Shown here piece after piece: positions 1 through 64,000 of a DNA stretch of 64,000 bases; the stretch's first letter is position 1; every line of letters starts with the position of its first letter. A model generated the notes under the pieces. It ran no database searches and had not been told where the DNA came from. It saw only the letters and a program-made list of their open reading frames with translations. The DNA comes from Hyaloraphidium curvatum (taxonomy: Eukaryota; Monoblepharomycota; Hyaloraphidiomycetes; Hyaloraphidiales; Hyaloraphidiaceae), in the NCBI GenBank assembly GCA_025558095.1, contig JAIVFI010000022.1:248001-312000 (forward strand). Reading direction: 5' to 3'. A program made the translations under genes and the position numbers.

Positions 1-959
1 GCCACTACGAGATCATCGCGGCCGGGATGGGGACGACGGTTGACGAGCTCAAGGAACGAGTTACAGGCCGTTTCTTTGGCGCTTTCGGCCGCCGTCCCGC
101 TGCTCCGAAGGACGGGGCCGCAGGCGACTCGAAAACATCTGAGCTGCCTCCACTACAGGACATCAACTGGAACTCGGGTATATCTTCATACCTCTCCCTT
201 TTGCGCGCGGCTTTGACCATAGTCACGCCTTTTGAGCTTGTTTCTTTCGCGTGGTCGTACGTTCGCGTGATTTGGTACGAGTCTTTCGGATGGTGGCTCG
301 GGCCAACGATGTGGAACGGCTCCGTTGCTCTGTTCGGGCTCGCGGAGCGGAAGGAGCTGCCCCTGAGGCCGCTGCCCGTGAACCACGCCAGCATGTTCTC
401 GGATATTGCGGTCGTTCATGGCTTTGAGGTTCTTGAGCTGGGTCACTTCAATGGAGATCCGCACCCCGGCAATCTCTGGCTCACCACCGACGGGCGCATC
501 GGGTTGCTAGACTACGGGGCTACTGCGACGCTCCCGCGCAACCAGCGGCTGGCACTGGCGCGCCTGGTCCTGCTCCTAAACCGATCGGGCGAGCCGGACA
601 AACCTGGGATCGTTAGGGAGATGAAAGAGCTCGGCTTCTCGATGTCGTTCGCCGGGGACGAAGCCCCCGAGGAATCGGCGCAGAGGGAAGACGACTTCCT
701 CTACAGGATCGCGACGGGCTTGCTCACCGCCCGCGGTTTCGGCGGGCGGAGGCACGGCCAGCAGGGCGACAGGAAGAGCAGGCCCATGTTCGAGTCCGTG
801 CCGGACAGGTTCTTCCTGATCGCGCGGGTTGTCGGTCTGCTGCGAGGATTGGCGTTCCAGCTTGGACTAGGCAACGTTGATATGGCGAGAGAGTGGAACC
901 GGAGCGCGGAGCGGGCACTAGAGATGGCGGCGAGAGAGGAAGTTGGGGCGCAAGGTTGA
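1..959 (+). CDS. ABC1/ADCK-family atypical kinase, C-terminal part (5' truncated)
   Basis: The frame is open from position 3 and ends at 959; the first ATG is at 27, but the frame continues off the left edge, so this is probably the 3' part of a larger gene. The second half carries the ABC1 (UbiB/COQ8) signature: GHFNGDPHPGN around 435-468 (catalytic-loop equivalent) and GLLDYGATATL (the DFG-like metal-binding loop). ABC1 proteins are atypical kinases or ATPases of mitochondria and plastids linked to quinone metabolism. The N-lobe KxGQ motif is not visible, so it must lie upstream or in an unrecognised exon. Residues about 45-105 are hydrophobic and Trp-rich and do not resemble the usual N-lobe; an unspliced intron there is possible. 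Family is fairly sure, gene boundaries are not. Confidence 0.6.
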   Translation, partial: HYEIIAAGMGTTVDELKERVTGRFFGAFGRRPAAPKDGAAGDSKTSELPPLQDINWNSGISSYLSLLRAALTIVTPFELVSFAWSYVRVIWYESFGWWLGPTMWNGSVALFGLAERKELPLRPLPVNHASMFSDIAVVHGFEVLELGHFNGDPHPGNLWLTTDGRIGLLDYGATATLPRNQRLALARLVLLLNRSGEPDKPGIVREMKELGFSMSFAGDEAPEESAQREDDFLYRIATGLLTARGFGGRRHGQQGDRKSRPMFESVPDRFFLIARVVGLLRGLAFQLGLGNVDMAREWNRSAERALEMAAREEVGAQG

Positions 960-1141
960 AAGCAGAACGATGTACGAGCAGGAGTGCGGAGCCGGCGTGG
1001 AGATGGCGGCAAAGGTGACACTGCAGATGCAACAAAGAGCTCTAGAGACGGTGGTTGCTTTACAGGTCGTGAGTTGTAGAGGGTATGAAGCCCAATGACG
1101 AGATGCCGTGCCAGGATATCGGAGGGTGCCCCTTCGAAGCA

Positions 1142-1632
1142 CTAGTACAACGCCTGAATGTCTTTCGACAGCTTCATCGCGTCCTTCAGAGGCAATGGCG
1201 CCGGAATTACGTCTGCAAACGCCATAATTAGACGCGCCACTGGGCGAACCGAAGGGAACCCACCTCTAAGGAACTCGAGCTGCTCGATGTCTCTCACGGC
1301 CGCAGCGATGTCCTTGTACATGACCGTTTTCCGCTTGTCCTTCTGCGCGTACTCGTAAGCCCGCTCCAGAAGGTAGCCGAGGAAGATCTCCTGCAGAAGC
1401 GGCCGCCTTAAGCCAACGTTCCCGCCCGGAAGGAAGGAGGGCCCACGGTCGAGAAGGCGACGGCCACCACGCCGTCCTGCGACAGCTTCTGCACGTCCTT
1501 GTCCTCCTTCATGATTTTGCGGACGCGGCTGAGCGGGAAGCTCGGAGCGGTGGCCTTGGCGGCCGACTCGTCGGCGGCCCCCTCTGCGGGCTCGCCGGGC
1601 GGGGACGCGAGGCCCGACGGCGTCGACGCCAT
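1142..1632 (-). CDS. Histone-fold protein of the Dpb3/POLE4/CHRAC-15 type
   Basis: Two exons, 1447-1632 and 1142-1390, joined across a 56-nt GT-AG intron, give 144 residues. The start is the ATG at 1632. After an Ala/Pro-rich N-terminus comes FPLSRVRKIMKEDKDV, then the spliced junction FSTEIFLGYLLERAYEYAQ and KRKTVMYKDIAAAV, the NF-YC/H2A-like histone fold seen in DNA polymerase epsilon subunit Dpb3/POLE4 and CHRAC-15. Such subunits pair with a Dpb4/CHRAC-17 partner in the polymerase epsilon holoenzyme or in ISWI remodelers. The splice restores the fold exactly, which supports the model. Whether it serves the polymerase or a remodeler cannot be decided from the sequence. Confidence 0.8.
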
Positions 1633-1894
1633 GGCGCGGGTCGGGACGAGCGCGGCTGGATGCCCGGAGGCCGGTGGGCGAAACGCCGGCGGTCCGCGGC
1701 ACCGGCTGCAAAATGGAAAGGCCGAAGTGCGAGATGATGGCCGCGGGCAGAAGGACTCAGGGCCGACGACGCTTCGAATCAACCAGCGGCGAATCCCGGT
1801 ACAGAGCTACGGAGAACTCATTTTCCATTGAGGGCATTGCTCAAAGTCGGGCACGCAAGTTCCTGGCGGCCCCGGCTGCCCTTCTCCGCGGCCC

Positions 1895-3520
1895 ATGGCC
1901 TTCGTCGAGCGGCATGGCCACCGCCTAGTTCTGAACGGCCGGCCGTTCCGATTCGTCGGCGTCAACATTCCGAACCTGCACATAATCGAAGATGGACCTC
2001 CGGAATCGCCTTGGATCGTGCCGGACGCGTGGGAGGTGGAGGATGCTGTGCGGACCGCGAAGCACATTGGCGGCGACAAAGCGGTCCTGCGAATCTGTGG
2101 GGGTCGCCTTGCCGAAGCCGATCCGGCTGGACTGAGCTTTGCGATGCTTGCAGATACGCCGCGCTTCGGGCTGCCGTCTTCGCCGAATCCAGAGCTACTT
2201 CACGTCGTCCTGCCCCGGGAGTTCAACGAGTCGCTGTTCGTAGCGTACGACCGGATCCTCGAAACTGCAGGGAGGCACGGCGTCAAGGTGATCATTCCTT
2301 TCGTCAACCCTTGGCCGGGAGAGAAGTGGGGCGGGACCGAGACCTACGAGAAGTAGGTCGCTTTGGTTGCCTTCCGCGGTCTAGTCACAAAAGTTCGTGA
2401 ATAGGTTCTTCGGCGAGAACTTGGGATCCTTCTTCACGTCATCCCGAATACGGGACCTATTCTTTGAGTTCGTGAGGTAGGCATGCCATTCTCGCGTTTC
2501 CGAAACAGACTGCTCACACCCTCCAGCTACCTACTCAACCGAATCAACACCCTCACCAACGTGCGCTACGGCGACGATCCCACCATCCTGTGCTGGCAAT
2601 CCGGCAACGAGCTCCACCACATCCACGGCCGCCCCCCCGCGGCCTTCACCCGCGCCGTCGCCGCGCACGCGAAGCGGCTCGCCCCGCGGCACCTCTTCTG
2701 CGACGGTAGCACCAACGGCGAGGGCGGTTTCGGATGGCCGGACGAGGTGCTCGCGGATCCCAATGTGGACATGGTCACCACGCACACGTATTCCAACATG
2801 GAGGCGGGGTTTGTGCGGAAGCTGTGCGATTCGGTCAGGGGGCACGGCAAGGCGCTCTTCGTGGGCGAGTTCGGGTTCAACGACGTGCGCAAGGTCGGGA
2901 GCTTCGTTGGCGGGATCGCGGGACTGCAGGACTGCGCGGGAGCGCTTTTTTGGAGCCTCCGGTTCCGCGCACGCGGGGGAGGCTTCTACTCGCACCACGA
3001 GTTTGACAACTTCTTCGCCCTGCACCACCCGGGCTTCGCCGCCAGAGTTTCGGAAGGGTTTCCAGAAGACGAAGCAGAGCATTGGACCGCGCTGACGGCC
3101 GCTGCGGCCAAGATCGCCGGGGCAAAGGTGCCCAAGCTCCCCGTTCCGGATGCTCCCGTTCTCCTCGCCGTCAGGGTCGAGAAGCTGCCCTCGGGGGCCA
3201 AATGCTGGCTGCGTTGGCGATCGAGTACTTTTGCGGAGGGCTACGCCGTGGAACGCAAAGCCGATGACGGGGCCTGGGAGCCCCTCCGACCGGGCAAAAG
3301 TGTACGGCCATCTGGGCTGGCTGGGATCGGGGCTGCGCTCGGCCTTGGCAAAGGCGGCGACCGGGCGTCTTGGATCCAGGACAATGTCAATGCGGTGAAC
3401 GGCGGTGAGGCCTTCGCGGACGAGCTTCGGGCGGTGGTATCCAAGGTCGCCTACAGGATCGCCGCACGGAATGCTACGGGTGGATCGCCGTGGTCAAACG
3501 AGGTCGAAGTATCTCTCTAG
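1895..3520 (+). CDS. GH5 glycoside hydrolase, beta-mannanase-like, with C-terminal FnIII-like region
   Basis: Exons 1895-2352, 2405-2476 and 2527-3520 give 507 residues; both introns (52 and 50 nt) restore frame. The N-terminus (LVLNGRPFRFVGVN) matches the start of fungal GH5_7 mannanases. The general acid/base Glu sits in WQSGNEL near residue 203 and the nucleophile Glu in FVGEFGFN near residue 290. In this family the enzyme cleaves internal beta-1,4-mannan links by a retaining mechanism. Residues beyond about 380 (YRIAARNATGGSPWSN) look like a fibronectin type III fold. No signal peptide follows the chosen ATG, so either an upstream exon is missing or the enzyme stays inside the cell. Confidence 0.8.
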
Positions 3521-3589
3521 TACCTATCTACAATGCGAAACTCGCTTTTTGAGAGTGCTCTGCCGCCGTCCGCCGTGCCGCCCAAGAAT

Positions 3590-5077
3590 CTAGATGGGGT
3601 AGTGCCCCGGCAGCGTCTCCACGGTGATCCAGCGCAGCTCCGTGAAGGCGTCGATCCCAGCCTTGCCCCCAAACCTGCCGTACCCCGACGCTTTGGTGCC
3701 GCCGAACGGCATCTGCGCCTCGTCGTGCACCGTGGGCCCGTTGACGTGGCATATGCCCGACTTGATCATCTTGGCGACCCTCCACCCGCGCGCAATGTCC
3801 CGCGTGAAGACGCTGGCCGAGAGCCCGTACTCGCTGTCGTTGGCCAGCTCCACCGCGTGCGCTTCGTCGCGCGCCCGGGTGATAGCGACGAGGGGGGCGA
3901 AGCTCTCCTCCCGGAAGAGGCGCATGGCGGGCGTGACGTCCGCCACCACCGTGGCGGGCATGAGGACGCCCGAAGGGGGCCCGCCGGCCAGGAGGCGGGC
4001 ACCGTGCGAGACGGCTTCGTCGACAAGGGCGGCGGCACGGTCCGCGGCCTTGCGGTCGACGACGGCGCCGAGCGGCGTCTTGCCCTCGCGGGGGTCGCCG
4101 ACGGCCATGGACTTGGCCTTAGCGGCGAAGCGGCGGGCAAACTCGTCGGCCACCGAGTCGACGACGATGATGCGCTCAGTCGACATGCAGATTTGGCCCT
4201 GGTTCATGTAGGCGCCGAAGGATCCGGCCTTGACGGCCTCGTCCAGGTCCGCATCTTCGAGCACCACGAAGGGCGCCTTGCCGCCCAGCTCAAGCAGAAC
4301 AGGCTTCAGGTTCTGCGCAGCACGCACGGCCACGGTGCGGCCGACGCGCGTGGACCCCGTGAAGTTGATCCGGCGGACGTCCGGGTGGTCGATCAGGGAG
4401 CCGACGACCTCGCCGGCGTCTTCTGGGGCATTGGTGACGAGCGACACCACCCCCGTGGGGATGCCACCTTCCGTCAAAGCCTCGGCAATGAGGCCATGGG
4501 TCCGCGGGCACGTCTCCGAGGCCTTGAAGACCACGGTGTTTCCGCAGGCGATGGGCACGGCGATTGCACGCACACCGAGAATGACGGGGGCATTCCACGG
4601 CGCAATTCCGAGCAGGACGCCGACTGGTTCGCGCACGGCCATGGACAAGCAGCCAGGCTTGTCCGAAGGAATGACCTCGCCCCCGATCTGCGTGGTGAGC
4701 GCAGCCGCCTCTCGCAGCATCCCCGTGGCCAGCATAACGTTGAACCTGGCCCAGCCTTCCGTGGCGCCGATTTCCGATGCCATGGCGGCGACGAACGCGT
4801 CCGCCTTGGCGGCCAACGCGTCCGCGGCCTTGTTGATTGCGGCGCGGCGGGCATTGGGGCCAAGTGCGGACCAGGCGGGGAACGCGGCGGCGGCATTCTC
4901 CACCTGCTGCGCGGCGCGCGCGGGCGTCATCGCCTCGGCGGTGCTGGCGACCTCGCCCGTGAGAGGATTGACGCGCGAGAACTGGGAGACGTGGCGGCCG
5001 GCAGACGGCGCGAGAGTCGGCCGCAGCCCGGGCAGCCGGCACACGGGCGCGCGTCTGAGCGCCAAGAGCATGTTCAT
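3590..5077 (-). CDS. NAD(P)-dependent aldehyde dehydrogenase, salicylaldehyde/vanillin dehydrogenase-like
   Basis: Intronless, 495 residues, start at 5077. The first about 30 residues are Arg/Ala-rich with few acids (MNMLLALRRAPVCRL), consistent with a mitochondrial presequence. The ALDH fold is complete: APWNAPVILG (cofactor region), FTGSTRVG, general base Glu in LELGGKAP, catalytic Cys in NQGQICMSTER, and the C-terminal PFGGTKASGYGRFGG. The QICMSTER variant is typical of fungal salicylaldehyde dehydrogenase-like enzymes that oxidise aromatic aldehydes to acids. Substrate is inferred from family resemblance only. The gene is convergent with the GH5 gene, leaving about 70 bp between stops. 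Lack of introns is unusual for this window. Confidence 0.88.
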   Translation of the reverse strand: MNMLLALRRAPVCRLPGLRPTLAPSAGRHVSQFSRVNPLTGEVASTAEAMTPARAAQQVENAAAAFPAWSALGPNARRAAINKAADALAAKADAFVAAMASEIGATEGWARFNVMLATGMLREAAALTTQIGGEVIPSDKPGCLSMAVREPVGVLLGIAPWNAPVILGVRAIAVPIACGNTVVFKASETCPRTHGLIAEALTEGGIPTGVVSLVTNAPEDAGEVVGSLIDHPDVRRINFTGSTRVGRTVAVRAAQNLKPVLLELGGKAPFVVLEDADLDEAVKAGSFGAYMNQGQICMSTERIIVVDSVADEFARRFAAKAKSMAVGDPREGKTPLGAVVDRKAADRAAALVDEAVSHGARLLAGGPPSGVLMPATVVADVTPAMRLFREESFAPLVAITRARDEAHAVELANDSEYGLSASVFTRDIARGWRVAKMIKSGICHVNGPTVHDEAQMPFGGTKASGYGRFGGKAGIDAFTELRWITVETLPGHYPI

Positions 5078-5202
5078 GATTCAAGCACGGCTCAGAAACG
5101 CTGCAGTCGAGAGCTTTCGAGGGCTCAAGCTCAAGCTGGTGGGTGACAACGGCGTGCCATGATCGACTCCAAGATCGACTCCCGTAAACACCGCGGTCCG
5201 AG

Positions 5203-6603
5203 ATGCCACTTGTTCTGCTGACGGGCTATCCGTGCTCCGGAAAGACGACCCGGGCAAAGCAGCTGAAGGAGCTCTTCGAGACCCGGGTCGAGCGGTTGCC
5301 CGCCGCGGTCGTGGTGCCGACAAAGACCATCGCGTCGCAGGGCGTCCTGGACGCTTCCTCTGGCGTGCCCGCACCGTCATCGACGGTCGCAAGGCAGCAA
5401 ACGCCGAGTGGGACCGAAGCTGCAAAGCCATCGTCGTTCGTCAAGTCGTCCTTTAGGAGGACGGCGCCCCAGGCGGAGACGGAACGTGTCGTGGGGACCG
5501 TGGACTCGGACACGCCCCCTTCAGCTGCGGACGATGGGCAACCGAACGGCGAATCGTCTGGCTCTTCTTCGGAGAAAGATCGGTGGACAGTCCATGTCAT
5601 TAACGACGAGATGTTTGGAAGCGTCCGGAGCGAGGCGTACAAGAGTTCGTGCCCTGTTTTTCCTATCCCTTGGACCTTCTGGAACCCTCTTCCCCCCCTC
5701 TACCAGATGCCAACGAGGAGAAAAAGTTCCGGGCCATGGTCATGTCATCGGTAGAACGGCTCGTCAGCAAGGACACCATCGTCATCGTCGACGCCATGAA
5801 TGCCATCAAAGGCTACCGGTACCAGCTCTACTGCGTCGCCAAGGCGCTCCCTACCCAGCATTGTGTTGTGGGATCATGTTTTCGTGGCTCGTGTCCGCCT
5901 TGATTTGACGGATTCCTTGTCCAGATCAAGTGCGATTGCCCGCGAGATACCGCGAAGCAATGGAACAAGGAGCGCGACTCTGATTCCTATACCACGGAGC
6001 AGTCGGTGCTTCCCACGGATTCCGTCTCTCCCTCCCTCACACCCAGGCAGGATGGACGACCTCATCACCCGCTACGAGGAGCCGATCGAGACCAACCGCT
6101 GGGACAGCCCGCTCTACACCCTGGCGCCCGACGACGACCTCCTGGACGCCGTCCCGTCGGCCGACTCGGACGTCGGCGACACGCGGTTCGACCAGATTGC
6201 CAGGCTGGTGCTGAGTAGGGCGCCGCCGAAGCAGAACATGAGCACGATGAGGGTGCGTTTCGCTCCACCCCGGTTTCCTCGCCTTTCTTACTCTTATCCC
6301 AACTTTCGTTTGCTCCAGAACCCGATAACTCAGACCAACTACGTGCAGAACGTGGACAAGCTGCTGAACGACGTCATCCAGGCCATCCAGTCGCACCAGG
6401 CCTCATACGGGGCCTACGCCTCGCCGCAGTGCCCGATACCCGACTGCCAGCTAAAGGTGGACCTTCCCCCGCGGATCGTCAGCGCCGCCGAGCTGCGGAG
6501 ATTGAAGAGGGGCTTCGAGAACCTGAACAAGCTGCGGCGGGTGGAGGACATGGGGAGGGCAGTCGAGACCTTTGTGGAGTACCTGAACGGGGTGCTGCGA
6601 TAG
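5203..6603 (+). CDS. KTI12: KTI12, Elongator-associated P-loop protein
   Basis: Five exons (5203-5644, 5707-5867, 5925-6001, 6051-6252, 6319-6603) give 388 residues. The N-terminus PLVLLTGYPCSGKTTRA is the P-loop of the KTI12/PSTK-like kinase family. VIVDAMNAIKGYRYQLYC and, near the C-terminus, RYEEPIETNRWDSPLYTL are KTI12 hallmarks. KTI12 binds the Elongator complex and is needed for wobble-uridine tRNA modification (mcm5/ncm5). An acidic, Ser-rich insertion of about 70 residues follows the P-loop. The third intron uses a weaker GTCGGT donor but is the only in-phase choice I found. The last intron (66 nt) keeps frame, so an unspliced reading would not hit a stop there. Confidence 0.9.
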
Positions 6604-6663
6604 CAGACCACGACCAAAAGATCACATTTCACACTTCCAATGCCACATCCGGCACCCTGTTCT

Positions 6664-7959
6664 TCAAAGCTTGGCGCCACCGGCCAGCTCGATCACGTAG
6701 CCCGCCTTGGCGTCGATGTCCCCCCTGATCATCTTCCTCGCCAGCTGCTCCGCGTCCGGGACGCTGCGCACCTTGACGATGTCGATGAAGTCGCGGAGCC
6801 TCGGCACCGTCTGGTCCCAGACGGAGCCGCGCAGCTCGGCGTACTTGGCGGCGCCGAGCTCGGCCACCCTCTGCTGGGCCCACGCGGGTGCGAAGAAGAA
6901 GGACGAGTTCTTGGGGCGGTAGAAGTTCTTGTCGGGGCCGGGACCCTCGTAATGGGTCTGAGTGGGAGATTGAGTGATCGGCGATAGCCAGCAGCTGCAG
7001 ACACCTACCGCGCCGACCCGGACAGTGCCCTTCAGGTTCGCCTCCCCGCCGTAGCGCTCATATACCGCCCGCGTCACTTTCGAATCGCCTGCCATGTCCA
7101 CCATGACCGCGCCGCCGTCGTACACGGTCAGCTTCTCCTTGATGTCGTCGTACGTCACGATCTCGTCGTAGAGCCGCAGCCCCTCGACAAACGGCACATT
7201 TCGCTTGCTGGTGAGGCCGATCACCCGGGCGGACTTGTCGACGGTCCGCAGGCAGAAGGCAAGGGCGTAGGAAGTCTTGCTCGACGCGGAGGTAATGATC
7301 ACCGCCTTGGAAGTCGCCCCGAGGTAGGTCTTTTGCGACAAAAAGTCGGCAAGCATGAAGCCGGTCGACCAGAGCGGCGAGAAGACCATGGCGTGGTCCT
7401 CCAGCTCCGCAGGCACGCGCAGAGGGTCCTCTCCAGACAACCTCGTGTAGGTGAGGTAGGCTAGGCGGTCTTTCGGCAGGTCCGGCCTCGAGAGGACGAT
7501 GTGCGTGCTCGTGACGGTTCCCGGCGTGCAGACCAGGTGCGAGGCGAACGGGAAGTAGCCCCAGAGCCGCTCGCCCTCCTTCACGACGGCGTGCTTGCTC
7601 TTAACGACGATTCCGAAGCCCCAGACGTTCATCTTGCCGTACTTTTTGTCCTGCGCCGGGAAGAAATCGAAGTAGCGGAGGCTCTTCCCCGTAATGATAT
7701 AACTGGCGCGAATCGCTCATGTCCCGTTGGTCCGCGGGCTATAACGGAGAGGACTCACGAGACATTGTTCGCTGTGAGGCTTTGGGAGGGGTCAGAAGGC
7801 AGGCCGGCCGGGAGCCGTTCGAGGAAGAGCGCACCCGAACTTCTCAATCTTGATCAGCACCTCGTCGTTCGCGAGGTCGGCAACGGCCCGGCTCTCCAGG
7901 TGGACATTCCGCGGGTCGTCCTGCTCGACAAACAGCTCAGTGATGTTCGCAAGGGCCAT
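6664..7959 (-). CDS. DUF2855 family protein (MDR-like oxidoreductase fold)
   Basis: Exons 7835-7959, 7759-7779 (only 21 nt), 7009-7702 and 6664-6957 give 377 residues. The tiny second exon encodes LTANNVS, which with its neighbours rebuilds the family segment EVLIKIEKFGLTANNVSY. Further matches are VWGFGIVVKSKHAVV, GERLWGYFPFASHLV and a Rossmann-like SASSKTSYALAF. DUF2855 proteins resemble medium-chain quinone oxidoreductases without the zinc site and have no established substrate. Found in bacteria and fungi. Strength of the assignment comes from the micro-exon restoring a conserved block. The gene is convergent with KTI12 (60 bp between stops). Confidence 0.82.
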
Positions 7960-8263
7960 GATTTCGAAGTGCGGGACGGGGGAGACGGTGCGCTGGGATC
8001 GGCGGCCGCACGGCAGCGGCAAAACTGCGGGCTCGGCTTCCGGCCGTCCATCGGAATCCAGCTTTCACGCCAGCGGACCATCAAATGGATTAAAATCATA
8101 ACAAGTTGAATATCTTCAAGTCGGATTGCTGCTGCCGCCGACGAAAGTGGTCGCGGACGGACGATATCGGGCAACAGGCTCTCGGCCGCACGCCCTGGAA
8201 GCTGCGGATGCAATCCGCAAACCATCCCACAGGAGAGTCACATTGAGTTTCATCATCACGCCC

Positions 8264-8725
8264 TCATGATTTTGGAAAATCGATGCTACAGTTGACCCAC
8301 TCCTTGTCAAAGCTCGATCCATACTTGGCATAGAACTCCAAAGCCGGCGTGTTCCATTCCAGCGCCTGCCAAGCCATCCGCCGGTATCCTCGTCGCTTCG
8401 TTTCTGCGATGCACTCCTCAAACAGCAGTTTCCCGGCTCCTTGGCCTCGCAGGGCCTCGGTGACCACCAGGTCCTCGAGGTAGAGCACTTCCCCCTTCCA
8501 CGTCGAGTACCGAACGTAGCAGAGTGCCATCCCCTCCACCGCTCCAGTCTTCGATTCGGCCACAAAGGCGAACCAGGATGGGTTCGGGCCAAAGCCGGAG
8601 TCTCGGAACTCGTCGAGCGTGACCACGACCTGTTCCGGAGCCTTTTCGAACGTTGCAAGCTCTTTCACGAGCTCCAGCATTCGCTCGCAGTCCTCCACTT
8701 TCGCGTTTCGGACGATGAATGACAT
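8264..8725 (-). CDS. GNAT N-acetyltransferase, SSAT/thialysine acetyltransferase-like
   Basis: An intronless frame. I start at ATG 8725 (MSFIVRNAKVED), where GNAT homology begins, giving 153 residues; an in-frame ATG at 8833 would add 36 unconserved residues. Motif A, the acetyl-CoA pyrophosphate loop, is LVVTEALRGQGAGKLLFEE; the next helix and strand are RMAWQALEWNTPALEFYAK. YLEDLVV before motif A and WNTPALEFY are typical of spermidine/spermine N1-acetyltransferases and the related thialysine acetyltransferase. The likely reaction is acetyl transfer from acetyl-CoA to a small amine. Which amine cannot be read from sequence. Confidence 0.85.
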   Translation of the reverse strand: MSFIVRNAKVEDCERMLELVKELATFEKAPEQVVVTLDEFRDSGFGPNPSWFAFVAESKTGAVEGMALCYVRYSTWKGEVLYLEDLVVTEALRGQGAGKLLFEECIAETKRRGYRRMAWQALEWNTPALEFYAKYGSSFDKEWVNCSIDFPKS

Positions 8726-8843
8726 CTTGTGCGCGTCGTTTGGCCCAAAGAGTAATACAGGCGTTGGCTCTACAGGTGCACTTCCTCCTGTGGGCGTCAC
8801 TTTGTTTACGTCGCTCGGACCCCTCCGAGTCATCAACGCGCCC

Positions 8844-9655
8844 CTAATAGTTCCGGCCCGCCTCGTAGTACCGTGAAACTGTCATGGCTTTGAGCCGCAT
8901 CAGCTCCTGGTGCTGCGCGTTCAGAGTCTCGACCTGCGGGGGGAACAACGTCGGCTTGTTGCTGCGTCTTCCCGACGGTGCCCTCACGTGAAGACGGTCC
9001 CGCTCCAACAGCCGATCGAAGTTCCTCTTGTACTTTTCCAAAGCAAGCCGAGTCTCGTCGATCTCGCGGAGGAGCTCGCGCTCGCGATAGTCGAGGCCGT
9101 CGACCCTGCAGATCACGGACGGTCAGCCGTTGCTGCTTCAATTTGTGCAGAGGCAGAAACCAACGTCTTGCGAAGATCCGAGTTGGCCTGCACGAGGCGG
9201 TCCATCTCTTGCTCCATTTGCGCCATGGCGTTCCTGATGTGCGCCACGGCAGCGTCCGGGTGCTGGCTTTCGCGGGTGTCGGCTTCGCGCCCGTCCTCGG
9301 TAAAGTACGCAGAGTCGCGAACCGACGCGGTCTCCGTGACTTGTTGCCGAATTTCGAAGGAGGCCTCCGCAGGTTGGGCTGGAGTCGTCCTCGGGAGATC
9401 TGCGTCTCCTTTCGGTTTCCAGGTCTTGTCCAGCGACAGCAGGCGAGAGACCGTAGCCGGAACCAGAAGCACAGCTCGCAGAGGCAGGATGAAGGGGTAC
9501 AGGATGAGGACGCGCAGGAGAATGTTCTTGGAGCTGCTCGCTTCGGCCGCGGCGTGGTCTACCTCGGCGGCGAGAAAAAGCGACAGGGAGAGCCACGGAA
9601 GAAAGAATCCGAAGGCCTCCGCGTAGAACGGAGGGCTAGGTTCGTCGCGGTCCAT
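8844..9655 (-). CDS. Orphan membrane protein: two hydrophobic segments plus coiled coil
   Basis: Exons 9165-9655 and 8844-9105, joined by a 58-nt intron (donor GTTGGT), give 250 residues. Two hydrophobic segments, about residues 13-31 (FGFFLPWLSLSLFLAAEV) and 40-66 (LILYPFILPLRAVLLVPA), form a hairpin at the N-terminus. The rest is hydrophilic with a heptad-rich stretch that the splice makes continuous (QANSDLRKT then VDGLDYRERELLREID). I do not recognise the family. Topology suggests an ER or mitochondrial membrane protein with a cytosolic coiled-coil tail. It is divergent from the mitochondrial carrier at 9808, with 152 bp between starts. Confidence 0.65.
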
Positions 9656-9807
9656 GGTTTCGTGATGGCGAGTCGGTTGAAGATGGTGACGTGGAGTCGG
9701 CCTCGCGGTCGGGCCGCGGCTCGACAAACACCGCAATCCCGGTTGCCCCCCAACGCAGGAGAAACCAGGGCCTGGATTCATTCCATTTTCTTAGTGCTCT
9801 CTAGAAC

Positions 9808-10935
9808 ATGGCCGCCTCGTCTGCGGCGGCCGTAGCCTCGCCGGCCGCGATTCCGGCCCCCGTTCCGGCCGCGGCCCGCAAACCTCCTGCCCCCCTGCCC
9901 CTCCACTGGAATCTCCTCGCGGGCGGTCTCGCGGGCATGACCGAGATCTTGACGCTATATCCTTTGGACGTGGTCAAGACCCGTCTGCAGCTGCAGGTCG
10001 GGAAGGAAGCGGGACACTACACGTCGGTCATGGGCACGCTGCGGGCCATTGTTCGCGAGGAGGGCGTCCTGAAACTGTACCGCGGCATCCTGCCGCCGAT
10101 CATGATCGAGGCCCCGAAGCGTGCTGTCAAATTCAGCGCGAACGAGCAGTACACGGCGACGGTGCGGTCTTTTGGCATCCCGCCGTCGCAGCTGTCGGCA
10201 ATCATCGTGGGAGTTCTGGCGGGTTTGACGGAGGCGCTCGTGGTGTCTCCTCCGGATGTGCTGAAGAACAGGTCGGATTCTGTTGGGCAGTTTTTGAGTC
10301 GCGAGTCTGACGAATCTCGCTGGCAGGCTCCAGGACAAGAGGAACGCCGGCCGATATCGGAATACCTGGGACTGCTTCACGAAAACACTTGCTGAAGACG
10401 GCCCGCTGGCGTTCACAAACGGACTCGGCTCCGCGTTCTGGAAGCACGGCGTCTGGAACGCCGGTTTCTTCGGTTCCATCTAGTGCGTCACTTTCCGGCA
10501 ACGGTACGACGGAGAAGCTAAACCTGCGCTCTTCAGCTACGTCCGCCAGCTCCTTCCAGTTTCGAAAAAGGATTCCCAACAGACCGCGATGCTCAAGAGT
10601 TTCGCTTCCGGATCGTTGGGCGGGATCATTGGGACCTCCGTGAGTGCCCCGGCCCCCGTTCGGCCGATACCCCTGCTTACCGCCTGAATCAGATGAACAC
10701 GCCCTTCGACGTGATCAAGACCCGCGTGCAGATCCTCCCGCGCTCGGATCGGACTTACAAACCGACGATCCCAGCCCTGGTGCGGATCTACCGCAACGAG
10801 GGGGTCGCGGCGCTCTACAAGGGCTTCGCACCCAAGGTCATGCGGATGGCCCCCGGCGGCGGCATTGTCGTCGTCGTCTTTGACTACGTCTCGGCGTTCA
10901 TCCGGGAACACGTGCTCATGGAGACCGAAGACTGA
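9808..10935 (+). CDS. Mitochondrial 2-oxodicarboxylate carrier (SLC25 family)
   Basis: Four exons (9808-10271, 10327-10482, 10537-10639, 10693-10935) give 321 residues, all junctions in phase. Three tandem carrier repeats: PLDVVKTRLQLQ in the first, a variant SPPDVLKNRLQDK in the second and PFDVIKTRVQ in the third (PxDxxKxR motif), each followed by the EG-type loop. KLYRGILPPIMIEAPKRAVKF and FWKHGVWNAGFFG match the ODC carriers, which exchange 2-oxoadipate and 2-oxoglutarate across the inner membrane and serve lysine and tryptophan catabolism. The second repeat signature has Val-Leu before Lys, acceptable in this subfamily. N-terminal 30 residues are Ala/Pro-rich. Confidence 0.9.
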
Positions 10936-11187
10936 GCGATCGAAACCAGAGGGCTCAAACAAAGGACGCGGCCTGGAAACGCTCCAGAGTCACTTGTACC
11001 TTTGATCCCTTCCGGTCGAATACAGTCAGTGCAAAGGAAGAAGAACGACGGTCCAGTGGTGTGCACTTTCTTTCATCTTTCTCCGCATTTCCAGGTTCGA
11101 TTCTAATGCAGATAAAGGCAACTCCTTCCTCAGGATGCCTTTTGTAGTGTTGCTATATAATCGGGCTTGGTTTCTCGCTTTTTTGTG

Positions 11188-12684
11188 ATGACGCGGATTG
11201 GTGCGAGGGCCGGTGGGACTTTCGTACCACCATCCCGCGACACGCCAGAGCCTTCCGCGCGCGGACGAAGCGAGACGGAGCCGTGTCGCCTCGAGAGTCC
11301 AATTTCGATATCCGACCCGGGCGACTTATCACTCCGCAACGCCGAGGAGATGGAAACCGGCGCGCGCGTGGCGGTTGAAGCCGTCCGACCGGACGCGGTT
11401 CTTTGCATGCAGGAGCGTCTTCTGTGGATCAAGGCGGCATGTCTGGCCTGCGGGCGCGCCGACGCGGCTGTGAGGCGCTGCGCAGGGTGCCAGACGGCCC
11501 CGTACTGCTCCAAGGAGTGCCAGCGCGCGCACTGGCCCGCGCACCGCGAAGCGTGCCAAGTCCTCCTCTATCCTCTGGACTTTTCCTGGGCAGCGATCGT
11601 CGGAATGGGCGACGGCCTGCGCGCGGGGTTCACCCACGGACCGGAGATCTCGCGCTCCAAGACCACGACCGTCTGCCCCACGCTCAACATCACCTGCGAT
11701 GCGGCGGGCACTCCAGGCTCTCTGTTGGTTACCATCGCCAATGCTGAGGGGGAGCTCGCTCGGCGCGTGCTCGGAGGATGCGAGAGCACTGGGACTGCTT
11801 TCGCTCCCAACCTCTTCAACTTGAACGCGATCTGGAGCTCGCGTACCGGTCTCGAAATGCACCTGGCGATGCCTGATCTTCCGCTTGTCGGCACGAAGGA
11901 ACCGCACAGCGACCCGCGCGTGCTGACCCCTTTGCGGGCGCTGCTCAACGGGGGCGGGTTGCTCATGCTCGCGCTGATGAAGGACCTGGGGATCAGCGCC
12001 AAGATCTTCTACGACATCCACACCGCGAGCACTGCGATGCCGGCGCTTCCGATGCAGCTTGCCGAGTGCTTCACTTACCAGCCGACGACCAGCAAAGTCA
12101 AGCGCATTGCAGCCGATGGAGACGTCAGGCCGCCGTGGATTCCCGGATCGGAGAACTGGGAGTTCCTGCACCGCTTCGTGCCCGCCGCCCCTGTCGCAAC
12201 GCCCACCGCGCTCGATCCGAGCAACGGAGACTCCCCGCTCTTCTTCCGCAGCACGCCTCCGGCCGGGACCTACGCTCCGGATGCGATCGAAAGCCGCGTG
12301 CCGACAACCTCGCACCATCCGGGCCCCTTCTTCGCTCTCCCTGGGGACGCCGTCGCCGGCTTTGCGCTCTGCACCGCGCTCTCGGAATTTGCTCCCAACC
12401 CCCTGGGCCTTGCCGCGGGGATGCACGCGCCGTTCGTGCAGATCAATGCGCACACGGGCGGCTTCCGCATGCTCGCGGCCGACGGATGGAGCTTCGGCAC
12501 GGTACCTGCGTCAAGGATGGCCAACTTCGTGCGCGGGGCGGGGCAGCGGTGCACCGATTGCGAGGGCGCAGAGGGACCCGAGGGGTGGCGGTGGCCTCCG
12601 AGGAAGAACGCGATCAGCGAGGAGCGCGATCGCAGGTTCGGCGTCAAGGCATGCGGTACCCACAACGCGTCGTCTGCGAAATGA
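11188..12684 (+). CDS. MYND zinc-finger protein of unknown function
   Basis: A single open frame. ATG 11188 is the first start (498 residues); ATG 11350, just before conserved sequence, is an alternative. An MYND finger lies near residues 92-128: CLACG, RCAGC, YCSKECQRAHW and HREAC supply the C4-C2HC ligands. MYND fingers bind proline-rich peptides. The 370 residues after the finger match no family I know; they include a hydrophobic stretch (LLNGGGLLMLALMKDL) and end with a Cys-containing tail. It is a candidate for the expanded MYND families of early-diverging fungi. No intron is needed. Confidence 0.75.
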   Translation: MTRIGARAGGTFVPPSRDTPEPSARGRSETEPCRLESPISISDPGDLSLRNAEEMETGARVAVEAVRPDAVLCMQERLLWIKAACLACGRADAAVRRCAGCQTAPYCSKECQRAHWPAHREACQVLLYPLDFSWAAIVGMGDGLRAGFTHGPEISRSKTTTVCPTLNITCDAAGTPGSLLVTIANAEGELARRVLGGCESTGTAFAPNLFNLNAIWSSRTGLEMHLAMPDLPLVGTKEPHSDPRVLTPLRALLNGGGLLMLALMKDLGISAKIFYDIHTASTAMPALPMQLAECFTYQPTTSKVKRIAADGDVRPPWIPGSENWEFLHRFVPAAPVATPTALDPSNGDSPLFFRSTPPAGTYAPDAIESRVPTTSHHPGPFFALPGDAVAGFALCTALSEFAPNPLGLAAGMHAPFVQINAHTGGFRMLAADGWSFGTVPASRMANFVRGAGQRCTDCEGAEGPEGWRWPPRKNAISEERDRRFGVKACGTHNASSAK

Positions 12685-12969
12685 GGTGGCGTGATTCACG
12701 TCAGCGATTCGTCGATCAGAACAGAATCAGAATCGGGAGCGGCAATCCGCAGCGAAGAGATGGCACCCGGCTAGCATCGATCCGCGTGCTGTGCTAGCTC
12801 CTTCCGTGCTTATTGTCCCACTTATGTACTCTCCAAAATTGGATTGTATTGTCTTCAATGAGTTTAGGATCGATGTCGGTTCGAAAGCCCAGTATGTCTC
12901 CCGGCACGCCGGCGACGACAGGGTCTCCCCCCGACTGCCTTTTCCATCACGCACACACCCACGCGGCCA

Positions 12970-14155
12970 ATGGCGGCCGCCGCCCCGCACTCCGCCCCCC
13001 CGGGGCCCTCGTCGACCGCCCCGGCGCTCCCCGTCGTCGACCTCTCCTCGCCCTCCCCCGCCGCCCTCCTCCACGCCACCCACGACGTCGGCTTCATGTA
13101 CCTCTCCCTGCCCTCTGCCTCCCCGTCCCCGCGGCCGCTGGGACCCTCCCACGCCCAGGTCGCGCGGATGTTCGCCCTGGCCAAGGAGTTCTTCTCCCTG
13201 CCGGCCGAGGAGAAGGAGCAGTACATGCTCGACGGGTCCTACTTCCTCTTCAAGCCCGACACCAAAAAAACCGGCTACGAGCCGTGGGACTCGATCGGCG
13301 TCAACAGGGCCGGCTCGTTCGACGTCAAGGCGACGCTCAACTTCCCCGTCTTCGGGATGGAGCAGCTGGACGGGTGGTACGCAAACAAGCAGCACCTGAT
13401 CCCGCCCGTGTTCCGGGAGCACTGGGGCGAGGTGGCGGCGTTCTGCGACGCGTGCCACGGGCTGGCGATGGAGACGCTGAGGGCGCTCGCGAGGGGCCTG
13501 CTTCTTGAGGACGAGGAGTACTTTGTGAAGCGGCACAGGATGGACAGGCCGAGCGGGACGTACCTGCGGTTGCTCTACTACGTGGGTGGTCCCCCTGGCA
13601 GGGGAGTGCGGAAAGCTGATGCCGCCCCGCCAGCCCGCCATGGACTCCTCCACCGAGGACATGGAGTCCTCGGGGCGGTACCGCACGCCCGGCCACACGG
13701 ACATCGGCTCCCTGACGTTCCTGTTCCAGGACCGAGTTGGCGGGCTGCAGGTCCGCAAAGGGTACGCGACCGGCCCCGAGGGCCGGTGGGTCGACGTGCC
13801 GCCGCGGGACGGCACGGCGGTGGTCAACATCGCGGACATGATGCAGTTCGTCACGGGAGGGTACCTCAAGTCGACGTTCCACCGGGTGGTCGCGCCGGCG
13901 CCGGACGCCTCGCGCAACCCGCCGCGGCAGTCGATCGCCTATTTCTTGCACCCCAACGACGACGAGCTGCTGGCTCCGGTGCCGTCGCCGGTGCTGCCCG
14001 CGGCGGGGTCCGGCGCGGGGGTGACTTACAAGGAGGGGGAGGCGGTGACGTTCGTGCCCACGAGCAAGGAGTGGAGGGCGCACCGGCACGCGCAGACGCA
14101 GTTTGTCGACGGGGCCAAGGATGGGATGGGGGGCGGAGGGAAGGAGAAGCTCTGA
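12970..14155 (+). CDS. 2-oxoglutarate/Fe(II) dioxygenase, isopenicillin-N-synthase-like
   Basis: Exons 12970-13581 and 13634-14155 (52-nt intron) give 377 residues. DIOX_N-type N-terminal domain (LPVVDLSS, HATHDVGFMYL, FALAKEFFSLPAEEKEQY) is followed by the double-stranded beta-helix with the iron triad: His and Asp in TPGHTDIGSLTFLFQD, distal His in STFHRVV, and the 2-oxoglutarate-binding Arg-x-Ser in RQSIAYF. Members hydroxylate, desaturate or cyclise small molecules. Substrate unknown. The unspliced frame runs on into the next gene, which would give a false 797-residue fusion; the intron removes that. Confidence 0.88.
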
Positions 14156-14316
14156 TTGTTGCAGTCTTGGACCGTGAACTGTCTTCGGAACGTGATGTGT
14201 CGCAGAAGGGCGTCTGCACGGCGCGTCCTCGATCCCCCACTTCCCCGAACGCGCTCCCGCCTCTCCCTTCTTCCGTCCAGGCCTCGCGTGCCATCGCGCG
14301 CCTCCATGCGCGGCGC

Positions 14317-15363
14317 ATGGCACTCCTCCCTGCGCGCGTGCCGCTCCCGCGCCTCCTCGGCGCGCTTGCCTTCCTCGCGCTGCTGCCGCTCCTCCTCCCC
14401 GCGCTGCGCGCCTCGGGTCCCCGGCCCCTCCGCGTCGCGGTGTGCGTCGCGGGCCTCGCCGCCCGTCTGGAGCCCGACTTCCTGCTCCGCGCGCTCGTTC
14501 TGGCCAACCCGGCGGTGCGCTTCTCGCTCTTCTTCCGGTTGCAGTCGGACGTGACGGCGAGCGGGGACAAGCCGCTGGACCTCCACAGCACGGCCGGCAA
14601 CGCGAGCTTCCTCCCCGGCAGGTTCGCCGGGCTGCCCGAAGACGCGCTCGCGGCGGAGTTGAGGAAGACGTTCGCGCCCGCGGGCAACGTGGAGCTGCTG
14701 GACGCGCGGCTGGCGGACCCCTTGCCGCGGGCCGAGTGGACGGAGCGGATGGGCGGCTCGGACCTCAAGGTCATCGGCCTGTTCTCGCCGATCCAGCACA
14801 AGGTGCTCAACATGTTCCAGAACCAGCTCTCGTGCGCCGCGGCGGTCAGGGAGGCCGAGGAAACGCGCGGGGCGTACGACCACCTCGTCAGCACGCGCGA
14901 GGACGTGTGGTTCTTCCGCCCCGTGGACATGGCCCGCCTTTCGGAAGCCGGGCGGGGCTGCGAGCTCGCGGCGAAAAAGTGCCTGGCGTGGGGCGGCCTG
15001 AACTTGCGCTTCCAAATGTACACCGGCCCGCGCAAGCTCGACGCCCTGGCCAGCCGCCTGGCGTACTACCGCAACCTCTCTGACGCGCGGGACAGCGTGG
15101 TCAACACCGAGATGTTCGAAGGGAGGCAGGTGCACGAGATGGGCCTGCGGAGGTGCCTGCTCCCCGTGGGCATGATCCCCGCGGCCGTGGCGAGGCACGT
15201 GGCGGGGGGGAGGTTCTGCATCCTCCAGGTGGAGTACCGGACCGAAGAGGAGGAGTGCTATCCTCCGGGGGCGCTGGATTGGCTGCGGGCGAGGGACTGC
15301 CACGCCGGACGGCCCGCCGACTGGAGGCCAGTGGAGAACCCGGGCGACGCGATGCCGCCGTGA
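14317..15363 (+). CDS. Putative type II membrane protein, Golgi glycosyltransferase-like
   Basis: Start at ATG 14317, 348 residues, no intron. A single N-terminal signal anchor (LPRLLGALAFLALLPLLLPA, about residues 9-28) precedes a luminal domain. LRVAVCVAGLAARLEPDFLL begins a Rossmann-like strand, and YDHLVSTREDVWFF and VVNTEMFEG look like the acidic nucleotide-sugar and acceptor regions of fungal family glycosyltransferases. I cannot name the family, so the enzyme role is inference from topology and these motifs. It sits 161 bp after the dioxygenase stop on the same strand and is convergent with the LRR-kinase gene. Confidence 0.6.
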   Translation: MALLPARVPLPRLLGALAFLALLPLLLPALRASGPRPLRVAVCVAGLAARLEPDFLLRALVLANPAVRFSLFFRLQSDVTASGDKPLDLHSTAGNASFLPGRFAGLPEDALAAELRKTFAPAGNVELLDARLADPLPRAEWTERMGGSDLKVIGLFSPIQHKVLNMFQNQLSCAAAVREAEETRGAYDHLVSTREDVWFFRPVDMARLSEAGRGCELAAKKCLAWGGLNLRFQMYTGPRKLDALASRLAYYRNLSDARDSVVNTEMFEGRQVHEMGLRRCLLPVGMIPAAVARHVAGGRFCILQVEYRTEEEECYPPGALDWLRARDCHAGRPADWRPVENPGDAMPP

Positions 15364-15443
15364 GTCTGTAGCTGTGACAGGAACTGCAAAGCTTTAAGCC
15401 TATACACTGCTGCTACCCAAGTCTGCTACCCAAGTTACCGGGT

Positions 15444-17841
15444 TTACGTGTTGCCAAGGCTTTTGGCGCCCTCGATGGCAGCGACCACCTCCCCGATCTC
15501 GGGCCGCTCCGCCGGCTCCTGGCTCCAGCACCTGACGCACACGTCCCACAGCGCGGCCGGAGCCCCCTCCGGCATCTTGGGCACGAGCCCGTGCGCCACG
15601 CTGCCGTGCGCGCGCGCCCCCGCCGTGCCCTTGGACAGCGCACGGAAGATCATATGGGCAAACATGAACACGTCCGCCGACCGCCGTGCCGGTTCGCCGT
15701 CCAGCACTTCCGGGGCCGCGAAAGCGACCGTGGTCCCGTGCATGCCCCGGTACGTGTACTGCTTGGACCCCGTCGCGACGAGCTCCTTGGTCCGCGAGAA
15801 CCCAAAGTCGCACACCCTGCCGCGGCCGCCGTCCACGAGCACGTTGGGGAGCTTGAGGTCGCAGTGGATCACGCCCGAAGCGTGGAGGTGCTCGAGCCCG
15901 CGGGCGGCGTCGGCGAGGATGGCGAGCGAGGTGGCGAGGTCCCAGCCCGCGCGCGCGAGGTAGCTGTCGGCGTCGCCGTCCGTGCAGAGCTTGGTGACCA
16001 TGTAGGTGGGGTTCGTGCGGTACCCAAGCAGCGAGAGGACTATGCGCGGGCGAATGAGGGTCTGCGGATGGCTTCGGCATCAATCGCGACCTACCATTCT
16101 GATGATCCGGCACCCCGATCCACACCCTGATCTCGGCATCAAACAGCGCGGCCCGCTCTTCATCCTCGAACTTCTCGTGGATCACCTTGATCGCCACGTC
16201 CTGCCCGTCGAACCTGCCCGCAAACACGTCGCCGAACGCCCCCGTGCCCAGCTTCCTTTCCGAGAACATCTCGATGTCGGCCTTTTCGATCCAGAGGTTG
16301 CGCTCCTTGCTGTGCTTGGAGAGCTCCTTGCGGGCCAGATCGAGCTCCCTCTGGGCCGTTGCCAGGGCCTGCTTCGCGGCGGCGAGTTCCTTTTGAAGGC
16401 GCAGGATCTCGGCTTCCGCGTCCGAGGAAGGTCCGGCGGGAGCCCCGACGACAGCGGGGCTTCCACCACCCTCGATCACGGTGCGGCTCGACGTCGCATC
16501 TTTCCCGCCGGACCCGCGCTGCTGGTCCGCATTCTCCCCATCCCCTTCCTCCTTCTCGGAACCGTAGAGCCCGACCTCGACCAGCACCCTCACGACCTCG
16601 GCAATCTCCGCATCCTTCTTCCTCTTCTCCTCCGCCGCGATCCTTGCGGCCTCCGCATCCGCCTCCCGCACCTTCCTCGCGACCTCGGCGCCCGACTCCC
16701 CCGCCGCGTTGCGCAGCGTCACGTCCACGCGGTCCGTCCGCTTCAGCAGCGCCGCGATCACGGGCGCGTGCTTGTTCCGGCACGCGAGGATGAACCCCGT
16801 TTCGCCGGCGGCGTCGGCGGCGTCGGCGTCCACGCGGGGTTCGGCGAGGAGCAGCTCCACGGCACGGAGGTGCCCGGATCGGCAGGCGAGAGCGAAGCCG
16901 GTGAGCCCCGAGGCGTCGCGGGCGTTGGGCTCCAGGGCCTGGTCGGCGAGATGCTGGCGGATGGCATCGAGATCGTTGGTGCTGCAAGTGTTGAGGAAGC
17001 TCTTTGCGGCCGCCTGCCGCGCAGCTTCCTGTCGTGCTGCCTCCTGGCGTGCTGCTTCCTGACGCGCGGCCTCCTGTCGTGCGGCCTCCTTTCGTGCGGC
17101 CTCCTGACGTGCTGCTTCCTGACGCGCGGCCTCCTGTCGTGCGGCCTCCTGCCGTGCGGCCTCCTTCCGCGCGGCTTCCTCACGGGCGGCCAAAGCTCTC
17201 GCCTTCCGCCCGGAGTCTGACGCCAATTTCGCTATGTCCGCCTTCAGAGTGTCGGATACGGGGTTATTAGTAAGAACCACTTGCGTTATTGACGGGCTGA
17301 GCTCAAGTCCAGCAAGGAGAGCACGTGCACCATCATCGCCGATGGAGCTATTCTGCAAGTCCAGCGTTGTGAGCGTCGAATTGACCGCAAGCATTTCGGC
17401 AAAAGCACGTGCGCCATCGCATCGGACGCTTTGGGACCGCAAACCAAGCGCCGTCAGCTTCGTGTTGTTCTTCAAAGCATTTGCGAGAGCCCGAACGCTG
17501 TTGTCTGTAAAGGGACCCCAAAGAACGAGGACCTTGAGCCCGGTAGACTTTGCTTTCAGCAGTTCGGCGAAAGCGCCTGTGCCCGCATCCCCAACAGCGT
17601 TTCCGAGCCATAGATATTCCAACGTCGAGTTTGTTTTCAACGCGTCGGCGATTGCGATGGCGCCCTCGTCCCCGATAGAGTTGTTGTGCAGGTCAAGTTG
17701 CGTCAACGAACGTGCCGACGCATCCTTCAAGGCCACGGCAATGGCCCGGGCAGCGACATCGTCAAGTTTTTGATCGTAAGCATAGCCAGTTATTTGTCCC
17801 GCGAACTTCTGCCGCCAGTACGCCGCATCCCCCGTGGACAT
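15444..17841 (-). CDS. LRR-ankyrin-TKL protein kinase
   Basis: Exons 16095-17841 and 15444-16039 (55-nt intron) give 780 residues. Order: leucine-rich repeats of the RNI type (about residues 20-220, e.g. LTQLDLHNNSIGDEGAIAIA), an Ala/Arg/Glu tract built of EAARQ repeats (about 225-280), ankyrin-like repeats (TGFALACRSGHLRAVELLL), a coiled coil, then a tyrosine-kinase-like domain. Kinase features: LGTGAFGDVFAGRF glycine loop, AIKV lysine, the splice restoring HQNVLSLLGYRTNPTYMVT, GVIHCDLKLPNVLV catalytic loop with HCD in place of HRD, and DFGFSR. Catalytic Asp and DFG are present, so activity is likely. The first ATG is 17841; the frame upstream has none. Confidence 0.85.
17006..17190 (-). repeat. 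15-bp tandem repeat encoding EAARQ/EAARK
   Basis: About 12 copies of a 15-nt unit inside the LRR-ankyrin kinase gene encode EAARQ or EAARK in phase. Codon variation between copies is low, which suggests recent expansion by slippage or unequal exchange. The peptide should form a rigid charged helix linking the LRR and ankyrin domains. Confidence 0.85.
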
Positions 17842-18011
17842 CCCTGTGGTGCCGCCCGCGGCCTCCCCGCCCGAATCGGCCTCCCGGCGGGGCGCACCCG
17901 AGGCGATTACAGCGGCGCGATGCTGCGCTCGCCGGAACCACCGAGTGCCGCCCTGGGAACGCCCGCGGCGGGCAGACGGTTGCGGGGGATTTCGGTCAGG
18001 CAGTGCTTGCT

Positions 18012-18355
18012 TAGACCTTTCTGCGCGCGCCAACTTCTACCCTCTGATCGTGATTGCTTTTGGTTCGTACAGCGCCGTCTCTGACACTTTCTCGCGCTTC
18101 TCCTCGGAGATAGGGCGCATCCAGTACCCCGGGATCGTCGGTCGCGATGGGCAGCCCGTGGACCTCGATGGCCTTTACTCTCGTTTTGTGCGGCGCTTCC
18201 GCGAACGGATCGCGGTGGCCTGGGCTCTTGGCGTCGCGGCCCAACTCCAACACTGGCTTCAGCTGTGCACCGAAGCCGCCGCTGTCAACGCTCCGGCCCC
18301 CGCGCCGGTCGCTTTTGGTTTGAATGTAGATGAGGAGCTGATTCTTGGGGCGTAG
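18012..18355 (+). pseudogene. Probable C-terminal remnant of a non-LTR-type reverse transcriptase
   Basis: A plus-strand open stretch ends at 18355 without a convincing upstream start. It resembles the extreme C-terminus of reverse-transcriptase ORFs of LINE-like elements, where a conserved FxPLxxxAFG segment is followed by a long helix ending in RERIAVAWALGVA. No reverse transcriptase palm (YADD) or endonuclease is visible upstream; that space is occupied by the opposite-strand kinase gene. I read it as a 5'-truncated, dead insertion. Resemblance is from pattern memory only, so the call is tentative. Confidence 0.35.
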
Positions 18356-18969
18356 GGGGATTTCTAAGTGTACGGTTGGATTGCTAGCTCCTCATTACAA
18401 AAGATCGCGCGTTTCGTCTCGGCTTCCGACGTCTCTGCGTGTGGCAGGAACCTCAACTCCCACGCTGCGACCCCCGGCCCACCCTGCATTGCGACGGATG
18501 GGAATGCGGGCAGGGGGGTGCGCGATCGGGCCCTCCTATTCTCGGGGCCAGCGCCACCATCGCACTGTGGAGACGGCTGCCGGAGGCACTTATCGACCGC
18601 ACGCCGAGGGAGGTGGTCCGCACGGAGACGACCGCGGCGGGTGTTCCGTTCTCGGCCACGTTCGCGCGGGGCTGATCGTTGAACGCGCCGATCGGCGTGC
18701 TCATGCACTCGGACGCCGGCGACGGAACCACGGAACCTGCGGCGGCCAACGACCTCGGGCGGCGGAGCAAAGGCACGGACGGCGACCCTTGCGGTGCCCG
18801 CGATCGACGCGACGTCGCCTGCGGGAGAAGCCATGTGCTTGGCACAGCAAGGGGACCCTCTTGGCACCGACGCGGAGCCCATCCCGGACCCGCACCCGCA
18901 CCCGTAGCGACAGAGGGGTATCCTCGTTCCACCCATCCCCACTACACCGTCGATGGCAAAGCCAGCTAG
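18356..18969. other. 614-bp stretch with no supported gene
   Basis: Open frames exist on both strands but none shows a recognisable domain, clear start context or splice-restored homology. It lies between the retroelement remnant and the SFP1-like gene and may hold more decayed element sequence. I see no tRNA, repeat array or terminal inverted repeat. Confidence 0.4.
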
Positions 18970-19998
18970 CTACCCGATCCACCCCCTCCCCCTGCCCTTG
19001 CCCTCGGCACCCCGTGGGCGAAGCAAGCCCGCGTGGTCGGTGCCCTGCAGGAACCCATAGATCGGCGCGCGCGGGGGCTCGAAGAACGGCGGGGGGTCGG
19101 TGGGTGTTGTCGGGGGTGAGGGGAAGGGGGAGTGCCCCGGGGGAGGGGGGGAGAGGCGGTCCTCCGACGAGGAGACCGAGGCGGAATCGGAGGCGGGGTA
19201 GGCTGATGATGGGGCGGGGAGGCGGAAGGCGGGAGTGGGGGCGGTGGGCGCCGAGGAGGGCAGGTGCGGGGGGGATGCCGACGCGGGGCGGCGGGCAATG
19301 TCCGGGACGAGGGGGGCGGCGGCGGGCAGGTCGCACGCGCGGAGGTGCAGCGCGGCGGTGAGCCGGTCGAGGCCGAGCAGGGAGAGGATCTCGTCGTAGG
19401 GGATGGACCAGCTTGGCTGCTGGGGGGCGGGTGGAGGGGAAGGGGCGGTGGTGGCTTCCGGGACGGGGTCGTCGGGGCCGTCGACGGCGATGTCCAGCGC
19501 GTCCAGCGCATCCAGCGCCCCCGCCACGACGTCCGCGTCGTGCATGTCCGCGTCCGTCTCGCCGGAGTTGGCTGCCAGGGGGTTGAGCGACACGCGCACG
19601 GTCAGCGGGCACGGCGGCGGCTCCTCCTCGCACAGCACGACCGACGGCGTGTGCTCGTGCTCGAAGAGGTGGTCGTACGGGTCGTCCGGCACGTCTGGCG
19701 GCAGCGACGCCGAGTGCGCGGCGTCGAAGTGCGCGCACAGCTCGTGCAGCGAGGCGAGGGCCACGCCGCAGCACGCGTAGGCGGCGGGCAGCTCGGCGGC
19801 GTCGTCGTCCGCGCAGGAAATGTCGACGTCGGGCGCCGGCAGCAGCGGCGTGCCGGGCGGCGCGGGCAGCGGCGAGGAGGTGCCCCACCGCGCGCCCGCG
19901 GCCACGTCATCGCGCGGCGGGCCGCCGGGCGGGTCCGCCGCCGGCTGCGGGCCGCCGGTCCGCTCCAAGGCGATGCCGCGCTCGGCCGCGGCCGCCAT
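18970..19998 (-). CDS. SFP1-like C2H2 zinc-finger protein
   Basis: Start at ATG 19998, 342 residues, no intron required. One zinc finger is clear near residues 73-96: ACCGVALASLHELCAHFDAAH, with the CCG...H-x4-H spacing typical of the fungal SFP1 family, whose founding yeast member controls ribosome-protein genes and cell size. The rest is Pro/Ser/Ala-rich and acidic (GETDADMHDADVVAG), as expected of a transcription factor activation region. A second finger, if present, is not visible; yeast SFP1 has a split C-terminal pair. Function is inferred from the finger alone. Confidence 0.6.
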   Translation of the reverse strand: MAAAAERGIALERTGGPQPAADPPGGPPRDDVAAGARWGTSSPLPAPPGTPLLPAPDVDISCADDDAAELPAAYACCGVALASLHELCAHFDAAHSASLPPDVPDDPYDHLFEHEHTPSVVLCEEEPPPCPLTVRVSLNPLAANSGETDADMHDADVVAGALDALDALDIAVDGPDDPVPEATTAPSPPPAPQQPSWSIPYDEILSLLGLDRLTAALHLRACDLPAAAPLVPDIARRPASASPPHLPSSAPTAPTPAFRLPAPSSAYPASDSASVSSSEDRLSPPPPGHSPFPSPPTTPTDPPPFFEPPRAPIYGFLQGTDHAGLLRPRGAEGKGRGRGWIG

Positions 19999-20795
19999 CG
20001 TCCGTCCGGGAGGCGTCTCCGCGCGGGCACGCGGGCGGGCCCCGGCAGACCCCGGGTTCGCCCGACCGCCCGCCGCGGCCAAGCAACGGGGCGCGAAGGC
20101 CCCGCCGGTGCGCGGCGATAGGCCGCGCCGCGTGCGCGAACTCCCCCCCGCGCCGCGAGCGCCGCCGGCGCGCCGAGGCACGTCAGGCCGGTTTGTCAGG
20201 GATCCGGGACCTGACGACGAGCCGCCCGGCCGGTCGGGCGCATTCATCCCGATCGAGTCCCCAACGCTGGCTTGCCACCGCGGGGCGCCGGAGTTCGGGG
20301 CGATTTTATTCGAGCAGGCTGCAAACTTCCAACACCCGCTGCCCGCCGGCGCCGCCCCCCCTTCTTCCGTTTGTCCGCTGCGGCGCCACACTCCGCCCCG
20401 CGGGCCGGGCCCTCAACGGAAAAACCCGCACGCGGCCCGACGCCCCCGATACTGTCGGATCTGGGATCCTCCGGCAAGCCATCCGCCGCCGGTCGAGGGC
20501 CGGATGGGGTTCGCGGAGTCGGCCCGGGCGGGATCCCTCAGCCCAGATAAGGCGGCCGGTGCCAAGAAGCCGATCGGCTCGCTCCGGCGCGCGGGCTCGC
20601 TCCGAAAAGCGGACTTCGATCATCTTCGCCTGTCAGTTGAGACCGACTGCCTTTCCGGCGGGCCGTTCGCGCGCACCGGCGTTTTGTTGGCGCCTGCTTG
20701 GCCGCACCCGCCACTTCCGCACGGTCACGGCCCTGCGTAGACCGGGCCGACTAGCAAACGCGTTGGGAGACGCACCCCCCCTCCAACAGAACACG
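19999..20795. other. 797-bp divergent intergenic region
   Basis: Very GC-rich spacer between the SFP1-like gene (leftward) and the SDR gene (rightward). The open frames here look like composition artefacts with no domain. It presumably holds both promoters; no motif stands out to me. Confidence 0.5.
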
Positions 20796-21945
20796 ATGTC
20801 GTCCCGCGTCGCGCAGCTCCTCTCGCACCTCGCCTCGCCCGCCTCCGATGCGGCCCCCACGGCCCCGGCCCCCGCGAGCGGCGAGGCGCCGCACCCGCAC
20901 GTCCTCTTCGACATGTCCGGCAAGGTCGCCGTGGTCACCGGCGGCTCCCGCGGGCTGGGTAATCCGCTCCCTCCCATCCGACGGATCCCCGCTGATGGAA
21001 CGTGTCGGGGCAGGCCGGCAGATGGTCCTCGCCTTTGCCCGCCTCGGCGCCGACGTCGTGATCGCCTCGCGCAAGCTGGACGAGTGCGAGAAGGTCGCCG
21101 CCGAGGTGCGCGCGCTGGGCAGGAAGGCGCTGCCCATCTCGTGCCACGTGGCCAAGTGGGACGAGTGCGACAAGCTGTTCAACGCGACGATGAAGGAGTT
21201 TGGAAAGTGCGACGTGCTGGTCAACAAGTGGGCTTTCCTGCCCTCGGGACGCCGCGTTTGCGATGCTGACGCGTTTCGCGTGCCGTGCAGCGCGGGCATG
21301 TCGCCCTTCTACAAGTCCCTGGCCGACATCACCGAGGACTACTGGGAAAAGGTCCCCTCCCCTTGCCACCGCCCCCACCCCCGCTCACCCCCCTTGCAGG
21401 TCGTCGGCGTCAACCTCCGCGGTCCCTTCCGCCTCTCGGCCCTCTTCGGCACCGAGATGGCCAAGGGCGCCGGCGGCTCCATCATCAACGTCTCGTCCAC
21501 GGCGAGCATCAAGCCGTCGGCGATCGAGGTGCCCTACGCCGCCGCCAAGGCCGGCCTGAACAACCTGACCATGAGCACGGCGGTGTCGTTCGGGCCAAAG
21601 GTGCGGTGCAACTGCATCGTCGCCGGGCCGTTCCTGACCGACATCTCGACGGTATGCCGCCGCCGCCGGACGCCGTTTCCGCCGAGCATCCGCTGACCCC
21701 GTCGGGACGGACGTCCAGGCCTGGGACATGGAGGCGTTCAACAAGCGCGCCGAGCGGTTCCCGCTCAAGCGCGGCGGGCAGCCCGGCGAAGTCGTGGGCC
21801 TGGCGGTGCGTCCGCGGTGCGGGACGCGGCTCCGCGGGGGGCTGACCGTCCGGATCCGCAGGTGTACCTGGCGTCGGGCGCAGGCAGCTTCCAGACGGGC
21901 GAGTGCATCGTGCTCGACGGGGGGGCGCACCTCTCGGGGCCTTGA
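20796..21945 (+). CDS. Short-chain dehydrogenase/reductase, classical type
   Basis: Six exons (20796-20958, 21014-21227, 21291-21351, 21400-21651, 21719-21805, 21862-21945) give 286 residues with every junction in phase. The first splice restores VVTGGSRGLGRQMVLAFA, the TGxxxGxG cofactor motif. The next restores the NNAG motif (VLVNNAGMSPFYKS). The catalytic set is Ser in IINVSSTAS and Tyr/Lys in VPYAAAKAGLN. The C-terminus (YLASGAGSFQTGECIVLDGG) is canonical. SDRs of this type use NAD(P)H to interconvert alcohols and ketones; substrate is not readable. Intron density is the highest in the window per coding length. Confidence 0.9.
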
Positions 21946-22324
21946 GCGGGAGGGGTACGGGGAGCTGCGGGGGCGCAAAGTCGGTGGCCAGTCGTTGGCG
22001 GGTCTTTTGGACGACTGGGAGGAACGTGATGGAACAAGGTGGCTTCCGCTGCACGTCTCTTTTCCGCCCCTCCCCGGACACGTCTCTCTTCCGCACCTCC
22101 CTGGAGAGGCCCAGGTTCCCCGCGGGCCGGCACTCGGCCTACCGCCGCCGCCTCGCTTCCACGGCGGCCCGCGAATGCGCCAGCTTCACGATCCCGGGCG
22201 GAAACCGCTCGCCCGTGGCTACCCCCCGCTGATATGCGTGTCGGGGGTAGTGCCCCCCGACCAAAGCCGGCGGACTCCAGTCGTCGGCTGTCTTGAATAA
22301 GCCCCCGCTCGGATCGGTCTCCCC
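21946..22324. other. 379-bp convergent intergenic region
   Basis: Lies between the SDR stop and the stop of the leftward paralog gene at 22325. I see no gene, tRNA or repeat; both 3' untranslated ends should be here. Confidence 0.5.
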
Positions 22325-23077
22325 TCAGTCCAATCGGCAAGGAAGGTACCCCGCAGCGCCTGCGGCCGCCTCCGCATCCCGTGCCGCGACGGCCAGCGCC
22401 TCCAGCCCGTCAGGCAGGTGCCGTCCCTCCTCCTTGGCGATGTCGCGCGCCTTTTCGAAGAACGGCACCGCAGCGGCGGCGAGCACGGCCAGCTCGGGCG
22501 CCCCCGCGAGCGCCTCCGCCGCGGCGGCGAGGAAGCCCGGGAGCGCCCAGCCCTCGTAGGTCAGGCGGTAGGAGGAGTAGCAGCTGCTCGCGACGGAGAC
22601 GCGCGCCTCGAAGACGGCGAGGTCGTCCGCGGCCCGGAGGCCCGGCCGGGCGTCGAGGCCGTCCAGGAGCTCCATCAGGCGCCGGAACTCGGCCCGTGCG
22701 CGGAGCCCGAAGGCGGCGGTGACGGCGATGACGGCGCGGCCGGCCGGAGAGATGCGCGTCCGGACGGAGGAGCGCAGCGCGCGGGTGTTCTCGCCCCACG
22801 CGCACCGCGTGGTGCGCCTTACGGCCGACCACGCGCCGACCGACGGCACGCACGCCAGGAGCAGCTGGCGGCACAGCAGCGCATTGCCGAACACCGCCCG
22901 CGCGGGGTTGCGCAGGGCGACCGCGGGCTGCGGCGGGGGAACGGCGGTGAGACCGGCGGAGGAGTCGGAGCGGCGGAGGATCCTCACGGCGGCCTCCCCG
23001 ACATCCGCGGCCTCAGGCCCCGCGGCAGGGGCAGCGAGCGCTTCCGATGCGCCTGCGCCGTCGTCTAAGGAGGCCAT
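22325..23077 (-). CDS. VFxNxLxCR-family paralog A (unknown function)
   Basis: Start at ATG 23077, 250 residues, no intron. After a variable Ala-rich N-terminus the family core begins with RNPARAVFGNALLCRQL, then LLLACVPSVGAWSAVRR, AWGENTRALRSS and SPAGRAVIAVTAAFG. This core recurs in the genes at 23288, 24151 and 29286. The pattern of a hydrophobic helix, a short helix with Trp and a basic C-terminal helix is reminiscent of an F-box, but I do not claim it. The C-terminal half is Ala-rich and helical. A and B are tandem on the same strand. Confidence 0.7.
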   Translation of the reverse strand: MASLDDGAGASEALAAPAAGPEAADVGEAAVRILRRSDSSAGLTAVPPPQPAVALRNPARAVFGNALLCRQLLLACVPSVGAWSAVRRTTRCAWGENTRALRSSVRTRISPAGRAVIAVTAAFGLRARAEFRRLMELLDGLDARPGLRAADDLAVFEARVSVASSCYSSYRLTYEGWALPGFLAAAAEALAGAPELAVLAAAAVPFFEKARDIAKEEGRHLPDGLEALAVAARDAEAAAGAAGYLPCRLD

Positions 23078-23287
23078 TGCGGCTTGCAGCCCGCGCAATC
23101 GGCCCTGGATTCGGGGTAGTGTGAGAGGAGCTCTCAGACAGCGTCGACCTTGCGGACGTGTTATTCGCGGCGCGGTTAGACGTTGGCAGGGATCTTTTGG
23201 ACGCGATGGAGAGCGAGATTGCTGTTACATACAAGTTTCCTGCCCGCACCGCCGCGTAGAGGCCTCGGCTCCCCGTTCTGCCAGCGC

Positions 23288-24031
23288 TCAATTCCCTGCT
23301 GCCCTTCTCGCGCGCGCCGTCTCCCTCGCCTCCGCCATTCTGACGATGCCGGGCGGGAAAAGCTTCCATTCCTCGACTCCCCTCTTGTACATGTGGCGGA
23401 GGTAGTATCCCGCCAGATGCGCCAGTCCCTCCAGCTCCGCCGACCCAGGGGCCAGCTGCAGCGCGGCGGCGTCGAAGAAGCGCCCCAGGTCCGCCCTGGC
23501 AGGCACCGGATCTTGCTCCGGGGGATTTCCGGTGGTGGGGCGGGCGGTGCACATCTCGAACACGGCGGTGTAGGCCTCCATGAAGGTCTTGTGCGGGGCG
23601 CCCGAGGGCAGCTTCCGCAGCACCGCCATCGGGAGCGCGAGCTCCGGCCGCATCAGGGGCCCCAGGACCGCGGTGACGGCCATGACGGCCCGTCCTGCCG
23701 GGGTCGCCCGATCCCGGGCCGACCTGCGCAATGCGGGGGTGTTTTCGGCCCAGCAGGCCCTGCACGTCCGCGCGAGCGCGGACCACGCGGCCGCGTCGGG
23801 AACACAGGCGAGGAGCAGATGCCGGCACACCAGCGCGTTGCCGAACACTTCTTTCGCGGGGCTGCGGAGGGACACCTCGAGCTGGGGCCGCGGCGGGTCA
23901 GCGCGGGCGCGGCGTCTACGCTCCGGGGCGGACGCACGCACCGCGGCCTCCTCGGCGTTGCCCGCCTCCTGGCCCGCGGTGACCTCATGGCCCGCTTTCG
24001 ATGCGTCGTCGGCGTGCTCTCTGGTCGCCAT
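23288..24031 (-). CDS. VFxNxLxCR-family paralog B (unknown function)
   Basis: Start at ATG 24031, 247 residues, intronless. Core: RSPAKEVFGNALVCRHL, LLLACVPDAAAWSALAR, CWAENTPALRRSA and TPAGRAVMAVTAVLG. It is closest to paralog A in the core (both have VFGNAL and TPAGRAV/SPAGRAV). The C-terminus has an aromatic-rich segment (LAGYYLRHMYKRGVEEWKLF) that aligns with YFLR segments of paralogs C and D. It is divergent from paralog C, with 119 bp between start codons, so the pair may share a promoter. Confidence 0.7.
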   Translation of the reverse strand: MATREHADDASKAGHEVTAGQEAGNAEEAAVRASAPERRRRARADPPRPQLEVSLRSPAKEVFGNALVCRHLLLACVPDAAAWSALARTCRACWAENTPALRRSARDRATPAGRAVMAVTAVLGPLMRPELALPMAVLRKLPSGAPHKTFMEAYTAVFEMCTARPTTGNPPEQDPVPARADLGRFFDAAALQLAPGSAELEGLAHLAGYYLRHMYKRGVEEWKLFPPGIVRMAEARETARARRAAGN

Positions 24032-24150
24032 AGCGGCCCCGCAGCCCGTGCAATAGCCGTGGATTCGGGGTTTACAGGGCCTCTCAGACGACGGCGCGTG
24101 GTGGCTTCGAAGCGTTGCATTGCGAGCCGTGCTTGCACTCGCACGGCGGC

Positions 24151-24897
24151 ATGGCCCTTGAGATGGACGCAAGAAGCACGTTGGAACAGTCTCCAACGCC
24201 TGCCGCGGTTTCCGATGGCCCGCGAGACCCCCTGGACGTCCCGGTGCTCGGACCTCGAGGCCCGCGCCGAATCGCTGCGGAGGATCCCGAGCGCCCCCGA
24301 AGCCCCGCGACGGACGTGTTTTCCAACGAACTGCTGTGCCGCTTGCTGATCCTTGCCTGCCCACCGGATCTGGGCGCGTGGTCGGCGATGTCGCGCGTCT
24401 CGCCGTGCGCCTGGAAAGAGAACTCGCCGTCCCTGAGGAAGCGCGTCCTAAATGCGATGCCGGCGTTCCGCTCCAAGGTCGCGGTCTTCAGGATTCTCGG
24501 AAACCAAGCGGAGGCGGAGCAGGGTCCCCTGTTGCGCTACTTGGACTGCCTCGCAAGGCTGGGGCGACCCTCGCGTGACGCATTCAACGCGGCTTACAAC
24601 TTCATGTATGCCGTTTGCACAGGCCCGGAAAGTGTGCCGAGGAGCAGGGGAACGCTCGCTGAGCTAGCGCGAAGGCTCCCAGTGGACCCAAGTCTCGGGT
24701 TGCTGCGAAGGTCGCTCGACGCCGCGGCCCTCGCCCTGGAAGGCACTCCGGAGATCGCGATGCTGGCCCGCGTATCGAGGTACTTCCTGCGGGAAAGATC
24801 AAGGTGGGAAGTGGACCGTAATGCGCCGGTGCCGCGCGGCCTTGGGCTCCTCTACGAGCAGCTCCGGCTGATGGGGCCGGTGGGCGGTTCGGCGTGA
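24151..24897 (+). CDS. VFxNxLxCR-family paralog C (unknown function)
   Basis: Start at ATG 24151, 248 residues, intronless. Core: RSPATDVFSNELLCRLL, ILACPPDLGAWSAMSR, AWKENSPSLRKRV and MPAFRSKVAVFRILG, then EQGPLLRYLDCLARLGRP. It groups with paralog D by VFSNELLCR and PSLRKR. The C-terminal segment SRYFLRERSRWEVDRNAPVP matches FFLRVVEPRDFRGRVLP in D. No membrane segment or signal peptide is visible. Confidence 0.72.
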   Translation: MALEMDARSTLEQSPTPAAVSDGPRDPLDVPVLGPRGPRRIAAEDPERPRSPATDVFSNELLCRLLILACPPDLGAWSAMSRVSPCAWKENSPSLRKRVLNAMPAFRSKVAVFRILGNQAEAEQGPLLRYLDCLARLGRPSRDAFNAAYNFMYAVCTGPESVPRSRGTLAELARRLPVDPSLGLLRRSLDAAALALEGTPEIAMLARVSRYFLRERSRWEVDRNAPVPRGLGLLYEQLRLMGPVGGSA

Positions 24898-25065
24898 AGA
24901 TAGCGTGTTGAACAGCACCGTGGCTGTGTCTTTTTGTTGCTCGTGCGTTTGTTGGTCGGTCCGTTCGTCCTCTATGACACCTGTCACACCGCAATCGCTG
25001 CATCCGCATCCCTTGCTGCAGTTTGTACCCGATCGGTGGGATTCTTGATGATTGAGAACAGCTCC

Positions 25066-27013
25066 ATGTCTGATTTTCTCGTTTCGGCACGACATGGTGT
25101 GAAACGTCTCGTTTGTGGCGGCTGCGGAGTGACAGCTCGGGCCACGTCAACGGTCAACGCCCCTGTCCCCCACTCAACTGCAATGCCTTTCGCCATTCCC
25201 GCGCCTTGCCGGCGCTGCACACCGAGCACCCTTTGCCGCCCATGCCTGCTCCGCGCACGCAAGGTCGCCCGGGGTGTCATCGCGGGGCAGGCGCCGTCGG
25301 ACATCGAAAGCCTCAAGGCGGAGCGCTTCGCTCGGGCCGTGCTCGAAGCCGGTGCCGCGGCCGGAAACCATGCCTGCCTCATCACACTAGGCAATTCGCT
25401 GGTGAACGAGGACCTGGAGCTCCCAAGAGGACTGTCTGGCGGCCCAGAAACTGGCCCTCGTGGATTTTGACCTCGTTCTGGCGCGGCTGGACCCGTCCGA
25501 TCGATTCGGGAGGTGCATGCTCCAGATGTCAGAAGCGTTCCGAGCTTTGGGTTTCGGCTCACACGATGGGAGGTGTCGGGGATCCTGCAGTGCTCGTCGA
25601 AGCGTTGCCAAGGTTCCAGGAGTGGCTCGCGCAGGAGCAAGTACGCCCGCCAGAACCAGATCGCCTTGATGACTTCCTGCAAGCCGTGTGCATTACCTCG
25701 TACTTTGTTGCGAGAATGTGGATGCAAATTGCGTCTTGCGACGGCAGCGACACCGAGGATTCGGAAGTTCGGGCTTTTGAGGCGTTCAACGGTTGTGTCG
25801 CCAGCCGCTCGAACAGCCGGAAGGACGACCAGACCTTCGTGGCCCCGGCACTGTATGAACTGGGAATGTTCACCTTGCGGTTCGTTTCGGCTCGCCTTGC
25901 TCTTGGCACGGGATTTCAGGCTCACAAACGTGATGCAGTGGCATTGGTCGCCAGCCTCCCAATTTAAAGAAGGCGAACGAGTTCTTTCTTCAAGCCTTCC
26001 GGGCTGGGCACACTGAGTCGGCCAACAAAATCGCAACAAGCTTCGCCTGCGGGGCCGGCCTTCCTCTCGACCGTGCAAAGGCCGAGGAGTGGAGGCGGAA
26101 GGGCAGCAGTGACAATGGACCAGATGCCGCGGAGGAGAATGTCGATCCCTCGGAGCATTCTGACGAAGAACCATCGACTCAGTGGTATTCGGACATTGAG
26201 GAAGATGGATGCCGTTTGCGAACCTTGGCGAGAGAGTGGGGCGTTTCCGAGACGGATGCTCGGTTTCTGCTCCTCGGCTTCGGTGGCGTCGAGTGCCGCG
26301 AGGGAACCTTCCGCGCTTTCGAATGGATGCTAGCCCTGGGAAGATCGGACGGCGCCCGGCATATGCGCTCCATGATCGAAGGGTTGCTGGAGATACATGC
26401 TGCTTCGACGCCTCCATCCGACAGCTTGCTCGCGGAGCGCAACGAGGTGAACCAGACCGACGTTGCGTCTCAAAAGGGTTGTAGCTACGTCTTTGGGGCA
26501 GGAGGAGCGCGCTCTGCAAGGTCCAATCCGCGCAACGCCGGAGCTCGAGATCCGGAGGCGCAACAAGATCCCGAGGCTCAATGACGACTCCCTAGGAGCC
26601 TGCGATAGATCCTTGGTTATGGAGACGACGTTCAGACGGCGACACAAGATCCTGTTGCCTTGGTGGCCCGTGGCAAGCTTGCGGCAGCGAGATACGGCTA
26701 CCTGGCCCAGAACCTCGAGGCCCTTGGCGGGCACGAAAGACCCCTCGTCGAAGCCGGTCCTCGAAACACGTTCCTTGGCAAGCTCCGTTGCCTTTCGTGC
26801 GGCAAGACCGCCCTGGAGGCTGGAAGGGAGCGACTAAAGATGTGCGGCGGCTGCAAGTCCGTCGCGATCGCATACTGCTCCACTGAGTGCCAAAAGGAGG
26901 ACTACAAGGGCGAGGCGGGGATCCATGGACTGGCCAGCGCCAGGAGGGAGAGTCGCAAGAGCGAATGCGAGATGATCGGGGAGGCGCTGAAGAAGAAGGA
27001 CACGGGCGTTTGA
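25066..27013 (+). CDS. Sel1-repeat protein with C-terminal MYND finger
   Basis: I model exons 25066-25401, 25448-25550, 25591-25883, 25955-26446 and 26609-27013 (542 residues). The third intron restores a clear Sel1 repeat: YELGMFTLRF then NLKKANEFFLQAFRAGHTES and KIATSFACGAGLPLDRAKAEEW. The N-terminus holds a Cys-pair element (CGGCG, CRRC, CRPC). The C-terminus is an MYND finger: CLSCGK, MCGGC, YCSTECQKEDY, then an insertion of about 15 residues before SECE. Such Sel1/MYND proteins are expanded in early-diverging fungi; role unknown, probably protein scaffolding. The last intron (162 nt) is the least certain junction. Confidence 0.6.
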
Positions 27014-27089
27014 TCGGCGGAGCGAGGAAGTGGGAGGTCTTTTCGAGAAGATGTAGCAGTGTCGCGCAAAGAAGAAGAAGAAGGAGTCC

Positions 27090-29138
27090 CTAAGCTCTTT
27101 CCCGGTCCTTGATGCAGCCCGTGCAGTCGCACAGCCCCGTTGCGGGGTCGATTTTCCCCGCCGCGGGAACCTCCATGCGCTCCACCTGCCGCATCACCTT
27201 GAGCCTGTCTTCGTACGGATCCCGCCACCACTCCCGCGTCGTCCGCGACTTCCTCCCGCCCGTTCCATATCCCGTGCCCTCCGCAGCTTCGAGCGCCTTG
27301 GCCAGCGCCGCGGCGTAGCTGCGCGGAAAGTGGGGTTCGACGAGTGCTTTGGGTATCAGCTCGTGGAAGCACGAGGCCAGCGACTCCTCGGCGAGGTAGC
27401 TCCTATCCTCAAGGCGATTATGCAGCGGCTTCCCGGGGTCCTGGTAGAGGTAAACCACCCGTCCGGGCACCTCGAGCCGCGGATAGCGCCCAGTTTCCAG
27501 CAGCGAGCGGCGCAGGCGTTCCAGATCCCGGAGCGTTTCTTCCTTGGGCGTGCCACGAGCGAGATGCGAGTCCGCGAGCGCGACCAGGTCGCGCATATCG
27601 TACAGCGCCCCCATGGACAGGCTGCAAACATTGTCGTTCTCGTGCTGATAGGAATGGATCGCACCCACGAATTGCGCTGCAATCGCAGGCGAGACCGTCG
27701 GCGGACAGCCGTACGTGAAGGCCCGCACGTCAAAATCCACTCGGCCGGAGAGAGCCCGGAGTTCCTCGACGTGGTCCGTGAACAAGATGCAGAGCAGCGA
27801 AGCCACCGCGGCGCCGTACGAATGTCCGCACACAACCAGTCCGCGCGGGCGGTACGCCTCCACCCATCGGAGGACGCGTGCCAGCTCGCGGTTGTAAACA
27901 AGCATGGAGCTGCGGAGCCAGCCGAGATGCGCTGCGCCGTCGCGGAAGAGGCAGACATCCGAGGCGAGGTCCGTCAGGCCCGACATGACGTCAAGAGTTC
28001 CACGCGCCGAGAGGACGAGCATGCCAGTAATGCGGTCCAGCGCAATGAGGTATGTTGGATCGTAGAAGTTGTTGCTGTCCCGGTGGAAGAGCAGCATGTC
28101 ATTGTCGGCGAGACCCAGAAACTCAGCCGCCGCAAGCTCGTCCGAGCCGAACCGGTAGCAATCCTGCAGCCAGTTCCGGCCCGTCTGGTGGGCCAGCAGC
28201 AGCGATCCGTACGGCGCTGTGGACCAGCGGTGGTAGTGCATCGCCTCCCGCAGCATGTCTGGGGTCACAGCCGCTGTTTTGCGCGTGATTGGGCGATCCA
28301 CGCGGGCATAGAGCTGGCCGATGATGAGCGCGAGCGTCGAGAACAGGTTCCGAGGTTCGAAACCATCGCGAAAAACGCTGGCAAGGGTTCCATTCGCCTC
28401 GGCAAGGCCCAAGCGATTGCGCTCCGTCGTGAAAACTAGGCGAGCCGGAGCTTTGGTCCGCCTCTGCGTTGCCACGGTTTCCATGTCCCCCAGGTCACCC
28501 TTAGCAACGATGACCGTCTTCTTGGGCTCCCCAGTCAACTCGCCCAGGAGCTGCAATTCGGTGCTTCCCATATGAGCAAGTAGGTGGAACGGGTGCACCG
28601 GTGGTTTCGACTCGCCACAACGGCCAGTGAAGAGCAACGCAAGGTGCATTTCCATCGTCGCAACTGGTCTTCCGGGGGGAGCTGTGCCGTCCGCCGCGAC
28701 TTCCAGTCCAGGCGCAAGGAATTGTAACGTCCGCACACATGAAGAGCCCTCCAGGGCGAGGCTCCGCAGTTGGACTCGAGCACAGGCCAGAACCTCACTG
28801 GAAAACATACTGGAACGGAGCAGCTCCAGGCACACAGAATCGTACACGATTGCCGAGAAACCGACGTCCAAAGAAAAGGAAACCTGCCCCGTGAGCGGGA
28901 CGACAGCGGTGACAATAGATGTCCGGAAGCTGATTCGCAACGAGTTGACGTCCGACTCCGGCCCGCCGGCAAACTTCATGTCCCAGAAGCGGAGGGATAG
29001 CGTGTCCGAGGCAAATGTCGGATTTGCAGCGAGAGCATCGAGGGACAACGGGCCTTTGGCGGCAGGGAGCGCCGGCGTAGTCATCCCGTTGCCGGGCGCC
29101 CCTTCCGGCAGCGTGGCAGCTGAATCCCATTCCGCCAT
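27090..29138 (-). CDS. Class 3 lipase, diacylglycerol-lipase-like
   Basis: Start at ATG 29138, 682 residues, intronless. The alpha/beta-hydrolase core spans roughly residues 340-600: DPTYLIALDRITGMLVLSA then RGTLDVMSGLTDL (oxyanion side), nucleophile elbow GHSYGAAVA, acid in HENDNVCSLS and a His in ASCFHELIP. This order matches fungal and animal sn-1-specific diacylglycerol lipases. The N-terminal 280 residues have beta-rich segments that could be a C2 domain; this is inference. The C-terminus has a Cys-rich end (GLCDCTGCIKD). No transmembrane segment is seen, unlike animal DAGL-alpha. Confidence 0.82.
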   Translation of the reverse strand: MAEWDSAATLPEGAPGNGMTTPALPAAKGPLSLDALAANPTFASDTLSLRFWDMKFAGGPESDVNSLRISFRTSIVTAVVPLTGQVSFSLDVGFSAIVYDSVCLELLRSSMFSSEVLACARVQLRSLALEGSSCVRTLQFLAPGLEVAADGTAPPGRPVATMEMHLALLFTGRCGESKPPVHPFHLLAHMGSTELQLLGELTGEPKKTVIVAKGDLGDMETVATQRRTKAPARLVFTTERNRLGLAEANGTLASVFRDGFEPRNLFSTLALIIGQLYARVDRPITRKTAAVTPDMLREAMHYHRWSTAPYGSLLLAHQTGRNWLQDCYRFGSDELAAAEFLGLADNDMLLFHRDSNNFYDPTYLIALDRITGMLVLSARGTLDVMSGLTDLASDVCLFRDGAAHLGWLRSSMLVYNRELARVLRWVEAYRPRGLVVCGHSYGAAVASLLCILFTDHVEELRALSGRVDFDVRAFTYGCPPTVSPAIAAQFVGAIHSYQHENDNVCSLSMGALYDMRDLVALADSHLARGTPKEETLRDLERLRRSLLETGRYPRLEVPGRVVYLYQDPGKPLHNRLEDRSYLAEESLASCFHELIPKALVEPHFPRSYAAALAKALEAAEGTGYGTGGRKSRTTREWWRDPYEDRLKVMRQVERMEVPAAGKIDPATGLCDCTGCIKDRERA

Positions 29139-29285
29139 TGCTTCAAAGAAGATGCCCTGCTTCCCCCCGGCGGCCGGCTGCCGCCTGACCCGACAGACCG
29201 ACCGACCGCTGACTCCACTTCTGTTTGCCGACCGCGCGTGATGACGCGCGGGGGCTCCCACGAACACCACCCCGCTACCGCCGCG

Positions 29286-30035
29286 ATGGGGGATGCCATA
29301 AATCGGTCCGGCGGCAATCCTGCCGGAATTGGCGTGCCCCGGCCCCGCGATGCGCAGCGTAACGTCCGCAGGCGGGCACTCCCCGAGGGTAGTCCCTCCA
29401 GCACGATGGCCGCGCTCCGGAGCCCCGCGCTGGAGGTGTTTTCCAACGAACTGCTCTGCCGCGAGCTCCTATTTGCCTGCATTCCGGACGCGGAGTCGTG
29501 GAGGGCCATGGCGCGCGTCAGGAGGACGACGTGGCAGGAGAACACCCCCTCGCTGAGGAAACGTGCCTTTGAGTGCGTGCCGTCCTTCCGCGCCATGTTG
29601 GCGGTTCGCAGTCAGTTTGGACCCCGCGTGGATGCGGAGTACGGGCCTCTCATGTGCCTGCTCCACTCGCTCACCACGCGTAGGGGGCCTCGCACGGTGG
29701 AGTTCGTGGCCGCCTACGACTCGGTCTACAGGATCGCCGCCTTCACTTCCCACACGTCGCCCTTTCCCGGCGAAGAAGTGTGGCGCTCCATGTCGCAGTG
29801 GAAGACGGACTGCAGCGACCTGGCCCGTTTCCTCGACGTCGCCGGGAGCGCGCTGGAAAACACGCGGGAACTCGTGGTGTTGGCCAAGGCGTCGATGTTC
29901 TTTTTGCGCGTCGTCGAGCCTCGCGACTTCCGAGGCCGGGTGTTACCGCCGGGCTTGGCGCTCCTGGACCATCAGCGGCGGATCCTGAGGCCGGGTGAGA
30001 TCTTTCCCCGCGACCGGCCTGAACGCAACGTGTGA
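29286..30035 (+). CDS. VFxNxLxCR-family paralog D (unknown function)
   Basis: I start at ATG 29286 (249 residues); an in-frame ATG at 29241 would add 15. Core: RSPALEVFSNELLCREL, LFACIPDAESWRAMAR, TWQENTPSLRKRA, VPSFRAMLAVRSQFG and AEYGPLMCLLHSL. It lies 4.4 kb from the A-B-C cluster, with the Sel1-MYND gene and the lipase between, and is divergent from the lipase (147 bp between starts). Intronless like its paralogs. Confidence 0.72.
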   Translation: MGDAINRSGGNPAGIGVPRPRDAQRNVRRRALPEGSPSSTMAALRSPALEVFSNELLCRELLFACIPDAESWRAMARVRRTTWQENTPSLRKRAFECVPSFRAMLAVRSQFGPRVDAEYGPLMCLLHSLTTRRGPRTVEFVAAYDSVYRIAAFTSHTSPFPGEEVWRSMSQWKTDCSDLARFLDVAGSALENTRELVVLAKASMFFLRVVEPRDFRGRVLPPGLALLDHQRRILRPGEIFPRDRPERNV

Positions 30036-30417
30036 CGGAACTTCTGTCGCGGATGGGGCGTCGTGGTGTTCATGAGGTTGCGATATAACTTATCTTATTG
30101 CCCAACGAGAGCACGATTACTTTCGCTCGGCGCGACGGCTAAGGCGAGATTGACAGTAGGGAACTGACCGACCCCGATCCCGTGAAAAGGACGAGGACGG
30201 TCCGAGGACGACACGCTTCTCCTTTATCTGCTCTTCGAGCATCGCAATGATCGAGCGACGCCTCGCACTGGCGTTAGAAGCGAGGGGACGCCGGTCCCCT
30301 CAACAACATCGTGAGAGGCTCTCACCAACGTCCCCTCGCCAAAAATGCTCTCCGCGGAGGACCCGCAGACGTCGGCGCCTGCGCCGCCGTCGGCCCCGCC
30401 GTCCGCGCCGCTCGGCG
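30036..30417. other. 382-bp intergenic region
   Basis: Spacer between paralog D and the HhH gene, both rightward. No tRNA, repeat or convincing short gene is seen. Promoter and 5' leader of the HhH gene are expected here. Confidence 0.45.
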
Positions 30418-31459
30418 ATGCGCCCAAGGCACGCCCCGCGCGCCGGCCCCCCGCGCCGCTCACCTCCCCCGCAGAAGTTCGGCGCGTTCGGCCCCCGCAA
30501 AACCGCCTCCGAGGCCGCCGTGCCCGCCATCGACCTCTTTGCATCCCGCAACGCCGCCCCCGCGCCGTCCCCCGCGGATCTCGAGCGCAAGGCCGATGTT
30601 GCATTGACACGCGCCGTTGAAATCGATGTGCCCAAGGGGGACCCGAACGATCCCGAGGCGGTCAGGCGGACGCTGGAGATGCAGGCGAGGGGCGTGAAGC
30701 CGGGATCCGAGTTCAAGCCGAACTGGACGGGGAAGTGGGGGCCGTACGAGGTGCGAAGGGCGGGGACCACCCCGAGCGGACCGCTCACGGGCGGGCAGGA
30801 CAACCGGCTGCTGCTCGCCGACGTGCTGAAGCAGGTAGCCAAGCGCGAGTTCGACGCCACCCAGTTCGATTCCAACGCCAAGTTCAAGGCCAATGCGATG
30901 AACAAGGCGTGGCGGAACATTCTGGCATGGCACGAGGAGATCAAGGACGGCAAGACGGCGCTGAAGGAGGTGCGCCGGCTGCCTCGCAGAGATTTCATGG
31001 ATTTGCGGTACTGAAATCGTGCGGCAGATAGACGGGTGCGGCAAGAGCATCGCGGAAAAGATCGACAAGATCTTGAAGGACGTGGGTGCCGGGTCTTTTG
31101 GCGAGACAACATGTAGGCCGACCCGTTCCCAACAGAAATGCCTCGAGAGCAGGGACATGGTCTTCGTGCGTGTTTTGTGGGCCCCGTTTGATCCAGTTCT
31201 GACCCTCTTCCTGCAGCATCCGGACGGGCAGATGAGCTTTGAGTAGGCCTCCCGCCTGCCGCTGCCCTGCTTTGGCCAACGCTCCTTCCCTCGCAGCCAA
31301 ATGACGAAGAAGGACAAGGAGAAGCGCGGGGCGACGGACGAGGAAGAGGGCGGGGAAAAGAAAAAGCCGCGCAAACGGGCCGCGGCGGACGACGGCGGGG
31401 AGAAGAAGAAGCCGGCGAAGTCCCGCAAGAAGAAGGCCGAGTTTGCCGACGACGCGTGA
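30418..31459 (+). CDS. Small basic protein with Pol-beta-like helix-hairpin-helix domain
   Basis: Exons 30418-30969, 31028-31081, 31217-31242 and 31297-31459 give 264 residues; the 26-nt exon is needed to keep phase. The first splice joins AWHEEIKDGKTALKE to IDGCGKSIAEKIDKIL, a helix-hairpin-helix of the kind in the 8-kDa domain of DNA polymerase beta and in Mus81. The C-terminus is a Lys/Arg/Glu-rich tail (KKKPRKRAAADDGGEKKK). A nuclear DNA-binding role is likely; no catalytic domain is present. The start at 30418 is the first ATG in the domain frame; an upstream exon cannot be excluded. Confidence 0.65.
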
Positions 31460-31572
31460 AAGCGCCAGGCGGAGGGGAGATACCGTTGATACCAATGCCG
31501 CTTTATTCCGGCCTCGTTCGATCCATTAGATGACTCTTTCGTTCGGCAGCCTCGCCGCTGCGCGCGGCGCTG

Positions 31573-31652
31573 CCGGTCCCCGCGAGACGGAGGTCAGGAA
31601 CCCGCCAAGAAAGCTTTGCGGCGGGCCCGTCATGTGCCTCTGCGGGGTCCGG
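31573..31652 (-). promoter_or_regulatory. SECIS element in the 3' UTR of the selenoprotein H gene
   Basis: On the minus strand, 41 nt after the stop at 31693. Helix I: CCGGACCCCGC (31652-31642) pairs with GCGGGGACCGG (31583-31573), ten pairs and one A-A mismatch. The quartet is ATGA (31633-31630) against TGAC (31596-31593), supplying the tandem G-A pairs. Helix II: GGGCCCGCC pairs with GGCGGG plus TCC, nine pairs with one bulged T. The apical loop carries AAA (31617-31615), 12 nt after ATGA. All eukaryotic SECIS landmarks are present at the usual spacing. Confidence 0.88.
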
Positions 31653-31692
31653 GGCACCGCGGCGCGGCGGGCGCCCGTCCGCCCGGCGCCGA

Positions 31693-32290
31693 TCAGGCAG
31701 CCTTGCGGACCATGTCGACGAGGGCGTCGAGGTCCGGGAACTTGTCGGAGCGCGGGGGCCCTGTGCGGCACGTATGAGCTCCAGTCGGCCGGGACGTTCG
31801 TCGGACGCACCCTTGGTGAGACCGTCCCACACCTCGACCTCCTTGTCCCCGCTCCTGACGATGAAGTTGAACGCGCCCCTGCGGGGCTTGCCGTCCGCGA
31901 GCTGCGCCTTGAAGCCGGCGGCCTTGAGGGCCTCCAGAGCCTTGTTGGCGCGGCCCCGGTACGTGCCTCAGCTATTGCTGGATTCGAGGCGTGCGTGAGA
32001 GGGGGACGGCGTGCCTCGCCCAATCGAGCGACGCACCACCGCTCGAGGATCACCTCGACGCCGGCGGATTTCGCGGGCACGGGCTTCTCCTCCTTAACTT
32101 CGGGTTCGTCCTTGACGTCCTCTTCTTTCTTGGCCTTGCCCTTCTTGGCGGGCTCCTTCTTCTCGGCTTTGGGCGCGGCCTCGGTCTTGGGCGCGGCGGC
32201 CTTCCTGCCGCGTTTGGCGGGGGCCTCCTCGGCCGGCGGTGCATCGGCAGCCGCCTCGGCTTCCGCCGCGGCCTTGCGCTTGGGCGCCAT
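31693..32290 (-). CDS. SELENOH: Selenoprotein H with in-frame TGA (selenocysteine)
   Basis: Exons 32037-32290, 31811-31977 and 31693-31760 (introns 59 and 50 nt) give 162 residues including selenocysteine at position 88, encoded by TGA at 31970-31968. The N-terminus is Lys/Ala-rich with an AT-hook-like KRGRK. The first splice creates VEVILERCNSUGTYRGRA, the CxxU redox motif of the SelH/Rdx thioredoxin-like fold; it continues with GKPRRGAFNFIV, EVEVWDGLTKGPPRSDKFP, all SelH landmarks. SelH is a nuclear or nucleolar redox protein. The second splice restores KGPPR. A SECIS follows in the 3' UTR. Reading TGA as stop would leave 87 residues without the fold. Transcribed convergently with the HhH gene. 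Confidence 0.9.
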
Positions 32291-32569
32291 CGCGAGTGCC
32301 CGACGCGAGCTGCGATTCCGGATCTCGGGACGGCGGGATCGATCGTGCGCTTCGATCACTCCAGTAACGGGCTCCCCTTCAACGTGCGGCAACTTGCCCC
32401 TTGGAGCTTCGAGGAGTTTCTGAGGACGGGCTCGGGCCGAGCTTTCGGGCATCGCATTGCTTCTGGGCCGTTTGCCGCGGAGACGTCGGTTCGCAGGACT
32501 CGTCGTGGGACTGCTCCGAGGGGCGGCCTTCCTCCATCGCAAGAGCCCGGAGAATCCAAAAGCAAGGAC
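32291..32569. promoter_or_regulatory. Divergent promoter region, SelH / F-box gene
   Basis: A 279-bp region separates the SelH start (leftward) from the F-box start (rightward). It must contain both promoters. I see no obvious TATA box or known operator. Confidence 0.4.
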
Positions 32570-33511
32570 ATGGAACCTCAATTCCCCTCGGGTGGCGGCG
32601 ACACCTCCACTCCGAAGGCGGCCGACGCCGTCGCCGCCTTCATGGAACCTCAATCGCCCTCGGACAACTTGGACCCTTCCTCCGCGAACGCCACCGATGC
32701 CGCTCCGACCTTCCCCGAGGAACTCGTCGAGCACATCCTCTCCATCCTTGTCGCCGACTCGCCCGCCTCGCTCCTCCGCGCCGAACGCGTCTGCCGCGCC
32801 TTCCGCCGCATCGGCCGCGCCGTCCTCCGCCGCGCCGTCGAATCCGGCGGCCTCATCGAGCCCTTGCTCCTGACCGGCGTCGTGTTCGACCAACAGCCGA
32901 ACCAGGTGGCCCAGCGCGTGGTGTGGAACCCCGTCGCGGGCGGGCAGGGCGACGCGGTGCTCTTCCGCCCCGCCTACACATGCTTCCTCCGCCTCTCCAA
33001 CGTGGCCGTCGTCTCGGCACTCCCGGACCCCTGCGTCAAGTCGACCGGCACCGATCTTAGCCACATCCCGACGGGCCTGGTGGTGCGCCTCGTCGATGAC
33101 GGCAAGCTGATGGTCTCCTTCCACGCCTCGTGGGTGGCCGCGTACGAGAGCGCGAGGCGGCGGCCGTGGGAGGGCGCCGAAATCCCGTTCGCGCTGAGGG
33201 TGCCGCTGGCCCACTGGGCACAGGACGAGCGGAGGCGGTTCGCGGGCCTGCCCGAAGGCACCGATGCCACTCTAACGGGCAACGTCAACATGGACCAGCG
33301 GTCGGGGGAGACGACGGTGCGAGTGAAGGAACTGGGGCTGCCGCTTGCGGCCGTGGCGAGGAAGCTGGCTATCGAGGAGGCGGAGCTGGAGAAGCAGGGG
33401 GGCCGGAAGACGGCGTCGCACTTTTCCGAGGCAGTGCGGATGTTCCACGTCGCCCAGGCCGGGAAGGTCGCACGCGATGCCCCGGGCCAGCCTGCAGAGG
33501 TTCAGCAGTAG
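32570..33511 (+). CDS. F-box protein
   Basis: Start at ATG 32570, 313 residues, intronless. An F-box lies at about residues 48-92: FPEELVEHILSILV, SLLRAERVCRAFRRIGRAVL. F-box proteins recruit substrates to SCF ubiquitin ligases through Skp1. No WD40 or LRR repeats follow; the C-terminal 200 residues are unrecognised and include a possible Glu/Lys-rich helix (KLAIEEAELEKQGG). Two short MEPQ repeats occur near the N-terminus (residues 1 and 25), a small internal duplication. Confidence 0.75.
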   Translation: MEPQFPSGGGDTSTPKAADAVAAFMEPQSPSDNLDPSSANATDAAPTFPEELVEHILSILVADSPASLLRAERVCRAFRRIGRAVLRRAVESGGLIEPLLLTGVVFDQQPNQVAQRVVWNPVAGGQGDAVLFRPAYTCFLRLSNVAVVSALPDPCVKSTGTDLSHIPTGLVVRLVDDGKLMVSFHASWVAAYESARRRPWEGAEIPFALRVPLAHWAQDERRRFAGLPEGTDATLTGNVNMDQRSGETTVRVKELGLPLAAVARKLAIEEAELEKQGGRKTASHFSEAVRMFHVAQAGKVARDAPGQPAEVQQ

Positions 33512-33593
33512 GCGGATCCCTGGTTGCTCCGTGTTTGTCGTACGCCGTTTCTACATTACTGCACGGCACACCGGGTTGCCGCACCCGGGCAGA

Positions 33594-34125
33594 TCATCCC
33601 ACGGCGCCGCCGAAAGCCTCCCTTTCCATCCTCTGCCTTTGGGCTTCCATCTCCTGCATTTGTACTTTCAGCTCCCTCAGCTGCTGCACGAGCACCGCAG
33701 CCTCTCTCTCCAAGTGTGCCCGTCGCTCATTGCCCCGATCTACTTTGCCGGCCCTTATAGGACCGTCACGATCTCCCTGAAGAAGCGCGAGCATTGTGTT
33801 TTGCCGGGAAAGGCGTCTTCGGGATACACCCGGGCAATCTTGATCCGGCGCCCGGCCCCTGTCTCGGTCCCGCCGAAGAAGAGCAGCTCGTGCGCGATCT
33901 CGTGGTGCTCGTGCGGGCCGAGCTGGACATCGATCGATTCCCCGACTGCGTCGGGGCAGGGGAGCTAAGTGTCCCCGCTGCGTCATGGGCCCGACGACCA
34001 GGATCGTGCGCTCCGTGGTTGATTCGTGGGGTAGAGGGGCGGGGAACAGCCAACGGGGGGGTTGCAGATGGAAAGAGATTTCGAGCGCCGTCCCTGTGGG
34101 TATCGCCGACCGGGCTTCTCCCCAT
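33594..34125 (-). CDS. Small orphan protein with C-terminal coiled coil
   Basis: Exons 33999-34125, 33770-33945 and 33594-33707 give 138 residues; introns of 53 and 62 nt restore phase. The middle exon is convincing as protein (GPHEHHEIAHELLFFGG, RIKIARVYPEDAFPG), and the last encodes a heptad-rich helix (LVQQLRELKVQMQEMEAQRQ). I do not recognise a family. Both introns use donors seen elsewhere but the first (GTCGTC) is weak. No signal or membrane segment. Confidence 0.45.
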
Positions 34126-34411
34126 CTTCAGGGTGTGATGGATGAGTCGGGTCTTCGCGGAGCTGGGATGAAGCTGGATCGGTTCAATCGGTAGCTATTG
34201 TGTCTAGTCCCCGGTCCTCAGCGAAGACAAAGAGCGATCGGCGTTCACAGTTCTAGCTACGTACCAGTTCAATTCCATGAGACAAAGACACCGATTAACT
34301 TAAAGCTTCGTGCCCCCATCCGTCGCCGGGAAGATCCCGCTCCCCCGTCCTTCCCGCGCACCAGCACCGCATCCGCCCGCCCGCCGCATCCCGCCCGCCT
34401 GCCACGGCGTG

Positions 34412-36024
34412 CTACAGCTCCATCATCCCGTCGAACGACCCCATCGACGACGGCGACCCCATCTGCTGCGACAGCACCTGCAGCTGGTCCATCAGGTCCG
34501 CCAGGCTCACTTTCTCGGCGCCGGTGCCGGGCACCAGCGCGCTCAACATGTGGTCCTGCATCTCCAGCATGCGCTGCTGGTCCATGATCAGGCGCTGCGC
34601 CGAGGCGAAGTTCAGGAAGGGGTGCGCGAGGGCGCCGTCGGCCGTCATGCGGAGCGCGGGGGCGACGACGAGGAGGCGGCGGATAAAGTCCTTCGCTGTG
34701 GGGCCAGGACGTTTTGCACGTGAGACTTGAACCGGTCACACCAGCACGATGGCACCCACCGAGGTCGGAGACGTGGCCAAACAGTCCGTCCGGCAGGTCG
34801 TACCGCCCCAAGGCCACGTTCATGGTCTCCGTGAGGTGGTTGTCCGACTCGAACGGCATGTGCGCGCTCAGCAGAAAGTACGCCAGCACTCCGACCCCCC
34901 ACAAATCCACCTCCTTCCCGTACTCTCCCGACCCCGTGACGACCTCGGGCGCCATCCACCCCGGCGTCCCGCACATGGTCCGCATGCCCTCCCCCGTGCC
35001 GTCCGAAAACAGCCTCGAGAGGCCAAAGTCCGCGATGACCACGTTCCCGGGGTCCGTCGTGTCGGAGCCGCGGAAGAGGATATTCTCGGCCTTGATGTCG
35101 CGGTGCACGACGCCGGCCTCGTGGAGGTACTTGACCGCCTGCGCGACCACGCGCAGGATGTCGCGCGCCTGGTCCTCGGTGTAGGGGCCCATGCTCCGCA
35201 CGCGCTCCCACAGGTCGCCGCCGGTGCACAGGTCCGTGACAAGGAACACTGGTGTGGCGGGGTGGGGGAGAGTGAGGCGGGGGAGGGATTCCGGGTTGCG
35301 GTCGACGTGGCGGGAGACAGCCGGTCAGAAGGCGAACGACGGCCGGCCCGCCGGCTACCCACGGTTCTTGTGGTCCGTAAAGCAGTCGTAGAGCTGTATC
35401 ACGTTTGGGTGACCGAGGGATATCTTGCGCAGGACGTCTATCTCTGTCTTGACTCGGTGCTCCCGGCCCCGGATGTTGTCTATCGGCAGAATTTTCAGCG
35501 CAAACGGGAGGCCCGTCTCGATCTGCGCCCAAAATTGAGTCCCGAACGGAGCATCGTTTGCGGCGAAAGGCGTCAGCGGTCCGGCAGGGGAGGATGGGGG
35601 CCGGACCCACGTTGACGGCCTCGCGCACCACGGCCAGCTGGCCCTCCCCGAGCTTCCTCCCGACCTTGTACGCGCCGTGCGTGATTTTGGTGAAGCGGCG
35701 CGGCAGCGACGGCGTGTCGTAGTGCGGCGCGTCGTCGGCCAGGCCGGCGCCGGGGCGGGGGACCGACAGGAAGGCGGCGTCCTGCGCGTCCGCGCGCGGG
35801 TACGCGAAGTCGTCGTCGAACGGCGGCGGCTCGGTGGGCGACGGCGTGGCGATCAGCGGCATCGGCAGCGACGCCTGGCGCGGCAGCGTCGACGCGGCGT
35901 GCGGCGGCGGCTCCCCCGCGGAGGCGTGCGCCAGGCTGCGCGGCAGCGACCGGAACGCCACGGGCGACGCCGGCGGCGACAGCCCGCGCCGCCCCAGGCT
36001 GAGGTGCGCCGGCGGCGAGGCCAT
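34412..36024 (-). CDS. CAMK-type Ser/Thr protein kinase
   Basis: Exons 35611-36024, 35363-35522, 34760-35248 and 34412-34695 give 448 residues with all phases consistent. A Pro/Ser-rich N-terminal tail (about 110 residues) precedes the kinase: GRKLGEGQLAVVREA, ALKILPIDN, DLCTGGDLWERV, VVHRDIKAENILF, DFGLSRLF, CGTPGWMAPEV. The last splice restores the region XI/tail VSDLAKDFIRRLL. The ending has a hydrophobic helix (LADLMDQLQVLSQQM). All catalytic residues are present. The family is CaMK-like, but no clear calmodulin-binding segment is seen. The exact ortholog is not identified. Confidence 0.85.
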
Positions 36025-36237
36025 CCGGCGCTGGGTGGACCGCGGAAGCGTGGCTGTTCTGTGGAGGCTGACGGGAGCTATTGGCTTCTAGGGCTGAGGT
36101 CGGCCGCCCGCCGAGCATCCATCGCGATTGCTTGACTGGCACTGCAGGAAATTCCCTCGATGGAGGCGGCATAGCTGCGTTGGATTGTGGACCTTCGATA
36201 CAGCAGCCCGGCTACCGGCCCCGTCCCCCAACATCCC

Positions 36238-37675
36238 TCAGAGCTTGGCGGCGCCCTGCTTGCGCAGCACGACCACGCCGCCGCCGATCGCGACGATGTT
36301 GCGCTCCTTGATCTTGGTCTGCATCCCCCCGTCAGCCATCCGCGCATCCCGCCGGCCGCGCGGGGACCCACCTGGTAGGCAAAGATCTCCTTGTCGCCGT
36401 CCTCGCGCACCTTCCAGATCTCGGTGTCGAGGGTCTCGCCGGGCAGCACGGGGGCGGTGAAGCGCCCGCGGATGGACACGAAGCGCGAGGGGTCGTTGCC
36501 GCCGGCGCCCTTGAGCACAGAGTGGGCGGCGTGGCCGTACGAGCAGAGGCCGTGGAGGATGGGCACAGGGAAGCCGACCTTCTTGGAGAACCCGGGATCG
36601 ACGTGCTGTGAAGAATGGGGAGCGTCAGCGGTGTCGCGTGCTTTGCGCCCGGGGCCGTGCTCACGAGAGGGTTGTAGTCGCCCGAGAGGCGGTAGATCTG
36701 CGCCTGGGTGGGCGACGTCTTGGCGCTCACCACCATGTCGGGCGCGCGGTCGGGCTTGGTTGCGTCCAGCGACGGCTTGGGCGGCCTGGGCCCGCCGAAC
36801 CCGCCGGCGTCGCGGTAGAAGGCCTGCGAGACGATCTTGGCGTACTGCTTGCCCGCGGCGTCGGTCATGATGGCCTCGTTCTCGAGGATGGCGGCCTTGC
36901 CGACGTCGTAGACGCCCGTGACCTTGGAGGTGACGGTGAACTCGCCCTCAAGGGGGAGGGGGTTGATGATCTCGACGTAGCGGTCGCCGTCGAGGACCTT
37001 GGCGGGGTCGAGGTTGACGCCGGGGATGCGCGAGTTGCCCGAGCGCGACGAGCCAACTGGATGCGGCATGGAGGTCAGGAACGGCGTGTCAGGGCAGAGG
37101 GGAGGACCCACGGAAGTCGATCACGTCGAACGAAGTGCCGCGGAAGGGCAGGACCAGCTGGAACCCGGCAGACGTCAGCACCACGTCCGAAACGACCCCC
37201 GATGGCAACGATGCACCGCCCCGCATCGTACAACACTTACAGGGTAGGTAGGGAACGCGGCGAAGTTCTTGTCCAGCTCGTAGACGAACTGGAGCTCATC
37301 GCAGCCGATGCCGATGGCGTACTGTCGTTCCGCGCGGCAATCCATGCGGGTTCGACGCGGAAGTGGCATTCCATCCGGGACCGACGGCGCAACGGGACCG
37401 AAAGCGTGCCGGAAACGTGCGGGAACGCGATTCACGTGCCAAGGGGAGACAGGGTCCATGCGGTCAGCTCCGGCCCACCGGCACCGCGCAGCGCGTGCGA
37501 CGCACCAGGATGAGGTCGCGCCTGTTGTACTTGACGGCCTGCTGGCTGGCGGGGATCTTGGAGCTGTTTGCCGGACCCGGGAATCAGCGGTCGGCGGTCG
37601 CGGGCGTCCATCGCCGGCGCGGGGGCCGGGTAGGGCGGGCGGGGAGCGGGGGACGTACACGTCGACCGGCGGCAT
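36238..37675 (-). CDS. Peroxisomal (R)-2-enoyl-CoA hydratase (MFE-2 hydratase-2 type)
   Basis: Seven exons (37659-37675, 37506-37563, 37241-37321, 37112-37157, 36665-37056, 36372-36605, 36238-36318) give 302 residues. Splices rebuild hydratase-2 landmarks: RRDLILYAIGIGCDELQFVY, LPFRGTSFDVIDF, and the active-site motif YRLSGDYNPLHVDPGF with its Asp and His. It ends AAKL, a peroxisomal targeting signal type 1 variant. The enzyme hydrates trans-2-enoyl-CoA to the 3R-hydroxyacyl-CoA in beta-oxidation. In most fungi this domain is fused to dehydrogenase domains in Fox2/MFE-2; here it stands alone. The first exon is only 17 nt, ending at a strong GTACGT donor. Confidence 0.9.
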
Positions 37676-37945
37676 GGCTGCGGGGGCGGGATGGGTAGCT
37701 AGGGCGACTTTCGATGGTGCAACCAAGGTTCTGCCGCGTTCCGGCGCTCGGCGTTTTTCTGGGCGCCGATCGTGGTTAACGGTTTTCCTTGGACGCCTCC
37801 AGGTTAGGCTTTGACGCTTTGGGCGAAGGGGACTACTTCCAGACTGCCCGTCATCGCAGCGCAGCTCCAGGGACCTGCGGGGCCGATCCTCCTCGGCGGC
37901 GCGCGGACTCACGAGCGTGCCGTGCCGCCCGCCGGGCCGCGGGCG

Positions 37946-39660
37946 ATGCACACGGAGATGGACGGCGGTGCGCCGGCCCCCGCTCCCGCACGGGCCGGCG
38001 CGCTGACCCCGCCGCCAGGGGGTGAATCGGAGGCCGCCGATTTCGACGGGGACGTCTTTATTCCGGACCCGGACCTGGGACTGAAGCGGACAAAGTCGCT
38101 GGTGGGAACGGCCGGCGGCCACGACCGAGGCGGGCGGCTGACGGTGCGGCAGGTGTTCCGGGAGTACGTGCCCATCAAGACCCTGGGCAATGGGCGGTTC
38201 GGGCTCGTCAAGGAGGCGATGCATGTCGGTGTCGGCGGCCCGTTGTTCTGCGGTCGGCCAGGGGTCTGACGGGCGGTCCGCTTGTTATCTCGGACAGGTC
38301 AAGACCGGCAAGCACGTCGCCATGAAGATCATAAACAAGGCGCAGCTGAAGAAGCATGAGCTGCTCATGATCGAGAACGAGATCGAGGTGCTGGAAAAGG
38401 TGTCGCGGGCGCACCCCAATGTGATCCACCTCTACGCCCATTTCACCATCGCCAACGAACGTGGGTCCCCGGCCGGCCCGCACCTCCTTCCCCTTCCTCA
38501 TTCGCGGTTTCAGTCTATCTCATCATGGACCTGTGCACGGGCGGCGAGCTCTTCGACCTCATCTGCGACCTCGGCTCCTTCTTCGAGGACGACGCGCAGC
38601 GCATCGTCCACACCCTCCTGGACGCTGTCCGCCACCTCCACGAAAACGGGGTGGTGCACCGCGACCTGAAGCCGGAGAACATCCTCATCCGGTCTCCGGT
38701 GGACGCGCTGGGCGAGGGGGAGGAGCCGCCGCCGCGGCCCGCGGGCACGGAGCCGCCGCCAAAATTCCTGCCGAGGCGGGACATCGTGCTGGCGGACTTT
38801 GGAATCTCGAAGATGCTGGACGAAGGCCATACCGACGTGCTGAAGACGCGGATAGGGAGCCCGGGGTATATGGCCCCCGAGGTGATAAAGGGGCACAAGT
38901 ACGGCAAGGCCGTGGACATGTGGGCCATTGGGATCATCACGTACCTGCTGCTGGCGGGCTCCATGCCCTTCCGGGATGACGCCATGTTCGACGAGATGCA
39001 GAACATCATGCTGGGCCGGTACGCGTTCGAGCCCAAGGAGCAGTGGGAGAACATCTCGGACGAAGGTGAATCGTTGCTCGTGTCTGGAACATCCCGGCAC
39101 GTTCTGACGCTCTTGCGCGACTTCCAGCCAAGGACTTCATTCGGAAGTGCCTCTCCTCGAACCCCGCGGACCGGCCTACGGCCCAGCAGGCCCTGGACCA
39201 TGCCTGGCTAAAGCGGACCCCCGAAACCCACCAGGACGCCCTGCTCCACGCGAGCGAGAACCTCCACAACCCCCACCCCGAAGCCGACCTCCTCCCCATC
39301 GTTATCCGCAACTTTGACGCCAAGCGTCGCTTCCGGCGCGCGGTCCACACCGTGCGCATGCTGAACCGGCTCAACGTCGGCATGTCGGAGTATGCGCGGC
39401 GGATGGACCGCCTGGGGAGGTACGGCGTGGACACGGCGAGCTCATTCTCGAGCACCGCGAGCGTCGAGAGCGACGGCGTGGTAATGCGGCACTCGGCCAC
39501 CTTCGACACGCTCTCGGTCGCGGCGACGCCGGCCGTGGAGCGGCGCATGTCGCCCGACGACCCGGCGATGCTGCTGCTGAATGGGGCCGCGGAGAGGCAC
39601 CACGTTCGAAAGAAGAGCTCGACAAAGTCGATCGAGCGGACGCTCACGCTGCCCCTCTGA
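37946..39660 (+). CDS. CAMK-type Ser/Thr protein kinase
   Basis: Exons 37946-38224, 38298-38460, 38514-39065 and 39128-39660 give 508 residues. Start is the first in-frame ATG. Kinase landmarks: IKTLGNGRFGLVKEA, HVAMKIINK, YLIMDLCTGGELFDLI, VVHRDLKPENILI, ADFGISKML, GSPGYMAPEV. An insertion of about 30 Pro/Gly-rich residues lies between the catalytic loop and DFG. A C-terminal extension of about 180 residues includes a basic segment after the kinase (IVIRNFDAKRRFRRAVHTVR) that resembles an autoinhibitory or calmodulin-binding region of CaMK1-type enzymes. Divergent from the hydratase gene (270 bp apart). Confidence 0.87.
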
Positions 39661-39939
39661 CGGGCGGCGCTCTGGCTTTGGGCATGATTGGCACTGCTGC
39701 TGGCATGGTGACATCCTGCGAATCGAATCTACCGATAGACTGCCGGGCCCCCGGCGCGATGTAGCGATACCCCGGAACGGCTTCGGCAAATGAACGCTTG
39801 TATTTGCGAACACTGGGATCCCGGTATACGAGACAAGCTTTGCTCTTCGACGAAGCTGTAATTGTCAAGTCCGACTCTTCTACAGAAGAAGATGCTTGTG
39901 TCGGCCCGTTGTGGCCGCAAAATTCGTCCTGAGTGCCCC

Positions 39940-42078
39940 TCAGTCCGCCAGGTTCGACGGATACAGGAGACCGTCGATCCCCCGGAACGACTCCTTGACC
40001 GTCCGCGCCGACACCCAGCGGTACAGGTTCAGCGGCGCCCCGGCCTTGTCGTTGGTCCCCGACTGCCGTGCCCCGCCAAAGGGTTGCTGCCCGACGATCG
40101 CGCCCGTGCACTTGTCTGCCGGGCGAGGAGGCGTAAGCTCGCTCCCAGACGAAAGCCAAAAGGACCCACCGTTGATGTAGAAGTTGCCCGCGGCGTTCCG
40201 CAGCGCATCCGCGCCGATCATCAGCGCCCTCCTGTCCCTCGCAAACAGCGCCGCGGTAAGGCCGTAGTCCGTGGTCCGGTCCGCGATCTCGAGCTGCCCG
40301 ACGTGAGCCCGCCGCGCCCAACCGGCCGCGCGGAAGCACCCACCCATTTCTCGTACTCATCCTCGGGGTAGACGATCACCGTCAGGACGGGGCCAAAGAT
40401 CTCCTCGACCATGGTCTTGAACTGCGGGTTGGTGGTCTCGATGATGGTCGGGCGGATGAAGTAGCCCTTCGAGTCGTCGCCTGTGGGTCCACACACAAGA
40501 GGAAGGTCAGCCTTCTGAAGGGCGACGGCCAATCACAGAACCCACTCTGCCCGCCCGCGATGATCTTGGCGTCCGGTGCGTTTCGTGCGTGCTCGATGTA
40601 CCCCGTGATCTTCTTGAAAGCGTTCTCGTTAATGACCGGCGTCGTGAAGTTCGTAAAGTCCTCCGGGCTCCCCATCTTCAGCGCCTCCGTCTCCCTCACG
40701 AGCCCCTCCCGCACCTCGCCCCACAGGTTGTCGGGCACGTACAGCCTCGAGCACGCCGAGCACTTCTGCCCCTGGTACTCGAACGCCGCCCTGACCGTCT
40801 GCCTGACCACCTGCGCCGGGTCGGCGGAGCGGTGGACAAAATGCATGTTCTTTCCGCCCGTCTCGCCGACGATGCGGGGGAAGGAGCGGTACCGCTCCAG
40901 GTTCGCGGCGGCGCGGCGGTACAGGTCCCGGAAGACGGCGGAGGAGCCGGTGAAGTGCAGCCCGGCAAAGTCGGGGTGCTCGAGCATGCCGCCCACGATG
41001 GTGTCCGGGGGGCCGGGGACGAACTGGACCACGCCGGGGGGGAGGCCGGCCTCCTCGAGGAGCTGCATGACGATGTAGTTGGAGAGAATGGCCGAGTCGG
41101 AGGGTTTCCAGACGACGACGTTGCCTGGCGGGGTTGGAATGAGCTGACGCACCGGTGGCGAACGAAACAGGGACCGACCCATGAGTGCCGGCGCGCCGGG
41201 CAGGTTGCCCCCGATGGCGGTAAAATTAAACGGCGAGACGGCGGCGACGAAGCCCTCGAGCGGCCGCCACTCCATCCGGTTCCAGGTGCCGTCCGCATTC
41301 TTCGGCGGTTGTTGCGCGTACAGCTCCTCGGCGAACCGTACGTTAAAGCGGAAAAAGTCGGGGAGCTCCGACGCGGCGTCGATCTCGGCCTGCCAGACGT
41401 TCTTTCCCTGAGCGTGCGGAAAGGGACAGGAGTGGAGAGCGAAAGGAGGGGAGCATCAAGGGGAGGCGGGCAGCGTAAACGGGTTTAGGGTGTTCGGATG
41501 GGAGGCCAGGTGGGACCAACCTGCCCCAGCATGGTCGCCGCCATCAGCTTCCACCGATACTTTTCCCGGATCAGGTCCGCCGCCTTGAGGAATATCGCCG
41601 CCCTGTCCGCGAACGGCACAGACCCCCACCACTTGCGCGCATGCACCGCGCCCCTGATGGCGGCCTGCACCGTGCGCGCGTCGCCGGCGTGGTACTCCGC
41701 CAGCACGGTCCCGCGGTCGTGCGGCATGCGCTGGTGCTGCACGATGTTGGTGTGCAGCTTGAGGCCGTCGACGACGCAAGGGACCGTGACGGGGAGCTGT
41801 GACTTGAGCTCGGCGATGGCGGCGCGGAGGTTCGCGCGGTCCGACGACCCGGGCGGGAACGGGCGCTGTCCACACCAAAGACCAAAAGAAGGAACATGAG
41901 GAATAGGCAAAATAGGGAAGTTCAGGAGGTTGGAGGTCGACGAGTCAGAGGAGTCACCGTGCCCGGGCAGTCCCCCCACCATCGGCTCGTTCTCGATCTC
42001 CGGCACGCGGAACCGGCCGAGGTCCGCCGCACATCGCGCAGACGCGTGGAAGCGCCGCGCGAACCGGCCCGGCAGCAT
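39940..42078 (-). CDS. Delta-1-pyrroline-5-carboxylate dehydrogenase (ALDH4), mitochondrial
   Basis: Seven exons (41980-42078, 41521-41865, 41179-41407, 40546-41124, 40344-40480, 40170-40293, 39940-40115) give 562 residues, the usual length of this family. The N-terminus LPGRFARRFHASARCA is a mitochondrial presequence. Active-site Cys is in EYQGQKCSACSRLYVP and general base Glu in VGETGGKN; PFNFTAIGGNLPGAPALMGN and VGQQPFGGARQSGTNDKAG are ALDH4 signatures. It oxidises glutamate semialdehyde/P5C to glutamate with NAD+, the second step of proline catabolism. Every intron is needed and every phase closes. It shares an 81-bp divergent promoter with PCID2. Confidence 0.94.
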
Positions 42079-42159
42079 CGTTGGGGCCCCGAAGTGGCGA
42101 CGGGCCCTCGCTTTTGAGACCGTCTCAAAAGGACTTGGAGCCTCTGGCACGCCAACAGA
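42079..42159. promoter_or_regulatory. 81-bp bidirectional promoter, P5CDH / PCID2
   Basis: Only 81 bp separate the two divergent ATG codons, so both 5' leaders and both promoters must fit or overlap here. No TATA box is visible; a short direct repeat of AAAAGGAC/GAGAC character near 42115-42135 is not clearly functional. Confidence 0.6.
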
Positions 42160-43750
42160 ATGAAGCTGAACGGCTGGCTGACGCAGCTGTCGAACGCGAT
42201 CCGCGGTGACGACGGCGAGAAGCTCGCGCGGCTGCTGCGGCTCGACGACCCACACGCGCACCAGCTGGCCGAGGACGTCTCCGGGGTGAGGCCGCCTTCC
42301 CGTCACACTCCGCCCCCCTGACGCCCCAAATAAGAACCGCCACTGGGAAGCCATCGTCCGTAACCGCCTGGAAAAGCCGTGGGATGACGTCGCCGCGGCC
42401 CACGTGCGCGCCGCGGCGGCGTGGAACGGGAAGGATCCCTCCGGGGCCGCGGAACAGCAGAACCTGCTCGTGCAGTGCGTGTCGCCCGGCTGCCCGCGTC
42501 GCCTGGTTGGGAGATGCTTATCATGTGGTATGATCGCACAGGACGTTCTCGACCAAGCTCCTGACGACGCTGGACCGCCGCGCGCTGCCCGCGGTCTACG
42601 CCGTGTGCCGCGACCTGGACCGGACATCGGACGCGGCCGACGCGGCTTTGAGGGCGAGGGGCGAGAAGGCGCGGTATTTGGAGGAGGCGGCGCGGACGAT
42701 CAACGGGGTTTTCGGGCGGTGTTTGAACGACCGGTGGGCACACCGTGACGCCATCGCGCTGCGGCCCGAACGTGACCACCTGCCCGTTCCCCCCCCCCCT
42801 TTCCGACAGCGCCGCGCAGGAAAAATCCCGGAGATGGGGCACCTACCGCATCATGACCACCCTCTTCGCCATCTACTTCCGCCTGGGCAACCAGCACCTC
42901 TGCGTCTCCCTCAGCAAGGCCCTGCGGCAGCAGGCCGACATGCCCGCGCTGGAGCGGTTCCCCATGGCGCACAGGGTCGCGTTCGCTTACTACCAGGGCG
43001 TGCTGGCGTTCTTCGACGAGCAGTACAGGGTCGCGGAGGAGCATCTGGCGTTTGCGTTTGCGCACTGCCCGAGGGGGGCGAGGAAGAACAAGTAGTGGGT
43101 TTCGGCACGGAGTGGCGCCGCGGGCACCGGCCATCTGACGCTCGTGATTTTCGGGACACCCACAGCCTGATCCTCCTCTACCTCGTCCCCGCGCGCCTCG
43201 TCCGCGGCTCCCTCCCCGAGCCGTGGCTCCTGGACCGGTACCCACCCCTCGCGGCGGTCTACTCCCGCCTCGTCTCCGCCCTGCGGACGGGCGACCTCCG
43301 CACCTTCGACGAGGAGCTGGCGCGCCACGAGATGGACCTGGTGGCGCGGGGCACCTACCTGACGGTGGAGCGGTCGCGTTTCGTGTGCCTGCGGAACCTC
43401 TTCCGGAAAGTGTGGGTGGCGCGGCGAGCGATCGGGGAGGCTGGCGTGCTGAGGCGGCCCCGTTTCCCCCGCGATCGCGGCCTGCGGCACGGCTTCCCCG
43501 TGGTTTACCCGACCGCCCCAACAGATACATCCTCCGCGACCGCAACGCGCGGCTACCGATCTCGGCGATCCAGGACGCGCTGCGGCTGTCCAACTACGAC
43601 AGCTGGGCGGACGCCAACGACGTCGAGTGCGTCCTGGCCAACATGATCGACAAGGGGTACATGAAAGGGTACCTGTCCCACGAGAAGCAGACGGCGGTAC
43701 TGGCGAAGCAGGAGCCGTTCCCGCCGCTTGACACGATCGAGGTCACTTAG
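42160..43750 (+). CDS. PCID2: PCI-domain protein PCID2/Thp1 (TREX-2 mRNA export)
   Basis: Six exons (42160-42285, 42335-42474, 42542-42733, 42810-43091, 43166-43411, 43525-43750) give 403 residues, the length of PCID2. Landmarks: LPAVYAVCRDLDRTSDAAD, KSRRWGTYRIMTTLFAIYF, VAEEHLAFAFAHCPRGARKN, LILLYLVPARLVRGSLP and the winged-helix end ANMIDKGYMKGYLSHEKQT. PCID2/Thp1 is the TREX-2 subunit that, with Sac3/GANP and Dss1, couples transcription to mRNA export at the nuclear pore. The fourth intron carries a homopolymer of C near its acceptor. All phases close. Confidence 0.92.
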
Positions 43751-44289
43751 GGGGCTGGATGTCTTCGAATGGATCGATGATGCTGAGCGCGCGCGCGGTG
43801 GCGACGGACCCGTTCCCGCTGTCCGAGTCGATCTAGGCCCCGCAGGGGCACGGATGGATTTGGGTGGAAGTTGATGTCCTATGGAGTCGATGGAGGTCAC
43901 GCAGAGGCGCGGATGTGTGTGATGGGGAGCTAATGACCCGAGCGGCCGCGCGAGCGGTTTTGGCGAGGGACTGGCTTCCCTTCGACAGTCGATCGAGGTT
44001 CCGCTGTGCCCGGATGGGACGGAAACTCAAGCTGGCTTTGCACTCCGCATATGGGATTGCGGTGGCGGAGTGTTTGCGCCATGGCACCGGCTGGGTTTGG
44101 GACGGGGTTCTGGCGGCGCCGCATATGGCAAATGAACACGACCAGTCGGGAACGTCGGGTCCCCCGCACCAACGAACAGATCGCACCACCCCGCGGCCGT
44201 CGGACGCCGTAGCACGCCGAGTGCACCGCGGCGCGCATCGGATCCCGGCCGACCCGCACACGGCGGCCTGCCGCGTGCTGCGGGCAGCG

Positions 44290-46011
44290 ATGGCGTGCCC
44301 TGAGCGAGCGGACCCCGACGCCCGCGTCCAGAAGCGGCTGCGGCCTCGGGGCCCCGCGGGGCCGCGATGCGCCGGCGGGGCGATCCGCACGGCTCGCGAC
44401 CCGCGTGATTGCGCGCCGGACGTGCGCTGCCGGGCGGCGCGGGCGGCGCGGGCGGGGGAGCCACCCCGCGCCGCACCGCTTATCCCCGGCGGGCGCGCCC
44501 CGGCCGCACCCGCCGCCGCCCGCGCCGCACCGTCGGGCCCCCATTCCCCGCATCGCACAGCGCGGTCCCGCGCCGCGTGGCGCCTGCTGGCCGCCGCCGC
44601 CGCAGTGTGCGCGCTGGCCGCGCCCGCTGCTGCAGACCTGCCGCCGCCCGCCTTCGTCGACACGCGCACGGACTGGCCGCACTACGAGACAGACACGTTC
44701 ACGTACCGCAACATCTCGTGGAAGGTGCCGCGGCAGCAGACATCGTTCGCGTGGTTCGGTGGGCTCGCCCAGGTTGGCGCCGTCAACAATCCCTGACCCC
44801 CCACCCGCCAGACTGGACAAAGGTCGACGGCAACATGGACTCGAGCTACATATACACGTGCCCCGGCGAGCGCCAGCTGGCCCTGACGTTCGACGACGGC
44901 CCTGCGTGCGTGCATTCCCGCTCCGCCTTGTCGCGCACCCTCACATCGCCCCCCCAACGCAGCATCTATACCAACTGGCTCCTCGACGAGCTGCGCAACG
45001 CGAGCGCCAAGGGCACCTTCTGCCTCATCGGCCGCTCGTTCGCTGGCAACGAGGACATCGTGCGGCGCATCGCGTACGAGGGGCACGACCTGTGCGTGCA
45101 CACCTGGAACCACCCGCACCTCACCGAGATGAACAACACGGCGGTGGGTATTCGGGCTTGCATGCTCGTGCATGCTGTGCAAAGGGCCGACTTCTGACTT
45201 TCCCCGCTCCGCCGCCCCGCGCATGACGTGTCGCATCCAAATGTCTTCTCCAATCCCCATTTCGCAGATCATCGACGAGATCCTCGACACCATGCTCGCC
45301 TTCAACCGCACCATCGGCGTCGTCCCCCGCTTCTTCCGCCCCCCCTTTGGCGAGGCCGACCTCCGCATCAAGGCCATCATGGAGACCCTGGGCATGGTCA
45401 TGCTGCGCTGGAACTTTGACGCCTACGACTACCTCCGCGACCCGCAGGCCCTCCTGGGCCGGTACCGCGCCTACATCAAGCGCGATGGCCCCCGCACGCC
45501 GTGGCTGACGCTGCAGCACGACCTGCACAACACCACCGTGGCCACGCAGCGGGCCATCATCGACTACGCGCGGGGGGAGGGGTACAGGGTGACCACGCCC
45601 AGCGAGTGCCTCAACTCGACGCGGTGGATCTCGGGGGAGCTGCCGCCTCGCTCGGTGTGGAGCACCCGCACCGCATCGGGGACGGCGCTCGGCACGCGCA
45701 CGGGGTTCAACCAGGCCACCTTTGTCGCCGACGTCCCGCGCAGCACCCTCGTCGTCATCTCCACCGCCGCCCCCGCGGTGCCCGTGTCGGCCTCGAGGCC
45801 GGCGTCGGTGCTCGCCACCGCGCCGCCCAGGGCCACCGAGACGCCGCAGGCGACGGGGGGGCTGGTGATCGCGACGCCGGTGCCGCCCGAGGTGGTGGCG
45901 ACGCCGCTGGGGACCACCACGCGGGCGGCGTCGTCGGGAGCTGCGGTCGGGGTCGGGTTCGGGATGGGGATGGGGCTGCTGGCGTGGGCCGTGGCGCTGC
46001 TCGCGCAGTAG
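44290..46011 (+). CDS. Chitin deacetylase (CE4), secreted and probably GPI-anchored
   Basis: Exons end/start at 44758, 44812-44905, 44963-45143 and 45268-46011; the 5' end is uncertain (first in-frame ATG 44290 gives a long basic leader before the signal-like stretch AAWRLLAAAAAVCALAAP at about 44574). The CE4 motifs are complete: TFDDGPA (restored by splicing), HTWNHPHL with the His-x3-His zinc ligands, RFFRPPFGEADL, WNFDAYDY and LQHDLHN. It removes acetyl groups from chitin to make chitosan in the wall. A Thr/Pro/Ala-rich stalk and a hydrophobic C-terminus (GMGMGLLAWAVALLAQ) suggest a GPI anchor. Confidence 0.87.
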
Positions 46012-46374
46012 AGTCGGGGGTCGTCGGGTTGTGCGGATACCTCTGTCGGGACGAAGGGATATCTGGGTCTCTAGCTAGGGCTTCTATTGTAAACCACGCT
46101 TTTGCATTACTTATTGCTGGAGAGGGATACCTTGCGGTTCGTCCACGTACTGAGGAGCTGGTTACTCCTTAAATCCTCGTCCCCGGAATCCGGCCCCAAT
46201 TCCGGCGCCGGGAGCGAGCCTCCACGCGATCCACCACCGCGTCCACCTCTCGGCTCCTTGAGCGCCGCCTGCACCCGCCCTCCGGCCCGCGGGACCCCAT
46301 GCCCACCCGCGCCGGCCCGCTCCCCGCCCGCCAATGACCCCCCCACCCCCTCCCGCCCCGCGCACGCAGACTGC

Positions 46375-48367
46375 ATGTCGGACCCCGTCGCGCAATGGCC
46401 TGAGCACCCCGCGGAGCACCCGCGCCGCCCGGCTCCCCGCGCGGGGGCCGCGCAGAGGGGCGCGCAGCCCCGGCTGGACGACTTCCGCATCCTCGCCAAG
46501 CTCGGCGAGGGCACCTTCTCCGAGGTGCTGAGGGCGCGGCACAAGCATACCGGGCAGATGTTTGCCATGAAGGTTCGCGCGCTCTCTGCGGGCCGGGAAG
46601 GGGAGCGCGGGCTCACGGCCTGCCGGGGCGGCAGCGGTTCAGGAAGAGCTTCACCAACGCGCACGAGGTGGACGGGCTGCGGGAGATACAGGCGCTCAAG
46701 AGGCTCAACCCGCATCCGAACGTGATCCTCCTGCACCACGTCATCTAGTTCGTCCCCCTCGCGCCGCCGTCGCCGTTCCGTGCTGAACGCGACGCCCCGG
46801 GTGCAGCGACCAGCAGCACGGCACGCTGGCCCTCAACTTCGAGATGATGGACTGCAACCTGTACGAGATGATCTCCAAGCGGCAGACGGTGGTGACCGAG
46901 GACCTCGCGGGCACGTGGCTGGCGCAGGTGCTCTCGGCGCTCGACTACATGCACTCGAGGGGCATCTTCCACCGCGACATCAAGCCCGAGAACATCCTCG
47001 TGGGCTCCTACGCAGCGCATTTTGGCCCATCGCTTGCTCATCCGTTTTTGGGCGGCAGGTCCGCGACGGCGTGGTCGTCAAGCTCGCCGACTTCGGCTCC
47101 TGCCGGGGCATGCACTCCAAGCGCCCCTTCACAGAGTACATCGCCACGCGGTGGTACCGCTCCCCCGAGTGCCTCCTGACGGCGGGCGGGTACGGGTACA
47201 AGATGGACTGCTGGGGGGTCGGATGCGTGCTGTTCGAGGCGCTGCACAGGGTGCCGCTGTTCCCGGGGACCAACGAGCTGGACCAGCTGCACAGGATACA
47301 CAACGTGCTGGGGACACCGAATCCGAAGACGCTGCGGAAGATACTCGGGTGGGCGTGGTGGCCGTCCCGTGCCCCTCACCATCTGACGCGCGCATCTTTT
47401 CCAGCAAGGGCAACGCCCCGCGGTACCTCTTCCCCTACAAGCAGGGCCCAGGCGTGCAGTCGCTCATGCAGAAGAACTCGGAGGAATGCGTCGACCTCGT
47501 GAGCCGGCTGCTGGATTACGACCCGGACCTGCGGCTCTCGGCCAGGGAGGCGCTCGCGCACCCTTTCTTCGAGGGGGTCTACATCCCGCCGGCTTCGGAT
47601 TCCGAGGTGCCGGTTTCGACGCCGGGGGAGCCGGCGCATCATTCTCACGTGCCGCACGCGGGGCATGCGACGGAGGCGGCGCGGGTGGTGCAGCCCAAGC
47701 AGAGGCGACATCCGGTGGGAAGACCCATCGGACGGTGGAGGCGTCGCTGACCATCTTCTGCCCGCAGGAACACCTCGCGCACACCCGCAAATCCTCGGAG
47801 GACGACCAGACGGCGCGGATGCGCGAGCTGCTCGAGTCCATCCGCCAGATCTCGGGCCCGAACCCGCGGCCGGCCAAGCACCCGGCAGCCGCGCCCGCGG
47901 AGCCGGATCCCATGCTGCTCCTCACCCCCCGCAACACGCCCGCGCTGCAAAAGGCGCTGAGCGTGCTAAGCACCGGACGGAATGCCGCGCCGCCGGGTCC
48001 GATCGGCGAGGGCGGGGCGATCGGGCAGGAGCCTTCGCGGACCTCTTCGACGGTTCGGCTGCCCGGCATAACGGCCCTTCCGAAGCCGTCGGCGATACCG
48101 GTCCTTGTGCCGGGATACATGCACGTGCGGCGCAGCTCGGTGGCGCCGAGCGACTCGGTGGCCCCCGAGAGCGAGAGCGGCGCACCGCCGCGGAGGACAA
48201 AGGGCGTCGCCTTCGCGTCCCCGCACGTGGTCGGCTCGTTCCACCCCAAAGGGACCGTCAGGGCGGTCCCGGGGCCGGCCAAGCGGCGGCGCGTGCGCCT
48301 CCCGCCCGTCGCGCCGGCGGTGGCGGGCACGAAGCCCTGGCGGTCGGGGATGAAGACGAAATCGTGA
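46375..48367 (+). CDS. MOK: MOK-type CMGC kinase (MAPK/MAK/MRK overlapping)
   Basis: Exons 46375-46572, 46635-46747, 46807-46999, 47059-47348, 47405-47714 and 47768-48367 give 567 residues. FRILAKLGEGTFSEVLRAR, LREIQALKRLNPHPNVILL, NFEMMDCNLYEMI, GIFHRDIKPENIL, LADFGSCRGMHSKRPFTEY and WGVGCVLFEALHRVPLFPG are close to animal MOK. The activation loop has TEY, as in MAP kinases. MOK and its RCK relatives act at cilia and flagella. A C-terminal tail of about 250 residues, Pro/Ser-rich, is not conserved. Exon phases all close. Presence fits a flagellated or formerly flagellated lineage. Confidence 0.9.
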
Positions 48368-48431
48368 ACGGATCGCACGGAGACGGTCATCTAGAAGACA
48401 AAGCTTGTACATGGCAGTTCGGCCACCAAGA

Positions 48432-50724
48432 TCAGTCGTACGAGATGTCCAGGTCGCCACCGCTGGCCCCGACGGCGTCGAGGTCGGTGTAGTCGCGGAG
48501 CTGCCGCCTGTCCATGCTGGAGAACAGAAGTGTCAGTCGGCCAACAGTTGAATCGACCTGCACGGAGGATCCTACCGTCCCATGGCAGCCGGCGGTGGCG
48601 GGTAGTCGTACCCCGAATCCTCCCTCGGCCCAAGCCGCGAGTTGATGCCGCCGCGTCCGCCGCGGAACCCGCCGTTGGCCGGCGAGTTGTAGTTCGAAGG
48701 CCCCCGCGAGCCCCCCGTGGGCCGCGGATTCTCGAGCGCCGGGTCCTTCATGAGCGTGATCTTGCAGGGATCCCGGACGTACGAGTTGATGTACACGGCC
48801 TCCGCCTTTGCCTTGTCCACGGCTTCCTGCACCTCAGGGTGCTTGAGCAGCAGGTGCTTCTCCACAAACTCGGGCGCCTTGAACAGCTTGCCGCAGTCCT
48901 TGCCCGCTGCGTCCTTCATCAGGCAGCGATACCGGAACTCGCCCTCCTCCTTCATCATGCTGCGCAGCTTCGAATGCACCTGCTCCTCCGGGTCCCGCCA
49001 GTTCAGCCGCGCGAGCTCCTCGGCAGTCAGGAGCTTGCCGAAGAAGCGCGCACGTGCGTCGACCCTGTCCGTGGCCTTCCTCGCCGCGAACTCGTCCCCG
49101 GGCCGGTCACCGTCCGCTGCCGGCGCGGCGGGGCGGAGGTTGGGCGGGAACTTGCGCGAAAAGTCCTCCACCGAGTCCGCGTACATCCCTGAGTAGTAGT
49201 CGAAGAGGTGAACGCGCCGCAGGTACGTCAGCACGAGGTCCAGCCGCTTCTTTGCCTGTGGATCCGACGCGCCGATCAGAATCGTTCCCCAGCAACCGCA
49301 GCGATGTCGTCGACCCACGTTCGGATCCGGCTCCTGCTCGTTCTCCACGTCCATGGCCTCCTCCTTCACCTCCTTTGCCAGGCCCAGCTTCGACATCCTC
49401 TCCTCGACCGCGGCAAAGCCCGAAACCCCGTAGTCCTCGTCCAGGGCCCGGGCCACGGCCGTGGCCTGCTCCAGGTCCCTCTTTATCCTGTCCTCCTTCG
49501 AGAACACGTCCACTAGCGGGCGCGAGCGGGGCGGGTGCACCTGGTGCGCGGCAAAGTGGAACTCCTGCTCGCCTATCCGGAACTTTTCGAGGGTCTTGAC
49601 GACCTGTTCCACGTCCGTGCCGTCCCGGAACACAACCCAGCCGAGTCGGATGAACTTCTTTGTCGGATTGGGATCGGAGAGTGCGATGCGAACGGGAGGG
49701 GTGTCCGGAAGAGCTTTGGCGAGTTCCTTTCGCCAAAATGTGAGCGACCGTCTGCGCTGCCAATCAGACCAAACTGACCTCTTCGAGCGTCTTTCGAGCA
49801 ACGGTGATGGGCACGCTCTTGATGAAGATCTTGTGCTTGACATCGTTCTCGTCCTCGGGGCTCGACCAGCACAGAGGCCGCTTCGTCCCCGCCGGAGCAG
49901 CGACCCCGGCAACCGGCGTCGTCGGAGAGGCCGGCTCCTTCTGGTCACCATCCGCCATTTCCTCGTCCTGTTTGCGTGGTTCAAATCGACATTTCTTTGC
50001 GGTCGCGGGGTTGCCCACCTTGACTGTCGCAGCGGTGTCTGCCGGCGGCGCGTCCGGCGCCGCTCCACCAGCCGAACCGGCCACCTCATCGAAAGTCGCG
50101 TCATCGAACAAGCCCTCCTCCAGCTCCCTCGCGAACCGCTCGGCGAGCTCCGCCTTGTGTGCTCCGACGCGGGCACGGTACTCCTCGGCCTCGGGCGACC
50201 GGTACTTTTCCACGAACCACTCCTCCTCCTTGTGCGCGTGGAAAAAGTCCAGCGACTCCTGCAGCTTGAAGTCCTCCTTGTACATGTCGTACCTGCGGTC
50301 CCAGTCCGGGTCGTCGCCCTGTCTTCGCGGTGAGCCCGGACCATCCGGCCCAAAACGCCCGAATCACCTTGGTACCGCTCTGCTGGCGCATCCAGTCCTT
50401 GAAATGCCGCTTCGACACCAGGTACTTCAGCTCCTTCGGATTGGGCACGCGCCCGCCGCGGCCGCGGAAGCCGTCGTCATAATCGCCGCCGCGGTAGTCG
50501 TAGTCGTCGTCCCGCCCACGGAAGCGCGGCGCCGGGCGGAAGCCGTCGCGATCGTAGTCCGGCTGGTAGAAGTCGCCGCGCGGCGGCGAGCGGCGGCGGC
50601 GGTCGGGCGAGAACGACCGGCGGCGGTCGCGCTCGAACCGCTCCTCGCGCGCCGGCGGCGGCGCGTCGTCGCGCTCGCGCCGGAACTTGTCGCGATGGCC
50701 GCCGTACTCCTCGTCGTCGTCCAT
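48432..50724 (-). CDS. ARS2: ARS2/Serrate RNA-processing factor
   Basis: Exons 50368-50724, 49779-50318, 49319-49726, 48576-49255 and 48432-48516 give 689 residues. An Arg/Asp-rich N-terminus with RRRRSPPRG precedes a Serrate/ARS2 N-domain (ESLDFFHAHKEEEWFVEKY). An RRM-like middle (IRLGWVVFRDGTDVEQVV) follows, then LFDYYSGMYADSVEDFS. Near the C-terminus is the family C2H2 finger (CLMKDAAGKDCGKLFKAP, FVEKHLLLKHPE). The last short exon encodes YTDLDAVGASGGDLD. ARS2 links the nuclear cap-binding complex to RNA degradation, export and small-RNA processing. Junction phases all close. Confidence 0.92.
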
Positions 50725-50888
50725 CGCGGGGAGCGGGGTGGGTATTCGACCTTTTTTCGACGACCTCCTCTTGCAGCGCCGCCGCGCGAACGATCGCCCT
50801 TCCCGGCTGCCCCCAAGCCTGGCTACACGCGGGCCTCTCGAACTTTTTCATTTGACTACAGTAGCGCACGTTCTTCTTGTCACTCGAG

Positions 50889-51004
50889 ATCGCGTTTCCA
50901 GCCGAGCGCTGGAGCTCTACGCCACTGGGCCAGGCGTCCTCGTTTCCACGGACATCGCGTTCGCGGCCGAGCGCTGGAACTCCACGCGACCGGGCCAGGC
51001 GCCC
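50889..51004. repeat. Two imperfect 51-bp direct repeats
   Basis: Copies at about 50889-50939 and 50954-51004, 65 bp apart, share ATCGCGTT, GCCGAGCGCTGGA and GGGCCAGGCG at the same offsets. They lie immediately upstream of the MFS start at 51019, within the 294-bp region divergent to ARS2. They could be duplicated regulatory sites or a local tandem duplication. Confidence 0.75.
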
Positions 51005-51018
51005 CGCGCCGTGACGCG

Positions 51019-52657
51019 ATGTCGGGCAAAATGGACAGCGTGGCACTTGACGCGGCCGAGCAGCGCATGATCAACAACTACTGGAGGGCCCTGACTTTCC
51101 TCGGAGCGGTGGTTTCGCTGCTGGTCTCCGGAACTGGGTACCTGGCAGGCTTGTGGACTGTCCAATATGCCTCTAAGGTCGGATACAGTCAAACGGAAAT
51201 GGCCTCGGTGGGATCCGTGGGCTTTGTCGTGTCGGCGCTCCTCGCGGTGCCGCTCGGGATTCTCGGGGACCTGCTGCCGCGGCCGTTTCCCCTCCTTATA
51301 TTCGGGGGCACCGCCATGTTCCTCGGCTACTTCTGCCTCGGTGGGACCTACCTCGGCATCGTGCCGCACATTCATGTTGCTGTCTCGGCCTTTTACGTGT
51401 CACTGTCCGCGACCGGGAACGTGGCCACGCTGCAGGGTGCCCTGTTCACGAACGTACGCAACTTTTCCGAGAAACTCAGGGGCCTCGCGACGGGCGTGCC
51501 AGTCAGCGCGATCGGACTATCCGCATTCTTCTTCACTGGCGTCGCCCGGCTCTTCTTCATGGTGCCCGTCGAAGAGACCGGGCCTGGTACGGAAGGCGAG
51601 CGGAGGCTCGATGTCGGACACTTTCTCGTCGGGGTGGGCGTCATTGGCGGGCTCGCAAACGCATTCGGGGCGGCCACCGTGCATAAGGTTCCGCTGGACG
51701 TGAGCGAAACGGTCCCGGCGGACGGAGAACAGCAGCCGCTCGTTCTTCCCGATCCGCCGCCTCTGGAGGAGGAGATCGAAGAGTCCGACCTCGCGCCGAT
51801 CGAGGAGGACACCGGTGCCCAAGTGAGCGAGCGCCGCATCGTCACGTCCTTCGACAGGTTTGTTGCGTGGCGTGGCCCGACGTTCCTTTGGCTTGCCTTG
51901 CTCACCGTTCTTTCCAGCCTGGACACTTGGCTGTGGATATACGCCAAGCTCGCCCTAACCGGCGCGGGGACCATGTTCATCGGCAACGTCGGCTCCATCG
52001 TCCTCGCCCTCGCGCCCGAAGGCGTCATGCCTGAGGACCCGGCGCTGCAGCGCCTTCAGTCCGTCGCCGTGGCGACCATATCCGTCGGCAGCTGCACCGG
52101 ACGCATCCTGTTTGGGTTCCTCTACGACTGGCTGTTCCGGATCGCCCAGACAAAGCGGGTCACGCTCTTCCTCTTCATCTCGTGCGCCATGGCTACGCTG
52201 CAGTACTGGTTTGTCATCATCCTGCGGGCGGGGGGTGCCGAATCCCTGGTGGTCCTGACGGCGCTGATGGGGACGGTCTACGGAGGCGTCGCAAGTGAGT
52301 CGTGCTTCGTGCGGCGTAATCTGCCCACACCTGACCAATCGACTACCAGTGAGCGCCCCGGTAGTGAACTCGGAACTGTTCGGCACCAGATTCCTCGCCG
52401 AAAACTACGGCGCCGTCATGCTCTTTGACGCCTTCGCCAACTACTTCCTAAACCTGCTCTTCGGACGTGTTTGGGACGACAACCGGGCAAAGGACCCGTC
52501 CATCATGGCGGACACGCCCAAGATCGTCTGCCACGGCCCGCACTGCCTCCTGAACACCTTTGTCGTGACCAGCGCGGCCACGACGCTCGCCGCCGTATGT
52601 ATGGCGATCCTTCGATGGAGGGTTGTGAGGCGGGACGCGGAAGGTATCGCTCCGTGA
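51019..52657 (+). CDS. MFS transporter, MCH1/NFD4 (nodulin-like) type
   Basis: Exons 51019-52294 and 52350-52657 (55-nt intron) give 527 residues. About 12 membrane segments are seen: six before and six after a hydrophilic central loop of about 90 residues (acidic, LEEEIEESDLAPIEED). Features such as NYWRALTFLGAVVSLLVSG, SVGFVVSALLAVPLGILGD, GATGVP-like GLATGVPVSAIGLSAF and a late NSELFGTRFLAENYG are those of the nodulin-like/MCH1 family, vacuolar or plasma-membrane transporters of unclear substrate. A frame runs open far upstream, but homology begins at this ATG. Confidence 0.87.
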
Positions 52658-52736
52658 TGTAGCGCTCGTATTGTGGGAACCCGCCCAGCTGCAAACGGCC
52701 ATGTACATACTCGCACTTGATACCAAACGTAGGCAC

Positions 52737-53732
52737 CTAGAACTTTACGACCTTCTTCTTGCCCTTTGCGGATCCGTTTGCCGCTTTCGGCCCATCCTGC
52801 TTGGGCGCTTTCTTCGCGGCCTTTGGAACCTCCTCCACCTCGTCAGCGAGCTCCACGCGGTCGCCATCGTCCGCCTTCGGGAGCTTGCTCTTCGTCCGCT
52901 CGGGGCACTTGGTCGCGAAATGGCGGTTGGACCCGCAGAAGCGACACCCGCCGCCCTTCGGGAAGAAGCCGTGTTCGTTCTGGGGGCAAGCCCCCGCGAT
53001 GTGCCCCATCTCCGAGCACACGCCGCAGATGGCGTACGGGAAGGGCCGCTCCGGATCCGCGGGCTCCTTGCACGCCTTGACGGTGTGGTCGTCCGCTCCG
53101 CACCGCCAGCACCGTCCAGCAGCAGCCGTCGAGCCCTTGTCCAGCTTCGGGCATTCCTTGACTGAGTGTCCGTTGTCGCGGCAGTAGAAACAGACCAGCT
53201 TCAGCTTCTTGAGCTTCTCCCGACGCTTCTTCTTGGCCGCAGCGCTCCTCGGCGGCCGCTTGGCCTGGTCCTTTGATCCTCCGGAGCCCGCAGCGTCCCC
53301 GTCCTCCGCTCCTTCGGCACCTTTCCGGTGCCGAATGCGCTTCTTCTTCGGCCCCTTGTCCAAGTGCTTTGCATCCTCGGCTGGAACCACGTCATCCTCG
53401 CCGTGTTTCCGCTTCTTGGAGGCCTTCGCTTCGGCAGCGTTCGAAGCGGGATCCTCGGCGGGCGCCTTCTCCTTCCGCTTCTTGGAAGATTTCGGTTCCG
53501 CAACACTGGAAGCAGGACCAGCGGTCGACAAAGCTTCCGGCTCCTTGTCTTTGCGCTTCTTGGCGGGTTTCGGTTCCGCAGATGTGGGGACGGTCGATGC
53601 CGGGGAGCTTGCAGTGGGCTCCGTGGAGTGGCCCTCTGCGCCCTCGGACGGTTTGACCTTCTTCTTCTTTGGCTTCTGAACAGTTTCCATAGCCGGACCG
53701 CCTGGAGTGGCGGCCCCGGAGTGCTTGGCCAT
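52737..53732 (-). CDS. ZCCHC9-like CCHC zinc-knuckle protein
   Basis: Start at ATG 53732, 331 residues, no intron. The N-terminal half is Lys-rich with repeated KKRK clusters, likely nuclear or nucleolar localisation signals. Four CCHC knuckles follow: CFYCRDNGHSVKEC, CWRCGADDHTVKAC, CGVCSEMGHIAGAC and CRFCGSNRHFATKC. Their order and the linker ACPQNEHGFFPKGGG match ZCCHC9, a nucleolar RNA-binding protein tied to ribosomal RNA processing. The C-terminus is Lys/Ala-rich. Convergent with the MFS gene (about 80 bp). Confidence 0.85.
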   Translation of the reverse strand: MAKHSGAATPGGPAMETVQKPKKKKVKPSEGAEGHSTEPTASSPASTVPTSAEPKPAKKRKDKEPEALSTAGPASSVAEPKSSKKRKEKAPAEDPASNAAEAKASKKRKHGEDDVVPAEDAKHLDKGPKKKRIRHRKGAEGAEDGDAAGSGGSKDQAKRPPRSAAAKKKRREKLKKLKLVCFYCRDNGHSVKECPKLDKGSTAAAGRCWRCGADDHTVKACKEPADPERPFPYAICGVCSEMGHIAGACPQNEHGFFPKGGGCRFCGSNRHFATKCPERTKSKLPKADDGDRVELADEVEEVPKAAKKAPKQDGPKAANGSAKGKKKVVKF

Positions 53733-53900
53733 CGTTCTTGTGGGGTTGTTGATTTTCAAACCTTGGCGGCAGGGTGCGAAATTCCGATCAGATCCACAAC
53801 CACCACACTCGGAACCGGACTGTCTCGCTCCCTGTAACTCAGGGCTAAGGCGTACTACGCAGCTTGGCAGACGTTCCTCCCTTTCCTTCCCATCGCACAA

Positions 53901-54453
53901 ATGGCTGGCACTCTCGAGGTCTCTGAGGCGGCGACCGTGTACGCGGCGCTGATCCTCCACGACGCGGAGCTGGAGATCACGGTGAGGCCCTCGCGGCCGT
54001 GGGCCCTTGGCGGGCGTGGGGAGGACAGCGGGGCTGATTGCGGACCCGTGGCGGACGCGATGGAATAGGCGGACAAGATCCAGGCCCTCATCGACGCTGC
54101 CGGCGTCGAGGTCGACTCTGCCTACCCCAAGGTCTTCGCGAAGGCCCTGGCTGGCAAGGACCTGAGCCAGCTCCTTGGTGCCATCGCCGTCGGTGGGTTT
54201 TCTGCCGCGCGTGCCGGTCGTCGTATAGCTCATCCTCGAGCAGCCGCCCCCTCGGCTGGTGCCGCTCCCGCGGCCGCCGCCGCTCCTTCGGGAGGTGCTG
54301 CCGCTGCCGCGGAGGCACCCGCAGCCAAGAAGGAGGAGAAGAAGGAGGAGGAGGAGGAGGAGGGCGACGAGGGTGCGTTCCGTCGGCTGCGTTTCGTCGG
54401 GTTGGACCTCATCTCCCTTTCCTGCAGACATGGGCTTCGGTCTCTTCGACTAA
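53901..54453 (+). CDS. RPP1: 60S acidic ribosomal protein P1
   Basis: Exons 53901-53981, 54069-54192, 54244-54372 and 54428-54453 give 119 residues. N-terminus [20 protein letters not shown] and then [20 protein letters not shown] fit P1 rather than P2. An Ala-rich hinge and an acidic run lead to the invariant MGFGLFD end, which the last 26-nt exon supplies. P1/P2 dimers form the ribosomal stalk and recruit translational GTPases. It is divergent from the ZCCHC9 gene with 168 bp between starts. Confidence 0.95.
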
Positions 54454-54736
54454 GCGCGTGGAGTATTGTACCCCCTTGTACAGAATCCAAGCCTCGGTCC
54501 TCGATTCTGATTTGCTGCCTTGGAGCTTTCCCGTCTCGCGCGGATGCGATGCTCATGAGTTGTCCACAACGGGCTCACTGTTTGCCATTCCTCAGAGCTG
54601 GAAAACTACGGGCTAAATCCAAGATTCATTCAAAGGAGCTTTACCTTAACACCAAGGATCAAGGCTAACATCGCAGCAGCTTCACGTCAAGACAGCTCCT
54701 CTGCGCACTCACGCGTCCGTTAGGTACTCGGGCCGT

Positions 54737-56754
54737 CTACTTTGAGTACGCCCACAACAGAACCTTCCGGTACCATTTGCCCAGCTCAGTCCTGTTGAAC
54801 CGGATCTCGCCGTCCAGGAAGGGAGGAAGCTCCACAGCCTCGCTCGCTGCCAGGCTGCTGTAGAACCGGGGCTGGTAGATGTACTCCTTGCCGGACGGCG
54901 TCAGTGCGAGCGTGAACTTGAGCTCTGCAAGTCGAAGGAGTTTGTCAGCGAAGTTTGCGCATCCGATCAACTGCTCAATCACCTCCGCCAGCAGTTCGAA
55001 GTGCGCAGTCCCAGGTCTCCTTCTCCTTCGAATCGACGATCACAAGTCCAGTGAGCTCCTGGTAGAGGCGGGTCTGGTGCGTTGCGGCACTCGGAGACCG
55101 TGCAACCGCCGGCGATCCCGCGGCAGCCGAAGCCGACGTCGCCGTTGCGAGGGCATTGACAACTGATCGAAGACCTCGGTGAGACGAGCATCACCCGCGA
55201 TGCAAACTACCCACGATCCTGGCGCGCCTGGTCCGCCTCTGCCTTGAGGGCCTTGTTCCCCTCCTCCAATGCCTTCACAGTCTTGGTCGTCGACGTCGAC
55301 AGCGAGCTGCACTCGGCAGTCTTCTTCTTCAGCTCACCCTCAAGGTCAGTCACTTCTTTGTTCAGTCGACGGATCCGTTCGTCCATTGCTGAAGGACGAA
55401 AGTCAGAATGGAGCACGATTGCAAATCGACAGTACTCACCGGCCTCCTTCTTCTTGGCTTCCTCCTTGAACTTGTCGAACGACTCTTTGGCCTGCACCAC
55501 CGCAACACGCTCGAGCTCGTCGTATTGCCGGCGCAACGTCTCGTACTGTATCCGGAGCATGTCGTGATCCTTGGAGGGCTGTAGTCGCAAGGCACGGTAA
55601 GACACACGCTCACGCTACCGGAAGCTGAACCCACCTCCAGCAAAGACAAAGCTCCAGCGGAAGCTGCAGCCTTCGCGGGCTTCAGCTGCTTCTGCTCCAC
55701 AGAAATGCGCACCTCCGTGGCGGGTGCGGTCGTCGACGGTTCCCTGCTCACCGCGCTGGGCTTCTCAGACGACTTTTTCGGCCGCGGGGGAGGGGAGGCG
55801 ACGATCGAATCGCGCTGGTCTGCTGCCCGTGTCGATTTTGGAGGCGAGTCGGCGGCCTTAGCGGCCTTCTCCGCCGCTTTGGCCTTGGTCTTCTTTGCTG
55901 GCGCCGGTGCGTTCTCCGCTTCCGCCTTCGGCAGCTGGACCTCAGGTTCCGCGGCTTTGGGAGCCTTGGTTGCTTTGCCCTTTGGAACGGCTGGCGGTGC
56001 AGCTTCCGCAGCGTTCTCCGCCGGGCCGGGCTCAGACCCCTTCTTGACCGGCTCGTCCGCTTCCGCCCGCAACTCGGTGTCTGAAAGCTTCGCGCGCTTG
56101 TTCCCCTTCTTGACCTTCTCCTGCACCGGTGCAGGAGCGTCCACAGGAGCCTTTGCCTGCTTCGGAACCGCCGGCTTCGGGGCCGACTTTCGCGGGGGCT
56201 CCTTCACTTTCGCCTCCTTGACCTTTTCCTGCTTCGGCGGTGCCTTTGCGGTCTCGTCCTCTCCATCGCTTTCGTTGTCCGGGCTCCGGGCGGCAGCCTT
56301 GGCCGGTTTCGCAGACACAGGCGCAGGCGTAGTAGGGCGCCCGCGCGTCCGGCTCGCGAGGACCTCGACCTTCCTCACGAGGGGGCCTTTCGACGGGGCA
56401 GACTTCGAGCTCGCCTTCCCCTTGGCTGAATTCGCCGAGAGCATTCCAGTCGAGGGTTCGGGGAGGATCCGCTCGTCAGTGCTCGCCTACGCTGTTGGCG
56501 CCGCGGCGCTCACCCGAGGTGCCCATGTTCCGCGCCACGTTCTCTCCGTCGTCCACCATTTCGTCGGCCGAGTCGTCTTCGGCCTTCCTCTTGTAAGAGC
56601 CGGGACGGGCACGCTGTGTGGGGCGAACAGCGCCGCCGCGGGCGTGTTGGGAGGGGCGGTCAACGCCGCGTCCGGTACGGGACGTCTCCGGAGCGCGACC
56701 GACCATGTCAGCGTCGACAGGGCTGCCAGCAGCGGACGTCTGGCCGCGCGGCAT
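54737..56754 (-). CDS. Csm1/Pcs1-like monopolin-type kinetochore protein
   Basis: Exons 56514-56754, 55635-56425, 55440-55578, 55215-55388, 54983-55162 and 54737-54924 give 570 residues. A long, basic, low-complexity N-terminal 340 residues (Lys/Ala/Pro) leads into a parallel coiled coil (LRIQYETLRRQYDELERV, IRRLNKEVTDLEGELKKK) and a C-terminal globular domain: LYQELTGLVIVD, WDCALRTAGGELKFTLAL, YQPRFYSSLAASEAVELPPF, IRFNRTELGKWYRKVL. This is the layout of Csm1/Pcs1, which cross-links kinetochore microtubule sites and, in yeast, also rDNA. Extended tails are not in yeast Csm1. Domain call rests on length and pattern; confident but not certain. Confidence 0.8.
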
Positions 56755-56930
56755 GGTGATCAGGTGGTCGTGGTCGCGTCAGAATTTGGAGACCGCAACT
56801 TGAGGACTGCTCACTCCCACGAGTCTTCCAAAATCACTACACGAAAACCTTGCTCGAGCAATGTCACAAACTGCCTACATCTGCATTCGGGGGTTCGCCT
56901 AGGGCTCGACACACGGCGCGGTCGGTTCGC

Positions 56931-58683
56931 CTAAGGCTTTCGACACAGTCCACCGTCAGGAAGGATTGGGAGGGGATGAGCCTCGGTGGTGAGGACGTAG
57001 CGATCGAATGGAAACAGCGTATCGTCGGCGAAGATGAGGTAAAGGTATTTGAGGGTCTCGGAGAGGAAGAAGGATTCCTGGAGGTTCGTATAGGCAAGGT
57101 GATCGCCGTCCGGGTGTACGTCGACAATCCCGGAGAACCCGTGCCCGGAGACGCGGGTGAACTGGTTCAAGGCCTGACATGAGCGTGGCGAATGAGTAAA
57201 AGCCAAAGGACGCGGGGATGCAAGGGTACCTGAATCGTCCGCCACGCCCAATCGCGATACTTCTTCTCGCGGGTATACCGATGAAGGTAGAACGCGCTTT
57301 CTGCGGTTTCCGGCCGCAGGATGTAGACGCGCTCGCTGCCTCCGCTGCTCTCCCGAGGGCGGATGGGCTGGACGGTCAGGTTGAAAATCTCGGCGCCGAG
57401 CCCGCAGCGCGAGTCGATGTAAGATTGCATGCACGTTTCGGTGATCCTTTGCGCCCACGTCCAGTATCTGTCGCGCTTCGCCTGGTCGGTGAAGGCGCCG
57501 AACTCGGAAGCGAGCGCCAAAGTCCCTCCAAACATGCAGGAGAGGTGCTCCATTGAACCGTCCAGGAGCACGCGACCGAGGGTGGCGTTGTAGTGCCCCT
57601 TGGAGAAGCCGTGGTGGAACCGATCGTTCTCGAATCGCACCGTCACGGCAAGGTGCGTGAGCATGGCATCTACCGAGTCCTGGAAGAAGCCCCAGAGCCG
57701 CGGGTCCTTCCGATCCAGCTGAATGTACATCTTCAGCAGGTACTCGTAGCTGGAATGGGGAGTCAGGTCATGCAGCTTGCACATGGAAGGGGCACTAACA
57801 AGGAATCCACGCCGCCTCCAACGGACAGGATGCCGGAGTTGCCGAGCTTAAGCGTGCTGGGGTTCAAATCGAACGGAAACAGGTCCGTGACGTGGTCCGG
57901 AGATTCGGAGATCTGATCCTTCAGAGTCCACAGCACGTCATTCACCCGGTACGCCTGCGGAACGCGATCGTCAGAATGGCGATGCAAACTTGCGAATGAG
58001 ATTCGCACATAGTCGGCATACGAGCAATTGCCGGTGACGTCCGCAAGGTAGAAGAACTCGAGCTGGAAGCTCGCCAGCTCCGCAATCGGCACGTTGTTGC
58101 TATCCTTCCGCTCTCCCGTTGAGAGGCTGACCAGGCGCCATGGTAGCCCGGTGTTTGGATCAAATGCGGGTATGAGCCGGTTCGCCAAATCGACGGCCTT
58201 CTCCAGGAAGACCTGGTCGCTTCGTCCCGTGCTCTCGTAGGCGGAGAGCAGGCCAGCCAGGCATCTGATTGTGATCTCGAAGAAGGAGACGTGCGAAGGA
58301 ATATCGAACGATGCCGATGCCACGAGCTCCCTGGCTTCGGCGAACTCGGTTGTCATTCCCATGAGGTGAAACGTCGACAACGCATCAATTGGAGTTATGA
58401 GTAACGATCCTCCCGGGTACCAATTCCTCCCCGAGCGGGAAGCAGGCTGCAGGTCGTCCATCCCTTTGGCGTAGGTCTTGTACGCCTTCCAGGATTCCTC
58501 CGCCATCCGCTTGACGATCCAGCGGGCTTTCTTCGCAATGAACTCCCCCTCGGGACCGCCCAGGTCGCCCGCCATGGGTGGTCTCCAGACGGATTCCACG
58601 CGTCGGACCAGTTGGGGCGGCCCTCGATGAAAGAAAGCTCCGAGCGTCTGGATCGTCATCGCCACCAGAATGGTCAGCAGCAT
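56931..58683 (-). CDS. GH47 class I alpha-1,2-mannosidase
   Basis: Exons 58009-58683, 57800-57954, 57230-57749 and 56931-57173 give 530 residues from ATG 58683. This start begins right at the signal anchor (LLTILVAMTIQTLGAFF); the frame extends 47 codons upstream with no ATG, so a first exon with the cytosolic tail may be missing. The fold is complete: PIDALSTFHLMGM, SVGGGVDSFYEYLLKMYI (spliced), SGHGFSGIVDVHPD, and the calcium-binding end NLQESFFLSETLKYLYL, TTEAHPLPI. It trims mannose from N-glycans in the ER or Golgi. Last Thr-Glu-Ala-His is the family Ca2+ Thr. Close to, and divergent from, the FAD oxidoreductase. Confidence 0.9.
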
Positions 58684-58994
58684 GACCCTATTGCGCAGCA
58701 GGAAGCCGATGAACAGCGGCAGCTCGGGTTCCTGTCCAGGCCGCCGTGCAGAGTCCGATGCGGGCTTCGGCGGTTCCGCGGCACGCCGCCGTCCGGAGTC
58801 CGCAGCTGGCTCCGATCTGTCCACGGCAACCCCCTTGCCGCCATCGCCGGATCCATTGCCGGTAGCCAGCGTTCAGTCCCGGTCCTTTGGACCGTCCCTG
58901 CAGTAAGGGTGTTTATCGCGGTCACGGAGCGGCCCGATCATCGTCCCGTCCCCGACGGCCAGCCCACCTCCGTCCTCGCGCAGGCCGAGGGGAA

Positions 58995-60305
58995 ATGGGA
59001 CACGGAGCTCCGATTCGTCCCGTGGCAGATCCCTCTTCGTCTTATTGGCTCCACGAGCTGGACGCCGATCGCGTCCTCGGACCGGAATATGCGGCCACGG
59101 ATTCGGCCCCGCTCCCAGCCGAAGCAGACGTGGTCATCGTCGGGGCAGGGATCACAGGGATAAGCGTGGCATACCACCTCTCGCGGCTCACGGACCTGAG
59201 GATCGTGGTCCTTGACTCGCGTGGGGTCTCGGAAGGTGCAACCGGCCGGAACGGCGGGCTCCTATGGCCGTTCCTCGATCCGGAATGGAAGGCGTTCAAA
59301 GAAAAGTACGGTCTGGACGAGGCGAAGAGGGCAGTGGAGCTGGAGCACCGCAACATCGAGGCGATATTGACATTCGTTCGAGAGAATCCGGGCTCGAGGG
59401 CGACTGCGAGCAAGTACCCGGACGGGGGCATCGTTCCGTTCAACACGGAAGCCGAACTCGATCGAGCAGCTCGGGAGTTGAAGGACCGCTCGTCGGATGG
59501 CGTTGGAGGCGGCGTGGAGGTCTTGAACCGAGAAGCGCTGAAGGCGTACCTCGGCCCGAACCACAAGTACGCGGGCGCGTACCGGTGCCCGAACGTGTGG
59601 CGCTTCTCGCCCGCGGCGTTTGTCGTGGACGTTGCCAAGCAGTGCCTCGAACGGGGCGTACGGATTCTCAAGAGGGTCACTGTCGAAGGCGTGGAACAGG
59701 CTCCTTCGGGGAAGCTCGCCGTCAAGACTTCCAGGGGTTCGCTCCTCTCTTCCCACGTCGTCTACGCCACCAACGGATGGACCCGCGGGCTGGTCGACGT
59801 GCCGATCACCCCCGTCCGCAACCAGGTCCTCATGAGCACGCCGGACTGCGGCGGGCACAGGCTGGGCTTCGCGCTGAGCGCCGAGGAGGGCTACGTGTAC
59901 ATCACGCCGCGTGCCGACGGCCGGGTGCTCATCGGGGGCTGCAGGCACATCGTTCCTGGCATGGAGGCGGGCGTAACGTCGGACCGGGAGGCGGACCACG
60001 AGCCGGCCGTTGCGCCGGCGCTTTCGTCGTACCTGCGCACTCTGCCGGAAATGGAGGCGGCCGAATTCGACTTTTCGTGGTCGGGGATCCTCGGCTTCAC
60101 CCCGGATTATTTCCCTCTCGTCGGCGCCGTCCCTGGAAAGAAGAACCAGTGGATCGCGGCCGGATACTCGGGTCACGGCATGCCGAGGGCTTTCCTGGCC
60201 GGCCGCAGCATCGCCCACGCGATCGCCGGCAACTCCGCCGCCGCAAAGGAGGACACGTGCGCGGCGTTCGATCCGGCACGGTTCGCGAACCAGTTGAAGG
60301 ATTAA
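58995..60305 (+). CDS. FAD-dependent oxidoreductase (DAO family)
   Basis: Start at ATG 58995, 436 residues, intronless. [20 protein letters not shown] is the GxGxxG FAD-binding strand; [13 protein letters not shown] and, near the C-terminus, [29 protein letters not shown] close the fold. The pattern is that of D-amino-acid-oxidase-like amine oxidases (e.g. gamma-glutamylputrescine oxidase-like proteins) common in fungi. It oxidises C-N bonds with O2 as acceptor; the substrate is not known. No signal peptide and no peroxisomal tail (ends NQLKD), so probably cytosolic. Confidence 0.87.
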
Positions 60306-60368
60306 ATGTATGGGAACAGTCTATAGCACACCTCCAATCCGAATCCGACCTTGCAATATCTGCGATGC

Positions 60369-62586
<2,218 letters not shown>

Positions 62587-62961
62587 GGCGGCGGTCGGAG
62601 GAGGAGGTGGTGGACGGAGGCGGCGCTACAGTACTGAATTACAAAGATGAGCGGGAGCTTCAACTCGCCACCCCACACACAATTTTAATGCTATGGATTT
62701 GCCGTTTCGTGAGCTACAAGATGTAGGCAGCGCCCTGCTTTTCCGGGATTTTTGGCCCTTATCTGTGGTGGGAAGCGTTTCGGCGTGGGGCGCCAAGTTG
62801 AAGTTAGATTCGGGGTTAAAGAAATTTAACCACAGCTAAGGCCTGAAAATCGGCCAGGATCCAGTTCTCCTAACAAATAGTCTAACCCGTGGGGTCCCGG
62901 GCCTTCGCTCACGCGTGCCCGGCCCCAAATCGGCCGCAATTGGAGGCACTCCACCGCCGCG
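62587..62961. other. 375-bp divergent intergenic region
   Basis: This stretch before the transposase-like gene is richer in A/T than the rest of the window (for example 62680-62900). It may include the left end of the mobile element, but without the other end no terminal inverted repeat can be checked. V-ATPase B promoter elements should also be here. Confidence 0.45.
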
Positions 62962-64000
62962 ATGGCCGAAGGTCGCGGCTGGATAGCTGCCGCCGTGGCC
63001 GGCGGGATCGTTTTGGCCGTCTTCGTGGTGCTCTTTGGCATGGTCGCCGGTGTCGGCCGTGGTCGGGATGGCCGCGGAAGGTTCTCCCTGGGGGACACCT
63101 CGACGAGCACCACGACCGCCCTCCGCCAATCACCGGTCACGAAACGGCGCAAGACCGCTGATGGGCTTGCACTGGAAGATGGAGCAGCTTTTGTTGAGCA
63201 GCGGCGCGCTCGAGCCGCGGAGAACACCCCCGGCGGGGAGAACGAGGCCGAGGGCCGCGGGACGCGACGTGCGGCATCCCAGCTCAATGTGGACGGCTAC
63301 AAGGACGTTTCTGGCTCTGGAGAGCGTCTGTGCACCCACTGTAAGGAGAAAGGACATTACATCACGACGTGCCCAAAACGGCAGAGGTGCAGACAGTGCC
63401 AGGGCAAAGGCCACGCGAAGAACTACTGTCCCGAGCTGTACCCCGGTCTTCTCAGGTTCGGGAGGCTTCTGACCGTCGAGGAGAATATCAGAATGCTCGG
63501 CATCCCCGAAGTGCTAAACAGGAAGCCCGGAGAACCGCTGTCATACGACCTCCGGAAAGCATACCTCCGGATTCTATACCACCAGAAGGCCATGGGAGTC
63601 GGTGATCCAGTCAAAAAGGTTGCGCAGATGGTTGGGGCCTCGGAAGGGACCATCAGGCAGCTGTACAACGAGTTTGAAAGGAGCGGCAAGGTGGCCTTGT
63701 GGGCGGACCGCAGATCTGATCGAACCTTCAACACGACGACGGAATGGAACGCATTTGTCATCGACTACGTCAGCAAACAGCACAGGGCAATGTGCCGTGT
63801 CCGTACCAAGAAGCTACAGAAGGAAATGGTGCGGGAATTCAACCGATTCTTCAGTCTTCGATACGTGCGTGCCCTCTGCAAGCGCCTGGGCTTCGGATAC
63901 AAGGAGATTGGAGGCCACAAGATCGTTGTCATGACTCCAAACATCCATGTGCGGCGGTATGAGTACCTGCGAGAGCGGTACCGGATTCGCAAAGCGGAGA
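62962..64000 (+). CDS. Transposase-like protein: TM segment, two CCHC knuckles, HTH (3' truncated by window)
   Basis: The frame opens at ATG 62962 and is still open at 64000 (346 codons). Residues 7-31 are a hydrophobic segment (AAAVAGGIVLAVFVVLFGMV). Two CCHC knuckles are at about 117-145: CTHCKEKGHYITTC and CRQCQGKGHAKNYC. A winged-helix/HTH follows (VKKVAQMVGASEGTIRQLYN, then SGKVALWADRRSDRTFN), and a second helical block (TKKLQKEMVREF, VRALCKRLGFGYKEI, YEYLRERYRIRKAE) matches Tc1/mariner (IS630) transposases, just before the expected DDE domain. The DDE catalytic residues are outside the window. Probably a DNA transposon or a domesticated copy. The TM segment is odd. Confidence 0.7.
   Translation, partial: MAEGRGWIAAAVAGGIVLAVFVVLFGMVAGVGRGRDGRGRFSLGDTSTSTTTALRQSPVTKRRKTADGLALEDGAAFVEQRRARAAENTPGGENEAEGRGTRRAASQLNVDGYKDVSGSGERLCTHCKEKGHYITTCPKRQRCRQCQGKGHAKNYCPELYPGLLRFGRLLTVEENIRMLGIPEVLNRKPGEPLSYDLRKAYLRILYHQKAMGVGDPVKKVAQMVGASEGTIRQLYNEFERSGKVALWADRRSDRTFNTTTEWNAFVIDYVSKQHRAMCRVRTKKLQKEMVREFNRFFSLRYVRALCKRLGFGYKEIGGHKIVVMTPNIHVRRYEYLRERYRIRKAE
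62962..64000 (+). mobile_element. Candidate Tc1/mariner-like element, left part
   Basis: The host element of the transposase-like ORF. Only its 5' part is in the window, so boundaries, inverted repeats and target duplication cannot be seen. Confidence 0.4.

Follow-up and report, generated by a model that had tools for sequence, protein, structure and literature searches.

The locus described here is very probably a working selenoprotein H (SelH) gene of a zoosporic, early-branching fungus, with an in-frame UGA as selenocysteine (Sec) codon. It lies on the minus strand of the window, i.e. the whole 64-kb stretch of DNA that was analysed (G+C about 65%), and the genome searched was a 31.9-Mb assembly of 55 contigs, denoted below by C and a number. 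The gene, the position of its UGA, the SECIS element and the genes of the Sec machinery were all read directly from the sequence.

The gene model of SelH was rebuilt, and three exons on the minus strand gave a 489-nt in-frame CDS of 162 residues. The features of the locus were the following:

32037..32290, minus strand: SelH exon 1, start codon at 32290-32288 (rebuilt gene model)
31978..32036, minus strand: SelH intron 1, 59 nt, GT-AG, GTGCGT...TCCAG (neighbouring donors and acceptors were enumerated)
31811..31977, minus strand: SelH exon 2, with the active site CNSUGTY (gene model and BLASTP)
31968..31970, minus strand: SelH Sec codon, the in-frame TGA, codon 88 (gene model and human alignment)
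31761..31810, minus strand: SelH intron 2, 50 nt, GT-AG, GTGCGT...CACAG
31693..31760, minus strand: SelH exon 3, GPPRSDKFPDLDALVDMVRKAA, terminal TGA at 31695-31693
31582..31642, minus strand: SelH SECIS (Rfam SECIS_1, fold and motif scan), AUGA at 31633-31630, AAA 12 nt on, UGAC on the 3′ side
31502..31507, minus strand: AATAAA, likely poly(A) signal, 3′ of the SECIS (read from the sequence)

The CDS contained only one internal TGA (31970-31968), in the context ERCNSUGTYRGRA, and residues 85-88 (CNSU) form the CxxU redox site of SelH. Exon 1 encodes an N-terminal tail rich in Lys and Ala, followed by GVEVILER, while the blocks GKPRRGAFNF, WDGLTKGPPR and VWDGLTKGPPRSDKFPDLDALVDMVRKAA were found downstream of the TGA. 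BLASTP aligned the protein to human SelH with 32 identities over 85 positions (38%, E 4e-16 for the single pair), the human Sec column fell on the TGA and conserved sequence flanked the UGA on both sides. Two profiles, NCBIfam CXXU_selWTH (E 2.7e-5) and Pfam Rdx (E 0.021), were matched over nearly their whole length, both under their curated cut-offs. The sequence-only reading of this DNA had placed an in-frame TGA at residue 88 in a CxxU site, joined the exons at 32037/31977 and noted conserved blocks after the TGA; the rebuilt GT-AG gene model has the same junction, the TGA aligns with the human Sec, and GKPRRGAF and KGPPR were both found and are matched in human SelH. Human SELENOH and Drosophila BthD have in common with this protein the CxxU, KPRRG(A/S)F and GxxKGPPR motifs, a basic N-terminal tail and a SECIS in the 3′ UTR. 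The Ala/Lys-rich tail, however, is about 75 residues long here, longer than in the human protein, and the gene differs from SELENOH (BthD of Drosophila) in its terminal codon, which is UGA.

The SECIS of SelH is located in the 3′ UTR, between the stop codon and the AATAAA at 31507-31502, and in the spliced mRNA its core follows the internal UGA at a distance of 287 nt. Its fold contains helices I and II, the AUGA/UGA core and a loop in which AAA follows AUGA by 12 nt; this is the anatomy claimed earlier (helix I, ATGA/TGAC core, helix II, AAA 12 nt after ATGA). The score against Rfam SECIS_1 was 21.6 bits and falls short of the gathering score of 35 bits. We also ran our own motif scan, independent of the Rfam model, in which the SECIS core, the spacing and both stems were considered, and on both strands of the 64-kb window it returned the SelH SECIS as the sole such element. 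At the scan threshold, simulated Markov-1 sequence gave 0.07 matches per 64 kb, and a score as high as that of the SelH element was reached once in 19.2 Mb of such sequence (this figure refers to the SECIS alone). Elsewhere in the window, two long frames (52740-54449 on the minus strand and 62881-63999 on the plus strand) matched a zinc knuckle and, weakly, HTH_28, and are possibly remnants of mobile elements.

The eukaryotic components dedicated to Sec synthesis and insertion are tRNA-Sec, PSTK, SepSecS, SPS2, EFSec and SBP2. The sequence-only reading had claimed such a machinery for this organism and had regarded its absence from the genome as a refutation; the search was run, and every component named was found in the one assembly. 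Precisely, a tRNA-Sec with UCA anticodon was found at C14:445030-445115 (78.2 bits), SepSecS at C8:364279-366000 (exceeding its family cut-off) and SPS2 at C2:990953-991939, the latter with LKGUGCKV as its Sec site and a SECIS of its own 57 nt past the stop. PSTK, on C2 near 720164, was weak against the family model (E 6.1e-4), but it can be recognised by motifs all along the gene, including DDNMYYSSMR and ETCLERN. EFSec (C1:403963-406400) is split into several exons, and the human query matched it from the N-terminal G domain to the C-terminus, while the RNA-binding domain of SBP2 (C31:198344 onward) had 35% identity to human over 111 residues. The search covered the dedicated steps of the machinery, and a gene was found for each of them. 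EF-family matches on C5, C7, C12, C17, C33 and C46 were rejected as EFSec, being by eye GTPBP-like, eRF3, HBS1, GUF1, mtEFG and mtEF-Tu.

Two further observations concern the same contig as the SBP2 domain. At C31:198344-199646 the open frame of the SBP2 L7Ae domain extends without a break into ankyrin repeats (Ank_2, E 2.2e-14); this is apparently a fusion and perhaps a novel architecture for SBP2, although the frame may hide an intron or a border between two genes. Two similar genes at C31:77548-78204 and 90101-90757, 12.5 kb apart and with 343-aa frames each, exceeded the bacterial ThiL cut-off and may derive from horizontal transfer with duplication. We rejected both of these genes as extra SelD, since they match thiamine-phosphate kinase ThiL.

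We also ran SECIS_1 over the 32 Mb. Among the best five matches, three were just 3′ of unmistakable selenoprotein genes (SelH included) and one was 3′ of a SelW-like candidate. A deiodinase-like selenoprotein (SHSUPPF; Pfam T4_deiodinase, E 1.2e-23) and SelK (GGGGSUGR-stop; Pfam SelK_SelG, E 1.4e-10) each have a SECIS. The SelW-like candidate (C41:17500-25500) has an in-frame TGA, read as U-G-F, and a SECIS at 19439-19496, 24 nt past the stop; its match (E 0.0015) is under the cut-off and it is without a Cys three residues before U. We considered as predicted selenoprotein genes, therefore, at least four solid ones (SelH, SPS2, the deiodinase-like gene and SelK) and one or two weaker candidates. 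This list is incomplete, because the SECIS of SPS2 itself escaped the genome-wide SECIS_1 search. The top SECIS_1 match of the genome (36.2 bits) was at C30:527668-527729, and no recognisable selenoprotein gene was found upstream of it; it may mark a selenoprotein family that is new or divergent, or be a chance match. SPS2, SelK and a deiodinase-like protein also occur together in the selenoproteome of Dictyostelium (SPS2, SelK, Sep15, MSP and deiodinase-like; PMC2375036), whereas SelH, found in the genome analysed here, is not on that list (PMC2375036).

The in-frame TGA could have arisen in other ways. If SelH were of the Cys type here, one changed base (TGT or TGC to TGA) would suffice to produce it, by pseudogene formation or by sequencing error. 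Against this stand the SECIS in the 3′ UTR, a frame that stays open and conserved past the TGA, and the presence in the genome of other UGA genes with SECIS and of the full machinery; we regard this explanation as very improbable. The TGA could also be spliced out, with the true exon 2 beginning further downstream, and local splice-site enumeration did return 43 donor/acceptor pairs that hold the frame without the TGA. However, all the 40 listed of these 43 pairs delete the CxxU and the residues that follow it, the consensus GTGCGT...CAG junction retains the CxxU, and the SECIS would be left unexplained, so that we give this possibility hardly any credit.

We thus return to a SelH in which the UGA is decoded as Sec, whose transcription, Sec insertion, redox role and location we infer as follows. 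The mRNA would carry the UGA at codon 88 and, in its 3′ UTR, a SECIS bound by an SBP2-type L7Ae protein. SBP2 bound there would bring in EFSec together with Sec-tRNA-Sec, and selenocysteine would be inserted at the ribosome in place of termination. Sec would be made on tRNA-Sec via seryl-tRNA synthetase, PSTK and SepSecS, with selenophosphate supplied by SPS2, likewise a predicted selenoprotein. The protein would act as a CxxU oxidoreductase of thioredoxin-like type, with a basic tail at its N-terminus, and its location is probably nuclear, by analogy with animals.

In this genome two selenoprotein genes use UGA both as Sec codon and as stop. The terminal UGA of SelH is 62 nt ahead of the SECIS core, and the deiodinase-like gene, too, has an internal UGA for Sec and a terminal UGA, 61 nt ahead of its core. 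With a terminal UGA so near the core there could be some readthrough of the SelH end, and decoding of this codon would append 20 residues before the next stop. The stop-to-core distance of 62 nt may, on the other hand, be too short for efficient recoding.

As to the organism, it had been called a probable fungus, and the genome supports this. Alpha-aminoadipate reductase (AAR/Lys2) was present in full length at one locus on C23 (746 and 683 bits in two blocks, the whole-protein cut-off being 1030), EF1A carries the opisthokont insertion in what we take to be its fungal form, and the axonemal/flagellar protein PACRG is encoded (8e-41). No chlorophyll-binding or light-harvesting proteins were found in the genome, which led us to reject an alga of high G+C, e.g. 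a pelagophyte. From AAR, the fungal-like EF1A, PACRG and the lack of light-harvesting genes, we consider a zoosporic fungus the most likely identity of the organism. The search of the genome for a rhodopsin-cyclase fusion, a marker of Blastocladiomycota, did not find one and returned an opsin of fungal type, apparently unfused, which does not settle the phylum. Two fragments of adenylation domains (C10:40355-40606 and C51:8533-8784) have the same score and the same frame length, which suggests a duplicated or doubly assembled segment. The parts read of the small contigs C51-C55 contained neither rRNA nor tRNA genes and hence yielded no organelle or rDNA sequence.

The host could instead be another flagellated opisthokont, e.g. 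a holozoan protist, in which Sec use would be unremarkable. Against PDB, yeast was the best match to EF1A (841 bits), with mammals only somewhat behind (825 bits), and a few holozoans, e.g. Corallochytrium, have AAR too. We consider such a host unlikely, given the full-length AAR, the fungal-type EF1A insertion and the fungal-type opsin, and retain the zoosporic fungus.

In the older view, selenocysteine was lost at the base of fungi (PMC2375036). By 2019 nine Sec-using fungi had been listed, according to papers that cite Mariotti et al. 2019 (PMC10386755, PMC7988114, PMC10778597), namely seven Harpellales, Bifiguratus and Gonapodya (PMC10386755, PMC7988114). In these early-branching fungi (PMC10386755, PMC7988114), a complete Sec machinery goes with a small selenoproteome, as it does here. 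A proteome-level survey reporting no fungal Sec missed even the nine species (PMC7988114). Neither selenoprotein H (PMC2375036) nor the use of Sec by early-branching fungi is new in itself. Less expected are the apparent fusion of the SBP2 domain with ankyrin repeats, the deiodinase-like selenoprotein and the two dual-UGA genes. In the literature searched there was no report of a fungal SBP2-ankyrin fusion or deiodinase-like selenoprotein, which is weak evidence, Mariotti et al. 2019 lying outside that search. We suggest only tentatively, and with more doubt than conviction, that this is a fungal lineage new for Sec with a remodelled apparatus (SBP2-ankyrin, a deiodinase-like selenoprotein, and UGA as Sec and as stop, the latter some 60 nt ahead of the SECIS).

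The reading of UGA as selenocysteine has disappeared from nearly all fungi, and selenoprotein genes go missed because ordinary annotation ends at UGA. To our knowledge, Gonapodya is the only flagellated one among the nine Sec-using fungi. Another flagellated fungus with a complete machinery and several selenoproteins would argue that Sec was a trait of early fungi and was then lost repeatedly.
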